A stretch of 63,575 nucleotides of DNA from Methanocalculus taiwanensis. Lineage in GTDB: Archaea > Halobacteriota > Methanomicrobia > Methanomicrobiales > Methanocorpusculaceae. Below the pieces are notes generated by a model. That model did not search any database. It saw only the letters and a list, made by a program, of their open reading frames with translations, and had not been told where the DNA came from. The stretch spans positions 1 to 63,575 of the forward strand of contig NZ_VOTZ01000013.1 in assembly GCF_024372745.1 (NCBI RefSeq), given 5' to 3'. Below, in pieces: positions 1-63,575 of this stretch; position 1 is the first letter of the stretch; each line of letters starts with the position of its first letter. The position numbers were made by a program, and so were the translations under genes.

Positions 1-48
1 ATTCTGATTATCGGAAAGATAATCTTCGATAAATGCATAGGTATCCAT
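1..48 (-). CDS. partial CDS, N-terminal 16 residues, unidentified
   Basis: An ATG on the minus strand at 48 opens a reading frame that runs off the left edge and starts MDTYAFIEDYLSDNQN. A purine-rich ribosome binding site (aaggaga on the minus strand, about 59-65) lies about 10 bases before the ATG, which makes this a believable gene start. An A/T-rich stretch near 95-105 could be its TATA element. Sixteen residues are too few to name a family. Confidence 0.6.
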   Translation of the reverse strand, partial: MDTYAFIEDYLSDNQN

Positions 49-250
49 GGCCCTGTGTCTCCTTTCTGCAAACAATGGTAGGCTGCAGGGCCAATTTAAT
101 TTTTACAGAAGATTTGTTACGTTACCAATGTCTATTCTCTTTGAATATTACTGGTTGCGTTTTATTATATTTAAGTATGTTCTTCAAATGTTGCAATTAA
201 TGAGATTTTATTTTGGAATAAACCTCTTTTATGTATCCTATAGTGAATAT

Positions 251-262
251 TTTTAAATATTA
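251..262 (+). promoter_or_regulatory. TATA box of the wHTH-PAS gene
   Basis: The run ttttaaatatta is centred about 27 bases before the ATG at 283, the spacing expected for an archaeal TATA box driving a leaderless or nearly leaderless transcript. No Shine-Dalgarno sequence precedes the ATG, which agrees. The rest of 49-282 is A/T-rich with no supported gene; the open frame at 47-256 on the plus strand looks non-coding. Confidence 0.5.
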
Positions 263-282
263 AAAGTCAATAGTGTTACTCA

Positions 283-2058
283 ATGGAACATCTTCGGGAT
301 GAGTATATTAAAATTCGAGAACTTCTCAGGAAACATCCGCATGGTATGAGTGTCACCGAAGTGTCGCAGGCGCTGGGGAAAAATAAGCACTCGACCGGAC
401 GGTATCTTGATGGCATGTATGCAGCAGGGCTTGTCGAGATGAGGATGTTTGGGAAGGCAAAAATATATTCCCCTTCATACCGTGTACCTCTCGCCTCACT
501 TATATCAAAAATGGAGGAGCGGATCATGATACTGGATTCGGATCTCCGTCTTCTCGTGATTAATGATGCGTGCCTTGAGCTTCTGGGAAAAAAAAGCGGT
601 GATCTGGCAGGTCAGGATCTCAGGTATGTTGAGGTTGCCGATTCTGGTGTGCACGACCTTCTGTCAGTCCTTGTTGGGAAAATTGGAGATTCGGAGCAGG
701 TGCTTGAATATCCCCTTTATCTGGATGGAGGAGAGGTAATCCATCTCCATATTCATATTGTTCCGTCATTAGATGAGGCGCATCATGCGGTGTATGTCAT
801 TGTTATGGTGGATATCACAGAAGAAGTACGGATGATCCAAGAACTCAGGGAGCGGGAACACCAGTATCGCGAGCTTGTGGAGATGGCCGATGCAATCATA
901 CTCAAACTTGATAAAAATGGCAATGTTCTATTCTTTAATGAGTTTGCCGAGACATTCTTCGGATATTCCAAAGAAGAGGTACTCGGCCGAAGTGTCATAG
1001 GGACGATTGTTCCCCCAGAGGAGTACTCAGGCCGTGATCTGAAAGAACTGATTGCGCAGGTCTGCACGGATACCGATTCGTACAGGCGGAATGAAAATGC
1101 AAATATCACCAAAGACGGTCGCCTCGTCTGGGTCCGGTGGTCGAACCGGGCGATCCGGAATGAGGAGGATCAGGTGATTGGCGTTCTGTCGGTTGGAAAT
1201 GATATTTCAGATCGAAAAGAGATGGAGCTTGCCCTCCTCTCGCAGAAGGATCAGCTCGAACGGAAGTTTCAGGAGATCGAGTGTATACAGCGTTTCTCCG
1301 GGACAATCAACTCTGTTATGACGCTGCCCGCTATTCTCCAGGAGCTTGTCAGGGTGATTGCAAAATGCTGGTCAAAACGGGGGCCTACCGGGGTTCGGAT
1401 CACCTATGCCGGAAATGTCTATGAGAGTGGTATCCCGGATGGGCTTCCTTTCATATTCTCACAATCGATCTGCGCAGGCGAAAGGGAGGTTGGTTCCTTT
1501 GAGGTTGGTTTTGGCGGCAGGAATGAAGAAGCTGAGTACTATGAGAACAAGGAACGGCTCCTCTCCATGTTTGCCGAGAAGATTGGGTTTGCGATTGAAT
1601 GGATGGAGGCAGAGACAAAGGTCCGGATGGAGCGGGATCTTTCTGATAAAATCCTTGCCACGGTGGATGCCGCCATATTCGTCCTCGATCCGGAGGGGCG
1701 GATACTTCGCTTTAACCGGAGATCTGAAGAACTGACCGGGTGCCTTGAAAAGGAGGTTCTAGGGAGTTATATCTGGGATATGTTTGATCCCGCCGGGTTG
1801 AGTGAAAGCGTCCGCTCATATGTCAGCACCCTGGTCGAGACGAAGCGGGGTTCACATATCCGGGGTGCCTGGACCGGGAGAGACCAGATCCGGCGAACAA
1901 TCGACTGGTCGAACTCGGTTGTCTGTGATGATGCCGGGGTGGTTACCCATATCATAAGCACCGGGCTTGATGTTACGCGTCAGGTGGAGGGTGAAGCGGA
2001 GCTCAGGCGATGCAAGTCTGTGCTTGATCGCCTTCTTGCAGGAGAAGAGCCCAAATGA
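283..2058 (+). CDS. winged-helix / multi-PAS sensor protein
   Basis: A 591-residue soluble protein. Residues about 5-65 form a winged helix-turn-helix (pattern MSVTEVSQALGKNKHSTGRY). A first PAS domain covers about 75-180, a second about 195-312 with the usual HQYRELVE entry and GNDISDR exit, a GAF-like segment about 335-455, and a third PAS about 460-580. No histidine-kinase or receiver module follows, so it looks like a one-component regulator: DNA binding at the N-terminus and ligand or redox sensing behind it. Such wHTH-PAS proteins are common in Methanomicrobiales; the signal and targets cannot be read from sequence. It stands alone behind its own TATA box. Confidence 0.8.
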   Translation: MEHLRDEYIKIRELLRKHPHGMSVTEVSQALGKNKHSTGRYLDGMYAAGLVEMRMFGKAKIYSPSYRVPLASLISKMEERIMILDSDLRLLVINDACLELLGKKSGDLAGQDLRYVEVADSGVHDLLSVLVGKIGDSEQVLEYPLYLDGGEVIHLHIHIVPSLDEAHHAVYVIVMVDITEEVRMIQELREREHQYRELVEMADAIILKLDKNGNVLFFNEFAETFFGYSKEEVLGRSVIGTIVPPEEYSGRDLKELIAQVCTDTDSYRRNENANITKDGRLVWVRWSNRAIRNEEDQVIGVLSVGNDISDRKEMELALLSQKDQLERKFQEIECIQRFSGTINSVMTLPAILQELVRVIAKCWSKRGPTGVRITYAGNVYESGIPDGLPFIFSQSICAGEREVGSFEVGFGGRNEEAEYYENKERLLSMFAEKIGFAIEWMEAETKVRMERDLSDKILATVDAAIFVLDPEGRILRFNRRSEELTGCLEKEVLGSYIWDMFDPAGLSESVRSYVSTLVETKRGSHIRGAWTGRDQIRRTIDWSNSVVCDDAGVVTHIISTGLDVTRQVEGEAELRRCKSVLDRLLAGEEPK

Positions 2059-2135
2059 TAGTGTTCCCTGCTTCAGCCAGATTTGGTTGTATGTTCAGGT
2101 GAACGGTTATCTCCTTCCCCTCCGATCACTTCTGT

Positions 2136-2558
2136 ATGAGATTAAGTTTCTTCATAATCGCCATTCTCCTCGCAGTCGTTCTTGTCACCGCAGGCTGCTC
2201 CATGGTAACAGGCGGATTGCCTGGTACTTCATGGACACTTATCGCCTATGAGGGTGATGATGGTGAAATGGCGCGGGCAGATGCGTATGCCACCCTTCAC
2301 TTCTCAGAAGATGGCAAAGTCAGTGGAACTGCCGGATGCAACAGTTATTCTGCTGAGTATCGTGGCAGCGGGGATCAGGTTGTCTTCAGCTCGCCTGACA
2401 CCACACTGATGTATTGTACAGGTGAAGGTGTCATGGAGCAGGAGGGAAGATTTCTCTTTCTCCTTGAGGAGGTACGCTCGTATCAGATCGATGGCGATAT
2501 CCTGATGATGTACGGGGCTGGTGGCCGGGAGATCCTGGTTGCCGGAACGCTACGGTGA
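2136..2558 (+). CDS. META-domain (HslJ-like) lipoprotein
   Basis: 140 residues. A hydrophobic N-terminus ends in the lipobox VTAGC with the lipidated cysteine at residue 21, so the protein should be anchored on the outer face of the membrane. The rest is one META domain: GTSWTL at its start and the hallmark SGTAGCNSY in the middle. HslJ-type META proteins of bacteria are linked to heat or novobiocin resistance; their role in archaea is unknown. Its stop overlaps a GTG that could start the next gene, so the two lipoproteins may share a transcript. Confidence 0.85.
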   Translation: MRLSFFIIAILLAVVLVTAGCSMVTGGLPGTSWTLIAYEGDDGEMARADAYATLHFSEDGKVSGTAGCNSYSAEYRGSGDQVVFSSPDTTLMYCTGEGVMEQEGRFLFLLEEVRSYQIDGDILMMYGAGGREILVAGTLR

Positions 2559-2608
2559 TTCTTCAGATAAGAAACTTTTTTCCTCTCTCCGATGAACTAT
2601 CATCTGGT

Positions 2609-3907
2609 ATGCGACAGAATATATATTCCACATTTCTTTGCCTTCTTCTTCTCATTGCTGCTTCTGGATGTATTTCGGCTTCTGAGCCCAGACAACCTGA
2701 TGTAACCCAAAAAGAGATGGTGGCGTTTGTCCAGATCGCATTTGAGTATGCTGACATGTATGGGAAAGAGGCAGCCCTCCTCGCCTTCAATGATCCGAAC
2801 GGGCCATTTGTAAAAGGTGAACTCTACATCTTTGCCTATGAAGAGGATGGCACAACGCTCGCTCTCCCCTTTGAGCCCGATCAGATTGGAAGCAGCCGCT
2901 CTGATCTCCAGGATGCAGAGGGCCGCTATATTATCAGGGAAATTATAGAAACCGGTCTTGAAGGCGGTGGGTTTGTCAGGTATCTCTACGCAAATCCAAC
3001 ACATGGCTTTGCTGTTGAACCCAAGATCAGCTATGTGATGAAAGGCGGTGATGGATGGGTGCTTGGATCAGGTCTTTATTCCACGGACGAGACAATGATG
3101 CCGGATTCGGAAGTGACAGTGGCCCTTGCCGATTTCGTTGACTATTCCGCCCTCTATACAGAAGCAGCCGGGAGGAAGGAGGCGCTTGTCACCCTGGTCG
3201 CAATGCAGGCTCTCCTCTCACGGTACCATGAAGAGACAGAAGCACAGCTTACGTCCCTCGATAATGAAATGCTGCTTGCAGGAGCCCATATAAGCGCTGT
3301 CGGGCTTGCTGATCCCTCCACCCACAAGGTGCTCGCATATGTTACTGGCACCTCTGAAGTGATATTTGATGTTGTCTCATTTGATGCAGAAGGCCGGATC
3401 ACTGATGTGTATCCCGAAACATATGCATCGGCTATCGGGGCGGATATCTCAGCTCAACCGCATATCCGTGTTATACTGGATGAGAAGAAGCCGGTGATCT
3501 CACAATTGTTGCATACTCTTGAGGGGCAGGACGGAGTTTCACTCGCCTACCCGGTTGTTTCTGCCGATGGCAGAATCACCGGCGGTATCTCAGCACTGGT
3601 TCTCCCGCCGGTTCTTATCGGGGGAGCAGCAGATGCGGCAGGGATCAGATCCCCTTACTCGGCACGGGCGATCCAGGCAGATGGCACAGTCCTCTATGCA
3701 GAAGATCCGGAGGAGATCGGATTGATGATCTTTTCCGATCCTGGATATGAAATCTTCCCTGATGTGGGGCGTTTCAGAAGCCGGATCGAATCTGATCCGG
3801 AAGGTGACATGATCATCGGCCTCTCGGGTGTGAAGAAGCATGTCGTCTGGGATACGGTCTCACTCCACGGAACTGACTGGAGGCTTGTGGTTGTGAAGGA
3901 GTTTTAG
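2609..3907 (+). CDS. Cache-domain lipoprotein
   Basis: 432 residues from the ATG at 2609; an in-frame GTG at 2555 would add 18. I prefer 2609 because it gives a clean lipoprotein signal, LLLLIAASGC, with cysteine 21 as the lipid site. Residues about 35-150 resemble a single Cache sensor domain (FVQIAFEYADMYGKEAAL, then WVLGSGLYS), and about 190-432 look like a second, larger extracellular sensor unit ending VSLHGTDWRLVVVKEF. There is no membrane helix or cytoplasmic output domain, so it may be a surface ligand-binding protein that acts through a partner. It follows the META lipoprotein and could be co-expressed with it. Confidence 0.7.
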   Translation: MRQNIYSTFLCLLLLIAASGCISASEPRQPDVTQKEMVAFVQIAFEYADMYGKEAALLAFNDPNGPFVKGELYIFAYEEDGTTLALPFEPDQIGSSRSDLQDAEGRYIIREIIETGLEGGGFVRYLYANPTHGFAVEPKISYVMKGGDGWVLGSGLYSTDETMMPDSEVTVALADFVDYSALYTEAAGRKEALVTLVAMQALLSRYHEETEAQLTSLDNEMLLAGAHISAVGLADPSTHKVLAYVTGTSEVIFDVVSFDAEGRITDVYPETYASAIGADISAQPHIRVILDEKKPVISQLLHTLEGQDGVSLAYPVVSADGRITGGISALVLPPVLIGGAADAAGIRSPYSARAIQADGTVLYAEDPEEIGLMIFSDPGYEIFPDVGRFRSRIESDPEGDMIIGLSGVKKHVVWDTVSLHGTDWRLVVVKEF

Positions 3908-3943
3908 GTTGAGAAAAATACGTGAGAGTGGTACCTTACTGGA

Positions 3944-4282
3944 TCAGAGCAGTTTCGTCTCGGTGGTAGGTCTTGGGACCTTCACAACAAGCACCCTGAA
4001 GATTCCGCTGCTCTCATTCATCCACCGGTGTGAAATCATTGCCGGACTGTCAACCAGCATATCCTTCCCCACCTCCTTCTGTTCATCTCCGATCTCGATG
4101 ATCCCGGTTCCTTCAAGCACATAGAAGAAAACATCCACTGGTGTGACATGCTTCTTCAGGACCTCACCGGGTTTGAGCGTGATAACAACGGCCACTCCGT
4201 GTTCGGTATCATATATCTTACGTGCATCGACATGATGCGGGTTTTTACCGACAGGGACATCGGCTACGGATACGATCTTCAT
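3944..4282 (-). CDS. small single-domain cupin protein
   Basis: 112 residues of one cupin beta-barrel. The first cupin motif is visible in GEVLKKHVTPVDVFFYVLEG and the second in the stretch around DSPAMISHRWMN. Only some of the usual metal-binding histidines are present (H44 and a later H), so metal binding is uncertain. Single-domain cupins act as isomerases, dioxygenases or sensors and the substrate cannot be assigned. It has its own promoter and points away from the gene upstream. Confidence 0.8.
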   Translation of the reverse strand: MKIVSVADVPVGKNPHHVDARKIYDTEHGVAVVITLKPGEVLKKHVTPVDVFFYVLEGTGIIEIGDEQKEVGKDMLVDSPAMISHRWMNESSGIFRVLVVKVPRPTTETKLL

Positions 4283-4301
4283 GAGGAAGAGATTGCATCT
4301 C

Positions 4302-4312
4302 TTTTTTATAAG
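4302..4312 (-). promoter_or_regulatory. TATA box of the cupin gene
   Basis: On the minus strand this reads cttataaaaaa, centred 26 bases before the cupin ATG at 4282. There is no strong Shine-Dalgarno site in between, so a leaderless transcript is likely. Confidence 0.5.
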
Positions 4313-4325
4313 ATTATCTCAGGTT

Positions 4326-5105
4326 TCATCCTTTGTAGTTCGTCCAGTAGTTGTTCAGGGACTCTTTTTTCCTCTGCTCCTTCCGGTGTTCCCGCATCTC
4401 AGGGTATGTCGGCTCTTCGCTCTGTTTTGCCGGGCAGTAAGGACAGAGTGCAAAGGGTATTCCGTCTGCCATATCCCTGACCGGGCAGAGGTATGTGCCT
4501 TCCCACTCATCAATGATCTGCCCTCCGGGAAATGGGGTGCCAACCGGATGAGCAGGTTCTTCCATCACAAAGATTGTAAAGCCAGCGAGGAGGTATTTGA
4601 GATAGAGGAAGGTCGGATCTTTTGTCTTTGCTTTTTCTCGTGCAGCAGCTTCGACCATCCTGAAGTATGATTGTGCAGATTTTGGAAGGGGCGCCTCTTC
4701 ATCATCACCACCTCCATTCCGTACGAGGAGGAGGAGCCGGTGGTGGGCAGAGAAGATCTGTTCTTTTACCTTTGGGAGGAGCAGGCTCCGATAGTGATCC
4801 GGCAGATCGCGTGTCTTCTCCTCGAACCGTGCATACATCGTCTGGAGGTCACGGAGAGAATACCTCTCCACCTCTGTTGCAAGGAGCCGGATCAGTTCTT
4901 CCCTGGTCCTGGCTTCCTGCATCCGGCGGCAGGAGAGCGTGATCTGATCGACCGTGCGATTCTCTGTGATGCTATCCCCGGATGCGGACTCTGCAAATGT
5001 ATCAATCAGCAGGGAATGTATCTCTTCATCTGGTGAACGGGCACGATCCGTCTCTTCCCCGGAGATCCAGCTGAAGAGCCAATGAAAAAATGTCCGGATG
5101 CTCAA
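4326..5105 (-). CDS. DUF2115 (UPF0305) family protein
   Basis: 259 residues. The C-terminal half matches the methanogen-specific DUF2115 pattern: AHPVGTPFPGG, then YLCPVRD, then FALCPYCPAKQ. The three cysteines could bind a metal. The N-terminal 60 residues are poorly conserved and acidic. The family is almost limited to methanogens and its role is not known. The start at 5105 gives the full family length. It ends close to the divergent cupin promoter and is separated from the next minus-strand gene by about 55 bases. Confidence 0.75.
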   Translation of the reverse strand: MSIRTFFHWLFSWISGEETDRARSPDEEIHSLLIDTFAESASGDSITENRTVDQITLSCRRMQEARTREELIRLLATEVERYSLRDLQTMYARFEEKTRDLPDHYRSLLLPKVKEQIFSAHHRLLLLVRNGGGDDEEAPLPKSAQSYFRMVEAAAREKAKTKDPTFLYLKYLLAGFTIFVMEEPAHPVGTPFPGGQIIDEWEGTYLCPVRDMADGIPFALCPYCPAKQSEEPTYPEMREHRKEQRKKESLNNYWTNYKG

Positions 5106-5159
5106 TTACACTGCTCCTGCATTTTTATATCCTGTATGTTCTGTTCATCAGCAATTCAA

Positions 5160-5669
5160 TCAACCATGGAATTGGAGAGGAAGGATCTCAGCATCTAATG
5201 TATCTGTATCAAGAATCGCAACTGTTGCCTTCCCGTACCGTTCACCACAGGCTTCACCCGGATTGATCATAAGTATCTCTCCAACCCTCTTAACTGATGG
5301 GCGGTGGGTGTGGCCGGAGATGATGATATCAAATCTCTCCATTTCAGCGAGTGCCAGTACTGATCCGGGATCATCGCCATGCACCATCCCGATTCTGAGG
5401 CTCTCGACTGAGAGATCCGCGGCGAGACTCTCAAGCCTTATCGTGCCGCATTTTCTGCTTTCGTCCCGTAGCCGCTTCTGCTGATGGTCACAGTTTCCAA
5501 AGACACCTATCATATCGCAGGGGAGATCGCAAAAGAGCCAAAGTGAGCGCGTTGTGGTGATATCCCCTGCATGGAGGACGATTTCCGTATCCAGTGAGAT
5601 GAATTGATTGATCGCCTCATGGATGGCGGGATGGTTATCGTGGGTATCAGCTATTATTCCGATCTTCAT
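5160..5669 (-). CDS. YfcE/MJ0936-type metallophosphoesterase
   Basis: 169 residues with every calcineurin-like motif in order: DTHDNH (residues 8-13), GDI near 35-37, GNCDHQ near 58-63, a lone H in MVHGDD near 95, and GHTHRP near 118-123. This is the small YfcE/MJ0936 class, which hydrolyses phosphodiesters with two metal ions in vitro; the natural substrate is unknown. The start overlaps the end of the upstream MBL-fold gene by 23 bases, so the two are translationally coupled. Confidence 0.88.
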   Translation of the reverse strand: MKIGIIADTHDNHPAIHEAINQFISLDTEIVLHAGDITTTRSLWLFCDLPCDMIGVFGNCDHQQKRLRDESRKCGTIRLESLAADLSVESLRIGMVHGDDPGSVLALAEMERFDIIISGHTHRPSVKRVGEILMINPGEACGERYGKATVAILDTDTLDAEILPLQFHG

Positions 5670-6291
5670 AATGCTCTTCTATCTGGTTTCTTGAGATAAT
5701 CCTGCTTTTTTTGATATTCGTAATAGAGTTCTGGATAGCAGCATTACAATACTCGAGCATCGGCCTGCCATGGCCAAAATAGATCGCCCTCACATCTTTT
5801 GTGGCGATATATTGCATTGCTTTTACAAATCTTTCTTCAAAGGAGCAGCCCGGAACACGGATGATCACTGGTGTGTCTCCTACAAAGAGAACGCCTTCCT
5901 CCTCGCAGTAGAGGCAGATCGAGTCCTGTGTGTGGCCCGGGGTATGGATGACTTCAAACATACGATCTCCGATACGTAAGGTTTCGCCCCCCCTGAGCAT
6001 GATATCAACACATTTCAGGGAATCAGAGAAGGCATAGGTCGTTGGGGAATAGAGCTCTTTGATATGTGGGAGTAGTGATGCATGATCGTAATGGGAGTGA
6101 GTGAGTATAGCCTGATCGACCTTCCGCTTCCCAACACCGGTACGCATGGTGTTAATCTTTTCAACGATCAACGGATCCCTTCCCACATCGATGAGAGTGT
6201 TTTTGTCTTCAAGTGTATTCCAGGTTCCTGTCACAAGATACACATTCGAGGTGTAAATTGCGCTGTCTTCGGTCAGGTTAATGATCTTCAT
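5647..6291 (-). CDS. MBL-fold metallo-hydrolase
   Basis: 214 residues from the ATG at 6291; a TTG at 6306 would add five. The metallo-beta-lactamase signature THSHYDH is followed by HTPGHTQDS, FVGDTPV and YFGHGRP, giving the full set of metal ligands for a glyoxalase-II-like binuclear zinc site. The C-terminus (after about residue 185) is a charged helix. Substrate unknown; hydroxyacylglutathione or another thioester is possible but unproven. It forms a two-gene unit with the phosphoesterase. Confidence 0.85.
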   Translation of the reverse strand: MKIINLTEDSAIYTSNVYLVTGTWNTLEDKNTLIDVGRDPLIVEKINTMRTGVGKRKVDQAILTHSHYDHASLLPHIKELYSPTTYAFSDSLKCVDIMLRGGETLRIGDRMFEVIHTPGHTQDSICLYCEEEGVLFVGDTPVIIRVPGCSFEERFVKAMQYIATKDVRAIYFGHGRPMLEYCNAAIQNSITNIKKSRIISRNQIEEHYEDRNNS

Positions 6292-6389
6292 TATTCCACT
6301 CTTCAACTACCTGGATAATGGAAAGAGATTGTCTGGTCTGCTTGTATGCCTGCCCAGTTTATACATCTGTGTATCGAAGAACATTGAAT

Positions 6390-7007
6390 TTAAAACGGGG
6401 CAGGCAGTTTCCTGAAGACCTGGGCATATGGGATCACCTGTTCAAAGAGATCTTCACACTGAGGGGGCATCTTCTGGGTCTGTTCGGTCAAAAAGAAACC
6501 TCCGTCAACCAATGCCTCGTGGAACATCCTGATAACCTTGATCCGCTGTTCTTCTGTGAAGTGGAGAAGGACATTCTTACAGCTGATCAGTGAGAAGTTA
6601 TCTTTTGGAGGTTTGCAGGTGAGGAGATCATGCCGTTTGAACGTAACCCGGTTCCTGATCTCATCAGATAGTATAAAATTCCCTGGCTTATCGGGGTCTG
6701 GTGAAAAATTTTTGGTAAAGAACTCGTCAGGGATTCTCTTCAACTCTCCCCATGGATAGCTCCCCTTCGCAATGATCGGTCCAAACAGGTTTGAGTGATC
6801 GATGTCGCTTGCGAGTATCCTGACATTTCGAAAGATCATCGCCCCCATGTTCTCTTTTAAAAGAAGGGCTATTGTATAGGGCTCCTGTCCCATTGCGCAC
6901 CCGGCACTCCAGATATCAATGTGCGTCTTTCCCAGGATAGACGGCAGCATGTGATCGATGATCATCTGGAGTGTCTGAAGATCCCGAAAGAAGTATGTGA
7001 ATGCCAT
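6390..7007 (-). CDS. short CheR-type SAM methyltransferase
   Basis: 205 residues from the ATG at 7007. The frame stays open further upstream, but the CheR fold starts only at this ATG (AFTYFFRD, then IDIWSAGCAMGQEPYTIALL as the SAM site, then DIDHSN and a late NVLLHF). The helical N-terminal domain that classical CheR uses to grip receptors is absent, so this is a catalytic-domain-only form. The TATA box at 7036-7045 supports the start. It lies at the far end of the receptor and kinase genes and is the only methyltransferase of this type in the window, so the local receptor is its likely but unproven target. Confidence 0.78.
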   Translation of the reverse strand: MAFTYFFRDLQTLQMIIDHMLPSILGKTHIDIWSAGCAMGQEPYTIALLLKENMGAMIFRNVRILASDIDHSNLFGPIIAKGSYPWGELKRIPDEFFTKNFSPDPDKPGNFILSDEIRNRVTFKRHDLLTCKPPKDNFSLISCKNVLLHFTEEQRIKVIRMFHEALVDGGFFLTEQTQKMPPQCEDLFEQVIPYAQVFRKLPAPF

Positions 7008-7035
7008 TGATTTGTTTGTATTATATGATTGAATA

Positions 7036-7045
7036 GAATATAAAG
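7036..7045 (-). promoter_or_regulatory. TATA box of the CheR-like gene
   Basis: Minus-strand ctttatattc, centred about 33 bases before the ATG at 7007. It lies just past the stop of the upstream kinase gene, so the methyltransferase can be transcribed separately from the rest of the cluster. Confidence 0.45.
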
Positions 7046-7080
7046 CACAGGTCCTGATAATAGCTCTGAAGATCCGGGTT

Positions 7081-10000
7081 TTACATGATCCCACTCTTCC
7101 ATGCCCCTGTCGGGACAGATATCTCAAACCTCGCTCCTCTGCCATAGATCCCGGTTTCCCGAATTATAATGCCGGTGATTCCGAGGATCTCGCGTGCAAG
7201 AAAAAGTCCAAAACCTGTGTTTTTTCCAAACCCACGCTCGAATATCAGCTCCTTCTGATTGTCCGGAACGCCGGGTCCGCTATCCTCCCAGATGATTATG
7301 AGCTCTCCCTCCCGCTCCTCACAGGAGAGAGCGATCCGGCTTGCTCCCTCAGCATACCGGATGGTGTTGTCATGGAGGTTGTAAAAGACTTTTTCCAGCA
7401 TCGGGTCGGCATAGATCGAGATCACTTTGCATTTGTCGTGAACCTGTACCTGTTCCTTTTCAAGAATTGCGAATACGGTTTGGAGTTGCTGCCATACCGG
7501 TTGTTTCACGCCAACGTCTTCATACATCCTCGTAAACTCAATCTGACCCTGAATTGCGCCGATAATGTTTCTCACTTCATTCAGGTACCCTGACTGTTTT
7601 GAATCCACACACATCTCCTCGGCAAAATTGAGGAAACCTTCTAGTGCCATTATCTTGTTCAGGATGTCATGGCGGGTGATACTTGAGAGAAGCTGGAGTT
7701 TTTTGTTTGCTATATGGAGCGACTCCTGGGCAGCTGTACGCTCCACGTTCTTCTGATATAACTCCTCAACTGATCTGATTCGCTCAATGTACCGGCCGAT
7801 CTGCATGGCGATGCTCTCGATAAGCTTCTCTTCTTCAGGAAGAATCTTATCGTTCCTAATGAGGCAGATAGTAATTGAACCGACTGGCTCCTGGTGAATG
7901 AGGATATTTGCATGTATGCTCCATGGTGTCAGCTGATAGCCGGGAGTGGCATATTCTTTTTCATTGATCCTGATACTGGCGGCTGTTATCTCAGGATGCC
8001 TGAACCCGCCCGGTATTATTTCAGCGATTATCTGCATCACCTCTTCATATGGCCTGTCGGACTCTCCGATGACATCTGATATCCTGTACAGGCAGGAAAT
8101 CTCCTTGATCCTCTCGTGTAATGCATCATCAACTTCTTTTTGGTTGGTGATATCCAGCAGGATTCCATTGAACACGAGTTCAGATCCACGCTGAATCGGG
8201 CGGGACATCCCCTGAAACCAGATCTCTTCTCCAGACGGCCTGATGAACCGTCCCTCATAATGCCAGGGCTGACCGCTCTTTGCTACTTCCTCAATTGATT
8301 GGAGGAACGCATCATGGTCACGGGGGTCAACATGCTCTGTAAAACGGTCAAAGAATCCCTCAGTGGAGCTGCTGATACCAAATACCTCCTCTACCCGGCT
8401 GCTGATGTAATATGCTCCTTTTTCTCCATCCGGCCGGATATAGAACTGGTATATAACCCCCGGAACCATCTCCGCAACCTCGGTGAGCTGTTCCTGCTGA
8501 CTATATAATTCCTCTTCGATACGCCGCCTTTTGAGAACCTGCCAGAGCCCCTGTATCAGGAGCGTGAGTTGACGTACATCTGTCTCTGTGTAATCCAGTG
8601 GCTTATTTGCAACCCCGGCAACAATCACAATCTGATCGTCATCGAGGATCGGGACATTCATATGCCGGATGATCTGCGGGTGCCCCTCAGGATAGCCTTT
8701 CTTCTGTGGGTTTGGGGCTGCATAGTTGTTTGTGATCACCGGACCGCGTTGCCGCACTGCCTCCCCCCAGAGTCCTGTCTTCTCCACCCGGTACACGATC
8801 GGCTTATCCCGCAATGCACACTCCTCCATGGCAGTCTTTGACCATGCATACATCGAGAGTTCTGTCTCATCATCATTGAGGAAGGCAAGGTATCCGAGTG
8901 GGCTGCCGGTAATTACGCCTGCCCCCTCCAGTGCATAGGTAAGCAGCTCCTTTTCAGGCAGGTATGCCATCTCATAGAAACCAAGCAGGTACCTGAGCCG
9001 GGACTCGCTCTCGCGGATGAGCTGTTCGTGCCTTTTCAGCTCCTCTATATTCTCTTTGAGTTTCTCTTCGGATGCGGTCAGTTGTTCATAAGCGGAACGG
9101 AGCTCTTCATTTTTCTGGATGAGGCTCTGTTCGGCTGCTTTTCGCTCGGTGATATCTGTTGCTATCTCCATGCGGACGATGCGGCCGTCGATCCACGTGA
9201 TTGCCATATCACGACATTCGTACCAGTGTCCGTCGACGGTATTTTGAAACTCCCAAATATAGACCCCAGTGGGATTTCCCTCTCCATCAAGGAGCTTCTC
9301 ATTGGTGCAGAATACACAAGGACCGTCCTGGTTCTTTTGTAGCGACTTCCAGCAGATGGTACCTTCTGCATCGCCCCAGGCTTTTCGTGCGTATTCGTTT
9401 TGAAAGAGAAGCTCATATGAGTCCATGTCCGCAATGTAAATAAAAGCGTCAATGCTGTTAATGACCTTTTTGAAGCGTTCATGAGACCGCCTGAGTGCAT
9501 CGTCAGCTTTGTTCCGGTCGGTAATATCCTGGCCCTGTGCGATGGTTGCAATGATCGTCTCCCCGTCACTACCACGAATGTTTGCAGAATTCCAGAGGAC
9601 TGTTCTCTCCTCTCCTGATCGGTGCAGAATTGGTATCTCGATGACATTCCACATCTCGCCTGCCATGGCTCGCCTGATCAGATCCATCGATTCATCCCGG
9701 CTCTCTTCAGGGAAGAGAATTTCGATGTTAGATCCGATCGCCTGCTCAGTCGGTATGCCGGTAAGCCTCCCAAATGCATCATTGAATCGTGTTATCCGGA
9801 GATCCCTGTCCCAGACGATGATCGGGGCATTGGCGTGTGTGATAAGGTTTGCGAGGTATTCATTGGTCTCCTCCAGTACACGCTGTATACTGATAATCTC
9901 CTCAAGCTGGGTTCTGAGCTCTTCCTCTGCACCTGCCATCTCCTCGCTCTTCTGGAGGAGTGCGAGTTCCGCCTGCTTCCCCTCAGTGATATCCTGAATG

Positions 10001-10749
10001 CTCACCGCAAACTTTCCTTTTTCAGGACTGTATGCAAGTACATCAAACCATCTTCTGAGTTCAGATGAGTAGTTTTGAAAATGTTGGGCATTGCCGTGAA
10101 GCGCAACCTCACCAAATGTAAAAATCCAATTGTCCTCTGTTCCAGGCAGAATCTCCCGGACGGTTTTACCAATTATATTCTCTCTTGATAAACCAGTTAT
10201 CTCTTCATATGCAGTATTAATATTGATAAATCGATAGTCACAGGGTATCCCATTCTCATCGAGTATAATGTCGTGGAGTGCAAAACCGGCATTGATATGT
10301 TCAAAGAGAAGGTTATATTGCCGCTCACTTTCTGCAAGCGAAATCTCTGATCGTCTCCTGTTAACAGCATAACGTATTTTATTTGCAAGTTCTGCAAACT
10401 GTGCCTTCGGATCTCCGCCTTTCTGGAGATAGAAGTCGGCACCTTCGTTTAATGCCTCGATAACGACCTCTTCACGCCCTTTTCCGGTGAAGATAATGAA
10501 GGGTGTGGTATCGCCTGCAGATCGCAGGTGCTTCAGAAATGCGATCCCATCACACTGTTGCATCTGGTAATCGGAGATGATCGCATCATATGGCTGTTCT
10601 TTGAGACGTTTAATCCCCTCGTGTGGCCCGCCCGCTGTTGTGACGGTGAATTTCCCGGTTTTTTCAAGAAATATCTTTCCAATCTCAAGAAGTCCTGGCT
10701 CGTCATCCACATAGAGGATTGAGAGACATTGATCGCGGGTATCGACCAT
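7081..10749 (-). CDS. receiver / multi-PAS / GAF histidine kinase
   Basis: A 1222-residue soluble kinase. Residues 8-130 are a response-regulator receiver with all catalytic residues: D15/D16, phospho-acceptor D60, T88 and K110. Then come PAS domains at about 140-260, 295-415 and 425-540 (the last with a CVFC pair), a GAF at about 610-760, a fourth PAS at about 775-890 and a second GAF-like unit at about 895-1000. The kinase core has the methanogen-type phosphorylation box TRHDILNK (H about 1027) and an ATP-binding domain with DSGPGVP and GFGLFL. The receiver at the front means it can accept phosphate from another kinase. Its last 200 residues closely resemble those of the kinase at 16881-17993. 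Confidence 0.88.
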   Translation of the reverse strand: MVDTRDQCLSILYVDDEPGLLEIGKIFLEKTGKFTVTTAGGPHEGIKRLKEQPYDAIISDYQMQQCDGIAFLKHLRSAGDTTPFIIFTGKGREEVVIEALNEGADFYLQKGGDPKAQFAELANKIRYAVNRRRSEISLAESERQYNLLFEHINAGFALHDIILDENGIPCDYRFININTAYEEITGLSRENIIGKTVREILPGTEDNWIFTFGEVALHGNAQHFQNYSSELRRWFDVLAYSPEKGKFAVSIQDITEGKQAELALLQKSEEMAGAEEELRTQLEEIISIQRVLEETNEYLANLITHANAPIIVWDRDLRITRFNDAFGRLTGIPTEQAIGSNIEILFPEESRDESMDLIRRAMAGEMWNVIEIPILHRSGEERTVLWNSANIRGSDGETIIATIAQGQDITDRNKADDALRRSHERFKKVINSIDAFIYIADMDSYELLFQNEYARKAWGDAEGTICWKSLQKNQDGPCVFCTNEKLLDGEGNPTGVYIWEFQNTVDGHWYECRDMAITWIDGRIVRMEIATDITERKAAEQSLIQKNEELRSAYEQLTASEEKLKENIEELKRHEQLIRESESRLRYLLGFYEMAYLPEKELLTYALEGAGVITGSPLGYLAFLNDDETELSMYAWSKTAMEECALRDKPIVYRVEKTGLWGEAVRQRGPVITNNYAAPNPQKKGYPEGHPQIIRHMNVPILDDDQIVIVAGVANKPLDYTETDVRQLTLLIQGLWQVLKRRRIEEELYSQQEQLTEVAEMVPGVIYQFYIRPDGEKGAYYISSRVEEVFGISSSTEGFFDRFTEHVDPRDHDAFLQSIEEVAKSGQPWHYEGRFIRPSGEEIWFQGMSRPIQRGSELVFNGILLDITNQKEVDDALHERIKEISCLYRISDVIGESDRPYEEVMQIIAEIIPGGFRHPEITAASIRINEKEYATPGYQLTPWSIHANILIHQEPVGSITICLIRNDKILPEEEKLIESIAMQIGRYIERIRSVEELYQKNVERTAAQESLHIANKKLQLLSSITRHDILNKIMALEGFLNFAEEMCVDSKQSGYLNEVRNIIGAIQGQIEFTRMYEDVGVKQPVWQQLQTVFAILEKEQVQVHDKCKVISIYADPMLEKVFYNLHDNTIRYAEGASRIALSCEEREGELIIIWEDSGPGVPDNQKELIFERGFGKNTGFGLFLAREILGITGIIIRETGIYGRGARFEISVPTGAWKSGIM

Positions 10750-10814
10750 TATGCTATGATGCTCCCGGAAATGGATAAAATTATGTATGGTGTATCATCT
10801 TCGATGATAGGGGT

Positions 10815-12104
10815 CTACTCTGTTACTGCCTGTTTCTCAGGAAGCCATACGGTAAAGGTGCTCCCCTCACCCGGTGTACTTTCCACGGTAATCCTGCCGC
10901 CATGAAGCTGGACGTAGCGCTGGGCGATAGGAAGGCCAAGTCCCAGCCGGTTATACTGCCTGCTCAGACGATCATGATCAGCGATATGGAACGGCTCAAA
11001 GATCTTCTCCTGTGCCTGGAGAGGAATCCCGATCCCGTTATCCCTGAAACTGATGAAATGTGTTCCATCACAGGCTTCATAAAAGATAGAAATCTCTCGG
11101 GGAGGTTCATTGAAGCGGATCGCATTTGAGAGGATCACCATAAACACCTGGTAGAGGAGAGAGGGATCACCCTGCACGATAAGCTCGCGTGGAATGTCAT
11201 TTTTTATCTCCGCATCTAACCCGGATCCGCATGCATCAATGATATCTTTGAGAAAACTATGAAGGAGAATCGCATCATAAACCGGACTAATCTTGCCGGA
11301 ATCAACAAGTGAGAGTTCGAGTACCCGATCGATGATTTTTCGTTCCTGATCGATATTCTTCTGGCAATGGGTGAGAAGATCCACAACCTCTCCTGAGAGG
11401 CCAAAACCATGTGGATCTGAGGTGAGGAGGCTGAGATAGCCGAGTGCCGGCTGGAGTGGTGTGCGGAGTTCATGCGAGGCGATCATAACAAAATCCGATT
11501 TCCGCTCGACCTCGTCTTTGAGAGCCTGCTGTGTTGAAACCAGTTCTTCAAACTGGGATCGTATCTCCTCTTCTGTCCTGGCAAGACGCTCATTCATATC
11601 AAGCAGGATGTTGTTTGAGTCCACCAGCTCCTCATTCATCCTCTCCAGTTTCTCTTCGATCCCCTGTGATTTCTCTGCAAGTAGTGTGACGATGAATGCA
11701 ATCGCCGCGAAGAGAAGGACCCTGATCAAGCCTTCGGTCAGGTATCCTGTTCCCGCATACAAGAGGAGCATTCCAAGATAGCTTCCTGAAATGATAACGG
11801 AGAAGAGGAGCCCTTTCCTGGTATAATAGATACAGGCGATGACTATCGGGATATAGAAGAGATTCTGAAAGATGAAATAAACGCCTGATGCGAGTGCCAG
11901 AAAACCGATGATAAAGGAAAGTGCAGTTGTGACTGCAACGAGGAGGAGGGGAAGATACTCATGGGCATCTCTCTTTATTCTGACTGGAATTTCCGGGTTT
12001 GAGGCTCTCTCTCCTGTCATTGATTCTGGCCTTCTGTTGCAGGTGCCTGCCTGACATCGATTCTGTAAAGGAGGAAAGGGAGGGAGGTGAGTGGCGTCAC
12101 TCAC
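10815..12104 (-). CDS. membrane histidine kinase, four TM segments
   Basis: 429 residues from a GTG at 12104. An internal ATG at 12020 (residue 29) is equally possible, since neither has a good Shine-Dalgarno site. Four hydrophobic helices at about 50-72, 75-93, 98-117 and 122-143 are followed by a coiled coil (145-200), the phosphorylation box SHELRTPL (H211) and a full ATP-binding domain (NAIRFN, DNGIGIP, GLGLPIA, GEGSTFTVWLP). There is no sizeable outer domain, so it may sense the membrane itself or a membrane partner. It starts 20 bases after cheW and so belongs to the receptor operon. Confidence 0.85.
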   Translation of the reverse strand: MSDATHLPPFPPLQNRCQAGTCNRRPESMTGERASNPEIPVRIKRDAHEYLPLLLVAVTTALSFIIGFLALASGVYFIFQNLFYIPIVIACIYYTRKGLLFSVIISGSYLGMLLLYAGTGYLTEGLIRVLLFAAIAFIVTLLAEKSQGIEEKLERMNEELVDSNNILLDMNERLARTEEEIRSQFEELVSTQQALKDEVERKSDFVMIASHELRTPLQPALGYLSLLTSDPHGFGLSGEVVDLLTHCQKNIDQERKIIDRVLELSLVDSGKISPVYDAILLHSFLKDIIDACGSGLDAEIKNDIPRELIVQGDPSLLYQVFMVILSNAIRFNEPPREISIFYEACDGTHFISFRDNGIGIPLQAQEKIFEPFHIADHDRLSRQYNRLGLGLPIAQRYVQLHGGRITVESTPGEGSTFTVWLPEKQAVTE

Positions 12105-12124
12105 GTATTTGAGGATATAATTCT

Positions 12125-12631
12125 TTAATTCCTGAGCATATCGCCAAGCAGCTGCTTGATCTCAATCCAGATGATAAGATCAGTCTGATCCCTGTCCTTC
12201 ACCCTTGTCTTCTTCTTGATGATGCCAAGGATGCTTGAATCTTCATCGACATCTGCCGCACCTGTTCTGTCAACCTGGTTCATCTCAAAAGTTGATACCG
12301 AGAGGACATCGTCGACCATGATCCCGACCTTCTTCTTTGTGATATTTTCATCAAGAACGATGATCCTGGATTCCTCATCAGGCCGATCGTTCTTTCTCAT
12401 GATATTCAGTCGATCCTTTAAGTCGATGATGGTGGTGATTTCGCCTCTCAGATCGATGATCCCTTTTATATAAGAAGGTGAATTTGGAAGGGCGGAGATT
12501 CGCGTATACTCCACCACCTCACGGACATCGAAGAGGTCTATTGCAAATTTCTCATCGCCAAGGATGAACTCGACGACCTGGATCGACCCTGACATCACCT
12601 GGCTATCATCACTGTGCACTTCACTTGCCAT
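12125..12631 (-). CDS. cheW: CheW-like coupling protein
   Basis: 168 residues with the CheW fold throughout: VVEFILGDEKFAIDLFDVREVVEY at its start, then SPSYIKGIIDLRGEITTIIDL, then VGIMVDDVLSV. CheW links receptors to the kinase CheA. It lies 13 bases downstream of the receptor gene and is almost certainly translated with it. No CheA is in this window, so the partner kinase is either elsewhere or replaced by one of the local histidine kinases. Confidence 0.92.
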   Translation of the reverse strand: MASEVHSDDSQVMSGSIQVVEFILGDEKFAIDLFDVREVVEYTRISALPNSPSYIKGIIDLRGEITTIIDLKDRLNIMRKNDRPDEESRIIVLDENITKKKVGIMVDDVLSVSTFEMNQVDRTGAADVDEDSSILGIIKKKTRVKDRDQTDLIIWIEIKQLLGDMLRN

Positions 12632-12644
12632 TGTTCCGCCTCAC

Positions 12645-15548
12645 CTACTTCGCCAGTTTGAACTGCTGGTTTGCCTGGAGGGTCTTGTTTGCGACCGTGC
12701 TCACGTTCTCAACCATCCGGGCAACCTCGTCGATACCGGCAGATGCCTCCTCGGTTGCGGCTGCCGCATCTCCTGCTTCACGTGCATTCTCATCGATTAA
12801 GCCGGTCACCTCATGGACGCTTGCTGTGATCTGCTCAACGGTTGCCGCCTGCTCTTCTGAGGCACTGGCAACTTCCTCAATTGCCCGTGAGATCTGCTCG
12901 ACAGACTGGACGATCTCATTAAAAGCGACAATTGTCTTCTCCATCTGTTCAGATCCCGACTTAACGGTGGTTCCGGCATGGTTCATCGCCTCAACTGCCT
13001 TCTTCGCCTGAACCTGCAGATCACCGATCATGCTCGCAATACTCTCGGCAGATGATCCCGACTCCTGGGCAAGCGATTTAACTTCTGCTGCAACTACCGC
13101 AAATCCGCGACCTGCATCCCCTGCACGTGCAGCTTCAATCGCAGCATTGAGTGCAAGAAGATTCGTCTGGTTTGAAATATCCGCAATAAGTCCGACGATC
13201 TTACCGATCTGCTCCATCTGTTCGTTGATGCCCTTGATGATCACATCGACATCAGCAGCAGACTGGCTGATCTCGCCGATCCCTTTCTCGGCTGCTGCTG
13301 CAAGCTTAGCGCCTTCCTTCGACTGGTCGTTTGCGTTTCGTGCAAGGGATGCAACCGACTCGGCGTTCGAGGTGACTTCCTCAACTGCGGCCGATAGGTC
13401 TTCCATAGCTCTCAGCACCTGCACAGCACCGTTGTTTGCCTTCTCGGAGTTCTCACTTACATGTCCGGTATTCTTTGCGATCTGCTGGGCTCCGGAGGAG
13501 ACCTCCTCGATACTGGCGTTTGCCTCTTCGGAGATGGCCGCGAGTTCTCCCATCATCCGGTTCACATCACCAATCGACTGTGAGACCTTGGTGGAGACAT
13601 TATTCAGTGCCTTCTTCAGCTTCTCCATATCACCTTTTGCTGCGACATCGTCTGAGAACCTGGTGCTGAAGTCGGTGTTTGCAAAGGAGTCTGCAACCCT
13701 GATCACCTCGTTTACCGGCTGGACAACCGCATCAAGGGTATTGTTCAGTCCGTCGATGACCTTCCTGAAGTCGCCCTGATGTTTCGATGCATCGGCACGG
13801 GTGGCAAGCCTGCCCTCGACTGCTGCGCCTGCGAGCAGGTTTGCATCATCGATAAGCAGGTTAATTGCATTGATACACCTGTTTACGCTCTCCTTCAGTT
13901 CATTATATTCGCCTTTGAACTCCTGGTTGATCTTCTCGGGAATGTCACCTTTGCTGATACGGGTCATCGCTCCGCCCATACCTTTCACAGGTTTGACAAC
14001 GGCTTCGAGGGTGTTGTTTAATCCCTCAATGACTTTCCTGAAGTCACCTTCATGCCTTTGTGTATCTGCACGTTCATCAAGGTTTCCGTTAATAGCAGCA
14101 TCTGCCAGCCTGTTTGAATCAGCGACAAGGAGATTCACCGCAGCGATGCACTTATTGAGGTTGTTCTTGATCTCGGCGAAATCTCCCTTGTAGTCGTCGG
14201 TGATCATATCTGGGATCTGCCCGTCGCTGATGCGGTCGATGTATTCTGCTGCAACATTCAGCGGCCCGATCACTGCATCAAGAATATCGTTGACGCCATG
14301 GATCATCTGGGCGTAATCGCCCTGGAATTTCGAGGCGTCACCCCTGACATCCAGCCTGCCGTCACTTGCGGAGGCACTGATCATATTCATCTCAGAACCA
14401 AACTGCTGTATTATCGAGACGACATCTCCAAATGCGCCGGCTACCTGGCCGATCTCATCTCCGCTCCCGTCAGTTGTGACTGTTCCGGAGAGATCACCCT
14501 CTTTGACGCGTTGTCCGAGGCCGACAAGCTCGCCCATGCGGCGTGCAATGTTCCTCCCAAAGAGGATTGCGATTGCTCCTCCGATGATGACGGCACCGAT
14601 CACGATGATCAGGATCGCGTTTCTGATATCGTTAATTGGCCCGGTGAAGTCATTCCAGTCTGCACCTGCGGCAATATACCAGTCAAGAGGCTCATAGTAG
14701 GTGAACGCGACGATCTTGTCCTGCCCTTCCCAGTCATACCTGATGAGACCTTCTTTCTGCCTCAGCATCTCCTGGACGAAATCGTACTGGCTAAGGCTTT
14801 GTCCTTCAAGAGTCGGGTGAATGATTGCAGTTCCTTTTGAATCCATGACGTAGATATAGCCTGCATCCCCGACAACCATACTCTTGTAATCTGCGGCAAC
14901 AACGCCAAGTGTCGCATCTTCCCTGACTCCGGTGAAGAGAATACCAATCACTGCACCGCCCGGTCCGCGGATCGGCTCATATACGGTGATATAGCTGACA
15001 CCTACGACATTTGCGGTTCCATAGAACGTTTCTCCACGGACAACGACTGCATCATAGACTTCCTGCGAGACAGGTGTCCCAAGAGCACGCCTGCCATCTG
15101 CTCCAATGACGGTTGTTGCAACCCGGATCGCCTGGTTCCCCCGTACCTGGAAGATGGTTGCGGCACCGCCGACCTGGTTCACCACATTGTCAACCATTGC
15201 ATTGTTGTCGTTCACAACAGTGACCTGCCCCGCTGAATTGACAAGAACCAGCTGGTCATTCTGGATCTGTGGTGTTCCATAGCTTTGGAATTCAGATCTG
15301 AGGACATTCAGTCCCACTTGCAGTATGTCCATAGTGAGCGTATAGACGGCATCAGCCTGTTTTTTGCTGTCGCTTACAAGAAGCGTGAACTGATCATTGA
15401 TCTGCTCTTCCAGTGCCGCACTTGCATTATTATATGCAATAAGTCCAAGCAGCACCGTCGGCACGATGACGAGCGCCAGACAGATGATCAGGATCTTCGT
15501 CCCGATTTTCATGTTGCCAAATTTTGAGGTTTTATCCTCTTTCATCAT
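12645..15548 (-). CDS. methyl-accepting protein with repeated HAMP units
   Basis: 967 residues. Membrane helices at about 17-39 and 311-331 frame an outer double-Cache-like sensor. A HAMP domain follows, then three copies of a unit of about 91 residues ([17 protein letters not shown] near 410, [17 protein letters not shown] near 501 and [17 protein letters not shown] near 592). The cytoplasmic signalling hairpin carries the classic tip [18 protein letters not shown]. No CheB/CheR-tether pentapeptide is visible at the C-terminus (ends FKLAK). A strong Shine-Dalgarno (ggagg, 6 bases before the ATG) fixes the start. Its leader contains the hairpins described at 15549-15888. Confidence 0.92.
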
Positions 15549-15888
15549 TCATCTCCTCCCAATGCATTAGCCGAATGAATCGGCTTCCGATTAATCTGAG
15601 CTGAATTGCCTTTTCAGGCAATCAGGCTCATCCACATCCATGTTAATCCTATGTATTTTCGTTTGGAATACATGGGATTAAATGTATGTCTAAAGGCGAT
15701 GGTACTAAAAAACCCTTTGCTTTAGATACCGGTTAATGGCACAGGGTATCGGTTTTATTGCAGGATTATGCCATCCTCAAATGAAGGACTTGCACGGATG
15801 CAGGATCGAGGAAGAGATCGAATGGCTGTGTTTCTGTTCAAGTGATGCTAAATTATTTCCCAAAAGAATTCCTATATAAGGGATGCCT
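15549..15888. promoter_or_regulatory. divergent control region with stacked inverted repeats
   Basis: 340 bases without a gene between the receptor (minus) and the CheY-like gene (plus). Three inverted repeats lie in what should be the receptor leader or promoter: agccga/tcggct at 15569-15585, which overlaps a second, mutually exclusive pair aatcgg/ccgatt at 15578-15592; attgcc/ggcaat at 15605-15622; and the long palindrome at 15643-15681. For the rightward genes, ctaaattatt near 15848-15858 is a TATA candidate. The stretch 15690-15845 shows nothing I can name. Confidence 0.55.
15643..15681. repeat. 39-base imperfect palindrome
   Basis: The left arm ttaatcctatgtatt (15643-15657) pairs with the right arm aatacatgggattaa (15667-15681) at 14 of 15 positions around a 9-base centre. 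The one mismatch can form a G-U pair in RNA. It is by far the strongest dyad in the intergenic DNA of this window. It could be an operator for a dimeric regulator of the chemosensory genes, or a hairpin in the receptor leader. Confidence 0.7.
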
Positions 15889-16260
15889 ATGCCAACAATT
15901 CTCATCATTGACGATTCATCCTTTCAGCGCACCATCATTAAAAAGACACTCACAAACGAACAGTTCACCTGTATCGAAGCCGATAATGGCCGTCTCGGGC
16001 TAGAGATGGCGGAGAAGGAGAATCCTGACGCTATTCTCGTCGATCTCCTGATGCCTGATATGGATGGGATAGAGTTTTTGAAAGTGATACAGGAGAAGAA
16101 AATCTCCATCCCTGTTCTAGTTTTCACCTCTGATATTCAGGATACCACCCGTGATCTCTGCCTGAAACTTGGAGCACGCAGCTTCCTGAACAAACCGCTC
16201 AGACAGGAAGAACTTGTTCCGGCAATCCGGAAGGTGCTGGAACTCCCTGGTGATGCCTGA
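15889..16260 (+). CDS. CheY-like single-domain response regulator
   Basis: 123 residues from the ATG at 15889, chosen over the ATG at 15883 because only it has a spaced ribosome site (aaggg, 6 bases). It is a complete receiver with acidic pair D8/D9, phospho-acceptor D52 in LVDLLMPDMDG, T80 and K102 in LNKPL. There is no output domain, so it acts by protein contact. Its stop overlaps the ATG of the CheC gene (tgatg), so receiver and phosphatase are made together, which suggests CheC removes phosphate from this receiver. Confidence 0.9.
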   Translation: MPTILIIDDSSFQRTIIKKTLTNEQFTCIEADNGRLGLEMAEKENPDAILVDLLMPDMDGIEFLKVIQEKKISIPVLVFTSDIQDTTRDLCLKLGARSFLNKPLRQEELVPAIRKVLELPGDA

Positions 16261-16874
16261 TGGAGATTGACCCCCTGGATCTTGATGCCATCTGCGAACT
16301 GGTGAATATCGGTGTTGGAAAAGCCGCAGGCATCCTCTCTGAGATGACCGGATCGGTAATCGAGCTTACCATACCGAACGTCAGCATCTATTCCCAGGAT
16401 GAGTTTTCGCAGATTCTCTCCCAGATTGGAAAAGATCGGTATTCTGCAATATCTCTTGATTTTCAGGGTGTATTTTCCGGAATGACATACTCAATCTTTC
16501 CCGCAGAGAGTGCCCATGTACTCATTGATGCGGTAACCGGTGATGAAATCTCAGACAATGAATATGAGCGCCCGTTCAGCTCTATTGACGCGGAAACACT
16601 CAAAGAGATCGGCAATATCTTAATCAACGGTGTTATGGGATCGATAACAAATGTGCTGCAAAGCCAGCTAACCTACTCGCTTCCTTCCTACTGTGAGGCT
16701 GATATCCCGGCATTAATACAGAATGTCAGGCAGGAGCATCGGGAAGCAGTCCTGCTTGCAGAGACCCACATGTTCATCAGGAATCTGAATATTGAGGGAA
16801 AAATCCTGATTATCATGGGGGCAGAATCATTTGAAACCCTTGTCAGAAGAGTAAGGGAGATTTCAAGGGGATAG
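16260..16874 (+). CDS. CheC-family phosphatase
   Basis: 204 residues with both CheC active-site helices: E13 and N16 in LDAICELVNIGVGKAAG, and E116 and N119 in LKEIGNILINGVMG. Family members hydrolyse phospho-CheY. It is translationally coupled to the upstream receiver and followed 6 bases later by a PAS histidine kinase, making a kinase-receiver-phosphatase trio. Confidence 0.88.
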   Translation: MEIDPLDLDAICELVNIGVGKAAGILSEMTGSVIELTIPNVSIYSQDEFSQILSQIGKDRYSAISLDFQGVFSGMTYSIFPAESAHVLIDAVTGDEISDNEYERPFSSIDAETLKEIGNILINGVMGSITNVLQSQLTYSLPSYCEADIPALIQNVRQEHREAVLLAETHMFIRNLNIEGKILIIMGAESFETLVRRVREISRG

Positions 16875-16880
16875 CCAGCC

Positions 16881-17993
16881 GTGAGCCAGCAAAAAAATCT
16901 ATCTGTTATTACAGAATTCTCGGATGCTCTGCCCGTTGGGATCTGTGTCATCGATAGAAAGCGAAAAATCCTCATCTGGAACAGAACCCTGGCAGAATGG
17001 AGCGGCCATCTGAGTGAGGTTATGGTGGGCGAAAATCTCATGGAACTGTACCCTGATTTAAACACCCCCTCATACCGGTCACGGATCGATCAGGTGATGG
17101 ATGGGGGGCCCCCGGCAGTCTTCTCTTCCCAGCTCCACAGATCGTTTATACCCTGCACAAAAGCCGACGGGACCAGCCGGGTCCAGCAGACCTCGGTTAT
17201 CAGGTATGCCGGAGGCAATCCCGATCATCCCTGTGCAATGATCATCATCGAGGATGTCACCGATCTTGATCATGAGATACGATCGGTTCGCCAGATGAAA
17301 GATCAGGCCCTTCTGGAGGTACAGGAACGGAAAAAGGCTGAAGAAGCACTGGAAAATCTAAACGCCAAGTTAAACCTTCTTTCAAGCGTTACCCGTCATG
17401 ATATCCTCAACAAGATTATGGTCATCGACGGTTTCCTTGGGTTTGCCGAGGACCTCACTTCCGATGCGACACAGGCAGAATATCTTAGGCATGTCAGGGC
17501 AGCAGCAATGGTAATCCAGAACATCCTGCTGTTCAACCGCCAGTATGAACAGCTTGGGATAGAGGATGCCGGATGGTTTTCTATTGATACCCTGATCGAA
17601 ACCCTTGATACAGAGGAGCGTCTTCCAATATATTCTGCATGCAAAGGCGTATCGATCTATTGCGATCCGATGCTGGAAAAGGTCTTTTACAACCTCTACG
17701 ATAACGCTCTCAGGCATGCTATGGGGGCAACACGGATAGATCTCGCCTGCCAGCCTTCATCATCAGGCCTTCTTATTGCGTGGGAGGATGACGGCTCAGG
17801 TATTCCGGAAGATGATAAAGAGGAGATATTCAAACGTGGTTTTGGGAAAAACACTGGTATGGGGCTCTTTCTGGTGCGTGAAATTCTTGCGATCACGGGA
17901 ATTGCCATCACCGAAACAGGCGAAGAAGGAAAGGGTGCACGGTTTGAGATTTCTGTGCCTGAGGGAGCATACCGGATTGCGAATCCGGCCTGA
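16881..17993 (+). CDS. PAS-domain soluble histidine kinase
   Basis: 370 residues from a GTG with an aagggga ribosome site upstream. One PAS domain at about 8-125 leads through a short coiled coil into the phosphorylation box TRHDILNK (H173) and an ATP-binding domain with DDGSGIP and GMGLFL. The kinase half is strikingly like that of the 1222-residue kinase at 7081 (shared SIYxDPMLEKVFYNL and ARFEISVP), pointing to duplication. It probably phosphorylates the receiver encoded two genes upstream. Its end faces the second CheC gene with a short T-rich tail in between. Confidence 0.88.
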   Translation: MSQQKNLSVITEFSDALPVGICVIDRKRKILIWNRTLAEWSGHLSEVMVGENLMELYPDLNTPSYRSRIDQVMDGGPPAVFSSQLHRSFIPCTKADGTSRVQQTSVIRYAGGNPDHPCAMIIIEDVTDLDHEIRSVRQMKDQALLEVQERKKAEEALENLNAKLNLLSSVTRHDILNKIMVIDGFLGFAEDLTSDATQAEYLRHVRAAAMVIQNILLFNRQYEQLGIEDAGWFSIDTLIETLDTEERLPIYSACKGVSIYCDPMLEKVFYNLYDNALRHAMGATRIDLACQPSSSGLLIAWEDDGSGIPEDDKEEIFKRGFGKNTGMGLFLVREILAITGIAITETGEEGKGARFEISVPEGAYRIANPA

Positions 17994-18050
17994 AGAAAAC
18001 CATTTCTTCTATTTTCTCTCTTCCGAAAGGAACAATCCTCTTTAATCTTC

Positions 18051-18668
18051 TCAGGCAGTATCGTTAAGCATCTGATCCATAATCGTCAGTATCTGTGACA
18101 GCGTATCAATGGCGGGCATCATCATAAGGTTGCCATTGATCGAATACTGATCGCAGGTGAGCGTTGTGTGGAAGATGATCACCTCATTCACCTCGACGGC
18201 CAGTTCTGCCAGGATCTCCTCGATCGCCGAATGCCCCATATCAATGACGAGGCTGGGTGGGGAGGGGATCATCACGACACTGAGCAGCTCAGCGCTTGCA
18301 TTCAGGAATGCCGATGCCATGATGTTTCCTATCTCCTGGAGAGTGCTCTCATCCATCTCGGTTAATTCCCGCTCCTCTTCAGTTGTCCCGAGGAGCACAT
18401 TGGTCATACGGATGGCTGAATCCAGCGGAAGCAGGAACATGATATACCCGGCATGATCGATCTCCCCCTGCATCTCAAAGAGGATGGTAACAAAGAGATC
18501 GTCGGTGACACACCCATGAATATCTGCAAGATCGATGATCTCAACAGCCGGTACAGTCAGTTCGATCTGGTGCATCAGAAGGGCAGAGAGTGCATTTGCG
18601 GCGTGTGATGATCCGATATTTCCAAGCTCATTCAATGCATCTGCCTGTATCGGTGTCAGGATAGTCAT
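18051..18668 (-). CDS. second CheC-family phosphatase
   Basis: 205 residues. Both active-site helices are intact: E14 and N17 in ALNELGNIGSSHAANAL, and E112 and N115 in LQEIGNIMASAFLNA. It is only distantly similar to the CheC at 16260. It is read toward the signalling trio on the other strand and may be preceded by a tiny open frame at 18675-18812. Two CheC proteins with intact catalytic motifs suggest fast removal of phosphate, as in systems that reset quickly. Confidence 0.87.
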   Translation of the reverse strand: MTILTPIQADALNELGNIGSSHAANALSALLMHQIELTVPAVEIIDLADIHGCVTDDLFVTILFEMQGEIDHAGYIMFLLPLDSAIRMTNVLLGTTEEERELTEMDESTLQEIGNIMASAFLNASAELLSVVMIPSPPSLVIDMGHSAIEEILAELAVEVNEVIIFHTTLTCDQYSINGNLMMMPAIDTLSQILTIMDQMLNDTA

Positions 18669-18674
18669 GCGTAA

Positions 18675-18812
18675 TCATGATATTTCTGCTCCCAGGTACT
18701 TAAGAGCATCGGGTTTGAGTCCGGGTATTCTCTTGCATACCAGATCAAGCCTCTCCTGGGGAAGCGGTATCAACGCATATAAGAGCAATCCTGCCTGAGC
18801 AATAGATGCCAA
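18675..18812 (-). CDS. possible 45-residue protein upstream of cheC
   Basis: A minus-strand frame from a TTG at 18812 to a TGA six bases before the CheC ATG. It would read MASIAQAG, LLLYALIPLP, QERLDLVCKRIPGLKP and DALKYLGAEIS, a composition more like a real helical protein than chance. Against it: a TTG start, no Shine-Dalgarno site and no recognised family. It could also be the surviving 3' end of a decayed gene. Confidence 0.3.
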   Translation of the reverse strand: MASIAQAGLLLYALIPLPQERLDLVCKRIPGLKPDALKYLGAEIS

Positions 18813-18872
18813 TTATATTGGGTATAGGAGAATCGTTCCCAGGAATGGTTCAGGAGCAGAAAAGGTTTGAGA

Positions 18873-18957
18873 CGCCGAGGGGGAGATTTGAACTCCCGAG
18901 GTGCAAAACACCAGTGGCTTTCGAGGCCACCGCCTTCCCGGACTAGACTACCTCGGC
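18873..18957 (-). tRNA. tRNA-Ser (anticodon CGA)
   Basis: An 85-base cloverleaf on the minus strand. The acceptor stem gccgagg pairs with cctcggc and G is the discriminator base. The anticodon stem gtggc/gccac encloses loop ctcgaaa with anticodon CGA (codon UCG). A long variable arm (ggtg tttt gcacc) marks it as class II, and the T arm is gggag ttcaaat ctccc. CCA is not encoded and no intron is seen. Minus-strand A/T-rich elements just upstream (ttctatatcc near 18970 and ccttaatacc near 18990) could be its TATA box. Confidence 0.95.
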
Positions 18958-19020
18958 ATAGATCGGGATATAGAATTTCATTTGTGCGGTATTAAGGCTT
19001 CTGAAGGGTCCTCCTATGCG

Positions 19021-19032
19021 TAGACTACCTCG
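19021..19032. repeat. 12-base copy of the tRNA-Ser 5' end
   Basis: tagactacctcg here repeats 18944-18955, the acceptor/D-arm start of the tRNA-Ser gene, in the same orientation 77 bases away. Flanking bases also agree partly. A toxin-antitoxin pair follows immediately. The copy is short and may be chance, but tRNA-end duplications are a usual trace of integration. Confidence 0.35.
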
Positions 19033-19217
19033 TAATCACTTGCAGATATTGCTTCGCCTCGATCTTCGCAGATAATCAAAACCTGATGACGGGGTGGTAT
19101 TAAAATAAGAGCCTATCCCTCATGCATTCAGCAGATACAAGGATTCCGAGCAGAAGCAATCAAGATAAGAGTCACTATTATATGCTCCGCTTTCGTAGTG
19201 TATCACTAAGTGGTCTT

Positions 19218-19403
19218 ATGCCGGTAGAAGTGGATGGAAGACTCGTTAATACTACAACAATCCAGCTGGATCAACCTTTGGAGAATGGGGGAGAGAAAGT
19301 GATTGTCAGGTTAAAAAAACGATCCAAAAAAACAATTAAACTAACTGCCCCTGAAAGATTTATTCTCGATCTGGCCGAAAAAGACCTTGAAGAGTTGTAC
19401 TGA
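19218..19403 (+). CDS. putative antitoxin partner of the PIN toxin
   Basis: 61 residues from the ATG at 19218. The frame stays open to 19122, but a TATA-like ctattatatg at 19175-19184 falls inside the longer version, so the short start fits better. The first part looks like a small beta-rich fold (MPVEVDGRLVNTTTIQLDQP), followed by a basic patch RLKKRSKKTIKL and an acidic helix. No antitoxin family is certain. Size, position and the tgatg overlap with the PIN-domain gene support an antitoxin role. Confidence 0.6.
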   Translation: MPVEVDGRLVNTTTIQLDQPLENGGEKVIVRLKKRSKKTIKLTAPERFILDLAEKDLEELY

Positions 19404-19894
19404 TGCATACCGATGATATTGCCGAGGGGTCAGTTTTTCTCGATACCAATATTCTTCTCTATGCGTTCAGCACTACCCGTTTCTCAGACTCTTCTGAACG
19501 ACTTCTTGAAAGGATTCAAGCCGAAGAGATCATCGGATATATCAATTCTACCGTCATTGATGAATTTTTTCACAAGGCAATGCTCACCCAGATGTATACA
19601 GAAAAGCAGCTTTCTCCACGCGATGCGATTATCTACATCAAACAAAATCCAGGAATTTTAAAGGATATGCATGCTCCATATTCTATCACACATGATATCA
19701 TACAGGAGTACAACCTTATTATCCTCGATACTTCCGATATTCTGAGCGATACACTTGCAATTTCACAGAATTATGGATTGCTCTTCTCAGATGCCCTCCA
19801 TGCTGCTTCAGTACAGAAACACCAGATTGACTATTTCGCCACAAACGATCGTGATTTTGACAGAGTGGATTTCTTAACTCTGGCACATCCCTGA
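19403..19894 (+). CDS. PIN-domain toxin (VapC-like ribonuclease)
   Basis: 163 residues with the four PIN acidic residues: D14 in FLDTNILLY, E54 in VIDEFFHKA, D130 in FSDALHAAS and D149 in ATNDRDF. Such proteins are Mg-dependent ribonucleases that cut tRNA or rRNA when freed from the antitoxin. The start overlaps the stop of the small upstream gene. It lies beside tRNA-Ser and a fragment of it, a common landing place for mobile toxin-antitoxin pairs. Confidence 0.85.
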   Translation: MHTDDIAEGSVFLDTNILLYAFSTTRFSDSSERLLERIQAEEIIGYINSTVIDEFFHKAMLTQMYTEKQLSPRDAIIYIKQNPGILKDMHAPYSITHDIIQEYNLIILDTSDILSDTLAISQNYGLLFSDALHAASVQKHQIDYFATNDRDFDRVDFLTLAHP

Positions 19895-19971
19895 AAACAA
19901 CCTCTCCCACTCCTCACCACCCCCGGACTCCTATAGTCACTGCTATCTGCTCCCAATACAGATATCCCTCT

Positions 19972-20634
19972 ATGCAACATCCACCGCTTCGCCTGATCAT
20001 CTTTGATTTTGATGGGGTGATCGCCGAATCCATCTCCATGAAGGCAGAAGCATTCAGGGAGACATTCTCGTTTGTACCAGAACATCAGGATGCGATCGTG
20101 CAGTACCATCTTGATAACGGGGGGATGAGCCGTTTCGTGAAGTTTTGCCACATCTATAAAGAGATGCTCCATGAGGAGCTCACTCCTGAACAGGAAGAGT
20201 GGCTTGGGGACCGGTATGCGGGAATCATCCGGGAAAAAATGTTCACAATACCGCTTGTTCCGGGAGCCTTTGAGCTTCTAAACGAATTAAAGGGCAATAT
20301 TCCCCTCTTTGTCGTCTCAGCAACCCCTGAGGGGGAGATGCATGAGATTGCAGATCGCCGGGGGCTTTCAGATTATTTTATCCGTATCTATGGCTCCCCA
20401 CGTTCAAAAGCAGATTGTATTCGGGAGATTCTCACCGCAACCGGTGTTTCACCGGAGGAAACTCTCTTCATCGGCGACGCTCCACAGGACTGGCAGGCGG
20501 CAACAGATACGGGTGTCCGGTTTATTGCAAGGGTAGCGCCGGGTGATACGGATAGATTCTTTGGGAAGCCCGGTGTTGAGAGGATCGTCTCTGATCTCCA
20601 TGAAATCCGGGAATTATTCTCATCAAATCTCTAA
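19972..20634 (+). CDS. HAD-family phosphatase
   Basis: 220 residues with all HAD motifs: nucleophile D12 and acid D14 in IIFDFDGVIAES, motif II in FVVSATPEG, a lysine in SPRSKADCI and motif III FIGDAPQDW. A helical cap lies at about 18-95, as in beta-phosphoglucomutase or phosphoglycolate phosphatase relatives. Substrate not predictable. It is a single gene convergent with the thermosome. Confidence 0.87.
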   Translation: MQHPPLRLIIFDFDGVIAESISMKAEAFRETFSFVPEHQDAIVQYHLDNGGMSRFVKFCHIYKEMLHEELTPEQEEWLGDRYAGIIREKMFTIPLVPGAFELLNELKGNIPLFVVSATPEGEMHEIADRRGLSDYFIRIYGSPRSKADCIREILTATGVSPEETLFIGDAPQDWQAATDTGVRFIARVAPGDTDRFFGKPGVERIVSDLHEIRELFSSNL

Positions 20635-20678
20635 AAAAGGGATTTAAGTATCCTGTAGGGAAAAGAAGGGGATTGGTT

Positions 20679-22274
20679 TTACTGCCCGGGTGCGTGGGAC
20701 TGGGTGACCATCATATCGTCAACCCGGATCAGGAGGGATGCGATCTCGGATGCACTCTGGATTGCCTGGCGCTTCACACGCATCGGCTCAAAAACACCCT
20801 CTTCACTCATGTCGACGATCTTACCGGTATAGACATTGAGGCCAGTATTCTTTTTGCCGTCAGTGTGTGCCTTCTTCAGTTCAACCAGCTTGTCGATTGG
20901 GTTGAATCCCGAGTTCTCTGCGAGTGTAATCGGGATGATCTCAAATGCATTTGCAAACGCTTCGACAGCGATCTGTTCACGGCCACCGATGGTAGCTGCA
21001 TAGTCGCGGATCCGGACGATCATCTCTGTCTCAACCGCTGCGCCGCCGATGGTGTATTTCCCATCTTCCATTGCATCCTGGATAACCCGCTTTGCGTCAT
21101 TGATCGCACGCTCAAGCTCATCGATGAGATACTGGGTAGAACCTCGGATCAGGATTGTGACTGCCTTTGCGTTCTCGCATCCTGAGATCTTCGTCAGCTC
21201 CTCTCCGTAGATCTGCTCCACCTGTTCGGCTGTGCCGAGGGTTGCAGGGGTCAGATCCTCGGGTTTGTTGACGATCTCTCCGCAGAGTGCCTTTGCTGCG
21301 TACTTCATCTCCTTCTCTGGCACATCTTCAAGTGTATAGATCCCTGCCTTTGCCAGGTAGTACTGCACGGAATCGGCAATGCCTTTCTGGCAGAGGAGAA
21401 CATTTGCACCTGAAGCGATGATCTGATCTGCAAGCTTCTTCAACGAGGCTCTCTCGGCATCGCCAAATGCTGCAACCTGTTCGGATGAGGAGATCTTGAT
21501 CTTTGCCTTGGTCTGGGTCTTTGTAATCTCAAGGGGTGTGCCGATCATGGCAACTTGTGCGCCCTTCACAAGCTTAGGCATCTGTTCGTCTACACGGCCC
21601 TTGCCGATGATAACTCCCCGGACAAGCTCGATGTCATCCATTGCATCGCCCTTCTGGGTCTTGACAAGAATATCGTCTTCATCGATGACGATTCTGCCGG
21701 ATGAAGAGTCGGCGACAGTTGCAACCGCATCAACGACGATATCAGCAGCCTTCTCCATGACTGCCTCGATCGTCTTCCCGATCATAGCGGTCTTTGCGAT
21801 CTTCTTCAGGCTCTCCTTATCATCTGGGGTGACATTGACTGCAAGTTCCGAGAGGATCTCAAGTGCTTTTCTCATACCCAGCGAATAGCCCTTTGAGATG
21901 TTTGTCGGATGGATCCCCATCTTGAGCATCCGTTCGGCCTGCTCCATGAATGAACCGACCATGATGGCAGCGGTGGTGGTTCCGTCTCCGCACTCATCGT
22001 CCTGTGCGGTTGCAACCTCGACTACCATCTTGGCGCCGGGGTGCTGAACCGAGAGTTCGCTTAAAATGGTCGCACCATCGTTTGTGATGGTGATATCGCC
22101 TCCGGCAACGAGCATCTTATCCATACCGCGGGGTCCAAGCGTCGTCCTTACCGCTTCGGAGATCGCTTTTGCCGCGAGGATATTTGATCGCTGTGCCTCA
22201 TGACCGCGGGTCTGTTCAACGTTATCCCGCAGGATAATAATTGGTTGCCCGGTTAACTGATTTTGATTTGCCAC
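20679..22274 (-). CDS. ths: thermosome subunit (group II chaperonin)
   Basis: 531 residues, close to the usual length. Hallmarks are TTLGPRGMDKML at 45-56, NDGATIL at 65-71, GDGTT at 96-100 in the ATP site, and the late GGGxxE-like GGAAVETE. It folds proteins in a double-ring complex with a built-in lid. The C-terminus ends HAPGQ and lacks the glycine/methionine-rich tail seen in many thermosomes. It starts with GTG after a strong ribosome site (ggagg, 8 bases). Only one subunit gene is in the window. Confidence 0.96.
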   Translation of the reverse strand: MANQNQLTGQPIIILRDNVEQTRGHEAQRSNILAAKAISEAVRTTLGPRGMDKMLVAGGDITITNDGATILSELSVQHPGAKMVVEVATAQDDECGDGTTTAAIMVGSFMEQAERMLKMGIHPTNISKGYSLGMRKALEILSELAVNVTPDDKESLKKIAKTAMIGKTIEAVMEKAADIVVDAVATVADSSSGRIVIDEDDILVKTQKGDAMDDIELVRGVIIGKGRVDEQMPKLVKGAQVAMIGTPLEITKTQTKAKIKISSSEQVAAFGDAERASLKKLADQIIASGANVLLCQKGIADSVQYYLAKAGIYTLEDVPEKEMKYAAKALCGEIVNKPEDLTPATLGTAEQVEQIYGEELTKISGCENAKAVTILIRGSTQYLIDELERAINDAKRVIQDAMEDGKYTIGGAAVETEMIVRIRDYAATIGGREQIAVEAFANAFEIIPITLAENSGFNPIDKLVELKKAHTDGKKNTGLNVYTGKIVDMSEEGVFEPMRVKRQAIQSASEIASLLIRVDDMMVTQSHAPGQ

Positions 22275-22314
22275 TCTGTAATCCTCCTGTATTGATAAAA
22301 ATTGAATTGAACTT

Positions 22315-22325
22315 CTATATAAATG
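22315..22325 (-). promoter_or_regulatory. TATA box of the thermosome gene
   Basis: Minus-strand catttatatag, near the archaeal consensus and centred about 46 bases before the GTG at 22274. This leaves a leader of about 20 bases that contains the ggagg ribosome site. Confidence 0.6.
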
Positions 22326-22346
22326 TAGCCTATGTCGTGACCCTGC

Positions 22347-22970
22347 TTAATCTATTCTGGAGATTCTGAAGAGTGAGTGTACCGGGACTCCCTCAACCTC
22401 GGTGATACCGCGCTTATCAAAGAGGACCCAGACCGCCACCGGCACCCCCCCGTGCCTCCTGAGATATGCAACAACTTCCTGGATGGTCCTGCCTGAGGTG
22501 ATCACATCATCGACGATAATGCAGCGCTTATTTTTCACATTGGCAAAGTTCCCTGAGATGGATCCGATGGGCGTATCGGAGGTGGCATGCTTTGCAGGAT
22601 GGTAGATTGCAAGGCTGCACCCCTCGCGTGCACCGATCAGGGTGGCGAGCGGGATGCCCGAGATTGCAATCCCGACGATCACATCGGCATCGAGGGGCTC
22701 GGTCCGATCTGAGGGTGGGATGTATGCATCGATCATCATCGCTGCAACTGCCTCGATAAGCTGTGCATCACAACTTACCCTTGTCCAGTCTATGTGCACA
22801 TCTCGTGGGGCCTCATCTCCCTTCGGCTGGGTCAGAAGCCAGGTAACCGTCTCTATCGAGAGGGAGAGCTCGTCTGCAATCTGGCCTGGACTATGCCCCT
22901 CTTCGAGGAGCAGGCGTGCCCGCTCTTTCAGATCCTCAAGGGATGACATATCTGTAAAGGTGATATTCAT
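22347..22970 (-). CDS. HTH-phosphoribosyltransferase regulator (GfcR-like)
   Basis: 207 residues. Residues about 11-47 form a helix-turn-helix ([21 protein letters not shown]) and the rest is a type I phosphoribosyltransferase with the PRPP loop [13 protein letters not shown] at about 152-164. This is the orotate-phosphoribosyltransferase-like family whose haloarchaeal member GfcR activates sugar-catabolic genes; in methanogens the target is unknown. The start directly abuts the nob1 stop. A later ATG (residue 8) is possible but has a poorer ribosome site. Confidence 0.82.
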
Positions 22971-23426
22971 CTATTTATGCCTTCGTTTCAACGGAGCGCC
23001 GCATACCGGGCAGTCTGCTCCCTCCTCAACATCCCGGCCGCAGCCGGTGCATACCATCTTCCAGATACGCCGTTTCGCCCGCCGCTGGAGTATGGGTCTC
23101 ACCCTGATCCCAAGGGCAGCGGCAACATTCTGAACAGCAAAATCATCTGTTGCCACCTCACCCCTGATCGTAGAGGCAAGTGCCAGTATACTGACATCTG
23201 TTTCAGAGAGGACGCCGATATCCCCGGTTGATTCCGCTGCTTTCCGAACATTCCCGAAGGATTCTGGCGGCGGCTCTATTACTGTCAGCCCACCTGCCTT
23301 CAGTGCATCGAGTCGGCATTTGGATCTGAGATCGCAGAGTTCCGCAATTACCAGCGGGGTGGTGAAGAGATCGCCATCCAAAGGATATTCTCCAAAGAAG
23401 AAGGACGCATCACAGACGATCTTCAT
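22971..23426 (-). CDS. nob1: Nob1-type rRNA endonuclease
   Basis: 151 residues: a PIN domain (D6, D77, D94/D95 as metal ligands) followed by a zinc ribbon with C126, C129, C139 and C142. Archaeal Nob1 makes the final 3' cut of 16S rRNA. The basic link QRRAKRRIWK lies between the domains. The start overlaps the end of rtcA by 4 bases and its stop (TAG) touches the next start, so it belongs to a tight operon. Confidence 0.87.
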   Translation of the reverse strand: MKIVCDASFFFGEYPLDGDLFTTPLVIAELCDLRSKCRLDALKAGGLTVIEPPPESFGNVRKAAESTGDIGVLSETDVSILALASTIRGEVATDDFAVQNVAAALGIRVRPILQRRAKRRIWKMVCTGCGRDVEEGADCPVCGAPLKRRHK

Positions 23427-24382
23427 GCCGACACCTCCACACAGTCACCCTGACTTGCTATGGAGATCGGGTACCCGAAATGCCCAAGCAGTGAGATCAT
23501 GGTCATCGCGTGAGATGTGAGCTTTGTTGTGCCAATTGATCCTCCATAAAGTGCAAGGTAGGGGAGGAGCTGATCGCAGGCATGTGGGTCGAGATCAAAG
23601 GATCGCCCCTGAAGGAAAGATTCTGCTGCCATTCGCCCCACAGCCTCTGCAGGAAGCCCCTGTTTCCCGAGGGCGGATCCCCCATGCCCTCCTGAAAAGA
23701 CCGTACAGGATGATCCGATCGAAGATCCCTTTTGCCGAACGATATGGATTGGCAGATCCCCCGCAACAGACGCTGCTGCATCCGCCTGCCGGGTAGCCAC
23801 GTGATCGGGTAGTCCAGAGGAGGCAGATACAATCCCGGAACCGGCTGGAATAAAAGTGCCGAGCGGGGCGATCCGGGATGGTTCAACTACAACCCTGACT
23901 CTGCCTCCTCCTTCCGGATAGTATCCTCTTACCAGTATCTCAAGGGAGATTCTGCCCCCATGTGTTCTCAGATACTCCAGGAAGACACACTCACAGTAAT
24001 CGATCGTCGGGGCATCACGCACCTCGGTTCCGCCGGTAATAGTGATACTGCCTCCTATTCGGATTGCAAGGGGAAGCCAGGCTGATAAGACTAGCGGAAT
24101 ACTCCCCGCAGTTCCAATATCGATACAGATATCCTTCCTCTCCGGTTCGCCGGGAAGAAAGGTAATCTCACCTGTTCCAATGGAAACACCCGTGGTTGAG
24201 GCATTCGAAATCGCGGCTGCCGCCTTTACCGCAGCGACATGCTGGGCGGCAAGACCGGGAATAGATCTGTTCTTCCGGATATTCCTAATCGTAACCGGCT
24301 CTCCCGAAACAGAAGAGAGGGCTACTGCTGTCCGGACGATCTGGCCTCCGCCCTCGAGCGTACCGCCATCGATTGTTATCAT
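23423..24382 (-). CDS. rtcA: RNA 3'-terminal phosphate cyclase
   Basis: 319 residues. The signature GGTLEGGGQIVRTAVALS at 6-23 and the late SHAMTMISLLGHF, holding the likely adenylylated histidine, identify RtcA, which converts RNA 3'-phosphates into 2',3'-cyclic ends using ATP. Length fits. It overlaps prs upstream and nob1 downstream by 4 bases each, so all three are translated in series. Confidence 0.92.
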   Translation of the reverse strand: MITIDGGTLEGGGQIVRTAVALSSVSGEPVTIRNIRKNRSIPGLAAQHVAAVKAAAAISNASTTGVSIGTGEITFLPGEPERKDICIDIGTAGSIPLVLSAWLPLAIRIGGSITITGGTEVRDAPTIDYCECVFLEYLRTHGGRISLEILVRGYYPEGGGRVRVVVEPSRIAPLGTFIPAGSGIVSASSGLPDHVATRQADAAASVAGDLPIHIVRQKGSSIGSSCTVFSGGHGGSALGKQGLPAEAVGRMAAESFLQGRSFDLDPHACDQLLPYLALYGGSIGTTKLTSHAMTMISLLGHFGYPISIASQGDCVEVSA

Positions 24383-25224
24383 CTCCTGAGTGCCTCGGCA
24401 ATCGCCGGTGCAGCAGATATGACAGAACAGCCCCTCTCGATCGTATCGCTTGATGCGATTTGGGAGAATCCTGCTGCAATCAGGCGTGCGTACCCTCCTC
24501 CCGAGAAGACGCCATGGACGCAGGCGGCAGAGATAGAACGGGCTCCTTCTGCTGCGAGCATCTCTGCAGCGGTGGTAAGCGTTCCTCCTGTTGAGATGAT
24601 ATCGTCGACGATGACGACATTCCTCCCGGCAACTCCGACATCCTTCTGCCTGATTGATACTTCCACACCCGAATGCCGGGTCTTATCGAGATGGTTGCAG
24701 TCCCACCCGCAATCAGCGGCAACGCCTTGTGCAAATGGCCATGCTCCATCATCGGGTGCGAGAATGAGGGGGTTTTCAATGGCGGTTTTCGCAAGGTACT
24801 CTCCGACTGCCGGTGCGATCGAGATATTAACTGCAGGCACGCCGAAGTACTTTAGCACATCCGGTTCATGGATATTCACGGTGATAATCCGTGCAACGCC
24901 CCTGCTGAGTGCCTGAGCAATCGCACGGATGCTTATCGGCTCCCCGGTATTGAACCGCTTATCCTGCCGTGCATATGCCATGTACGGTATGACGAGGCTC
25001 ACTTCGGATCCTTCACAGGCATCGATTAAGAGGAGAAGTTCAACAATAGACTCTGCATCGGGGAGGGATGATACGATCACTGTTCTGTCATCAAGCCCGT
25101 CTGCCCGGATATATATCTCATTATCAGGAAACCGGGATTTTTTTACCTCTCCCAGGGGTGCGCCCAGGTTTTCTGCTACTTTTGAAGCGATAATCTGGCT
25201 TTTATCTGTGTATATGACCTTCAT
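24379..25224 (-). CDS. prs: ribose-phosphate pyrophosphokinase
   Basis: 281 residues, the length of the shorter archaeal PRPP synthases. YARQDKRF (84-91) is the ATP-binding arm, NIHEPDVLKYF (117-127) replaces the bacterial DLHADQIQ motif, and VVIVDDIISTGGTL (203-216) is the PRPP loop. It makes PRPP from ribose 5-phosphate and ATP for nucleotide, histidine and methanopterin synthesis. It is the first gene of the minus-strand operon; agtttaagtag on the minus strand about 28 bases upstream is a likely TATA box. Confidence 0.93.
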   Translation of the reverse strand: MKVIYTDKSQIIASKVAENLGAPLGEVKKSRFPDNEIYIRADGLDDRTVIVSSLPDAESIVELLLLIDACEGSEVSLVIPYMAYARQDKRFNTGEPISIRAIAQALSRGVARIITVNIHEPDVLKYFGVPAVNISIAPAVGEYLAKTAIENPLILAPDDGAWPFAQGVAADCGWDCNHLDKTRHSGVEVSIRQKDVGVAGRNVVIVDDIISTGGTLTTAAEMLAAEGARSISAACVHGVFSGGGYARLIAAGFSQIASSDTIERGCSVISAAPAIAEALRR

Positions 25225-25258
25225 TGTTAGATTCTCCCGGTACTGAAACTACTTAAAC

Positions 25259-25278
25259 TATCGGTCTCCGATATATAA
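25259..25278. promoter_or_regulatory. lonB TATA box with adjoining dyad
   Basis: atatataag at 25271-25279 is the TATA box for lonB and predicts a transcript start near 25299, upstream of the ATG at 25311. A perfect inverted repeat tatcgg/ccgata with a 3-base centre spans 25259-25273, touching this TATA box and lying between the divergent prs and lonB promoters. A bound dimer could control both. Confidence 0.5.
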
Positions 25279-25310
25279 GCATTCAACATATGTGTGAGGT
25301 ATATCTCAGA

Positions 25311-27242
25311 ATGGGGACAGAGACAGAGACTGTGGGCCTTGCCGAAGAAGAATTCAATGAAGAACTCCTCTTCGGCGATATCGATATTGCCACAACCGCT
25401 GACGTTGAGGTGCCGCCCGGGCTCATCGACCAGGTGATCGGACAGGAACATGCTGTCGAGGTGATCAGGAAAGCTGCAATCCAGCGACGGCATGTGATGA
25501 TGATCGGAACCCCCGGAACCGGCAAATCGATGCTTGCCAAGGCAATGACCGAACTCCTTCCAAAAGAAGAGATGCAGGACATCCTCGTCTATCCAAACTC
25601 CGATGACAATAATAACCCTCTCGTGCGGACCGTTCCCGCCGGAAGGGGCAAGGAGATCGTTGCTGCTCATAAGATGGAGTCACGGAAACGGGCACAGATG
25701 CGGAATATGCTGATGCTGATGCTCGTCTTCGGTATCATCGGGTATGCCCTCATCTCCGGGATGCTCCTGATGGGTATCATCGCTGTTGCCTTCATCTTCC
25801 TCGCATTCAGGACGATGATGCCTCGGGATGATGTGATGGTTCCAAAACTTCTCGTATCGACGTCGCCAGATTCAAAAGCCCCCTTCATCGACGGAACCGG
25901 GTCTCATGCAGGTGCACTCCTTGGCGATGTCCGGCATGATCCCTTCCAGTCAGGTGGGCTTGAGACACCTTCGCACGATCGTGTGGAGGCAGGTGCAATC
26001 CACCGCTCGCACAAAGGCGTACTCTTCATCGATGAGATCAACACTCTCACACCCCATTCCCAGCAAAACCTCCTCACCGCACTCCAGGAGGGTGAGTTCC
26101 CGATCACCGGCCAGAGTGAACGTTCAAGCGGTGCAATGGTCAGGACCGAGCCGGTTCCCTGCCGCTTCGTGATGATTGCAGCAGGTAATCTTGATGCAAT
26201 GCAGGGGATGCACCCGGCTCTCCGCTCCCGTATACGGGGATATGGATACGAGGTATTCATGCAGGATACGATCGATGACAGCCCTGCAAATCGCGAGAAG
26301 TTCATCCGTTTCATCGCACAGGAAGTCAAAAATGACGGTAAAATCCCTCCATTTGACAGAAGTGCCATTACCGAGGTGATCCGCGAGGCCCGGAGGCGTT
26401 CGAACAGGAAAGGTCACCTCACCCTGAAACTCCGTGATCTCGGCGGCCTTGTCCGGGTTGCAGGAGACATTGCCCGCGGCGAGGGATCAGAAGTGACAAG
26501 CCTCCCCCATGTTCTCGCTGCAAAAGAGACTGCCCGCTCTGTTGAAGATCAGATCTCAGACGAATATATCCGACGCAGCCGGGATTACGATCTAACAATT
26601 ATCTCAGGAACTGCTGTTGGAAAAGTAAACGGCCTTGCGGTGATGGGGAGCGATTCGGGTTCGGTACTCCCGATCGTTGCCGAAGTCACCCCTGCACAGG
26701 GTGCTTCCGGGACTGTGATCGCAACCGGTCTTTTAAAGGAGATTGCGCAGGAGTCGATCAAGAATGTCTCGGCAATCCTGAAGAAGTTCACTGGCAAGGA
26801 TATCAGAAACATCGATATTCATGTCCAGTTCATTGGCACCTACCAGGGTGTTGAAGGGGATTCCGCATCAGTCTCGGTTGCAACCGCGGTCATCTCAGCA
26901 ATTGAAGGCATTCCTGTCCGGCAGGATGTGGCAATGACCGGCTCCCTTTCGGTCAGGGGCGATGTCCTCCCGGTTGGTGGTGTCACCTACAAGATCGAGG
27001 CGGCTGCAAAAGCCGGGATCAAAAAGGTCTTTATCCCGAGATCAAATGCAGGCGATGTACTGGTCGAGGACCGGTACAGGGAGATGATTGAGATCATCCC
27101 GGTCTCGCATATCGAGGAGATCCTTGAGCAGGCACTGGTTCCGGCAAACCGTGCAGGATTCCTTGCCAAGCTGAAGAAACTTGCAGAGCATGCAATGATC
27201 CCGCCAAATCAGCCGATAACCACTGAACCAGGGGTTGTCTGA
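25311..27242 (+). CDS. lonB: archaeal membrane protease LonB
   Basis: 643 residues from the ATG at 25311, which has gaggt 10 bases before it; the ATG at 25290 would precede the predicted transcript start. Walker A GTPGTGKS lies near residue 66-73. Two membrane helices (about 130-165) sit inside the AAA domain, as in all archaeal Lon proteins. Walker B is LFIDEINTL. The protease domain has the catalytic serine in GDSASVSVA (about 517) and lysine in TYKIEAA (about 560). It degrades misfolded and regulatory proteins at the membrane. The TldD start follows 2 bases after its stop. Confidence 0.95.
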   Translation: MGTETETVGLAEEEFNEELLFGDIDIATTADVEVPPGLIDQVIGQEHAVEVIRKAAIQRRHVMMIGTPGTGKSMLAKAMTELLPKEEMQDILVYPNSDDNNNPLVRTVPAGRGKEIVAAHKMESRKRAQMRNMLMLMLVFGIIGYALISGMLLMGIIAVAFIFLAFRTMMPRDDVMVPKLLVSTSPDSKAPFIDGTGSHAGALLGDVRHDPFQSGGLETPSHDRVEAGAIHRSHKGVLFIDEINTLTPHSQQNLLTALQEGEFPITGQSERSSGAMVRTEPVPCRFVMIAAGNLDAMQGMHPALRSRIRGYGYEVFMQDTIDDSPANREKFIRFIAQEVKNDGKIPPFDRSAITEVIREARRRSNRKGHLTLKLRDLGGLVRVAGDIARGEGSEVTSLPHVLAAKETARSVEDQISDEYIRRSRDYDLTIISGTAVGKVNGLAVMGSDSGSVLPIVAEVTPAQGASGTVIATGLLKEIAQESIKNVSAILKKFTGKDIRNIDIHVQFIGTYQGVEGDSASVSVATAVISAIEGIPVRQDVAMTGSLSVRGDVLPVGGVTYKIEAAAKAGIKKVFIPRSNAGDVLVEDRYREMIEIIPVSHIEEILEQALVPANRAGFLAKLKKLAEHAMIPPNQPITTEPGVV

Positions 27243-27244
27243 GC

Positions 27245-28582
27245 GTGGATTCCCGACTCAGGTACTGGGATATCCGCCATGTCAGCGGAGAGCATACCGG
27301 CATCGATATCGATAATGGCGAGATCGAATCTGCCGGTGTCACTTTCTTCTCAAAAGCCATCATCCGGGCACTTGGACCTCGCGGCTGGGGCATTGTTGCT
27401 GTCTCGCCATTCGATCCCGATGATAAAGGAGCACTCCGGGACTACCTTCTGCGGGCTGAGAAAGCAGCGGTGGTGACTGCAGAGGATGTGGTACTTGCTG
27501 ATGCGCCGGATCGGAAGCCGTTGCCGGTGCCCCCGGTAAAAGAGGATCCGACTAAGGTCCCGCTCGAAGAGAAGGGGGCGCTGCTTATGCAGATCACTGA
27601 TGCGGCAAAGCTGCCGGGTGTCTCAAACACACGCGGCACCTACACGGAGCGGTTTGAAGCGGTCACTTTTCTTGACTCGACCGGATACGAGGCATCCTAT
27701 ACCACCTGCCGTTCAGGATTTTCTGTTATGGCTGTTGCAAAACAGAACGGCACAATGCAGATGGGATATATCCGTGACCACAGTATTGATGGTCTCAACC
27801 TGAGAGGGAGAACCGAAGACGGCATTAAGGCAGGTACGCGTGCCGTTGCTCTCCTGAATGCCCGTGCTGTAAAAGGAGGCAGGATGCGGGCAGTTCTTGA
27901 CCCGGAACTCGGCGGTGTCTTTGCCCATGAGGCCGTCGGGCATGCAAGCGAGGGAGATCTGGTCAAGGATGGTGCTTCGGTCCTCAAAGATCAGATAGGC
28001 TCTACTATCGGAAGCCATATTGTTACGATTATAGATGATCCCACCATGCATGCATTCGGGTTTGAACCCCTTGATGCCGAGGGTGTTGCCGGGAGAAGGA
28101 CTGCGATCATCGAAGCGGGCGTCATGAAAAGGTTTCTTCATTCGCGTGAAACACTTGCTGCAGTCGGCAATGGTGATTCCGGGCATGCACGGGCTATGCC
28201 GGGTGATCTCCCGATTGTGCGGATGAGCAACACTTATATCGCGGCCGGTGATGCCCGGTACGATGAGATCATCGAAGAATGCAGGGATGGCATCCTCCTT
28301 GGAGGCTCACGCGGCGGCCAGGTGGATCCCGGCCGTGGCGTCTTCCAGTTTAATGCTGAATTCGGCTACCTGATCGAGGGGGGCGAGCTGACAGAGATGG
28401 TCAGGGATGTCTCGCTCACCGGCGAGATCCTCTCGACATTACATGCCATCACCCTCTGCGGAGACGATCTCAGGATGCATCCGGGATACTGCGGAAAAGG
28501 CGGGCAGAGTGTCCCTGTATCTGACGGCTCCCCACATCTCCTCCTTTCTGAGGCGATCATCGGAGGTAGTGGCGATGCATAA
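27245..28582 (+). CDS. tldD: TldD metallopeptidase
   Basis: 445 residues from a GTG. The zinc motif HEAVGHASEGD is complete, and the late cysteine in GYCGKGGQ fits the third metal ligand of the family. TldD works with TldE to degrade unfolded peptides or trim ribosomally made peptides. It overlaps tldE by 8 bases and follows lonB by 2, so protease and peptidase are co-translated. Confidence 0.93.
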   Translation: MDSRLRYWDIRHVSGEHTGIDIDNGEIESAGVTFFSKAIIRALGPRGWGIVAVSPFDPDDKGALRDYLLRAEKAAVVTAEDVVLADAPDRKPLPVPPVKEDPTKVPLEEKGALLMQITDAAKLPGVSNTRGTYTERFEAVTFLDSTGYEASYTTCRSGFSVMAVAKQNGTMQMGYIRDHSIDGLNLRGRTEDGIKAGTRAVALLNARAVKGGRMRAVLDPELGGVFAHEAVGHASEGDLVKDGASVLKDQIGSTIGSHIVTIIDDPTMHAFGFEPLDAEGVAGRRTAIIEAGVMKRFLHSRETLAAVGNGDSGHARAMPGDLPIVRMSNTYIAAGDARYDEIIEECRDGILLGGSRGGQVDPGRGVFQFNAEFGYLIEGGELTEMVRDVSLTGEILSTLHAITLCGDDLRMHPGYCGKGGQSVPVSDGSPHLLLSEAIIGGSGDA

Positions 28583-29867
28583 AGAGGTCATATCCGATAT
28601 TATCGAGACCGGACTGAAATATGCAGATGAGGTTGAAGTTGCCCTTCTTACAAGCGAGAGCGTCTCAATAGAGATGAAACGCTCCGTTCCAGCATATGCA
28701 GGTGAATCATTTGGAACAGCCCTGATCATCCGCGTGATCGATTCCGGCAGGATCGGATCGTCTGGTACAAGCACCATCGCAGACTGGCGTGTGTGCCTTG
28801 ACTCGGCAGTCTCAAGTGCACATCTTGCAGAACCGGTACCCTGGGGCGGCCTGCCCGATCCCGTCTCCCTGAAGGGCGGTTCCCTGTCATATGACAGTGC
28901 TGTCAAAACAGATCCTGATATTGCACACACATTCTGCAACAGGCTTCTTGAAGGGGCATCAGTTTATCCTGAAGCCGAGGTTGTCGGCGGGGGTGCAGGT
29001 CTTTCTCTTGGATCAGTCATCCTGGCAAATTCCTGCGGTATCTGCTATGAAGAAGATCACTCATCGGTATCGGCATCGCTTGAAACGATCGCAGGGCAGT
29101 CCACAGGATTTGAGTATGATCGCTCATACTCCCTTGATATAGATCCATTTGAGATCGGCAGGAGGGCAGCAGAACTTGCCCAAACTTCCCAACATGGCGT
29201 TCCAATTGAAACAGGCATCTATGATCTGCTCCTCTCGCCAATGGCCTTTGCCGGACTCTGTGCCTCCCTTCTATCGTCTGCATTGAACGGGAGATCTGTA
29301 CACATGGGAAGATCGTTTCTGGCAGAGAAGCTTGGCGAGGTGATTGGAGCAGAACACCTCTCGGTGATCGATGATCCCTTCTACCCTGGCGGGCTGGGAA
29401 GCGGCCGGTTCGATGCGGAAGGTGTCCCGACCAGAGAAAATATCCTCATTGAAGATGGTGTTTTAAAATCCTTCATTTACGATCTTAAGACTGCGTACCG
29501 GTTTGGGAAAGAAAGTACCGGAAATGCGCAGCGTGGCGGTCTCGGTGGTGGTGTGACAATCGGGATGCACAATATGGTATTTTGTGGTGAAACGATGCAG
29601 GAGCCGGGTGAAGGCCGTTGCATATCGATCAATGATGTGATCGGGGCGCATACAGCTAATCCTCTCACTGGAGATTTCTCGGTTGAGGTCCAGAACGCCT
29701 TTATTATGGAAGACGGGGTCGTCCAGGAGCCGGTCAGAAAAGCAATGATTGCAGGAAATATCTTTGATATGTTCGGTCAGATGACCGGAATGGGACGCAC
29801 TCCAAGGCGGGTTGGATCGGTGATTGTTCCAGCGGTCCGGATCGATGGGATGCGCCTTGTCGGGTGA
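28575..29867 (+). CDS. tldE: TldE/PmbA partner peptidase subunit
   Basis: 430 residues from the ATG at 28575, which has a perfect ggaggt 7 bases upstream; the frame is open further back but that part is the end of tldD in another frame. Family marks include GGLGSGRFDAEGVPT and the late AGNIFDMFGQM. It lacks the HExxxH motif, as TldE should, and serves as the non-catalytic half of the TldD/TldE heterodimer. Confidence 0.92.
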   Translation: MHKEVISDIIETGLKYADEVEVALLTSESVSIEMKRSVPAYAGESFGTALIIRVIDSGRIGSSGTSTIADWRVCLDSAVSSAHLAEPVPWGGLPDPVSLKGGSLSYDSAVKTDPDIAHTFCNRLLEGASVYPEAEVVGGGAGLSLGSVILANSCGICYEEDHSSVSASLETIAGQSTGFEYDRSYSLDIDPFEIGRRAAELAQTSQHGVPIETGIYDLLLSPMAFAGLCASLLSSALNGRSVHMGRSFLAEKLGEVIGAEHLSVIDDPFYPGGLGSGRFDAEGVPTRENILIEDGVLKSFIYDLKTAYRFGKESTGNAQRGGLGGGVTIGMHNMVFCGETMQEPGEGRCISINDVIGAHTANPLTGDFSVEVQNAFIMEDGVVQEPVRKAMIAGNIFDMFGQMTGMGRTPRRVGSVIVPAVRIDGMRLVG

Positions 29868-29876
29868 TACCGGCCC

Positions 29877-30140
29877 ATGCTTGAATTACTCATACCCCTT
29901 CTTTTTGTGGCGGCGCTCATTGTCACGCTCTACTTTTGCATAAAGAAAGGCATGACGCTGCTTGCAAATGCAGCAGCAGGATTAATCCTCCTTCTGATCA
30001 CAAACACATTCCATCTCCTCTCCTTCCTCGGCGTTCCTGATATTCCGATCACCTGGGCGACGGTGCTTATATGTGCATTTGGAGGTATCCCCGGTGCCGT
30101 TATGCTTATCCTGCTTGCGATTGCAGGGATCACAGTCTGA
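29877..30140 (+). CDS. BofA-like small membrane protein
   Basis: 87 residues with three hydrophobic helices (about 3-20, 27-50 and 58-85). Sequence features such as LANAAAGLILLLITN and FGGIPGAVMLILLAIAGI match the BofA family, named for the Bacillus inhibitor of an intramembrane protease. Archaeal members have no known partner. Its position after lonB-tldD-tldE hints at a link with membrane proteolysis, which is inference only. Confidence 0.75.
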   Translation: MLELLIPLLFVAALIVTLYFCIKKGMTLLANAAAGLILLLITNTFHLLSFLGVPDIPITWATVLICAFGGIPGAVMLILLAIAGITV

Positions 30141-30143
30141 CTT

Positions 30144-30935
30144 ATGAAATCCGCTCTTCGTGCATGGTGTGACAGCCATGAGATACCGCTCCTTGGCATA
30201 GCTGATGTAGATGCCTGGAATGAACCGCTCTTTGAAACGTGGATCCCAGAAGCGTATCGTCCCGGCTCGATTGCTCCCGGAACACGGTCGGTCATTGTCA
30301 TAGGCCTTCCAGTACCGCTCCCCTCGCTTGAATCATCCCCCTCGATCCAGTATAGGGAGATGTACAGGACAGTGAACACGCTCCTCGATCAATACACCTA
30401 CCGGATTGCAGTACGGCTGAACCAGTCCGGGTATCCGTCGGTTCCCATCCCGCGGGACGGGTATGGCGGTGTCGAGGCACTGGTAAAAAACCCGATCGCC
30501 TTCTTCTCGCACCGTCATGCTGCATACCTTGCAGGACTTGGGACATTCGGCCTCAATAATATGCTCCTCACCCCCGAATACGGACCAAGGGTGCGGTTTG
30601 GCTCGATCTTCACAACTGCTGATATTGAGCCTGATCCCATCCGGACTGATGATCTCTGCACACGGTGCATGGAATGTGTGGAGCGGTGCCCCGTCAAAGC
30701 AGTCAGGAAAGAAGGCTACCCTGAGGGTCTGACCAATAAAACCGCGTGTGCCAAATACAGTGCCATTCTGGATAAAAAAGCGATCTCACCGTGCGGTGTC
30801 TGTATCAAGGTCTGTCCGATCGGATCTGATCGCGCTTTCTATGGGCGGGATGATATTGGAATATACAGGGAGGATGCGGCTGATAGCCCGCTCAAAAAGG
30901 CATGGGATCACATCAGATCCCATGGTGCTCTCTAG
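30144..30935 (+). CDS. QueG-like iron-sulfur protein
   Basis: 263 residues. The N-terminal part resembles the corrinoid-binding half of epoxyqueuosine reductase (GLGTFGLNNMLLTPEYG, VRFGSIFT). Two 4Fe-4S motifs follow: LCTRCMECVERCP at about 173-185, and the pair AC...PCGVCIKVCP near 205-232. It lacks the C-terminal HEAT repeats of QueG. Archaea do not make queuosine in tRNA, so the reaction is probably different. It is last in the lonB run and its TAG stop overlaps the convergent KaiC-like stop. Confidence 0.75.
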   Translation: MKSALRAWCDSHEIPLLGIADVDAWNEPLFETWIPEAYRPGSIAPGTRSVIVIGLPVPLPSLESSPSIQYREMYRTVNTLLDQYTYRIAVRLNQSGYPSVPIPRDGYGGVEALVKNPIAFFSHRHAAYLAGLGTFGLNNMLLTPEYGPRVRFGSIFTTADIEPDPIRTDDLCTRCMECVERCPVKAVRKEGYPEGLTNKTACAKYSAILDKKAISPCGVCIKVCPIGSDRAFYGRDDIGIYREDAADSPLKKAWDHIRSHGAL

Positions 30936-31876
30936 AAGACGCTCGCCTCTGAATAGACGACCACATCATCAGGCTGGATCTCATATGGCTTGATCTCCCG
31001 GGAGTGCTGGGATCTCCGCATCTTGACCACCTCAACGGCAAGGTGGGTGCCAGAGAGATCGCTCGCACGTACATAGCGAAGCAGGATGACGCAGTCGACG
31101 AGGTACTCGACCAGCCCGTATTTGCTTGCATAAGGGATCTGGGTGTCGGTCTCACTTGTCATCACAAGCGTGCAATTCTCATCCCTCATTCGTTCGACGA
31201 ATTTGAACATCTCAAGCCTCCTGCTTGCCTCATCGGGAAGCAGCCCTTCAAATAGAGAGATCGGATCGATAACGACCCTTGATGCGTTTGTTTCCTGTAT
31301 AAGGGTGGGGATATCATTCTTGATGCTGTTGACGGCAAGAGTGAAATCTGTTGGATCGAGCTTGATTAAAAAGAAGGTTTTGTCAAGGTACTTATCAAGT
31401 TCATAGCCCCTCCGCCTGATACTCTCCATCAGCATCTCTGCCCGTTCATCCAGGCTGATCAGAATGCAGACCTCCCCCTGCTTCAACCCTTCAAAGATGA
31501 AATTGATCGCAAATGTCGTCTTTCCGGTACCATATGTCCCAATGATACCGGTGACAGAGTTTTGCACAAGTCCGCCGCCGAGCATCTCGTCAAGTCCTTC
31601 GATACCGAGCTTGATCCGCTGCTCGGTCCTTGTACTGGATCTCTTCACTTCAGCTGCTCTCTCATGTTCTGGCGGTTTGGGCATCTCTGTCATCTCATTC
31701 CGTAGCGGCTCCCACTCCTCCTCAGCAGGACTTTCCCATTCAGACTCTAAAGGTTCTGCCTGCTGGATTATGCTTCCCATTCGTGCTGGTGGCTTACCTG
31801 CCTGAATTGGAGGTATCTTCCTCATTGGCGGCTTTTTATTATCGTCGTCAATAAGTGCCGAGAAGTCATCCTCCAT
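30932..31876 (-). CDS. KaiC-like RecA-family ATPase with intact P-loop
   Basis: 314 residues. The first 85 are proline- and acid-rich and probably disordered. The KaiC-type core begins at KLGIEGLDEMLGGGL. Walker A GTYGTGKTTF lies near 110-119, the catalytic pair is in SLDERAEM and Walker B is RVVIDPISLF. It directly follows the P-loop-less relative (no gap), so both are made together. The pair diverges from a pilus-type motor, reminiscent of ArlH next to ArlI/ArlJ in archaella, but it is not ArlH by any clear mark. Confidence 0.82.
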   Translation of the reverse strand: MEDDFSALIDDDNKKPPMRKIPPIQAGKPPARMGSIIQQAEPLESEWESPAEEEWEPLRNEMTEMPKPPEHERAAEVKRSSTRTEQRIKLGIEGLDEMLGGGLVQNSVTGIIGTYGTGKTTFAINFIFEGLKQGEVCILISLDERAEMLMESIRRRGYELDKYLDKTFFLIKLDPTDFTLAVNSIKNDIPTLIQETNASRVVIDPISLFEGLLPDEASRRLEMFKFVERMRDENCTLVMTSETDTQIPYASKYGLVEYLVDCVILLRYVRASDLSGTHLAVEVVKMRRSQHSREIKPYEIQPDDVVVYSEASVF

Positions 31877-32707
31877 CTAAATCACCATCCGAATATTCTC
31901 AACATCAAACCCGGCTGATGCACTGATCCGAACCGCGAACTTCACCAGATCGCGCTCCTCAAGGTACGGCATCACTCCGCGGAACTTCATGAAATACATG
32001 ATCCTCTGCCTCCGTTGTCCGGATCCCTCCTCCCATTTGAAGTGGACAACTGCATCTGCACAGTCACAGATCTCAAGTTCACGCGATGAATCGAGGATCC
32101 CTTTTGTGAGGTGAAGGTATATTGTCGAGTTCCAGGTCTTTGCAATCCGCTGAAGACCCCTGAGGAATGCAACCAGGCTGTTCCATTTATCAGGGCTAAA
32201 ATGAAGTCCCGCGATATCGGTGAGAGAGTCGATGATAATGAGGCTCTCATGCTTTCCTTCCTCAAGCACGCCAATGAGATCGGCCAGGATACTGTCATGC
32301 TCGGGTTTCTTCCGCTGCATCCGGGCGACGATGCCCCCCTCTCCATCATACCAGTTAGCAGGGACGACACTTCTGTCGAAGTATCCGCTTGAGAGATCCA
32401 GAAAAGTGACACGGTCTGCAATCCCGGCAGTCAGATCACTCTTGAAGGATCGGTTTATCTCCTGGGTTACATCTTCTTTTGTCCTGGTAATGCTGATGTA
32501 CCGGATATCTTCCGGAATCATTCTTCCTGCACCTGCATCCTTTCCCATCCTGGTTAATGTAATGAGTGAGGTGTATGCAAACTCGGCACTGCCTGCACCG
32601 ATATCGGAGAGCAGCAGGATGAGGGATCCCGGTACGACCCCTCCGTTTAATACCGGGTCAAGTGAGTTGATCCCTGTAGGCATCCTGCCTCTGGTCTGAT
32701 CAGCCAT
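31877..32707 (-). CDS. KaiC-like protein with degenerate P-loop
   Basis: 276 residues of the same fold (PTGINSLDPVLNGGVVPGSLILLL), but the Walker A position reads SDIGAGSAEF: the lysine and the threonine/serine that hold ATP phosphates are gone. The Walker B-like LIIIDSLTDIAGL remains. It is therefore likely unable to hydrolyse ATP and may regulate its neighbour. It starts after a good ribosome site (ggagag). It is the first gene of the two-gene unit and diverges from the secretion ATPase. Confidence 0.78.
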   Translation of the reverse strand: MADQTRGRMPTGINSLDPVLNGGVVPGSLILLLSDIGAGSAEFAYTSLITLTRMGKDAGAGRMIPEDIRYISITRTKEDVTQEINRSFKSDLTAGIADRVTFLDLSSGYFDRSVVPANWYDGEGGIVARMQRKKPEHDSILADLIGVLEEGKHESLIIIDSLTDIAGLHFSPDKWNSLVAFLRGLQRIAKTWNSTIYLHLTKGILDSSRELEICDCADAVVHFKWEEGSGQRRQRIMYFMKFRGVMPYLEERDLVKFAVRISASAGFDVENIRMVI

Positions 32708-32830
32708 ACATCATCTCTCCATTATAAGAATAAGATTATGTCGTATCCTCTCGTGCATAAGGTATATCTCTTCTCCGTGTGAGGTAACCAATAACGCTCA
32801 TTCGATCAATTCTGCTCGTTGGGGTTTTCT

Positions 32831-35179
32831 ATGGAGGACAAAGAAGAAAAGCAGCAGGAAGGCCGGGATCTTTTTGCTCCGGACAGTGATCACTTCGGAT
32901 CACAAAAGAAAGAAAAGAAGAAATCTTCGGGCTTTCTTTCATTTTTTAAGAGAAAAAAAGATTCGGAGAGATCCGTCGCTGTAACCAACCCCTGGGATAA
33001 TGCCCCTGTCTCAGATTCGTGGCATAAGACGCTTCCTGGTACCGCTGAAGAAGAACCGCTGGATTCGGCTGTTCCAAATACAGATGCGCGTATGTCTCCC
33101 GGTTTCTGGAACTCCCCGATGACGGGGCCGGCAGATGAGGCTGAATATATAGCGGCGGGTACTGGCGAAGACGGGGATAAGTCTTCGTATAAAGAGCCAT
33201 TGGATATGTCGGATCAGGAGATGCTGCCTTCAGATGGAATTCCTCCCTCCTTTGGAGGAGGTGAAGACGATACTGCCGATCCTGAATCTGTGTCTGTTGT
33301 CCGTGAAGAGAGCCTGGAAACTCCATTGCAGGATGAAGCAGAAATATCGCCCACCGAGGAGCGATTACTGGCTGATGAAAGCGAATCGCCTGTTGCTGAT
33401 TTTGGAATTGATCTCACGAAGCCTGATGATGACACGCTTGATCGTCCTGTCCCCTCAATATCGGATTTAGATGATAAACGCGTGCCGGATACATCTGCCT
33501 ATCCTGTGGAGGCCGTTTCATCCCATGAACAATCGGTATTGCCGTTTGAAACGAAAGATCCCGTTTCTGCTGCCCCACCTAAGGATCAGGTTCCCGAACG
33601 CCGGTCATTACTATCCGTTTTCCGAAAAAAGGAAGCAGATCTGGTAGTGCCTGAATATAATTTCGAAACCGCAGATCCGCTTGTCTCCCCCAGTCTTGCC
33701 GAGAATGAAGAGGAGGTTGATAGTTACTGGATTGAAAAAGGATTCTCGCTTGTCCTGATCACCTATAATCGGGTGACCCGGCTGAAAGAGTACCACCTGT
33801 TTGAACCCGTACTGACCCGTTTTGAATATGAACTCCTTGAACGGCTCTATGAAGATCTCCGCGACATTCTCATCCTCACGGATTCGGAGATCCGGGAGAA
33901 ACCGGAGCTGCTTCTCTTCAGAAAGGCAGAAGCGCTCATCAGCCAGTACGGGCTCAACCTTGCCCCGGAGACGATGTATAAGCTGAGGTACTATCTGAAA
34001 CGGAATTTCCTCGGGTGGTCGCGAATCGATCCATTGATGAAAGACCTCGAGATAGAGGATATCTCGTGTGATGGCCATGGAATCCCTCTTTTCCTCTACC
34101 ATCGACAGCATCGGAATATCAGGACAAATATCCAGTTTCCTGAACAGCAGTTAAACTCGCTGGCAATATCACTTGCACAGCGATCAGGCAAACATATCTC
34201 GATCGGAAACCCGATCCTTGATGCCACCCTCCCGGATGGCTCCCGTCTCCAGCTTACTCTTGGAACAGAGGTGACGAGCAGGGGTTCATCCTTTACGATC
34301 AGGAAGTTCCGCCCCGAGCCATTCACCCCTATCGAACTGATGGAGAAGGGGACATTCAATGTTGACCAGCTTGTCTACTTCTGGCTTGCAATCGAGAACA
34401 ACAAGAGCCTGATTTTTATCGGGGGCACGGCATCCGGGAAGACTTCATCTTTGAATGCGATGTCCCTTTTCATACCGCCGCTTGCAAAAGTCGTCTCTAT
34501 TGAGGATACCCGTGAGATCATGCTGTACCGGGAGAACTGGATAGCAAGCGTCACCCGTGAATCCCTCACAGCAGAAGGGAGCCGGAGCATCAGTATGTTT
34601 GACCTCCTCAAGGCAGGTATGCGGCAGAGGCCCGAGTATATTATTGTCGGAGAAGTGAGGGGCCCGGAGGCGCAGACCCTCTTCCAGGCGATGAATACAG
34701 GTCATACCACTTACTCGACGATGCATGCAGGAGGTGTGGATGCAACCATCCACCGTCTTGAGAGTGAACCCTTAAACGTGCCCCGTAATATGCTTCAGGC
34801 GCTAAATATCATATCGTTCCAGAGTATGATATTCCGTGGTTCCGAGCGGGTCAGGCGTTGCCAGGAGGTCGTTGAGATTACCGGTATCGAGCCGAATTCC
34901 GGGAACATTCTCGTGAATAATGTCTTTGAATATGATCCGATCTCAGATGAGATGAGGTACTCAGGCAGATCACATGTATACTCTGCTATCGCCGCAAACC
35001 GCGGATGGAGCAGGGAAGAACTCCAGGCTGAGGTCGGAAAACGCCGCCAGGTGATCCTCGCACTCCATGAACAGGATATCAGGGATTTCAAATCCGTATC
35101 CGAGATCTTCTCGATATTTGCAATCACCCCTGATGTTATATTTGAGCATATCGATGATCTCAGCCAGGTACTCTCATGA
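32831..35179 (+). CDS. type II/IV secretion (pilus) ATPase, GspE/FlaI type
   Basis: 782 residues from the ATG at 32831 (a TTG at 32819 would add four). Residues 1 to about 285 are an acidic, low-complexity tail framed by two basic-aromatic spots, FLSFFKRKK and LLSVFRKKE. The motor follows: Walker A GGTASGKTSS near 530, Walker B with YIIVGEVRGPEA and the histidine box TGHTTYSTMHAGG. It powers assembly of a pilus- or archaellum-like fibre. Its stop overlaps the start of the membrane partner (atga). No archaellum accessory genes are adjacent, so a type IV pilus is more likely than an archaellum. Confidence 0.88.
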   Translation: MEDKEEKQQEGRDLFAPDSDHFGSQKKEKKKSSGFLSFFKRKKDSERSVAVTNPWDNAPVSDSWHKTLPGTAEEEPLDSAVPNTDARMSPGFWNSPMTGPADEAEYIAAGTGEDGDKSSYKEPLDMSDQEMLPSDGIPPSFGGGEDDTADPESVSVVREESLETPLQDEAEISPTEERLLADESESPVADFGIDLTKPDDDTLDRPVPSISDLDDKRVPDTSAYPVEAVSSHEQSVLPFETKDPVSAAPPKDQVPERRSLLSVFRKKEADLVVPEYNFETADPLVSPSLAENEEEVDSYWIEKGFSLVLITYNRVTRLKEYHLFEPVLTRFEYELLERLYEDLRDILILTDSEIREKPELLLFRKAEALISQYGLNLAPETMYKLRYYLKRNFLGWSRIDPLMKDLEIEDISCDGHGIPLFLYHRQHRNIRTNIQFPEQQLNSLAISLAQRSGKHISIGNPILDATLPDGSRLQLTLGTEVTSRGSSFTIRKFRPEPFTPIELMEKGTFNVDQLVYFWLAIENNKSLIFIGGTASGKTSSLNAMSLFIPPLAKVVSIEDTREIMLYRENWIASVTRESLTAEGSRSISMFDLLKAGMRQRPEYIIVGEVRGPEAQTLFQAMNTGHTTYSTMHAGGVDATIHRLESEPLNVPRNMLQALNIISFQSMIFRGSERVRRCQEVVEITGIEPNSGNILVNNVFEYDPISDEMRYSGRSHVYSAIAANRGWSREELQAEVGKRRQVILALHEQDIRDFKSVSEIFSIFAITPDVIFEHIDDLSQVLS

Positions 35180-37119
35180 TCCCGATGTATGAACGGTTTC
35201 GGCGTCTCTCAAGGCGGGATCCGATGCGTTTCCAGCACCTCCGGAACGACATCATATCAGCACGCCTTGGTATCACCGTCGAGCGGCTCTACTATTACGC
35301 TTTCGTCTTCGGTATTGGGATTGGAACTGCAATAGGTTTTTTATTCTTCTTTATCGCCGGTATCTTCAAGCCGATAGTCATCCCCCAGGCTGCATATGAA
35401 TTCACCAGGCAGAACAGGATCTCGATACCGTTTCTGGCTGAACTTCCGCTTGAAGACCTCCTCTTCAGGGCGTTTATTGCAGCCATTGTCTTCATCATCT
35501 TCGCCTATATCACCTATCGTATCGTCCTGGCTTTCCCCGGCTTGATGAAGTCTTCCCGTGCAACCAGGATCAACCTGACCCTCCATAACGCGGTTGCGTA
35601 TATGTATGCGATGCGGAGGGGTGGGGCTGAACTGATCGAGATCTTCCGCTCGCTCTCAGAGAACTCGCATGTCTATGGTGAGGTGGCGCTGGAGTTTCGG
35701 CAGGTTGTCAGGGACTGTGATCTCTTTGCCCATGATATCGTCTCTGCCCTCCGCGAACTCCAGATGACAACTCCATCTGCCAAGATGAAGGACTTCATTC
35801 AGGATCTCCTCTCCATCATTGAGAGCGGCGGCGATCTCTCCGGCTTTTTAAAGGCGAAAGTGAGCCTGTACCAGGATGAGGCAAAATTTGAGCAGAAACA
35901 GTTCTTAAATACTCTCTCTCTGGTTGCAGAGGGGTATGTCACCCTCTTTGTGGCTGGCCCCCTGTTTTTGATCATTGTGATGGTGGTGATGGGAATGATG
36001 GGGCCGGGTGCCCTTATGCAGCTGAATATTGTCATCTACGCGTTAATTCCAATCGGAACAGCGATATTTGTCGTCTTCATCGATATGATCTCATCCCAGC
36101 CCGAGAGCGTGGAACGGTACACCTTTATCCAGGAGCTGCACGAGTTTCCGGATGTTCTGATCAAGGAGGCTGAAGAAACTGCAGAGAAGGGGCTAATCGC
36201 TGCATTGAAAAGATATGATCGGTGGACAAATATCCGTGAGTTCATCTCCGATCCGCTCCATTACTTCCTGATCCTCCCACACCGAACCTTCTATTTCTCG
36301 GTTCCGGTTGGTATCATCTATCTTGTTTATTGGTATTTCCAGATCCCCGATTATGGCGATTATGAGTTTTACCTTACTGTCCTTGACGACTACATTATCG
36401 CCACATTCCTGATCTTCTTTGTCCCTTATGCGATAGCACAGCTGATATGGAGCCGTAGAATTGGTGATATCGAGGCATCGCTCCCGGATTTCCTCCAGAG
36501 GCTTGCCGGGATCAATGAAGTAGGTCTAACCATTGCAAAGGCCCTCTCCATCCTGGTCAGAACCAATCTTGGTCTTCTGAGTTATGAGATCAAAAAGATC
36601 AAGCGCGATCTCGAATGGGGATCAAATGTCGAGGATGCTCTTGTCCGTTTTGAAGAGCGACTCTCGACACCATCAATTTCGCGTACAGTGACGCTGATCA
36701 CCAGAGCAAGTGCAATGAGCGGTGAGATCGGCCAGGTGCTCACCATCGCAGCAAGTGATGCTGATATGAGCGAGACACTCAAAAGGGAGCGGCAGGGGGA
36801 GATGTTCCTCTACACCGCCGTCGTCTACCTTGCATTCTTCGTCTTCATCTTTGTGGTTCTTGTGATTGGAACACAGTTCCTCCCTGTCATCGAGATGACT
36901 GATGCATCCGCTGCATCCATGAGCGGCGCCGGGGCTTTCTCAAGCGTTGGAGGCATATCTGCTCTAACCTACGGCCGCCTCTTCTACCACGCGGTCATCA
37001 TCCAGGCGATCTGTTCAGGACTCATCGCTGGTCTGATGGGTGAGTCGTCGTTAGCTGCCGGTGTGAAACATGCCTGCATTATGGTATTTGTGGCATTTGT
37101 GATCTTCGCCTTGATCTGA
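35176..37119 (+). CDS. FlaJ/TadC-type membrane platform protein
   Basis: 647 residues holding two type II secretion F domains: the first around FRSLSENSHVYGEVALEF to AKFEQKQFLNTL, and the second around LPDFLQRLAGINEVG to TLKRERQGEM. Several membrane helices flank each domain (about 38-60, 90-112, 250-305, 370-425 and a C-terminal group after 540). It is the inner-membrane base for the ATPase upstream, with which it overlaps by 4 bases. No pilin gene is adjacent; a pilin-like gene occurs at 49758. Confidence 0.88.
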   Translation: MIPMYERFRRLSRRDPMRFQHLRNDIISARLGITVERLYYYAFVFGIGIGTAIGFLFFFIAGIFKPIVIPQAAYEFTRQNRISIPFLAELPLEDLLFRAFIAAIVFIIFAYITYRIVLAFPGLMKSSRATRINLTLHNAVAYMYAMRRGGAELIEIFRSLSENSHVYGEVALEFRQVVRDCDLFAHDIVSALRELQMTTPSAKMKDFIQDLLSIIESGGDLSGFLKAKVSLYQDEAKFEQKQFLNTLSLVAEGYVTLFVAGPLFLIIVMVVMGMMGPGALMQLNIVIYALIPIGTAIFVVFIDMISSQPESVERYTFIQELHEFPDVLIKEAEETAEKGLIAALKRYDRWTNIREFISDPLHYFLILPHRTFYFSVPVGIIYLVYWYFQIPDYGDYEFYLTVLDDYIIATFLIFFVPYAIAQLIWSRRIGDIEASLPDFLQRLAGINEVGLTIAKALSILVRTNLGLLSYEIKKIKRDLEWGSNVEDALVRFEERLSTPSISRTVTLITRASAMSGEIGQVLTIAASDADMSETLKRERQGEMFLYTAVVYLAFFVFIFVVLVIGTQFLPVIEMTDASAASMSGAGAFSSVGGISALTYGRLFYHAVIIQAICSGLIAGLMGESSLAAGVKHACIMVFVAFVIFALI

Positions 37120-37135
37120 CAAGCCAGATGCGATA

Positions 37136-37144
37136 AACTTTAAG
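37136..37144 (+). promoter_or_regulatory. TATA candidate before the zinc ribbon and ATP synthase genes
   Basis: aactttaag lies about 41 bases before the ATG at 37181, predicting a short leader that contains the ribosome site aggtga. A second weak candidate, ccaattattc, lies near 37827-37836 just before the first ATP synthase gene. Confidence 0.4.
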
Positions 37145-37180
37145 TGAGACTGCGTTCAATGAACATCAGGTGATTGAGAG

Positions 37181-37333
37181 ATGTGCAGCGTAGGTGGTCC
37201 GGCAGATATAGAGATTGAAGAGGGAGTGCAGGGTAAGAGTTATATCTGTAATACATGCGGAGAGAAGTTTAAAACCGTCGGAAAACGTCCGATGTGTCCT
37301 TCGTGCCAGTCCGAAGATGTCACACCGGCATGA
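37181..37333 (+). CDS. 50-residue zinc-ribbon protein
   Basis: A short gene with a clear ribosome site (aggtga, 7 bases). The protein opens MCSVGGPADIEIEEG and carries two CxxC knuckles, ICNTCGEKF and MCPSCQSED, 16 residues apart, as in a rubredoxin-like zinc ribbon. Its TGA overlaps the next ATG (atga), so it is translated with the unknown gene downstream. Function unknown. Confidence 0.75.
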   Translation: MCSVGGPADIEIEEGVQGKSYICNTCGEKFKTVGKRPMCPSCQSEDVTPA

Positions 37334-37809
37334 TCCTCACTCCCGATGACCGTCTTGTCCTCATCAGGGGACAATCTTCTTTTCTTATTTGTGCCCGTGC
37401 CGGCAGGAAGTTCCCTCTCATGATTGAGACTGTTGATTCCGAATATGTGCAGGGGATATATCCTGATGATATCATCGCTGTCTCAGCACCGGAAGGTGGT
37501 GAGCTGATTCCGGCATGTTATCTTCTTGATCTGGTACGGAAATATAATCAACCGCTTCTGGTATTGCCACGGGGGCATCCGGGATCCGGCAGGCTTCGGT
37601 ATGTTGTATCTGCGGGCAGCAAAATCCTTCTTTCATGTGAAATTATGCGGGGAACGCATCCAAAGCAGCATCTCATCTGTTCATCCGCAGAACTGGCAGG
37701 ACTTGAAATATCCGGTGAAAACGGGTCTATTCTTATTAAGAACCTTCCAGATGCAGTAAAATGGGAATATCTTCCATACATTCCTCCCGAAACAGAACAA
37801 CAATTATAA
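37330..37809 (+). CDS. unidentified 159-residue protein
   Basis: Starts at the ATG overlapping the zinc-ribbon stop; the frame is open further back but that part belongs to the zinc ribbon in another frame. It begins MILTPDDRLVLIRGQSSF and is mostly beta-strand-like and soluble, with five scattered cysteines (for example in LICARAG, IPACYLL and LLSCEIM). I recognise no family. It lies 46 bases before the first ATP synthase gene and may be co-transcribed with it. Confidence 0.65.
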   Translation: MILTPDDRLVLIRGQSSFLICARAGRKFPLMIETVDSEYVQGIYPDDIIAVSAPEGGELIPACYLLDLVRKYNQPLLVLPRGHPGSGRLRYVVSAGSKILLSCEIMRGTHPKQHLICSSAELAGLEISGENGSILIKNLPDAVKWEYLPYIPPETEQQL

Positions 37810-37855
37810 GAGATACGGTAAACCAATTATTCTGTTGCCGTGAGAGGAGGGTTGG

Positions 37856-38185
37856 ATGAAAACTGAGGTTCTGAAGAGCATCAAAAAGACCGAAGAAGAA
37901 TATCGTCAGCAGGTTGAGAAGGCAAAACTTGAGCGCGAGCAGATTATCGCAAATGCCAGGTTTGAAGCCGAGAACCAGGTTGCCAAGGCAACAGCTGTTG
38001 CCGATGAGTACACTAAGAAGCGTCTGGCGGATGCACGAAGTGACGCAGCGAAGAAACGCGCCCAAATTATCGAGGAAGGAAAGCATCAGGCATCTATCCT
38101 CAAAGAGAAGGGCCGAAAACGGATGAATGAAGCCGTTTCGCTGCTGGTTGAGCGGTTCAAGGAGAGAGTTCATGTTACAGCCTAA
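37856..38185 (+). CDS. ahaH: A-type ATP synthase subunit H (peripheral stalk)
   Basis: 109 residues, almost entirely a charged coiled coil (MKTEVLKSIKKTEEEY, ERFKERVHV). It pairs with subunit E to form the stalk that stops the catalytic head from turning. A ggaggg ribosome site precedes it. Its end overlaps the next gene by 14 bases. Confidence 0.88.
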   Translation: MKTEVLKSIKKTEEEYRQQVEKAKLEREQIIANARFEAENQVAKATAVADEYTKKRLADARSDAAKKRAQIIEEGKHQASILKEKGRKRMNEAVSLLVERFKERVHVTA

Positions 38186-40148
38186 GACGATGACGCGTCT
38201 GCTCATCGTTGGATCGAAAGAGCAGATGCCGTCAGCTGTAACCGAACTTTACCGTCACCACGTATTCCATATCACCGATTATACCGATCAGGGGAAAGAG
38301 GGATATGAGGGCTTTCGGATCGGGCAACCGATGGAAGGTGCAACAGAACTCTCGACAGATCTGATCAAGATCAGGTCAATGGAGAGCATCTTTGGACTTT
38401 CTCCCGATGATTATTTTGACACCAGAAAGCGTTCTGCGCAATCGATCAAAGAGATTATTGAGCGTGACCTCCCGGCTATCGAAGATGAGGTCAGCAATCT
38501 CACGGCACAGCGATCAGCAGCAGAAGCACAAATAAGGGTGAATGAACAGCAAATAGCTGAGTTATCGCCCTTCTCCGGCATACCCCTAGAACTGGGACTC
38601 TACCAGGGGTATGAAACGGTATCGGTGATTGCGGGAAAAGCACCCCGTGATATCGAGATCCCGGTCCCACACGAGAAGTTCTTTGCATCAGGCAAGGGTG
38701 AGAGCACCATGGTCATCTTCTTTAAAAATGAAGACCGTGCTGCACTTGAAAAAGCTCTGGCTGAAGCAGAGTTCCAGCCGATCCCGATTCCACAGGGACA
38801 AGGGTCAGTCCGAAAGGCAATCGATACCTATCAGTCTGAGATCTCTCAGCTGACTGCAAAAATTGAGGATATCGATGTAAAAATCGCAAGTGTGAAAGAA
38901 AAGCATGGTGATTTTCTTGCTGCCTGCGATGAGGTGCTTACAGCCGATGTCGAACAGGCTGAGGCACCACTTCGGTTTGCAACAACCGAGCTCATCTTTA
39001 TCGCAGATGGGTGGGTTCCTGTATCTGAGGTCGAGAATCTTAAATCAGGGCTTGCTCAGGCAACAGGTGACAAAATCCTCGTCATGGAATTCGAGGAGAA
39101 AGATGGGCATCACGAACATCAGCCGCCTGTTGAGTATGATAACCCTAATTTTGCAAAGCCAATGCAGTCGATCGTGGATATCTATTCACGACCCCGGTAT
39201 GATGAGCTTGACCCAACACTGATGATAGCCTTCATCTTCCCGTTATTCTTCGGAATTATCCTCGGAGACATCGGGTATGGTGCTGTTCTGCTTATTCTGG
39301 CTCTTGCCCTTCAGAGAGTGCTCAAAGGTGAGGCTGTTCAGCAGCTGCTCGCAGTACTCAGAAACGCAAGCATCTCAGCCATCATCTTTGGTATTTTCTA
39401 TGCCGAGATATTCGGAGCTCATCCGGGTGCCCTGGATATCGAGCTATGGCACCCGATCATAAGCAGGCATCTTCTGATTGGATCACATGCACATCACCAG
39501 GGAGATATTGCAGTTCTGCTGGTATTTGCGGTATGGCTTGGTATTATCCAGATGACCGTTGGAAGGATTATGGGAATTGTTAACCATGCACGGCATCGGA
39601 ATATGCTTCATGTTATGGGCCAGGTAAGCTGGATTGCCTTTATGTGGGGTGCACTTCTTCTCATCTGGTCGATTGCGGCGATACCATTGATGCCGGATCT
39701 GACAATGCTTCCTCCAATAGTTATGGGATTAAATATTGCCGGACTTATAGGTGCGGTTCTCATCGTGGCAGGTGCAATTGGAATCGGAATCGAGTCGCCT
39801 CTCGAATTGATAGAACTTCCGTCAGTCATCAGCCATTCGCTTTCATATACGCGTCTGGCAGCTGTGGGCCTCTCATCAGTTGCAATTGCAATGGTCGTTA
39901 ACTTCATTGCTATCGAGATGCTGATCGAGCCACAGTTAAAGGAACTGACGGCAATTGGAATAGTTCTCATAATCGTTGGAATCTTAGTTCTCCTCATCGG
40001 ACACCTGCTGAATACGGCACTTGGTCTTCTTGGAGGGGGTCTGCAATCATTAAGGTTGCAGTATGTTGAGTTCTTCACCAAATTTTACAAGGGTGGTGGA
40101 GAGAAATATAATCCATTTGGAAAGAAACGTCATTTAACGGAGGATTAA
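38172..40148 (+). CDS. ahaI: A-type ATP synthase subunit I (a subunit)
   Basis: 658 residues from the ATG at 38172 (ggagag 5 bases upstream). The N-terminal half (to about 330) is a soluble coiled-coil arm that meets the E/H stalk. The C-terminal half has about seven or eight membrane helices, starting at LMIAFIFPLFFGIILGDIGYG. The ion-channel arginine is expected within SHSLSYTRLAAVGLSS. It passes ions to the K ring. Confidence 0.95.
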   Translation: MLQPKTMTRLLIVGSKEQMPSAVTELYRHHVFHITDYTDQGKEGYEGFRIGQPMEGATELSTDLIKIRSMESIFGLSPDDYFDTRKRSAQSIKEIIERDLPAIEDEVSNLTAQRSAAEAQIRVNEQQIAELSPFSGIPLELGLYQGYETVSVIAGKAPRDIEIPVPHEKFFASGKGESTMVIFFKNEDRAALEKALAEAEFQPIPIPQGQGSVRKAIDTYQSEISQLTAKIEDIDVKIASVKEKHGDFLAACDEVLTADVEQAEAPLRFATTELIFIADGWVPVSEVENLKSGLAQATGDKILVMEFEEKDGHHEHQPPVEYDNPNFAKPMQSIVDIYSRPRYDELDPTLMIAFIFPLFFGIILGDIGYGAVLLILALALQRVLKGEAVQQLLAVLRNASISAIIFGIFYAEIFGAHPGALDIELWHPIISRHLLIGSHAHHQGDIAVLLVFAVWLGIIQMTVGRIMGIVNHARHRNMLHVMGQVSWIAFMWGALLLIWSIAAIPLMPDLTMLPPIVMGLNIAGLIGAVLIVAGAIGIGIESPLELIELPSVISHSLSYTRLAAVGLSSVAIAMVVNFIAIEMLIEPQLKELTAIGIVLIIVGILVLLIGHLLNTALGLLGGGLQSLRLQYVEFFTKFYKGGGEKYNPFGKKRHLTED

Positions 40149-40149
40149 A

Positions 40150-40407
40150 ATGGTAGATTTTGGAGTTGCAGAATTAACAATTGAAATGGTAGCTGAATCG
40201 CAAATGGGATTAAAGGCACTCGGTGCAGGGCTTGCTGTCGGGCTTACCGGTATTGGTGCCGGTGTTGCCGAGATGGGTATTGGTTCTGCTGCTGTTGGTG
40301 CAACCGCAGAAAATAAGGATATCTTTGGTTTAGCACTCCTGCTTACAGTCATTCCGGAAACGATTGTTATCTTCGGACTTGTTGTCTCGCTGTTGATTCT
40401 ATTCTAA
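40150..40407 (+). CDS. ahaK: A-type ATP synthase subunit K (rotor ring proteolipid)
   Basis: 85 residues, two membrane helices joined by the polar loop ATAENKD. The ion-binding carboxylate is E70 in VIPETIVIF on helix 2. This is the single-hairpin type, not a duplicated one. A threonine follows E70, as in many sodium-binding rings, but helix 1 shows no obvious glutamine in the membrane, so the coupling ion is left open. Confidence 0.93.
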   Translation: MVDFGVAELTIEMVAESQMGLKALGAGLAVGLTGIGAGVAEMGIGSAAVGATAENKDIFGLALLLTVIPETIVIFGLVVSLLILF

Positions 40408-40419
40408 ATGGAGTCTACA

Positions 40420-40998
40420 ATGGGACTAGAAGTTGTCGTCGAAGAGATCAGGGAGATAGGGCAGAAGGAAGCCACTGCTATACGTAATGAGGCCAATGAA
40501 GAGGCCCGACGGATCCTAGCGGCAGCAGAGGAGCGTGCATCATCGATCAAACAGGAGGCAGAGGCAGAGGTTGAACGTCAGGTTCAGCAGATGGAGGCCC
40601 AGGAGGTCTCGGCCGCAAAACTCCTTGTCAAACGTGAAACCCTCAATGCGCAGAAAGAGCTTCTTGAAGAGGTTTTCAATGCGACAGAAAAAGCCATATC
40701 GGAACTTCCTGCCGCCTTCCATGAGAAGGTCATCCGGGAGCTCCTGAAGAAGGTGGCAAAGGAGATCAAAGATGGTGTCGTCTTCTGTAACAGCAGAGAT
40801 CAGCAGGCAGTGGAATCAGCCCTCTCAGAACTGAAGACTCTGAGCGGATACTCATATGGTGGCTCCACCCCGATTAGAGGTGGGATCATTGTTCAGAGTG
40901 CAGACGGACAATTAACCGTGGATCTCAGTTATCAGACCTTCCTGGATGAAGTCTGGGAATCCGGGCTAAAAGACGGCTCGGATATTCTCTTTGGATAG
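40420..40998 (+). CDS. ahaE: A-type ATP synthase subunit E
   Basis: 192 residues from the ATG at 40420, which has ggag six bases before it; the ATG at 40408 lacks a site. A long coiled coil (about 5-95, with QEAEAEVERQVQQME) precedes a globular C-terminus (GGIIVQSADGQLTVDLSY). It binds subunit H and caps the catalytic head. The stop is TAG. Confidence 0.92.
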   Translation: MGLEVVVEEIREIGQKEATAIRNEANEEARRILAAAEERASSIKQEAEAEVERQVQQMEAQEVSAAKLLVKRETLNAQKELLEEVFNATEKAISELPAAFHEKVIRELLKKVAKEIKDGVVFCNSRDQQAVESALSELKTLSGYSYGGSTPIRGGIIVQSADGQLTVDLSYQTFLDEVWESGLKDGSDILFG

Positions 40999-41011
40999 GA
41001 GGTATGTGCTG

Positions 41012-42070
41012 ATGTCTGTGGTGATTGGAGGTCCGGCACCCTATGTCTATGTCTGCACGCGAATGCGTGTGCGCAAATCCAAGCTGCTTCCGAGAGAGGA
41101 ATATCTCCGGATGCTGAATATGAGCCTTCCCCAGATCACCCGTCTCATTGAGGAGATGGAGTACAAAAAAGAGATTGATGAGCTTGCATCGTCATTTGAT
41201 GGTATCGATCTCGTTGAAGAGGCGCTCTCATGGAACCTGGCAAAGGAGTTCCAGGCTATCCTTGCGATCACCCCCGGCATTCTCAAACAGTTCACAAAAT
41301 CGTACCTTCGGAGGTGGGATATCCAGAATGTCCTCACCATCATCCGGGGTAAAAAACAGGGGATGTCTGCTGGAAAGATCAAGGAGGTCGTTGTTCCAGC
41401 GGGTTCACTTGATGTTCTGTTTCTGGACCGGATGATTGCAGAAGAGTCGGCAGAGCGTTCAGTTGAGATGCTCAAGAACCTCCCCCTCTACTCGGTCATT
41501 GAACGAGAGTACTCGGCTGCCGTTGAATCGGGATCGTTTGGAAGGCTTGAGAATGAGCTCTATCGCCAGTTCTATGCCGATCTAATCGATGAAGCCACAA
41601 GTGGTCTGAAAGGAGGAAACCAGTTCCTTAAGTCGATCCAGCTTGATATCGATATCAGGAACATTAAGACGATCTTCCGGCTCAGGGGCCAGGCAATCTC
41701 TGCTGAAGAGACATCTGATGTCTGGATACCCGGTGCTTCGTTCTCAGTTGATGAACTCAAACGCATCTCTCAGATCGAAACAATAGATGAGCTTGTCGAT
41801 ACACTGAGGAAGAAAGTAAAGAGCCCGGCACTCGTCGATGCACTGGAAGGACTTCGTGAAGAGAAACCCATTCATGAAGTGGAGAACTCCCTGACCAGAG
41901 CACAGCTGGACTATATGGATCGGCTCTCGAAGAGGAATCCTTTCTCGATCTACCCGATCCTCGTCTACCTTGAGAAGAAGAAATATGAAGTGACCAATCT
42001 CAGGGCGCTTGCACGTGGTAAACAGGCAAATCTTCCGGCTGAGCGGATCGAAAACTATCTGGTGATATGA
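41012..42070 (+). CDS. ahaC: A-type ATP synthase subunit C
   Basis: 352 residues from the ATG at 41012, nine bases after a perfect aggaggt. Helical, with the repeated [17 protein letters not shown] and [18 protein letters not shown] motifs typical of this funnel-shaped protein that links the rotating shaft (D, F) to the K ring. Confidence 0.93.
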
Positions 42071-42372
42071 TGGAGATCGCAGTTATCGGAAGAGAAGAGT
42101 TTATTCTGGGTTTCAGGCTCGCAGGGCTTCAGAAGACCTACGCAGCAGAGACTCCGGAGAAATTAACGGAGGTGATTGGCCGGACATTGGAAGATCCCAA
42201 TGTCGGCATTCTCGTCCTCCAGAGCACTGATATGGAACAGGTTCCAAGAAGGCTTCAGATAGCCCTTGAGAACTCGGTGAAACCGACCGTTATCTCCATT
42301 GGCGGTGAGACGGGCGGCCTCTCCCTGAGAGAGCGGATTAAGCGATCAGTGGGTGTTGATCTGTGGAAGTAA
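42067..42372 (+). CDS. ahaF: A-type ATP synthase subunit F
   Basis: 101 residues with a Rossmann-like fold: [19 protein letters not shown] at its start, a central GILVLQSTD and the tail RIKRSVG. It binds subunit D on the shaft. The start overlaps the end of subunit C and the end overlaps subunit A by 10 bases. Confidence 0.92.
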
Positions 42373-44111
42373 AGAAGAAATCAGGAATTCTCAAAAGGAT
42401 CGCGGGACCAGTGGTCACCGCGGTAAACCTTGACGCACACATGTATGATGTGGTCAAGGTTGGTGATGAGGAGCTGATGGGTGAGGTGATCAAGATCGAT
42501 GGTGATAATGTCATCATCCAGGTATATGAAGACACCTCCGGCATCAAACCGGGTGAGCCGGTCACAAACACGGGACTCTCACTCGCAGTTGAGCTTGGCC
42601 CCGGTCTCCTCACCAGTATCTACGATGGTATACAGCGGCCTCTTGAGGTGCTCGTCGAGAAGATGGGGAACTTCATCGAACGTGGTGTCACTGCACCAGG
42701 CCTTGACCGCTCAAAGAAGTGGGATTTTAAGCCTGTTGTAAAAGCTGGTGACCATGTTGAACCCGGCCAGATCATCGGTGAGGTACAGGAAACGAACAAG
42801 ATGCACCGGGTCATGATCCCGCCGAATGTAAAAGGCGGTATTGTGAAGGAGATAAAATCCGGGTCATTTGCCGTCGACGAGACGGTGATCGTCCTTGATG
42901 ATGGTTCCTCGTACCCGATGATGCAGAAGTGGCCGGTTCGTGTGCCACGCCCTGTAAAAGAGAAGAAGAACCCGAAGATTCCATTAAACACTGGACAGCG
43001 TATTCTTGACGGTCTCTTCCCGATTGCAAAAGGTGGAACGGCAGCTATTCCAGGGCCATTCGGATCAGGAAAGACGGTTACCCAGCAGCAGCTTGCAAAA
43101 TGGTCTGATGCAGAGATTGTCGTCTACATCGGCTGTGGCGAGCGCGGCAACGAAATGACTGAGGTGCTGACCGAGTTCCCGCATCTTGACGATCCAAAGA
43201 CCGGAAAGCCCCTGATGGAGCGGACGGTTTTAATCGCAAATACCTCGAACATGCCTGTTGCTGCCCGTGAAGCATCTGTCTATACCGGGATCACCATCGC
43301 GGAGTACTTCCGTGATATGGGCTATGACGTATCCCTGATGGCAGACTCGACCTCCCGCTGGGCAGAAGCGATGCGTGAGATCTCAAGCCGTCTTGAAGAG
43401 ATGCCTGGTGAAGAAGGATACCCCGCGTACCTTGCAGCACGGCTCTCCGAGTTCTATGAGCGTGCAGGTCTTGTCGATGCGCTATCCGGTTCACAAGGTT
43501 CGGTCTCTGTCATCGGTGCGGTTTCCCCGCCAGGTGGTGACTTTTCAGAGCCGGTTACCCAGAACACCCTCCGTATTGTGAAGGTCTTCTGGGCGCTTGA
43601 TGCCAAGCTTTCACAGCGGCGTCACTTCCCGGCTATCAACTGGCTGAATTCATACTCGCTGTACCTTGACCAGCTCCAGGACTACTATAATGAACATGTC
43701 TCCCCCGAATGGAACAAGCTCCGTTCATGGGCGATGGAAGTTCTTCAGAAGGAGTCCGAGCTTCAGGAGATCGTTCAGCTCGTCGGATCTGATGCACTGC
43801 CTGAATCCGAACAGATTACAATCGAAGTCGCACGTATGCTTCGTGAAATCTTCCTTCAGCAGAACGCCTATGATGATGTCGATACGTACTGTGACATGAC
43901 CAAGCAGTTCGATATTATGAAGGCGATCAAGGTCTATGCTGATTCGGCATATGCTGCCCAGGCAGCAGGTGTTGCTCCCGCACAGATCATTAGTGTGAAG
44001 GCAAAGTCCGATCTCCCGCAGATCAAGTTCGTCCGCGACTACAAGCCAATGCTTGACCAGATTTTGAAAGGTATGGAATCTGAGTTCACAACACTGAGGG
44101 CAGGAGCATGA
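42363..44111 (+). CDS. ahaA: A-type ATP synthase catalytic subunit A
   Basis: 582 residues from a GTG. The P-loop [13 protein letters not shown] near 235, [12 protein letters not shown], and the arginine-bearing [20 protein letters not shown] are complete. The long insertion of A-type subunits (about 115-190) is present. No intein. Its stop overlaps subunit B by 4 bases. Confidence 0.97.
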
Positions 44112-45484
44112 AGGAATATAAGACAGTTACAAAGATCGCAGGCCCGCTCGTCTTCGTCGAGAAGACCGAGCCGGTCGGGTACCAGGAACTGGTCAATATC
44201 GTGCTCTCCGATGGAACAGTGAAGCGTGGTCAGGTCCTTGATACAAGCGATGATCTCGTTGTGGTGCAGGTCTTTGAAACGACGGCTGGTATCGGCAGGG
44301 ATTCAGGGATCAGGTTCCTTGGCGAAGCAATCAAGATGCCTGTTGGAAAGGAGATGCTCGGTCGTATTCTCTCAGGAGGCGGAAAGCCGATCGATGGCGG
44401 TCCGGAGATCGTACCTGAGAAGCGGCTGGACATCACCGGTGCTGCGATCAATCCGTATGCACGTGGCAATCCAAAGGATTTCATCCAGACCGGTATCTCC
44501 ACAATCGACGGGACAAACACCCTTGTCCGTGGTCAGAAACTCCCGATCTTCTCAGGATCCGGTCTTCCGCACAATGATATCGCGCTGCAGATTGCACGTC
44601 AGGCAAAGGTTCCGGGATCGACTGAGTCGTTTGCGGTAGTCTTTGCTGCGATGGGTATCACCAAAGAGGAAGCCAACCACTTTATGGAGGACTTCGAGCG
44701 GACCGGTGCACTTGAGCGTGCGGTCGTCTTCTTAAACCTTGCAGACGATCCTGCGGTCGAGCGTATCATCACGCCCCGTCTTGCACTGACAACCGCCGAG
44801 TACCTTGCCTATGAGCTTGGGTACCATGTGCTTGTTATCTTAACAGACATGACTAACTACTGCGAGGCGCTCCGTCAGATCGGTGCAGCCCGTGAAGAGG
44901 TTCCTGGCCGTCGTGGATATCCTGGTTACATGTATACCGATCTTGCATGCATCTACGAGCGTGCAGGTATCATCAAGGGAGTCAAGGGTTCGGTTACCCA
45001 GATTCCGATCCTGACAATGCCGGGTGACGATATCACTCACCCGATTCCTGACCTGACCGGCTACATCACCGAAGGGCAGATTGTGGTCTCCCGTGAACTT
45101 CACAGGAAAGGTATCTATCCACCAATCAACGTCCTTCCGTCGCTATCGCGTCTGATGAACCTTGGTATCGGGGAGGGGCTTACCCGCGATGATCACAAGA
45201 AAGTTTCGGATCAGCTGTATGCAGGCTATGCAGAAGGAAACGATCTCCGTGGGCTTGTTGCTATCGTCGGAAAGGATGCGCTTTCTGAACGTGATCGGCT
45301 CTTCCTTGAAGTAGCGGATTACTTCGAGAACCAGTTTGTCCGCCAGGGAATCAATGAAGACCGGTCGATTGCAGAGACCCTCGATGTCGGCTGGTCACTT
45401 CTGGCAACACTGCCCGAAGAGCAGCTCGTCAGGATTGACCGTGATCTGATCAGGAAGTACCATCCCAAGTACCGGAAGGAGTAA
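44108..45484 (+). CDS. ahaB: A-type ATP synthase regulatory subunit B
   Basis: 458 residues. The nucleotide site reads [14 protein letters not shown] instead of a Walker A, as in all non-catalytic B subunits. [30 protein letters not shown] follows in two steps of the same conserved region. It alternates with A in the hexameric head. Confidence 0.97.
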
Positions 45485-45490
45485 CCTGCC

Positions 45491-46120
45491 ATGGCGCTCC
45501 GCGACGTTAAGCCGACCAGATCAGAACTGATCGCCCTGAAACGGCGGATCAAGCTGTCTGAGCGCGGCTACAAGCTCCTGAAGATGAAGCGGGACGGGCT
45601 CATCCTTGAGTTCTTCAAGATCCTTGAACAGGCCAAGGATACCCGTGACGAACTCGCCCGGAAGTATGAGCGGGCGCAGGAGATGATCGCTATCGCAGAT
45701 ACAGTCGAAGGCGCCATCGGTGTCAAGGCGGCTGCCTTCTCTGTCGGGGATGTCCCCCAGATTGAGCTGAAGAGCAAGAACATCATGGGTGTTGTCGTAC
45801 CTGAGATCAAATCCTCTAGTGTACGAAAGAGCCCCACCGAGCGTGGCTATGGTTTAATCGGCACCTCCTCAGTCATCGATGAGGCGGCAGATGCCTTCGA
45901 GGATCTCCTCGAGTCGATCATCCATAGTGCAGAGATCGAGACGACGATGAAGCGGCTGCTGGATGAGATCGAGAGCACCAAACGGCGTGTAAACGCGCTT
46001 GAGTTTAAAGTGATCCCTGAACTCACCGAGGCACGCGATTTCATCAAGATGCGTCTTGATGAGATGGAGCGTGAAGAACTCTTCCGCTTAAAAAAGATCA
46101 AGGCCCGGACAGAGGCCTGA
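45491..46120 (+). CDS. ahaD: A-type ATP synthase subunit D (central shaft)
   Basis: 209 residues forming two long helices (about 10-75 and 130-200) that pack as an antiparallel coiled coil inside the A3B3 head. The pattern [19 protein letters not shown] at the start is diagnostic. It is the last gene of the operon. Its TGA is immediately next to the stop of the convergent methyltransferase gene. Confidence 0.95.
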
Positions 46121-46831
46121 TCAACCCTTTTTTAGAATAAAGAATGTATAGCCGTAGTATGAGCTATATTTCCTGAATATCTCAACCTCCTTCTCCATGC
46201 TCTCCAGAAACAGATTGATTTCCGCGTCATTGTACCTCTCTCTCCACTCCCTGATTCTTGTGGTAACCGGCCTGTAATAGTCTTCCCATGCTTTCATCGG
46301 AAGCCGCCTGGAGATGATTACGGTATATCCTGCTTTCTCTGCATCCCTGATTCGATCTTCTTCTGAAGCAATCCCCGGGGCCTCTTCCTCCCAGAACTTC
46401 CTAAGATTATCCGGAGGATTGGCTTTATGCCAGCATATCTCTGATATGGCGAGATATCCATCCCTTTTGAGAAGGGGCTTCCAGGCGGAGATGGCGGGTG
46501 AGAATCCCATGATGTAGATGGCACCCTCAGACCAGATGAGGTCAAATGTCTCCTTTGTGAAGGGAAGGCTCTCCATTGCAGCGCAGGTTGGGGATGCCCC
46601 TGGTATATCCCGGATTGATTGCAGGTATGGAATATAAACGTCGGTTGGGATGATCCGGCTATTTTGGCAGGTCTCTGCCAGTATTCGTGTCTGCCGGCCT
46701 TTTCCTGATCCTATGTCGAGGATTGCCGGATCATATGAAAGGGGAAGGGATTGGATGATCTCTTTTGTTATCTGGTTGTCTCCCGGACCAAGCATTCTGA
46801 GGTCTTCAAAGAATCTGAATAAAAGTTCCAT
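46121..46831 (-). CDS. class I SAM-dependent methyltransferase
   Basis: 236 residues. Motif I is AILDIGSGKGRQT, motif II-like IIPTDVYIPY, and TFDLIWSEGAIYIMGF gives the post-motif strand. The small-molecule type C-terminus contains WEDYYRP and ends FFILKKG. The substrate is not evident. It is convergent with the ATP synthase operon and divergent from pgk. Confidence 0.82.
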   Translation of the reverse strand: MELLFRFFEDLRMLGPGDNQITKEIIQSLPLSYDPAILDIGSGKGRQTRILAETCQNSRIIPTDVYIPYLQSIRDIPGASPTCAAMESLPFTKETFDLIWSEGAIYIMGFSPAISAWKPLLKRDGYLAISEICWHKANPPDNLRKFWEEEAPGIASEEDRIRDAEKAGYTVIISRRLPMKAWEDYYRPVTTRIREWRERYNDAEINLFLESMEKEVEIFRKYSSYYGYTFFILKKG

Positions 46832-46912
46832 GACTGATACTCTTGGATATGGTTAGAAATGAATATTGTCCAGTTCTACCTATGATATATCAGGAGTAGT
46901 GGCGGTTTTCCT

Positions 46913-48127
46913 ATGGCATTTGGTACCTTGAAGGATGTTGAGACGAAGGGAAAGACGGTTTTTGTCAGGGTGGACTTCAACTCCCCTATGGATCCTTCAT
47001 CGGAGACGATTCTTGATGATAAGCGGTTCCGTGAGCATATCCCGACGATTCTGGCTCTTGAAGACGCAAAAGTGGTTGTTCTCACACATCAGAGCCGTCC
47101 GGGCAAGAAGGATTTTACGACACTCAAATCCCATGCTGATAAACTCGAGAGGCTGATCAAGAGGCCGGTTACCTATATTGATGATATTATTGGGAGATCT
47201 GCCCGTGAGGCCGTCTCTTCACTCAGGAATGGTGAGGTGATTATGCTCGAAAATCTCCGCTTTAATGCAGAGGAGAACCTCACGATGCAGCCTGAAGATG
47301 CAAAGAAGACGCATCTCGTCCGCATGCTTTCGGAGATGGGCGATCTCTTTGTCAATGATGCCTTCGGCACCGCGCACCGGTCTCAACCGTCGATGGTAGG
47401 ACTCCCGATGGCGATGAAGTCAGTTGCCGGACTCCTGATGGAACGTGAGGTCTCAATGCTCTCAAAGGTCTTCTCGGGTGCTCCCCACCCGATCATCTTT
47501 ATTCTGGGCGGTACAAAAGTGGATGACTCGATTGCGGTTGCAGAGCATGTACTTTCAAACGGTATTGCAGATCAGATCCTGGCAATAGGGGTTGTCGGCA
47601 ATATCTTCCTTGCTGCATCTGAAATTGAGATCGGAAATCCATCACGCCAGCTGATAGAGAGCCTTGGGTACCTTGGCGAGATCGAGAAGGCTAAGCAGAT
47701 CCTATCATCATATGGTGACCAGGTGGTGATGCCTGTGTCTGTTGCGGTGCGGGAGGATGGACAGCGGGTTGAGTATCCGGTAGATGGAATACCAGAGGAT
47801 GCCCCGATCCTTGATCTCGGAAGCGTTTCGATCCAGTCCATGGTCCAATTGATAAAATCACAGGGGACTATAGTCTTCAATGGACCGGCAGGTGTCTTTG
47901 AGGATCCGGATTTTGCTATCGGCACCTATGAGCTTATACGCGCCGCATCAACGGTTGACTTCTCGGTTGTCGGCGGAGGGCATACTGCTGCGGTGATCGA
48001 GAAGATGGGGCTTGAATCATCGTACTCGCATCTCTCCACCGGGGGAGGAGCCTGCATTGAGTTTCTTACCGGTAAGAAACTGCCTGCAGTCCGGGCACTG
48101 GAGGCATCATGGGAGCTCTTTGGTTAA
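46913..48127 (+). CDS. pgk: phosphoglycerate kinase
   Basis: 404 residues, typical archaeal length. Marks include VFVRVDFNSPMD at 15-26, the substrate-binding LTHQSRPG (the H-x-x-R-P-G motif), the NDAFGTAHR motif and the late GGGHTAAVI and STGGGACIEF. It transfers phosphate between 1,3-bisphosphoglycerate and ADP; in methanogens it mostly runs toward sugar synthesis. Confidence 0.95.
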   Translation: MAFGTLKDVETKGKTVFVRVDFNSPMDPSSETILDDKRFREHIPTILALEDAKVVVLTHQSRPGKKDFTTLKSHADKLERLIKRPVTYIDDIIGRSAREAVSSLRNGEVIMLENLRFNAEENLTMQPEDAKKTHLVRMLSEMGDLFVNDAFGTAHRSQPSMVGLPMAMKSVAGLLMEREVSMLSKVFSGAPHPIIFILGGTKVDDSIAVAEHVLSNGIADQILAIGVVGNIFLAASEIEIGNPSRQLIESLGYLGEIEKAKQILSSYGDQVVMPVSVAVREDGQRVEYPVDGIPEDAPILDLGSVSIQSMVQLIKSQGTIVFNGPAGVFEDPDFAIGTYELIRAASTVDFSVVGGGHTAAVIEKMGLESSYSHLSTGGGACIEFLTGKKLPAVRALEASWELFG

Positions 48128-48144
48128 GAGCTCCCCTTTCCCTC

Positions 48145-48687
48145 TCATTTTTCATGCTGTTCGACCACTTCGTCGACAATTGAACTGATCTGTGTGAGGA
48201 GAAGTGGATCAAGCCCCTTCTCAGCGCTTAAATAGACTGCCCTGATATCAAGGAGCCGGATCTTGTTTGTGATAAAATGAATGAATTTTGAGATATTTGG
48301 TGAGGACAGATAGATCAAAAGGGTGCTGATCGAATCAAAGATAAGTGCTGTATCTCCGTTTCTCCTCTTCAGGGCTTCGGAGATGGCAATACTCAGCTCA
48401 GTGAGGTTTCCAGGATTTGAGGTGAACGTGGTGTTCGGTTGATCGCCTGGCACTTTGCCAAGCGAGTATTTTGTAATTGCATCGATGAAATGGATACGAT
48501 CCATTGGGATGTTGTTCTTTGTGTAGAGTTTTGTCAGGAGTGATGAGGGGATGTTTGTGGTGACGATGATACAGGCATATTCTTTCCTTGTCAGGCTGGT
48601 GACAATCTCCAGATTGGTCTGTTTCAACCGTGCCGGATCAGAGATATAGAGGTATATTCCTGACTCCTCAGCTTCTATTACATCCAT
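48145..48687 (-). CDS. RecA/KaiC-like protein lacking a P-loop
   Basis: 180 residues. The Walker B-like strand DTALIFDSISTLLIYL and the order of strands fit the KaiC/RecA fold, but the N-terminus (GIYLYISDPARLKQ) has no GxxxxGK motif. It is thus the second P-loop-less member of this fold in the window. It ends a unit whose first gene is the PAS protein 3 bases upstream and probably works with it in signalling. Confidence 0.6.
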   Translation of the reverse strand: MDVIEAEESGIYLYISDPARLKQTNLEIVTSLTRKEYACIIVTTNIPSSLLTKLYTKNNIPMDRIHFIDAITKYSLGKVPGDQPNTTFTSNPGNLTELSIAISEALKRRNGDTALIFDSISTLLIYLSSPNISKFIHFITNKIRLLDIRAVYLSAEKGLDPLLLTQISSIVDEVVEQHEK

Positions 48688-48690
48688 CCG

Positions 48691-49692
48691 CTACTCCTCA
48701 TCCATCAGGAATTTCCGATAAGATTGCGGGATCTCATCAAGGTTCAGCACTATCGACTGCTGAAGTTCCCTGATATTTTCTATAACCTTCTCGGCATGGC
48801 GCACCTGGATCATGATGCTTGTATTGAGTTCCTCATCATCGATATCACCAGACATGTGAAGATCGGTGATCTCTTCAAGCGAATGGGCAATGATTTCGAT
48901 TGGGTTTTTCAAACGGAGTGCAGCTTCAGTGATGTAGGCAAGGAGTGCCCGTTCAGCCTTTCTGATCTCGGTCAGGTCACGCATAATGACGGCGATACCT
49001 GTTGTAATTCCGCGTTCATCAAGGATTGGGGAGAGTGAAAGTGAGAGTTCGATCTCTCCCCCCTCTTTTTTGATGCGGCGTGTTTCGATCTGATCGACCC
49101 GTTCCCCTCTCTGGATTTTTTTAAGCGTCTCCAGATGCTGTTGCCTGAGCTCTTCTGGAATAATACGCTGGATACTCTCTCCGATCATCTCCTCAGCAGT
49201 ATATCCGAGTGTCTCCTCAGCACCCTTATTCCATGAGATTACATGTCCATCAGGTGTCTCGCCGATGATTGGGTCAGGTGTTGTCTCTATGATTGCTCCA
49301 AGAATGGCCCTCAATTCGTGAATCTTTTTTATCGAATCGATGTTTCTAAGAATGTGTACAGCGCCTATGAACTCCTCATTATCGCCTATGATAGGATCGA
49401 CTGAAACCTGGTACCAGTGCTCGCCAAGATTAATGGTATAACTCTCACGCTTCTTTGTCTTCTTTGCCAGAATGAAGGGGCATCCCCGGATATTTGCTGG
49501 TGTATGGTGGACGAGCTGATAACACCGCTTTCCGATGATCTCTTCAAGCGGTATGTTGAGAAGTGTTGCTGATGCCATATTGGCATGGAGGATGGTGTTG
49601 TCCGGTGCCATGTAGAAGATCGGATCTTCTATTGCATCGAATGTGCGTTTCAGAATCTCATATTCTGATAATGCGGGCTTGTTCGTATCGGT
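48691..49692 (-). CDS. two-PAS sensor protein with vestigial kinase region
   Basis: 333 residues from a GTG at 49692, which has ggaggg 6 bases upstream; an ATG at 49722 precedes that site and is less likely. PAS domains lie at about 10-125 (with the CPF cysteine seen in many methanogen PAS units) and about 130-245. The end (about 250-330) resembles a dimerisation helix (YITEAALRLKNPIEII) but the phosphorylated histidine and the ATP-binding domain are missing. It may signal by contact with the RecA-like protein encoded next. Confidence 0.78.
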   Translation of the reverse strand, partial: TDTNKPALSEYEILKRTFDAIEDPIFYMAPDNTILHANMASATLLNIPLEEIIGKRCYQLVHHTPANIRGCPFILAKKTKKRESYTINLGEHWYQVSVDPIIGDNEEFIGAVHILRNIDSIKKIHELRAILGAIIETTPDPIIGETPDGHVISWNKGAEETLGYTAEEMIGESIQRIIPEELRQQHLETLKKIQRGERVDQIETRRIKKEGGEIELSLSLSPILDERGITTGIAVIMRDLTEIRKAERALLAYITEAALRLKNPIEIIAHSLEEITDLHMSGDIDDEELNTSIMIQVRHAEKVIENIRELQQSIVLNLDEIPQSYRKFLMDEE

Positions 49693-49757
49693 CACTCTGA
49701 TCCCTCCGCTATGAGTATGCATCGGATTTACATCTGATAAACCCTTTGGATTGTCCG

Positions 49758-50378
49758 TCAGTTGGAAATAGTGGTGACTGCAGTCACCCGCACAGGCACT
49801 GCCTTTGTTATATGGAGAGGGACGCCTCCTGCTGGTGCAATCACAAGACTGAAGCTCTCCTCAGGATGGAGTGGTTCTGGCAGGGTGATGAGAAGATCGA
49901 ATGTCTCGCCTGCATGGAGGATATCGTCATCATTAGCCGATCCAAACGGGAGATAGCCATACCGGGAGATGATTGCCCAGTCTCCGGGATTGAGGGGGGA
50001 TGCCTTCTTCAGGGTGAGTGCTGTCTCTTTATTTTTCTCGATAACGCTTATCCGGGTCAGATCCATGTCGATTGCCATATCTCCGATGATCGGTGAGATC
50101 GATAGCTGTATGGCTCCTATTGCTTTTTCGTCAGTCTTCGATGGCCTGATATAAAAACCCGATACGGTGCGTGGAACAGAGGAGTAGCCGACCAGATCTC
50201 CGGTCAAACGAACCGAGTCCCCCGATTCTCGGACAGCCATCGCGACGAGTCCGTGAGGAGTGCTGGTGTGATGGGGGGTGAGGAGATGGAAAACAAGTAT
50301 CGCCCCTGCAACCCCTGCAAGGATGAGCAGGATTACTGAGAGTACGGTGATCGCATCATCCCGTTGCCTCTTCTTCAT
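49758..50378 (-). CDS. archaellin/type IV pilin-like protein
   Basis: 206 residues. A short basic start (MKKRQRDDA) and a single hydrophobic helix ITVLSVILLILAGVAGAILV match the class III signal of archaeal pilins. The rest is beta-rich, and its later part (GDWAIISRYGYLPFG, FDLLITLPEPL, FSLVIAPAGGVPLHI) follows the pattern of archaellin C-terminal domains. I see no second membrane segment. It could be a substrate of the pilus motor at 32.8 kb. Family assignment is moderate. Confidence 0.6.
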   Translation of the reverse strand: MKKRQRDDAITVLSVILLILAGVAGAILVFHLLTPHHTSTPHGLVAMAVRESGDSVRLTGDLVGYSSVPRTVSGFYIRPSKTDEKAIGAIQLSISPIIGDMAIDMDLTRISVIEKNKETALTLKKASPLNPGDWAIISRYGYLPFGSANDDDILHAGETFDLLITLPEPLHPEESFSLVIAPAGGVPLHITKAVPVRVTAVTTISN

Positions 50379-50432
50379 AAGCTCATGTCTATTCCGATAT
50401 TCTTAAGCCTTATGGCAACTGTCTGGATATCT

Positions 50433-50714
50433 ATGGAATATACTGTAGTTGAGGGAGAAGACCGGGGCGATCTGGTGCTGTATGCCCTTTCAACCTGCCG
50501 CTGGTGTGCGATGACCAAAGAACTGCTACAGAGCCTGAAAGTGAAGTTCCGGTACGTGTATGCGGATCTCCTCTCGCCTGAAGAGATTGAGGAGGTGATT
50601 CGTGAGGTGGAGCGGTTCAACCCGGCCGGATCATTCCCGACGCTTGTGATCAATGGGAAAGATGCTATTGTCGGGTATAAGGAAGAAGAGATCAGGAGGG
50701 TATTTTCCCGATGA
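50433..50714 (+). CDS. glutaredoxin-like protein
   Basis: 93 residues from the ATG at 50433, which lies about 28 bases past a TATA-like cttaagcctt; earlier starts would add a non-conserved hydrophobic stretch. The active site is TCRWC (C22, C25), with the cis-proline in SFPTLVING. Such archaeal glutaredoxins reduce disulfides with electrons from a reductase. Its stop overlaps the FTR gene (atga). Confidence 0.82.
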   Translation: MEYTVVEGEDRGDLVLYALSTCRWCAMTKELLQSLKVKFRYVYADLLSPEEIEEVIREVERFNPAGSFPTLVINGKDAIVGYKEEEIRRVFSR

Positions 50715-51208
50715 CCTACGATCCGACAGCCCAGGAGATTGATGCGCTTGAACAGGAGCTCATAAAAGATGCTGAGAGCCATGGGTATCACCTGAGCCCC
50801 GATCGTGATGCGGTGCGGGCACTTGTCAGGGGGCTGATTGTGAATACCAGAAGGTACGGCTACCCCGCCTGCCCCTGCCGCCTCTCCTTTGGGAAGAAGG
50901 AGGAGGATCTCGATATCATCTGCCCCTGTGATTTCCGTGATCCCGATCTCGATGATTTTGGTGCCTGCTACTGCTCGCTCTATGTTACAGAAGCAGTGAA
51001 AAGCGGCCGCGAAGAGCTGAAGCCGATACCGGAACGCCGCCCCCCGCGGAGTGAGCGGAAGAAGGCGGGATCGGCGGGGCTTGCGGGTGGCTTCTCCCTC
51101 CCGATATGGCGCTGCCGGGTCTGCGGATATCTCTGTGCACGGGAGAAACCTCCCGAGACCTGCCCTATCTGCAAAGTATCACAAGAGCGTTTTGAACGGT
51201 TTGCCTGA
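50711..51208 (+). CDS. ferredoxin:thioredoxin reductase catalytic chain fused to rubredoxin
   Basis: 165 residues. Residues 1-105 are the FTR catalytic subunit with all six cysteines: CPC (54, 56), CPC (71, 73) and CYC (86, 88), which hold a 4Fe-4S cluster and a redox disulfide. After a proline/arginine-rich linker, residues 130-165 form a rubredoxin with C135, C138, C151 and C154. It passes electrons from ferredoxin to a thioredoxin or glutaredoxin, most simply the one encoded just upstream. Confidence 0.88.
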
Positions 51209-51209
51209 A

Positions 51210-51695
51210 ATGATGTCCGAATATGAAAAAGCAACGTTTGCCGCCGGCTGCTTCTGGGGGGTGGAGGCAGCCTTTGCTAATGTTGCCGGTGTCATCTCGA
51301 CCCGTGTCGGGTATACGGGCGGCACAGTTTCGAATCCAACCTACGAGGAGGTCTGTACCGGCAGAACCGGGCATGCAGAGGCGGTCGAAGTGACCTATGA
51401 TCCCTCTCTTGTCTCATTCGATCACCTTTTAATCCGGTTCTGGTCTTTGCATGATCCGACGACAAAGGATCGACAGGGACCGGATGTCGGGAGCCAGTAC
51501 CGTTCTGCCATCTTCACCCATTCCAGAGAGCAGGAGGAGAAGGCACATGCCTCTTTGGAGCGGATGGACCGATCAGGAAGGTTTGCCAGGCCGATTGTGA
51601 CGGAAATTCTGCCTGCCTCTGATTTCTGGCCTGCCGAGGAGTACCACCAGCAGTACTTCAGGAAGCACGGTCATTCCTGTGGGATTGGGTTCTAG
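51210..51695 (+). CDS. msrA: peptide methionine-S-sulfoxide reductase A
   Basis: 161 residues from the ATG at 51210, one base after the FTR stop. The catalytic motif GCFWG has C14 as nucleophile, GYTGG and the HAEAVEV strand follow, and GHSCGIGF near the end provides a resolving cysteine. It repairs oxidised methionine using electrons that the two upstream genes can supply. Confidence 0.93.
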
Positions 51696-51740
51696 CAGGC
51701 TGTTACTCCTTTCAATTCCTCTCCTCCTTTCCTCTCCTCC

Positions 51741-52136
51741 TTATCTCTTCTCTGCACCAATCTCAGCTGCTGCCCCGGCAAGGATTGCCATTGCCGGGAT
51801 GACCAGGTACCGGGAGCCGATCTCGATGAACCATTCCCAGCCACCCATTCCGAAGAGGGCTACCATCACCATGAGATCGAGTGCCCAGTTGATCAGAAGC
51901 CAGCTGATGCCGACTATGATCCCGGCAGTAAGCCAGTTTGTGCCGGCAGGGAGGGATCTTAGGTAAAGGAATATAAGGAGGGCGCCGCTTGCGGCACCTG
52001 AGATGATCATCAGGCTTTTGAAGGCGAATACCCCGATGGTGAGCGTGCCGTCCGGCCCATACAGGAAGAGTGATAAGACGAAGGGAATGAGCCAGGTGAG
52101 GATGCCGTAGATGAGGAGGCGGAGGTGCGGGTGCAT
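51741..52136 (-). CDS. small integral membrane protein, unidentified
   Basis: 131 residues with four hydrophobic helices (about 7-27, 33-57, 66-92 and 105-125). There are no charged residues in the helices that would suggest transport chemistry, and no family is recognised. It is convergent with msrA. Confidence 0.65.
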   Translation of the reverse strand: MHPHLRLLIYGILTWLIPFVLSLFLYGPDGTLTIGVFAFKSLMIISGAASGALLIFLYLRSLPAGTNWLTAGIIVGISWLLINWALDLMVMVALFGMGGWEWFIEIGSRYLVIPAMAILAGAAAEIGAEKR

Positions 52137-52287
52137 GAAATGTTTATTGTTTGGATGGGTAGTGAGGGTTGTGTTCGTTGGTGCGAGCCGATGTGATTAA
52201 TATCTGGTAGGATCATTGTCAGGAAGTGGGCAGTTCCCCCTGTGGGGTGAGTATTGCTTACTCGTGAGAAAAAGGTGGTCGATTTCG

Positions 52288-52488
52288 ATGGGACTGTTTA
52301 ATTGGCTCTGCTCGGTATTCGGATCTGAACAAGGGGATGTGGGTGATCCCTCCCCCCGCCGCTATCGCACCTGTGATTACTGCGGGAGGGGTTCTCTTGG
52401 CCCCTATACTGATCGTGAGTGGGATGCCCGGGGGCGGATCTGCGAGGAATGCGAGTATGCAGAGATGGCGGATGGGACGCTCTGGTGA
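52288..52488 (+). CDS. 66-residue zinc-binding protein
   Basis: Starts at the ATG at 52288 behind aggtggtc; the longer frame to 52216 has no site. After an MGLFNWLCSVFG start it carries two CxxC pairs, TCDYCGRG and ICEECEYA, 23 residues apart, which should bind one zinc. Function unknown. The 150 bases before it hold only the A/T-rich gattaatatc near 52195 as a possible promoter. Confidence 0.65.
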   Translation: MGLFNWLCSVFGSEQGDVGDPSPRRYRTCDYCGRGSLGPYTDREWDARGRICEECEYAEMADGTLW

Positions 52489-52504
52489 AGGGGAGTAGGG
52501 ATGG

Positions 52505-52909
52505 TTAATGGTGCTCTCCCGGCACCCACCGCTCCCCATCTTCGGTAAATTCTTTCTTCCAGATCTGGACTGTTTCTTTGATCCTCTCAAGGATATACTC
52601 ACAGCCGTCAAAGGCTTCTTTCCTGTGCCCGGCGGCGACCAGGATGAGGAGCAGGTTATCCCCAACATTGAGCATCCCGATCCTGTGAATAATATCGACA
52701 GACATGAGTGGATACTTCTCAAACGCTTCGTCTTTGATCAGATTGAGCTCTTCGAGTGCAGCCTCCTCGAATGCTTCCAGCTCAATCTTCGTAATACCAT
52801 CATCCCTGACAATGCCCACAAATGAGACCAGTCCCCCAACCTCCGGGGCCTTTCTCGACTGGATCATTGCATTGACATCAAAATCTTCCTGGGTAATTGA
52901 AATAACCAT
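52505..52909 (-). CDS. moaE: molybdopterin synthase large subunit MoaE
   Basis: 134 residues with MoaE hallmarks: GGLVSFVGIVRD, the dimer/active-site region HRIGMLNVGDNLLLILVAAGHR and late WKKEFTEDGERWVPG with catalytic lysines. With MoaD it adds sulfur to make molybdopterin or its tungsten form, needed by formylmethanofuran and formate dehydrogenases. It follows moaD by 3 bases. Confidence 0.93.
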   Translation of the reverse strand: MVISITQEDFDVNAMIQSRKAPEVGGLVSFVGIVRDDGITKIELEAFEEAALEELNLIKDEAFEKYPLMSVDIIHRIGMLNVGDNLLLILVAAGHRKEAFDGCEYILERIKETVQIWKKEFTEDGERWVPGEHH

Positions 52910-52912
52910 TAT

Positions 52913-53191
52913 TTATCCTCCGGCAACCGGCGGGTAGATCGCGATCTCGTCTCCCTCAGATAGTACGATCGTCTGTACGTCTTCCTTGTTCACCCGTTTT
53001 TTGTTCTGCATCAGGATAACATATCGGCGCAGGGTGCTGTCATCTTCATATAGTGCAGTTTTTATCTTCGGGTTTCTGTCTGCAATCTGTTCTAGCAGTC
53101 CTGCGAGTGTTATTCCCTCAGGAACCTCCTCTGCCGTCTCTGATCCGAGTATCTCCCTGAAACGTGCAAATGCCTTGATTGTGATAATCAT
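52913..53191 (-). CDS. moaD: MoaD/ThiS-type sulfur carrier
   Basis: 92 residues of the ubiquitin-like fold, ending in the diagnostic IYPPVAGG whose last glycine is adenylylated and turned into a thiocarboxylate. FARFREILG at the start is typical. The activating enzyme may be the ThiF/MoeB protein at 62621. A ggagag ribosome site lies before the ATG. Confidence 0.92.
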   Translation of the reverse strand: MIITIKAFARFREILGSETAEEVPEGITLAGLLEQIADRNPKIKTALYEDDSTLRRYVILMQNKKRVNKEDVQTIVLSEGDEIAIYPPVAGG

Positions 53192-53268
53192 CCGGATCTC
53201 TCCATATACTTATTCTCCTCTGATGCCTTATATGCATGTACTTCTGAGACGGGGAGGGATGTGAAGGG

Positions 53269-54051
53269 ATGGATGATCGGTTTGAACGAGTCGGTAGGAT
53301 ACTGCGGGATCGAAGCCCCGTGATCGTTGCCTATTCCGGCGGGGTTGACAGCTCACTCCTTGCTGCAATCGTATCCCGGTGCCCGGATGCGAGGGCCCGA
53401 TATATCCTCCTCGATTCACCCCTCATGCCACGGCGGGCTGTGGATGAGGCTCTGAGGATCGCAGAAGAGCTTGGAATCGACTGCGAGGTGGTGCCGTTTG
53501 CGATCCTTGATGATAGCGAGTTCTCTCTGAACCCTTTCGATCGCTGTGCATTCTGCAAGCGTGCGCAATCCCGTATCCTGAAGGAGATCGGGGACGGTGC
53601 CCTGATAATTGATGGCGCAAACACCTCTGATCTCGGGGAATTTCGGCCCGGACTTGCTGTAAGTGATGAGGAGGGGATCATCCACCCCTTTATCGAGGCT
53701 GGAATTGGCAAACAGGATGTCCGGGAGATGGCTCGTGAATGCGGGTACTCTTTCCGGGACAAGCCTTCAGATGCCTGTCTTGCAACCCGGATCCCCTATG
53801 GTGAGCCGATCACGTGTGAGACACTGCACATCATCGAGAAGGGAGAAGAGATCCTGAGGGGTTTAGGATTCTCCCGGTTCCGCTTCAGAATCCATGGTGA
53901 TATTGCCAGAATCGAAGTGCCTCCGGAGGAGTTTGGGCTGGCACTTGCGAGCCGGGATGAGGTGGTGTCAGCAGTTAAATCGCTTGGTCTTACCTATGCA
54001 ACCCTTGATCTTGTGGGATTTCGGAGCGGGAGCATGGACGAACAGGTTTGA
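53269..54051 (+). CDS. larE: LarE-type PP-loop sulfur transferase
   Basis: 260 residues. The ATP pyrophosphatase loop SGGVDSS spans 23-29, then come CAFCKR and KPSDACLATRIPYG. LarE gives up a cysteine sulfur to build the nickel-pincer cofactor of lactate racemase in bacteria; archaeal relatives may serve other sulfur insertions. No LarB or LarC is in the window. It diverges from moaD/moaE, another sulfur-transfer pair. Confidence 0.85.
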   Translation: MDDRFERVGRILRDRSPVIVAYSGGVDSSLLAAIVSRCPDARARYILLDSPLMPRRAVDEALRIAEELGIDCEVVPFAILDDSEFSLNPFDRCAFCKRAQSRILKEIGDGALIIDGANTSDLGEFRPGLAVSDEEGIIHPFIEAGIGKQDVREMARECGYSFRDKPSDACLATRIPYGEPITCETLHIIEKGEEILRGLGFSRFRFRIHGDIARIEVPPEEFGLALASRDEVVSAVKSLGLTYATLDLVGFRSGSMDEQV

Positions 54052-54062
54052 TAATCCTCTCT

Positions 54063-54299
54063 TCATCGCTCATCTCCTGACATGAGCTTCTGATAGATCT
54101 CTTCCCCGACACATTCTTTTGCATACCTGCACCAGCGGACACAGGAGACGATATCATTGAAGATGACAAATCCGCATCTCTCGCATGCTGCTTTCATCTC
54201 ATCCGAGAAGATCTCAATCTCCTCTCCGCACTGCGGGCAGATGCGTATTTCGAGCGTAGGGTTCCTGAGGTTTGCTGCTCCCGGACACTTAAACTGCAT
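54063..54299 (-). CDS. cysteine-rich zinc-ribbon protein
   Basis: 78 residues with eight cysteines: C5; CPQC (21, 24) and CERC (39, 42) forming a zinc ribbon; and C53, C57 and C63 in SCVRWCRYAKEC. The last group could hold a second metal. An aggaga site lies 7 bases before the ATG. A 7-base hairpin lies in its leader (54325-54342). Function unknown; it ends facing larE. Confidence 0.75.
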   Translation of the reverse strand: MQFKCPGAANLRNPTLEIRICPQCGEEIEIFSDEMKAACERCGFVIFNDIVSCVRWCRYAKECVGEEIYQKLMSGDER

Positions 54300-54324
54300 C
54301 GGCTGGTCTCCTGGTGGAATTTCT

Positions 54325-54342
54325 GGGAGAAGGCATTCTCCC
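54325..54342. repeat. 7-base inverted repeat (hairpin)
   Basis: gggagaa and ttctccc around a 4-base centre, a perfect stem. It lies 26 bases before the zinc-ribbon ATG and about 80 bases beyond the hcp stop on the same strand. It may terminate hcp transcripts or shape the leader of the small gene; no U-run follows. Confidence 0.45.
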
Positions 54343-54422
54343 GTCGCCCTTCATGCCACTTCTCCTCCATTGATATCCCTGGCATTCATTATTGAAAAAG
54401 TGAGGGGATATGCCTCAAACAA

Positions 54423-56039
54423 TTATGCCTTGAGCATCCGTGCCATATCATCTTCTACCGTCGTATTTGATTTCAGATCAAAGTTCTTTACCAGTACATC
54501 CAGTACTGCGGGTGAGATGAATGCCGGGAGTGTTGGTCCAAGCGTGATATCCTTTATCCCGAGTGAGAGGAGTGCGAGGAGGACGAGTACCGCCTTCTGT
54601 TCGTACCAGGAGATGTTATAGGCGATCGGAAGATCATTGATCCCAACTCCGAATGCCTCTGCAAGCGCCTGGGCGATCACGACAAGCGAGTAGCAGTCAT
54701 TGCACTGCCCTGCGTCAAGTACCCGTGGGATGCCCCCGATGGTCCCGAGTCCGAGGCTGTTGTAGCGGTACTTGGCACAACCTGCGGTAAGGATAACAGT
54801 ATCTTTTGGGAGCGCCTCTGCAAATTGTGTATAGTACTCCCGGCTTTTGCGCCTGCCATCACAGCCAGCCATCACGATGAATTTTTTGATATCGCCATTC
54901 TTCACTGCATCGATCACAGTCCCGGCAATGGCAAGGACTGCATCATGTGCGCATCCGGTGATCAGATCCGGGCTGTTCTCCCTGAGAAGCTCTGGTGGCT
55001 TAGAGCTTTTTGCCATCTCAATGAGTGAGGAGAAGTCCTTCGTTCCATCGTCTCTTGTCCTGATATGCGCAACACCGGGATAGCCGGTGAGGCCGGTCGT
55101 AAAGATCCTCTCTTTGTATGAATCCTTCGGAGGAACGATGCAGTTTGTGGTGACAAGGACGGGTCCGTTGAAGCTCTCAAACTCCTCTTTCTGGTGTGGC
55201 CATGAACCCCCGTAGTTTGCATAGAGGTGTGTATACTTTTTGAATGCGGGATAGGCATGGGCGGGGAGCATCTCGCCGTGGGTGTAGATATCCACACCGG
55301 CATCCTGTGACTGTTCAAGGAGCATCTCTAGATCTTTGAGATCGTGGCCGGTGATCAGGATGCCGGGACGTGATCCGACGGTTGTCTTTACGCTTTTAAT
55401 CTCCGGCTTTCCATAAGCACCTGTGTTTGCTGCGTCAAGGAGTGCAAGCACTTTGACGCCATACTCTCCGCACTCAAGGACGAGTCCCACCATCTCATCA
55501 ACAGAGAGATCCTGAAGCGTTGATGCAAGCCCTTTCTGGAGGAACGCCTCGATTGCGGGATCGGTCCGCCCAAGGATTTCTGCGTGTGTATAGTATGCGG
55601 CTATTCCTTTCATCCCATATATGAGGGTTGACTGGAGCGATCGCACATCTTCGTTCTCTGTTGCAAGGAGTCCGACTGCCTTCCCCTTCATGATGAGATC
55701 ATTTTCCGATGCCGGCTTCCAGGTGCAGGCATCAGGCTCATCAGTTCCTGTGGGAGGGAGGGCATCCCGCATCGTAATTGCCTGATTGATCAGATCGATG
55801 AACCTTGCCTTATCGAAGTTGACATTGGTCAGCGTGGCAAAGAGGGCATCAGCGAGGAATAACCCCACTTTGGGATCGGCTTTCCCGCTTTTCATTGCCT
55901 CGAGGTTTCTGACTGATATCCCTTTGCAGAGGTATATAAGGAGATCGTGGTAGACTGCTATCTCATCCTCTTTTCCACAGACTCCCTTTACGGTACATCC
56001 GGTTCCTTTAACGGTCTCTTCACACTGGTTGCAGAACAT
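54423..56039 (-). CDS. hcp: hybrid cluster protein (hydroxylamine reductase)
   Basis: 538 residues from the second ATG at 56039, which is 7 bases past ggag; the first ATG at 56045 is only 1 base from it. The N-terminal cluster motif is C3, C6, C15 and C21, the arrangement of strict anaerobes. The hybrid cluster ligands are found in TTNCIVPP, GCAHDA, TAGCAKYR and AGQCNDCYS. Hcp reduces hydroxylamine in vitro and nitric oxide in cells. It diverges from the HxlR regulator across three palindromes. Confidence 0.95.
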   Translation of the reverse strand: MFCNQCEETVKGTGCTVKGVCGKEDEIAVYHDLLIYLCKGISVRNLEAMKSGKADPKVGLFLADALFATLTNVNFDKARFIDLINQAITMRDALPPTGTDEPDACTWKPASENDLIMKGKAVGLLATENEDVRSLQSTLIYGMKGIAAYYTHAEILGRTDPAIEAFLQKGLASTLQDLSVDEMVGLVLECGEYGVKVLALLDAANTGAYGKPEIKSVKTTVGSRPGILITGHDLKDLEMLLEQSQDAGVDIYTHGEMLPAHAYPAFKKYTHLYANYGGSWPHQKEEFESFNGPVLVTTNCIVPPKDSYKERIFTTGLTGYPGVAHIRTRDDGTKDFSSLIEMAKSSKPPELLRENSPDLITGCAHDAVLAIAGTVIDAVKNGDIKKFIVMAGCDGRRKSREYYTQFAEALPKDTVILTAGCAKYRYNSLGLGTIGGIPRVLDAGQCNDCYSLVVIAQALAEAFGVGINDLPIAYNISWYEQKAVLVLLALLSLGIKDITLGPTLPAFISPAVLDVLVKNFDLKSNTTVEDDMARMLKA

Positions 56040-56066
56040 ATTCATTCTCCTTAAAAATATCTTTTT

Positions 56067-56121
56067 GATACAAAATATCTATTGCATACTATAGTATAAA
56101 TAGAAGGGAGTATCAAATACT
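56067..56121. promoter_or_regulatory. shared hcp/hxlR promoter with three palindromes
   Basis: Three dyads stand in a row: gatacaaaatatc (56067-56079), the perfect atactatagtat (56086-56097) and agtatcaaatact (56109-56121). They share GTAT/ATAC half sites. The element agtataaatag (56093-56103) can act as TATA box in both directions: about 28 bases before the hxlR ATG (leaderless), and for hcp a start near 56073 within the first dyad. A regulator bound here would control both genes. Confidence 0.7.
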
Positions 56122-56126
56122 ATACC

Positions 56127-56486
56127 ATGCACGAAGGGTGCACGGTTAACCAGACGGTGCGGTACATCTCCAAGAAATGGACGCTCCTGATCATCCTGGA
56201 GTTATACAAAGGTGATGAGTATACCCGGCGTTTCTCTGAGCTCAGGGCTTCTCTGGATGGAATTACTCCGAAAGTCCTGTCAGAGCGGCTGAAGGAGCTA
56301 GAGGATGAAGGAATCATCACCCGGAACGTGGATGCAACAACCTTCCCGGTCAGATCAGAATACACCCTGACCGAAAGCGGTCTTGATCTGGTTGGCCTGA
56401 TCAGAGATATTAAGCGCTGGGCACTCAAATGGAAGATAGATAACCTTCCCTGCGGCGAGCAGGATTGTAAGGATTGCATCTTATAA
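56127..56486 (+). CDS. HxlR-family transcriptional regulator
   Basis: 119 residues. The HxlR winged helix is clear (CTVNQTVRYISKKWTLLII, ITPKVLSERLKELEDEGII, YTLTESG). C5 is placed like the sensing cysteine of HypR/QorR-type members, and the C-terminus has a cluster C109, C114 and C117 (CGEQDCKDC). It could sense thiol oxidation, NO or iron-sulfur status and control hcp, itself and the ferredoxin gene 12 bases downstream. Confidence 0.88.
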   Translation: MHEGCTVNQTVRYISKKWTLLIILELYKGDEYTRRFSELRASLDGITPKVLSERLKELEDEGIITRNVDATTFPVRSEYTLTESGLDLVGLIRDIKRWALKWKIDNLPCGEQDCKDCIL

Positions 56487-56498
56487 GAGGGAAAAACC

Positions 56499-57326
56499 AT
56501 GAAACGACAGATTATCATGATTGACGAGGATCTCTGCACCGGATGCGGCGAATGCATCCCCGATTGCCCGGAAGGAGCACTTCAGATCATCGAAGGAAAA
56601 GCCAGGCTGGTCAGCGATCTCTTCTGCGATGGCCTTGGCGCCTGTATCGGCACCTGTCCGGAAGGGGCAATCTCGGTCATTGAACGCGAGGCTGAGCCTT
56701 ATGATGAATGGGAGGTGATGCGGACGATCGTCTCCAAAGGCGAAGGTGTCATCCGGGCGCATCTTGAGCATCTGGACAGGCATGACCGGATGGATCTCTA
56801 TGAACAGGCGATTGCCTATCTCCAGGAACATGATATCCCGGTACCCTATAAGGAGAAGGGGCCGGCAGAGGATCCATGCATCCACCCGGATTGCCCGGGA
56901 ACGGCTCCGCACACCATCATCCGGGATGACATGATGGGAGCTGGTGCCCCGGCACCATCTGAACTCCGGCAGTGGCCGGTTCAGCTCCGCCTCATCAATC
57001 CGGCTGCACCCTGCTTTGATGATGCCGACCTCCTCGTCTCCTCTGACTGCGTCCCGTTTGCGTACGGGAATTTCCATGCTGATCTCCTGAAGAATCGTGT
57101 GCTGGTTAACTTCTGCCCGAAACTGGATTCTGATATTGAAGGATATATCCAGATTCTGGTTGAGATCTTTACTCTGCATACGATCAAAACGATCACCGTC
57201 GCCCATATGGAGGTGCCCTGCTGTTCCGGTGTCAGGTATGTGGTTGAGCGGGCACTTGAGGAGGCAGGTGTTGATATACCGATTATCGAGAAGACGATCA
57301 CGGTTTCTGGCGGGGTACGGGAGTGA
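56499..57326 (+). CDS. two-cluster ferredoxin-type protein of the hcp locus
   Basis: 275 residues. The first 4Fe-4S motif is CTGCGECIPDC (C13, C16, C19, C23), the second is CDGLGACIGTC (C43, C49, C53) followed by P. The rest (about 135-260) includes DADLLVSSDCVPFAYGNFH and VPCCSGVRYVVE, with further cysteines. Proteins of this shape accompany Hcp in many anaerobes and are thought to feed it electrons. It is co-directional with hxlR. Confidence 0.8.
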   Translation: MKRQIIMIDEDLCTGCGECIPDCPEGALQIIEGKARLVSDLFCDGLGACIGTCPEGAISVIEREAEPYDEWEVMRTIVSKGEGVIRAHLEHLDRHDRMDLYEQAIAYLQEHDIPVPYKEKGPAEDPCIHPDCPGTAPHTIIRDDMMGAGAPAPSELRQWPVQLRLINPAAPCFDDADLLVSSDCVPFAYGNFHADLLKNRVLVNFCPKLDSDIEGYIQILVEIFTLHTIKTITVAHMEVPCCSGVRYVVERALEEAGVDIPIIEKTITVSGGVRE

Positions 57327-57393
57327 GAGATCAATCTCTCCCTCTTTTATGATTACACCTCTCCTGTGGGATGAATGCACAGGCCAAAAAAAA

Positions 57394-58764
57394 CTAAGAA
57401 TCCCTTCTCATTATTCGTCTCCATCTGCTGAAGATGAATAATGGGACTGCAAGAATTGGTGCATAGAAGAGGGATGCTGATTGCTCTTTCACTGGCATTT
57501 CATCACCATCGTTTGAGAGTGATATCGCAAAAGCCCGGGTTCGCTCTCCTCTTTTATCGTCGCCCTCATCCCCTCCTTTCTCTGTTGATACACTCCCTGC
57601 AATGATGAATGCGTCATCTGAGATAAGGAGTGCGTTTCCTGTACTATATCCTCCTCTTCTGATGGAGGTCTGCATGATGGGATCTTTGGATCCATCGATC
57701 CGTACTAAAAAGATGGAGCTTTCTTCTGTGAAGAGGGGATTGCCCAACGGGTCGGGTTTGCCGGTCCCCCCAACAGCACAAATATCTCCGCTCTCCAGCT
57801 GTACAACTGAGCTGAATGAACTCACTCCATCCCCCGGATAGTCTTTTTGCCAGATGATCTCACCGTTTTGGTCTATCTTCATAAGGGATGCATGGAGCGT
57901 GAATCCATCTCCATCATTAGAGAGGGTTGTGCCAGCAGCAATGAATGCTCCGTCTGAGGTCTCCATGATCGCGTTTGGTGTTGTGAGAACTCCTGACCCG
58001 ACATCTGAAGATTCTCTGAGTGATTTCGTCCAGAGGATACTACCGCTCTCATCTGTTCTGATCAGGCTGAATGCGCCATCTCCGGCAATAATAAACCCTC
58101 CGTCACGGGTCTTGCTGATGGAGTGACCACTATCAGTGTATTTGTCACCATAGCTCTTCTCAAAGAGGATGTCACCAGCATCATCTGTCCGGATGAGGTA
58201 GATGTCCTGATCTGGGTGGGTTTCGGTCCTGGTTGTCACTCCGATGATGGCAAATCCGCCACTCTCCACCTCCACAAGATCGAATGCACTATCATAGTGC
58301 TCTCCTCCATAAGCCCGCTCCCAGAGGATAGTCCCGTCTTTATCCATCTGTGCGAGGTATGCGTCCGAGTCATGGTTCGGTGGATCGCTTATAGAACCGG
58401 CCATCGCGTACGTGCTATCCTGCGTCCTGATGATTCTGCTGATGGCTCTCGTTCTCTCGTCATCGATCGTCTTCTCAAAGAGTTTCTCCCCGCTACTGGT
58501 CACCCTGATGATATATGCCTGGTAGAACGGGCTTGGGACCGTATATCCTTCCTCCCCTGGGTGAATGGTTGCTCCCACGATGATGTATCCGCCATCATCT
58601 GTCTGTTGGATATCAAAAGCACGTGTTTCATCGTACTCTCCGGATGTGATCTCCCAGTTTATGACCAGATCAGCTGAGGTGATCCCTATAGTTGAGATCA
58701 GGATGAAGAGGAGGGTGGCTATGAGGCGGAGGGTGGATCGGTGAGATAGAGTGTGTGGGTGCAT
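57394..58764 (-). CDS. secreted seven-repeat propeller protein, C-terminal anchor
   Basis: 456 residues. A signal peptide (LRLIATLLFILISTIGITSA) is followed by seven repeats built on the pattern D-G-G-[FY]-I-I-x-G, for example QTDDGGYIIVGAT, TRDGGFIIAGDG and ETSDGAFIAAGTT, so one seven-bladed beta-propeller is likely. A membrane helix (YAPILAVPLFIFS) and the basic tail RWRRIMRRDS anchor it outside the cell. No enzyme residues are recognised. Confidence 0.8.
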   Translation of the reverse strand: MHPHTLSHRSTLRLIATLLFILISTIGITSADLVINWEITSGEYDETRAFDIQQTDDGGYIIVGATIHPGEEGYTVPSPFYQAYIIRVTSSGEKLFEKTIDDERTRAISRIIRTQDSTYAMAGSISDPPNHDSDAYLAQMDKDGTILWERAYGGEHYDSAFDLVEVESGGFAIIGVTTRTETHPDQDIYLIRTDDAGDILFEKSYGDKYTDSGHSISKTRDGGFIIAGDGAFSLIRTDESGSILWTKSLRESSDVGSGVLTTPNAIMETSDGAFIAAGTTLSNDGDGFTLHASLMKIDQNGEIIWQKDYPGDGVSSFSSVVQLESGDICAVGGTGKPDPLGNPLFTEESSIFLVRIDGSKDPIMQTSIRRGGYSTGNALLISDDAFIIAGSVSTEKGGDEGDDKRGERTRAFAISLSNDGDEMPVKEQSASLFYAPILAVPLFIFSRWRRIMRRDS

Positions 58765-58799
58765 TCTTCTAAAAATATGCGTAATAAAAGAAAAAGTAG

Positions 58800-59111
58800 T
58801 TATTTCTTTGTTTTTAACTTCTCAATCTCCTCTTCAACCTCTTTGACACCTTCTGCATAGAACTCTCCCTCTTCTGGATCGAGCTCCATCAGGAGGCGGT
58901 ATAATTCCCCTGCATGTACCTTCTCCTCATTTGCGATGTCGGTTAAGACCTCTTTTGCAAGAGGGTTGTCGGTTGCATCTGCGATCTGCATATACAGCTG
59001 GATTGCCTCAAACTCGGCTGCCATGCTGTAGCGGACGGTGCGGATGAGTTCATCATGGGAGATCTTTCGGTCGATATTGTTTCCTGCGAATGGATTTGCA
59101 AATTCGGGCAT
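58800..59111 (-). CDS. ferritin-like protein of the encapsulated/rubrerythrin type
   Basis: 103 residues with a two-helix ferritin core: E33/E35 in AAEFEAIQLY and the ExxH pair E63/H66 in ANEEKVHAGE. A charged tail (VKEVEEEIEKLKTKK) follows. Its size and pattern match the short ferritin-like proteins that dimerise to make an iron site and are cargo or fused domains of archaeal encapsulins. No encapsulin shell gene is here. A minus-strand TATA candidate (acttataacc) lies near 59176-59185. Confidence 0.8.
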   Translation of the reverse strand: MPEFANPFAGNNIDRKISHDELIRTVRYSMAAEFEAIQLYMQIADATDNPLAKEVLTDIANEEKVHAGELYRLLMELDPEEGEFYAEGVKEVEEEIEKLKTKK

Positions 59112-59340
59112 TGAATTCCTCCTGTTTTCTATAGGCTGTTGATCGAGCCCTTTCTCTTAGTACGGCATTCATGGTTATAAGTGTTCTTGGTGGGAAAACC
59201 AGCTATCATCGAGAATATTTTCGTGATGGGAATGGGTGTTGTGGTGGTTGAAATGCTGTTGCACCCCTTTTTTCCGTGGGAAGGCTATTTCTTATCCTGC
59301 GGCTCACTCTGAGTTCATCAGAAATAAAAGAGAGGATATC

Positions 59341-59913
59341 ATGCACCAGTTGACGACCATCGCACGCCGCATTGATCCAATGTACCCGACAAACCGGGCG
59401 ATCATCATCATGACAATCCTTATCTCGACAGGGGCAGCAGGTTCATCTTTGTACCTGGGGGCATCCCTATTTCCCGCCATTCTTCAGGGTTTTATCGCTG
59501 GTATTGCCATAATCCTTGCATGGGCCATCTCCCGGGAGCTTGATCCTGACTCAGAGTATGCTGCGTTTCTGCCTGTTCTAATCTGTATTCCTCTCCTTCT
59601 CATTGCTCCAAAGCCCGGTCTTCTGATTTCATTCTTCATGCTGCTCCTTCTCAGGATAGTGAACCGGACGACAGGGCAGCCTGCCGGGGTGCTTGATTCT
59701 GCTGCTCTCCTCCTTCTTGCCGGCTGGCTGGTTTCCGGGGGTTTCTGGCTGGCATGGCCTGCAGCTTTAGCTGCCTTTATCCTTGATTCGCGGCTGAAGG
59801 AACCAGATTTCCGTCAGATATGGTTCGCCGCAGTTCTTGTTATCGGCCTTGCTGCATATGCAGCGTTCTTTGGGATCACCCTGCCCCCCCTCATACGTCC
59901 GGACTCATCATAG
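59341..59913 (+). CDS. membrane protein, part before an in-frame TAG
   Basis: 190 residues from the ATG at 59341 (agaggat upstream), six or so membrane helices, ending PPLIRPDSS at a TAG codon (59911-59913). The frame continues without shift into another 90 hydrophobic codons, so this is probably the first two thirds of a 281-codon gene. No family recognised. The frame upstream to 59236 is not convincing coding sequence. Confidence 0.6.
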   Translation: MHQLTTIARRIDPMYPTNRAIIIMTILISTGAAGSSLYLGASLFPAILQGFIAGIAIILAWAISRELDPDSEYAAFLPVLICIPLLLIAPKPGLLISFFMLLLLRIVNRTTGQPAGVLDSAALLLLAGWLVSGGFWLAWPAALAAFILDSRLKEPDFRQIWFAAVLVIGLAAYAAFFGITLPPLIRPDSS

Positions 59914-60186
59914 CTTATCATCCTGGTGCTTGCTGCCCCTCTCCTCTTCATCCCTGTCCTCCTCAGAAAGAGCCCGATCCTTTCTGTGGGTGACCGGAGC
60001 AGAGAGCCTCTTGATTGGGCTCGGGTGCAGTCTGCCCGGCTCCTTGGTTTCTCTGTGGTGATGGTGGCGATAGCTTCCGGAGGATTGGGTGCGTTTGTTT
60101 TGCTGATGCCGGTATGGGCGGCCCTTGTCGGCCTTGGAATATATGGGTGCCTTATCCGGATTGGGAAGAGTCGCCGGGTCAGATAG
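59914..60186 (+). pseudogene. membrane protein, part after the in-frame TAG
   Basis: Continues the frame of 59341-59913: LIILVLAAPLLFIPVLL makes a membrane helix straight after the TAG, and a further pair (GFSVVMVAIASGG, MPVWAALVGLGIYG) ends with the basic RIGKSRRVR. A separate start (GTG at 59926) has no ribosome site and would cut this helix. Readings: nonsense mutation, stop read-through, or a true separate gene; the first two fit better. Confidence 0.5.
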
Positions 60187-60240
60187 TGTGCCAGACTTTT
60201 CTCTCTCACCTGGGGCTATGATCAATTAATATATTGCTGA

Positions 60241-60270
60241 GTGTATATTTATTGTATGCTCAAGGGGGAT
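60241..60270 (+). promoter_or_regulatory. promoter and ribosome site of the RHH/RelE pair
   Basis: gtgtatatttat (60241-60252) is centred about 28 bases before the ATG at 60275, and the strong Shine-Dalgarno aaggggga (60262-60269) lies between. Imperfect inverted symmetry around the TATA element (tgagtgtata and tgtatgctca) could be the antitoxin operator. Confidence 0.5.
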
Positions 60271-60274
60271 CTCT

Positions 60275-60511
60275 ATGAACATTACTATTGGAAGACCATA
60301 TGAAGAGGCGATCAGGAGGATCATCGACAAGGAATATGCGGGGAATCAGACGGAGGTTATTCGGCAGGCTATCCTCGCATATGAAAGGATGATTGAAGAG
60401 GAAGAGCTGATGCTGGTTCACAGAGGGGTCTCCATAGAGATGGTCGAGGCTCTGGCCGGTACAACTCTTCTTACCTCTCTGGATGAGGTGAAACGGCTCA
60501 TTACGAAGTGA
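60275..60511 (+). CDS. ribbon-helix-helix antitoxin
   Basis: 78 residues. The N-terminal strand MNITIGRPYEEAIRRIID and the helices NQTEVIRQAILAYERM form a CopG-like DNA-binding unit; the C-terminal part (SIEMVEALAGTTLLTSLDEV) would wrap the toxin. It precedes the RelE-type gene by 4 bases. Confidence 0.75.
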   Translation: MNITIGRPYEEAIRRIIDKEYAGNQTEVIRQAILAYERMIEEEELMLVHRGVSIEMVEALAGTTLLTSLDEVKRLITK

Positions 60512-60515
60512 TCGA

Positions 60516-60776
60516 ATGGAGATCCTCTTCCTGGATGCTGCACGAAAAGAGTTTGAAAGGCCACCAGACGATCCTCAGCATCTCTTCCTCTCGCATTTCG
60601 AAAAGATACGATCCATGCCTACCCGGCAGCATCTGAGATACGGTATCCCTTCTCATGTTGAGAAGGTGACGCGACAGGCACGGATTATTTACGAGATTCA
60701 TGAAGATACCCTGTATATCCTCCACTGTTTTGCAGATCATAAGGACTATGAGCAGTGGTATAATTCATATCGTTGA
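60516..60776 (+). CDS. RelE/ParE-superfamily toxin
   Basis: 86 residues with the compact beta-alpha fold of this group: EILFLDAARKEFERPP, then a helix, then ARIIYEIHEDTLYILHCFADHKDY. RelE members cut mRNA on ribosomes and ParE members poison gyrase; the residues do not settle which. Together with the upstream gene it makes a second toxin-antitoxin pair in the window. Confidence 0.72.
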   Translation: MEILFLDAARKEFERPPDDPQHLFLSHFEKIRSMPTRQHLRYGIPSHVEKVTRQARIIYEIHEDTLYILHCFADHKDYEQWYNSYR

Positions 60777-60862
60777 TTAATATGCCATATATGGGTAGGA
60801 TCCAGCTCTCCCCGACTGGATCGAAATAAAAAGGGTGTTGGTTCTGATGCGTTGCGCCTGGA

Positions 60863-61003
60863 TCAACCCTGCCGATATTCGCAGAACTGGCAGAGCGGGC
60901 AGGGGTAGATCGCCTCGTCCTTGCTTTTAAGGGTGATCGACTTTCCACATTTCTTGCAGACATACCTGCCCTCTCCGGGCTTGTCACCACATTTGATTGA
61001 CAT
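60863..61003 (-). CDS. 46-residue zinc-ribbon protein
   Basis: Starts at the ATG at 61003, supported by the minus-strand TATA box atttatattc centred 26 bases upstream, so the transcript is leaderless. After MSIKCGDKPGEG it has CKKC and CPLC knuckles 18 residues apart plus a final FCEYRQG. This is a small protein type often seen in methanogens; function unknown. Bases 60777-60862 after it show nothing of note. Confidence 0.75.
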   Translation of the reverse strand: MSIKCGDKPGEGRYVCKKCGKSITLKSKDEAIYPCPLCQFCEYRQG

Positions 61004-61024
61004 GATTAATGTTCGGATGTTTGC

Positions 61025-61034
61025 GAATATAAAT
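61025..61034 (-). promoter_or_regulatory. TATA box of the 46-residue zinc ribbon
   Basis: Minus-strand atttatattc, centred 26 bases before the ATG at 61003. There is no Shine-Dalgarno site in between. Confidence 0.5.
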
Positions 61035-61119
61035 CTTCTGGAATGACAACAGGGTCCAACTAACATTAACCCATCCGCACCATTCATCCTCTTCTGCAAC
61101 CAATATCTGTGAGACAACT

Positions 61120-61752
61120 ATGGGCAGCAATATAAACCCCTCCAACAAGCCCCTCCTCACCGATCCTCCCTTTTACCTGCCGGAATTTGAACAGTCCTAC
61201 CGGTATATCATCGATGAATATGATGTCGAGCCAAAGGATATCGGGTTCTTCCTCCCCTGTGCGATGCGGAAACCCTACAGCGCAAGCCCGAGCCACCAGC
61301 TGATTAAAATGGTCATCTCGCAGGTCTTTTCTGAAGATCAGTACCATATCGTCGTCTTCGGAACCTGCGGGATCGTCCCGTCTGAGCTTGAGGAGATGTA
61401 CCCCTATGCCCATTATAAGTACATGCTCGGCAAGGTCAAAGACCAGAAAGTCCTTGACGACTTCCTTCGGATCGAGACTGAGCGAGTCGCCGGGTATCTC
61501 ACAAAAACGAAAGGGGTCTACCAGTACCGGATCGCCTACTGCCTTGGAATCTTCCGGGAGGCTTTGATCCGCGGGGCTGAGCAGGCCGGGATTAGATTCG
61601 ATCTCATACTTCCTACCCGGGATATCATCAACAAGGTGATTGAAGAGGGAGACTGTGCTTTCCAGGAAGGGAGCCTCTCTATGGATGACTATCTCGGGGA
61701 GTTCTGTGAAGAACTTGTCCGGTTCAGAAACGAGTGCCTGAAAAACGAGTGA
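61120..61752 (+). CDS. stand-alone DUF5591 protein with ArcS signature motif
   Basis: 210 residues. LPCAMRKPYSASPSH matches exactly the PC-x3-KPY-x2-S-x2-H signature of archaeosine synthase ArcS, which adds lysine to preQ0 in tRNA. The flanking VVFGTCGIVPSELEEMYP and the RIAYCLGIFREAL helix also fit that domain. The PUA and TGT-like domains of full ArcS are missing, so this is either half of a split ArcS or a related enzyme. A possible minus-strand neighbour in its pathway is not obvious; it converges with marker protein 8. Confidence 0.75.
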   Translation: MGSNINPSNKPLLTDPPFYLPEFEQSYRYIIDEYDVEPKDIGFFLPCAMRKPYSASPSHQLIKMVISQVFSEDQYHIVVFGTCGIVPSELEEMYPYAHYKYMLGKVKDQKVLDDFLRIETERVAGYLTKTKGVYQYRIAYCLGIFREALIRGAEQAGIRFDLILPTRDIINKVIEEGDCAFQEGSLSMDDYLGEFCEELVRFRNECLKNE

Positions 61753-61758
61753 TTCTCC

Positions 61759-62619
61759 TCAGATCAAGGGTTCCGGATGTATACCGCCACCTGCCGGGAG
61801 TTTTGCCTGCTTGATTAAGACCGGCTCATCAGACTGCCGGATCTTCTCGATTACGATCTCCTTTCCCTTCTCTGTCATCGCAAAGACCGGCACCGAAACA
61901 CCTGCCTGGACGAGTGCTGCTGCTCCTGCGATCTCGCGGATTGGTCTGGATGCGCAGGCTGTAACCAGGTCGGCTGCATCCACAAGTGCCTGCGCCTCAT
62001 CAACGGTGAGGCCGGTTGTATGGACACCAATGATCAGCACATTCGGATATAAGCCCCGGATCGCCTCTGCATCCTGTGGCAAAGCCACAGTGGCGGCGAT
62101 CCCGGTGAATCCCTCTGCGACTGCCCGCGAAGCTCCCCCAATCTGGTCAATCGCTGCAGTTTCCGGGTAGATGACGATACCGCCTGCTGCCTCAATTCTC
62201 CTGATGACTGAAGGATATGGAGTGGTAGAGACAAGTCCCGACATTCTGCCGCCGATCCCCTGTACCAGCGAGGGTGTTGGTGCGATCACAGTTCCGGCTC
62301 CATCACATGCGAGGACGGCGGCATCCAGCATGCCCGACCTCATCCCGAAGCTGATGATCTCGGATGCTCCAAATCCGACAAACTCACGGTCATCCAACAC
62401 CTTGCGTGCAGGTGTGCACATCCCGAATGCCTGTATCCGGTGGGTGATATTTGCGACAATATGCTCCCCTGTCATCTCAGGGATCGGGTATGCAAACCGC
62501 TTTGCAAGGGGGCAGTCACGGATGAGCGGATCACCCACCTCCATCACGTTACCGTTTCTGATCACGATCCGTGCCCGGCCGTTCGCCTCAATAATATGCT
62601 CGTCCTGTTGAGATGGCAT
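61759..62619 (-). CDS. methanogenesis marker protein 8 (DUF2099)
   Basis: 286 residues. Features include VRKNGNV-like VIRNGNVMEVG, DREFVGFGASEI, AVLACDGAGTVI, GRMSGLVSTTPYP and DLVTACASRPIRE, matching the marker-8 family found in nearly all methanogens and in few others. Function unproven; conserved cysteines (in RDCPLAKRF, GMCTPAR and ACAS) would suit a metal or cofactor role. The upstream ThiF-like gene ends 1 base before its start. Confidence 0.82.
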   Translation of the reverse strand: MPSQQDEHIIEANGRARIVIRNGNVMEVGDPLIRDCPLAKRFAYPIPEMTGEHIVANITHRIQAFGMCTPARKVLDDREFVGFGASEIISFGMRSGMLDAAVLACDGAGTVIAPTPSLVQGIGGRMSGLVSTTPYPSVIRRIEAAGGIVIYPETAAIDQIGGASRAVAEGFTGIAATVALPQDAEAIRGLYPNVLIIGVHTTGLTVDEAQALVDAADLVTACASRPIREIAGAAALVQAGVSVPVFAMTEKGKEIVIEKIRQSDEPVLIKQAKLPAGGGIHPEPLI

Positions 62620-62620
62620 C

Positions 62621-63409
62621 TTAGTTCACCACATTATTATCGTCTGTATTCCCGCAAACCTGACAGTTGGGATTCTTTTCATATGCGATTATATCCACTT
62701 CAGCCCTCTCGCCATCCCAGAGGAGGAGGCGATTTTCAAGGAGCATACCTGTGCCCGTCAGGTATTTTATGACCTCGTTTGCCTGAACGACTCCGATGAA
62801 CCCGGCAGTTGTCCCAAGCACAGGAAATGTCTCTTCAGGGGGTGCATGTGGAAAGATGCACCTGAGGCAGGCGGTTCTGCCGGGGATGATCGTCGTTGCC
62901 TGGCCTGAGAAGCCATGGATTCCTCCATGGAAGAGCGGAATTTGCTTCTCACATGCCGCTTTGTTCAGGAGGTACCGTGTCTCGAAGTTGTCCATTGCAT
63001 CAACAATCCCGTCTGCAGTATCGATTAGGTCCAGAATATTCTCTGAATCGATGGTGATATGGTGCACCTTGATAATGACTTCAGGATTGATTGCCTCTAT
63101 CTTCTGCCTGGCTGATTCGCTCTTCCTCTCGCCAATGTCGCGGGTGAAATGGATGATCTGGCGGTTTAAGTTCGAAAGCTCAACGAGATCATTATCTGCA
63201 ATGATAATCTGTCCCACACCAGCAGCTGCAAGATAGAGTGCAACCGGAGAGCCAAGCCCTCCGGCTCCTGCGATGAAGATGGTTGATTTCTTCAGCCGTT
63301 CCTGCCCTTCTTCGCTAAAGAGCATGATCTGGCGGGAGTAGCGTCTCTGTTCATCTGGGGATAGCACAATTTGTTCTCCGGCTCTAATGTGTATGGGTGG
63401 AGGGATCAT
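62621..63409 (-). CDS. ThiF/MoeB/HesA-type adenylyltransferase
   Basis: 262 residues of the E1-like fold: the nucleotide loop GAGGLGSPVALYLAAAG near 48-64, the arginine/aspartate region DNDLVELSNLNRQ, and a zinc pair, CLRC plus late CQVC. These enzymes adenylylate the C-terminal glycine of MoaD- or ThiS-like carriers. The MoaD at 52913 is a natural substrate. It is co-transcribed with marker protein 8. Confidence 0.88.
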   Translation of the reverse strand: MIPPPIHIRAGEQIVLSPDEQRRYSRQIMLFSEEGQERLKKSTIFIAGAGGLGSPVALYLAAAGVGQIIIADNDLVELSNLNRQIIHFTRDIGERKSESARQKIEAINPEVIIKVHHITIDSENILDLIDTADGIVDAMDNFETRYLLNKAACEKQIPLFHGGIHGFSGQATTIIPGRTACLRCIFPHAPPEETFPVLGTTAGFIGVVQANEVIKYLTGTGMLLENRLLLWDGERAEVDIIAYEKNPNCQVCGNTDDNNVVN

Positions 63410-63456
63410 ATCATTCTTCGTGAGGGGGGAATTTTAGGGTCTTTTGTTGTAACTGG

Positions 63457-63575
63457 TCAGCTATACCTGTAAGCCACAGTGGGCATGAAGGGTTCTCTCC
63501 TGAATGCTCCTTTGATGGCGGCAAGTACTGACCCCTCATTCTTCTTCACAGTTGAGATATACCCTCTTACCCGGC
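63457..63575 (-). CDS. partial CDS, C-terminal 38 residues, unidentified
   Basis: On the minus strand a frame enters from the right edge and ends at a TGA (63457-63459). It reads RVRGYISTVKKNEGSVLAA then IKGAFRREPFMPTVAYRYS. Composition and codon use look real. The fragment is too short to name. Between it and the ThiF-like start (63410-63456) there is a short promoter-size gap. Confidence 0.55.
   Translation of the reverse strand, partial: RVRGYISTVKKNEGSVLAAIKGAFRREPFMPTVAYRYS

Follow-up and report, generated by a model that had tools for sequence, protein, structure and literature searches.

A proposed obligate pairing of dead and active KaiC-like proteins, encoded beside a type IV pilus-type motor in Methanomicrobiales

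Why would an archaeon keep a KaiC-like protein without its P-loop lysine next to an intact one, and why beside a pilus motor? To our knowledge, little has been established about how archaea turn their non-archaellum pilus motors on and off, and we know of no role assigned to most archaeal relatives of KaiC. We considered these questions for a 63,575-nucleotide stretch of DNA from Methanocalculus taiwanensis (the window). A reading of the sequence alone had proposed that the two KaiC-like proteins form a two-part nucleotide switch for a type IV pilus, by analogy with ArlH and the archaellum motor ArlI.

Both KaiC-like genes are on the minus strand. The gene that is transcribed first encodes the dead subunit (P0001, 276 amino acids; 31877..32707), and the second encodes the active subunit (P0002, 314 amino acids; 30932..31876). 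The genes do abut, as the sequence-only reading had stated: one ends at 31877 and the next begins at 31876, with zero spacing. A divergent intergenic region of 111 bp (32708..32818) separates the dead subunit's gene from a motor operon on the plus strand. The operon begins with a T2SSE secretion ATPase of the type IV pilus type (32819..35179), which has a long acidic N-terminal region. (The ATPase starts at TTG 32819 or, more likely, at ATG 32832, which would make the intergenic region 124 bp.) The ATPase gene overlaps by 4 nt with the gene for a TadC/PilC-type platform protein (647 amino acids; 35176..37119), which has two T2SSF domains. A conserved fifth gene (P0005; 37294..37809, plus strand) lies 3' of TadC in most of the Methanomicrobiales loci. 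A Pfam search placed P0005 in no family, and a fold search against the PDB gave no match (best E = 0.14).

We then examined the functional residues of the dead subunit. SDIGAGSAEF stands at the Walker A site and the P-loop lysine is gone, as had been noticed from the sequence, and the gene is real. The catalytic glutamates are also gone; the Walker B aspartate (D160) and K241-x-R243 are retained. P0001 scores 24.3 bits against Pfam's KaiC family (PF06745), below the gathering cut-off of 26.6 bits, and its relatives exceed this cut-off (53 bits for the Methanocella type and 29-37 bits for haloarchaeal proteins). A search of solved structures with the P0001 protein alone gave no match. The predicted structure (pLDDT 86) has the KaiC/ArlH fold, and the best PDB match for this model is FlaH/ArlH (4yds, E = 6.8e-14), with KaiC CI next. 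Among 172 dead proteins, which are not independent events because the sequences are related by descent, the Walker A lysine is missing in 165, the Walker B aspartate is present in all 172, and position 241 is lysine or arginine in 145 of the 146 from lineages in which the two genes are linked. (The seven that keep the Walker A lysine, of the Methanospirillum type, lose the threonine that follows it.) The K241 column aligns with K224/R226 of KaiC, residues that come to the gamma-phosphate from an adjacent subunit (PMC9599734).

The second protein retains the P-loop lysine, as the sequence-only reading had it. Its Walker A motif (GTYGTGKTT), catalytic acids (LDE) and KMR finger are intact, and it belongs to the NCBIfam family TIGR03880 (KaiC_arch_3), with 309.4 bits against a curated cut-off of 249.45. 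It also has an acidic and proline-rich N-terminal extension of about 85 amino acids. The Walker A lysine (K119) is present in all 133 active subunits from outside Methanocorpusculum. In Methanocorpusculum, every active subunit tested has arginine in place of this lysine, and the catalytic acids are missing from most of them; this genus may therefore not need ATP hydrolysis.

The facing motor had been described as FlaI/FlaJ-type. A divergent T2SSE/TadC motor is indeed there, with both domains above Pfam's cut-offs (104.5 bits for T2SSE and 105.8 bits for T2SSF), but it is PilB-type and is not the archaellum motor. The ATPase scores 376.7 bits against NCBIfam's FlaI, below the cut-off of 550, and our tree sets it apart from the ArlI of the same genome. 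That genome's complete ArlH-ArlI-ArlJ archaellum operon is on a separate contig (C4), which rules out that the window's genes are its ArlH or ArlI. Beside the window's motor, we found no archaellin-like gene and no ArlF or ArlG.

Do the KaiC-like genes and the motor stay together? Across Methanomicrobiales they do, as had been suggested for checking: 99 of 150 genomes have the dead gene, and in 88 of these 99 the motor is divergent and adjacent. The 11 exceptions comprise 3 broken contigs, 1 incomplete genome with a fragment of the gene, and 7 Methanocorpusculum. (Methanocorpusculum is not a case of motor loss, at least in the two genomes that we placed in the tree, as the motor is elsewhere in the genome.) Methanomicrobiales that lack the pair also lack the matching motor, judging by score, and have only a paralogous motor. 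The pair and its specific motor are present or absent together in at least five genera that hold both states. The same divergent arrangement is found in loci of the Methanocella type and in the f10, f18, f24, and f36 loci. On the other hand, in Archaeoglobaceae the pair is away from any motor in 17 of 17 loci, and in loci of the A. fulgidus type it lies within a run of four KaiC-like genes. In haloarchaea, the dead and active genes are linked neither to each other nor to a motor. Conversely, Methanosarcina-type genomes have similar motors and no pair. Archaeoglobaceae and Methanosarcina-type genomes thus rule out a strict dependence of pair and motor across the phylum. The sequence-only reading had named pairs that are commonly away from a motor as evidence against it. 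This is borne out in part, by the pairs of Archaeoglobaceae, the seven Methanocorpusculum, and haloarchaea, so the link to the motor, though real, holds for one set of lineages and is not universal.

This distribution leaves room for another explanation: the pair might be a general KaiC-type signaling module that senses, oscillates, or regulates transcription or cell shape. It would merely adjoin a motor in some lineages and would affect pili indirectly, such as via the shared divergent promoter region. The pairs without an adjacent motor, the motors without a pair, and the four-gene run in A. fulgidus-type loci all fit with this idea. There is also a precedent in Haloferax, where the KaiC homologs CirA and CirD influence gene expression and thereby both motility and cell shape (PMC13286277). 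Haloferax volcanii H26 has a homolog of the dead gene as well as a TIGR03880 gene, and primer sequences in print indicate that the latter is probably cirB. But the joint presence or absence of the pair and the motor in at least five genera is tighter than we would expect for a general regulator, and the nearest fold to the modeled dead subunit is ArlH, which is a motor component. We consider a general module possible but somewhat unlikely.

Across 345 genomes of the phylum, 158 have both genes, none have only the dead gene, 3 have only the active gene, and 184 have neither. In other words, all but 3 of the 161 genomes with either gene have both, and the three active-only genomes have weak matches to TIGR03880, all under the family's cut-off. 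In haloarchaea, the two genes are roughly a megabase from each other (97 kb to megabases in the 20 genomes with both on the same contig), so hitch-hiking does not explain their co-occurrence. Outside of haloarchaea, the active gene directly adjoins the dead gene at 142 of 146 loci, and 75 of these 142 pairs have a stop/start overlap (ATGA). We saw no dead-active fusion, which would have been direct evidence of contact; our search tables do list some long open frames, but these run from stop to stop. The co-inheritance across the phylum suggests that the two genes work as one two-part switch, and it strongly supports the two-part nature put forward in the original proposal.

Alternatively, the two proteins could share a pathway without forming a complex. 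The active subunit would then be a separate enzyme, and the dead subunit would serve independently, as a scaffold or motor component with no catalytic role. In haloarchaea, where the genes are unlinked, K241 is retained in just 1 of 26 dead proteins (the others have glutamate in 13, glutamine in 10, and serine in 2), so some lineages do without the finger. This is not due to a missing partner, as the two genes co-occur throughout and all 12 haloarchaea that we tested have a TIGR03880 gene elsewhere in the genome. Also, two lineages with small genomes (L334 and L339) encode a different P-loop-less KaiC-like protein directly after TadC, in a paralogous motor operon, and have no TIGR03880 partner above the cut-off. 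Against two separate proteins, the co-occurrence of the genes is nearly perfect, they often overlap where they adjoin, and K241 is near-invariant in the linked lineages. We think that this alternative is improbable.

Finally, despite the loss of its Walker A and catalytic residues, the dead gene is very hard to see as a decaying KaiC duplicate that is kept by linkage, and a pseudogene is ruled out, given that it is under strong purifying selection (dN/dS of about 0.05-0.07), keeps its full length in many of the phylum's families, and is never found without its partner. (This selection, along with the lost glutamates, the retained Walker B aspartate, and the fifth gene, goes beyond what the sequence-only reading described.)

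Our preferred reading is that the two proteins form an obligate hetero-oligomeric complex, similar to KaiC and ArlH, and that Methanomicrobiales, Methanocella, and some of their relatives use it for a PilB-type pilus motor. We give this a probability of roughly 0.5. The TIGR03880 subunit is predicted to bind ATP and probably hydrolyzes it. The dead subunit would not bind nucleotide in the normal way at its own P-loop and would be retained for a structural role and for its action in trans on its partner. In the linked lineages, its K-x-R finger would enter the ATP site of the neighboring subunit. In Methanomicrobiales, Methanocella, and some relatives, the complex would be dedicated to the divergent ATPase/TadC motor. 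By analogy to ArlH's action on ArlI, its most likely place is on the ATPase ring, where it would dock and gate the assembly of pilins that are encoded elsewhere. (ArlH binds ATP, forms hexamers, and acts on ArlI; PMC8978795.) A broader version of this idea, which we find rather doubtful, is that a mixed ring of two KaiC subunits is the equivalent of ArlH for non-archaellar pilus motors across the phylum. Such a ring would have one intact ATP site and one that is dead but donates a finger, and the dead subunit would set the number or the asymmetry of the active sites. Either way, the co-inherited pair is a specific unit, with K241 as a candidate residue and the adjacent ATPase as a candidate client, and nature offers a series of lineages in which the motor is adjacent, the motor has moved, or the active site has decayed (Methanocorpusculum).

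How does this system compare to known ones? The motor is of the same family as PilB3/PilC3 from haloarchaea, with an archaeal pilus ATPase, a two-domain TadC, and no pilins in the locus. However, its PilB3_N domain scores 20.6 bits, below the cut-off of 27, and the deep branching among such motors is poorly resolved. The linkage of KaiC to pilus genes in Methanomicrobia has been known since 2016, when KaiC ATPases of arCOG01172 and arCOG01173 were reported to adjoin VirB11/TadC and were proposed to be regulators (Makarova, Koonin & Albers 2016, PMC4858521). These are very probably the same loci as ours. The portion of that paper that was available to us does not describe a dead member, obligate pairing, phylum-wide co-inheritance, or the finger, and we did not find the obligate pairing in the other literature examined. 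Inactivated KaiC domains ("iKaiC") of archaeal signaling hubs, which are proposed to be signaling partners, resemble the dead subunit in having a KaiC fold with an inactivated ATPase site (Makarova, Galperin & Koonin 2017, mBio; cited in PMC5847659). NCBIfam classes TIGR03880 itself as a "hypothetical equivalog" and gives it no function, and the obligate dead partner lies outside of that model. The cyanobacterial clock protein KaiC has the same fold, the Walker motifs, and a K-x-R finger from the adjacent subunit, but it has two domains per chain, while the window encodes separate single-domain chains, one of which is catalytically dead. ArlH (FlaH) is also similar: it is a non-hydrolyzing protein with a single KaiC/RecA domain, it is encoded beside an ATPase and platform protein of the pilus family, and it is the best structural match for the modeled dead subunit. 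Nevertheless, neither protein reaches the cut-off of 215 bits for NCBIfam's ArlH (24.4 bits for the dead subunit and 42.1 for the active one), the window's system has two subunits, one without a P-loop, and M. taiwanensis has a separate ArlH in its archaellum operon.

Two KaiC-like genes abut on the minus strand of the window (contig C13; 63,575 bases from a 2.34 Mb genome with 99.86% completeness). The first, which we call DEAD (32707-31877, minus strand), encodes 276 amino acids with SDIGAGSAEF at the Walker A site, and the second, ACT (31876-30932, minus strand), encodes 314 amino acids with GTYGTGKTT. As the sequence-only reading had noticed, the P-loop lysine is lost from DEAD and kept in ACT. 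Divergent from this pair is a motor: a T2SSE ATPase (from 32819 (TTG) or, likelier, 32832 (ATG) to 35179) and a two-domain T2SSF/TadC protein (35176-37119). In most relatives, TadC is followed by a fifth gene with no Pfam family (37294-37809, plus strand), which has an invariant RGTHP..Q motif (relatives in loci L085-L111). Its structural model is confident (pLDDT 86) and we found no fold match in PDB, which may point to an unrecognised fold or to a motor accessory. At the other end, a QueG/iron-sulfur-like gene (30144-30935, plus strand) is convergent with ACT, and their 3' ends share 4 bases. (ACT in the window also has an acidic, proline-rich N-terminal extension of ~85 amino acids, which most relatives lack.) Nearly identical loci are from Methanocalculus, order Methanomicrobiales; DEAD is 93% identical to its counterpart in Methanocalculus sp. 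UBA9912.

ACT belongs to NCBIfam TIGR03880 (309 bits, cut-off 249). DEAD is a remote KaiC relative: the window's copy scores 24.3 bits against PF06745 (cut-off 26.6), and its Methanocella-type and haloarchaeal relatives exceed that cut-off. The ArlH model matches the C-terminal half weakly (24-49 bits across relatives). The top PDB match for DEAD's AlphaFold model (pLDDT 86, pTM 0.86) is ArlH/FlaH from Sulfolobus acidocaldarius (4yds; E = 6.8e-14), with KaiC CI a close second. We rejected the idea that DEAD is decaying, as its dN/dS against five Methanocalculus loci is 0.05-0.07, which is lower than or near the values for ACT and the motor genes. DEAD combines catalytic loss with purifying selection.

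The strongest result is the near-perfect co-inheritance of DEAD and ACT. We scored them separately in 345 genomes of the phylum. With thresholds that were chosen after we saw the gaps in the scores (E ≤ 1e-25 for the DEAD profile and E ≤ 1e-44 for TIGR03880), and among genomes that are related by descent, 158 have both, 184 have neither, three have ACT alone (weak hits, under the cut-off), and none has DEAD alone. Outside haloarchaea, ACT immediately adjoins DEAD at 142 of 146 loci, and at 75 of those 142 the stop and start codons overlap as ATGA. Of the positive genomes, roughly one in three is haloarchaeal. In these the two genes are not linked (in 20 cases with both on a single contig, the distance is 97 kb to over 1 Mb), which excludes physical hitch-hiking as the reason for co-inheritance. 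Despite the caveats about thresholds and kinship, the absence of DEAD-only genomes is hard to explain without a functional dependence. It is likely that DEAD and ACT act as one unit.

Among 172 distinct DEAD proteins, 165 lack the Walker A lysine, and the other seven (Methanospirillum-type) keep it but have lost the following threonine. (The Methanospirillum stamsii type, L104 and L126, has GSGKNEF, which represents either less advanced decay or a reversion.) A G-x-G-x-x-E-F signature stands where the P-loop would be. All 172 have the Walker B aspartate; the pair of catalytic acids has been replaced. In KaiC, Lys224 and Arg226 are supplied to the gamma-phosphate by the adjacent subunit (PDB:4TL7; PMC9599734), and this K-x-R finger of CI aligns with columns 241-243 of DEAD. 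In lineages with a linked pair, position 241 is lysine or arginine in 145 of 146 proteins. Because DEAD lacks an ATP site of its own, it has no homomeric use for a finger, which suggests that the finger serves the ATP site of ACT. Against a universal role for the finger, glutamate or glutamine replaces Lys241 in 23 of 26 haloarchaeal proteins, with ACT present nonetheless, and Archaeoglobaceae and Methanocorpusculum have lost R243. ACT has the Walker A lysine in 133/133 proteins outside Methanocorpusculum; in that genus (L073-L083) it is arginine in 11/11 and the catalytic acids are mostly lost.

In Methanomicrobiales, the four genes do stay together. DEAD is present in 99 of 150 genomes, and the orthologous motor is adjacent and divergent in 88 of the 99. 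The exceptions are three contig breaks (G107, G121, G131), one gene fragment (from G134, which is 70% complete), and seven Methanocorpusculum, which retain the pair and have a motor at another place in the genome. (In a tree that included two of these seven, the moved motor is sister to the adjacent Methanocorpusculum motors.) By score, with tree placement for some only, Methanomicrobiales without the pair lack this motor: their best hits are at the level of paralogous motors (E ~ 1e-147 or weaker), versus 1e-154 or stronger in genomes with the pair, except the incomplete G131 and G134. Both states occur within at least five genera (g2, g6, g11, g13, g28), so the four genes were jointly gained or lost more than once. 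The divergent order recurs in Methanocella-type (f14, including G157), f10, f18, f24, and f36 loci. In a tree with the same genomes' second motors, the paralogous motors form a supported clade (98/98) and all pair-adjacent motors fall outside it; the deeper order is poorly supported. Conserved linkage to one pilus motor holds in Methanomicrobiales and some relatives, but it is not universal: a motor is adjacent in none of the loci of Archaeoglobaceae (0/17) or haloarchaea (0/26), nor in some f18/f36-type loci, and Methanosarcina-type genomes have similar motors without the pair.

The sequence-only reading called the motor FlaI/FlaJ-type. An ATPase/TadC motor is present, but it is not the archaellum motor: the ATPase scores 377 bits against the FlaI model (cut-off 550), and a complete archaellum operon (archaellins, ArlH with GENDTGKSV, ArlI, ArlJ) is on contig C4. 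A paralogous pilus ATPase is on C5. Genes for pilin-like proteins lie on C15 and C17, so the motor in the window presumably works with pilins supplied in trans, as PMC4858521 describes for Haloferax PilB3.

Other KaiC-like arrangements turned up. Two ~1 Mb genomes have a KaiC-like protein of another kind, its P-loop wholly gone, directly after TadC in the operon of a paralogous pilus motor (L334:4581-5273 and L339:12150-12857); this dead KaiC next to a pilus motor is apparently an independent case. At L330:11068-11766, in a Methanosarcina-type genome that lacks the pair, a different active KaiC lies a short way upstream of the pilus motor in the same orientation. At L225:6310-8999, four KaiC-like genes stand side by side: the first has an intact P-loop, the next lacks the P-loop half, and a DEAD family member and TIGR03880 follow. 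Haloarchaeal DEAD (L218:5062-7515 and other loci) is the first gene of a conserved set that also encodes a coiled-coil/zinc protein (~305 amino acids) and a 171-amino-acid protein, upstream of transcription factor S.

In the literature we searched, we found no description of obligate dead/active pairing, phylum-wide co-inheritance, or the retained finger. Makarova, Koonin and Albers (2016; PMC4858521) placed KaiC ATPases (arCOG01172/arCOG01173) beside VirB11/TadC genes in Methanomicrobia and proposed them as regulators; these are very probably the same loci. Inactivated KaiC domains ("iKaiC") are described in a 2017 paper, as cited in PMC5847659. Published qPCR primers for Haloferax volcanii cirB (PMC3941300) translate to VYITLE and YELTNE, which resemble haloarchaeal ACT, so going by these two short peptides, CirB is probably the ACT orthologue. 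In this species, CirB's abundance responds to conditioned medium (PMC12240190).

We propose that DEAD and ACT would form a mixed ring in which DEAD completes ACT's ATP site, and that the ring would dock on the motor ATPase and gate pilus assembly. We give this full statement, with the motor as the unit's client, a probability of about 0.5. Of the two-part nucleotide switch for a type IV pilus that was first suggested, the two-part KaiC unit is well supported; as a pilus switch, the pair is a plausible candidate, and the idea overall survives in weaker form. ArlH is the precedent: it binds ATP without hydrolysis, forms a hexamer, modulates ArlI, and is released by autophosphorylation (PMC8978795). 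The feature is real and conserved, and it would belong with the known KaiC/ArlH-type partners of pilus motors.
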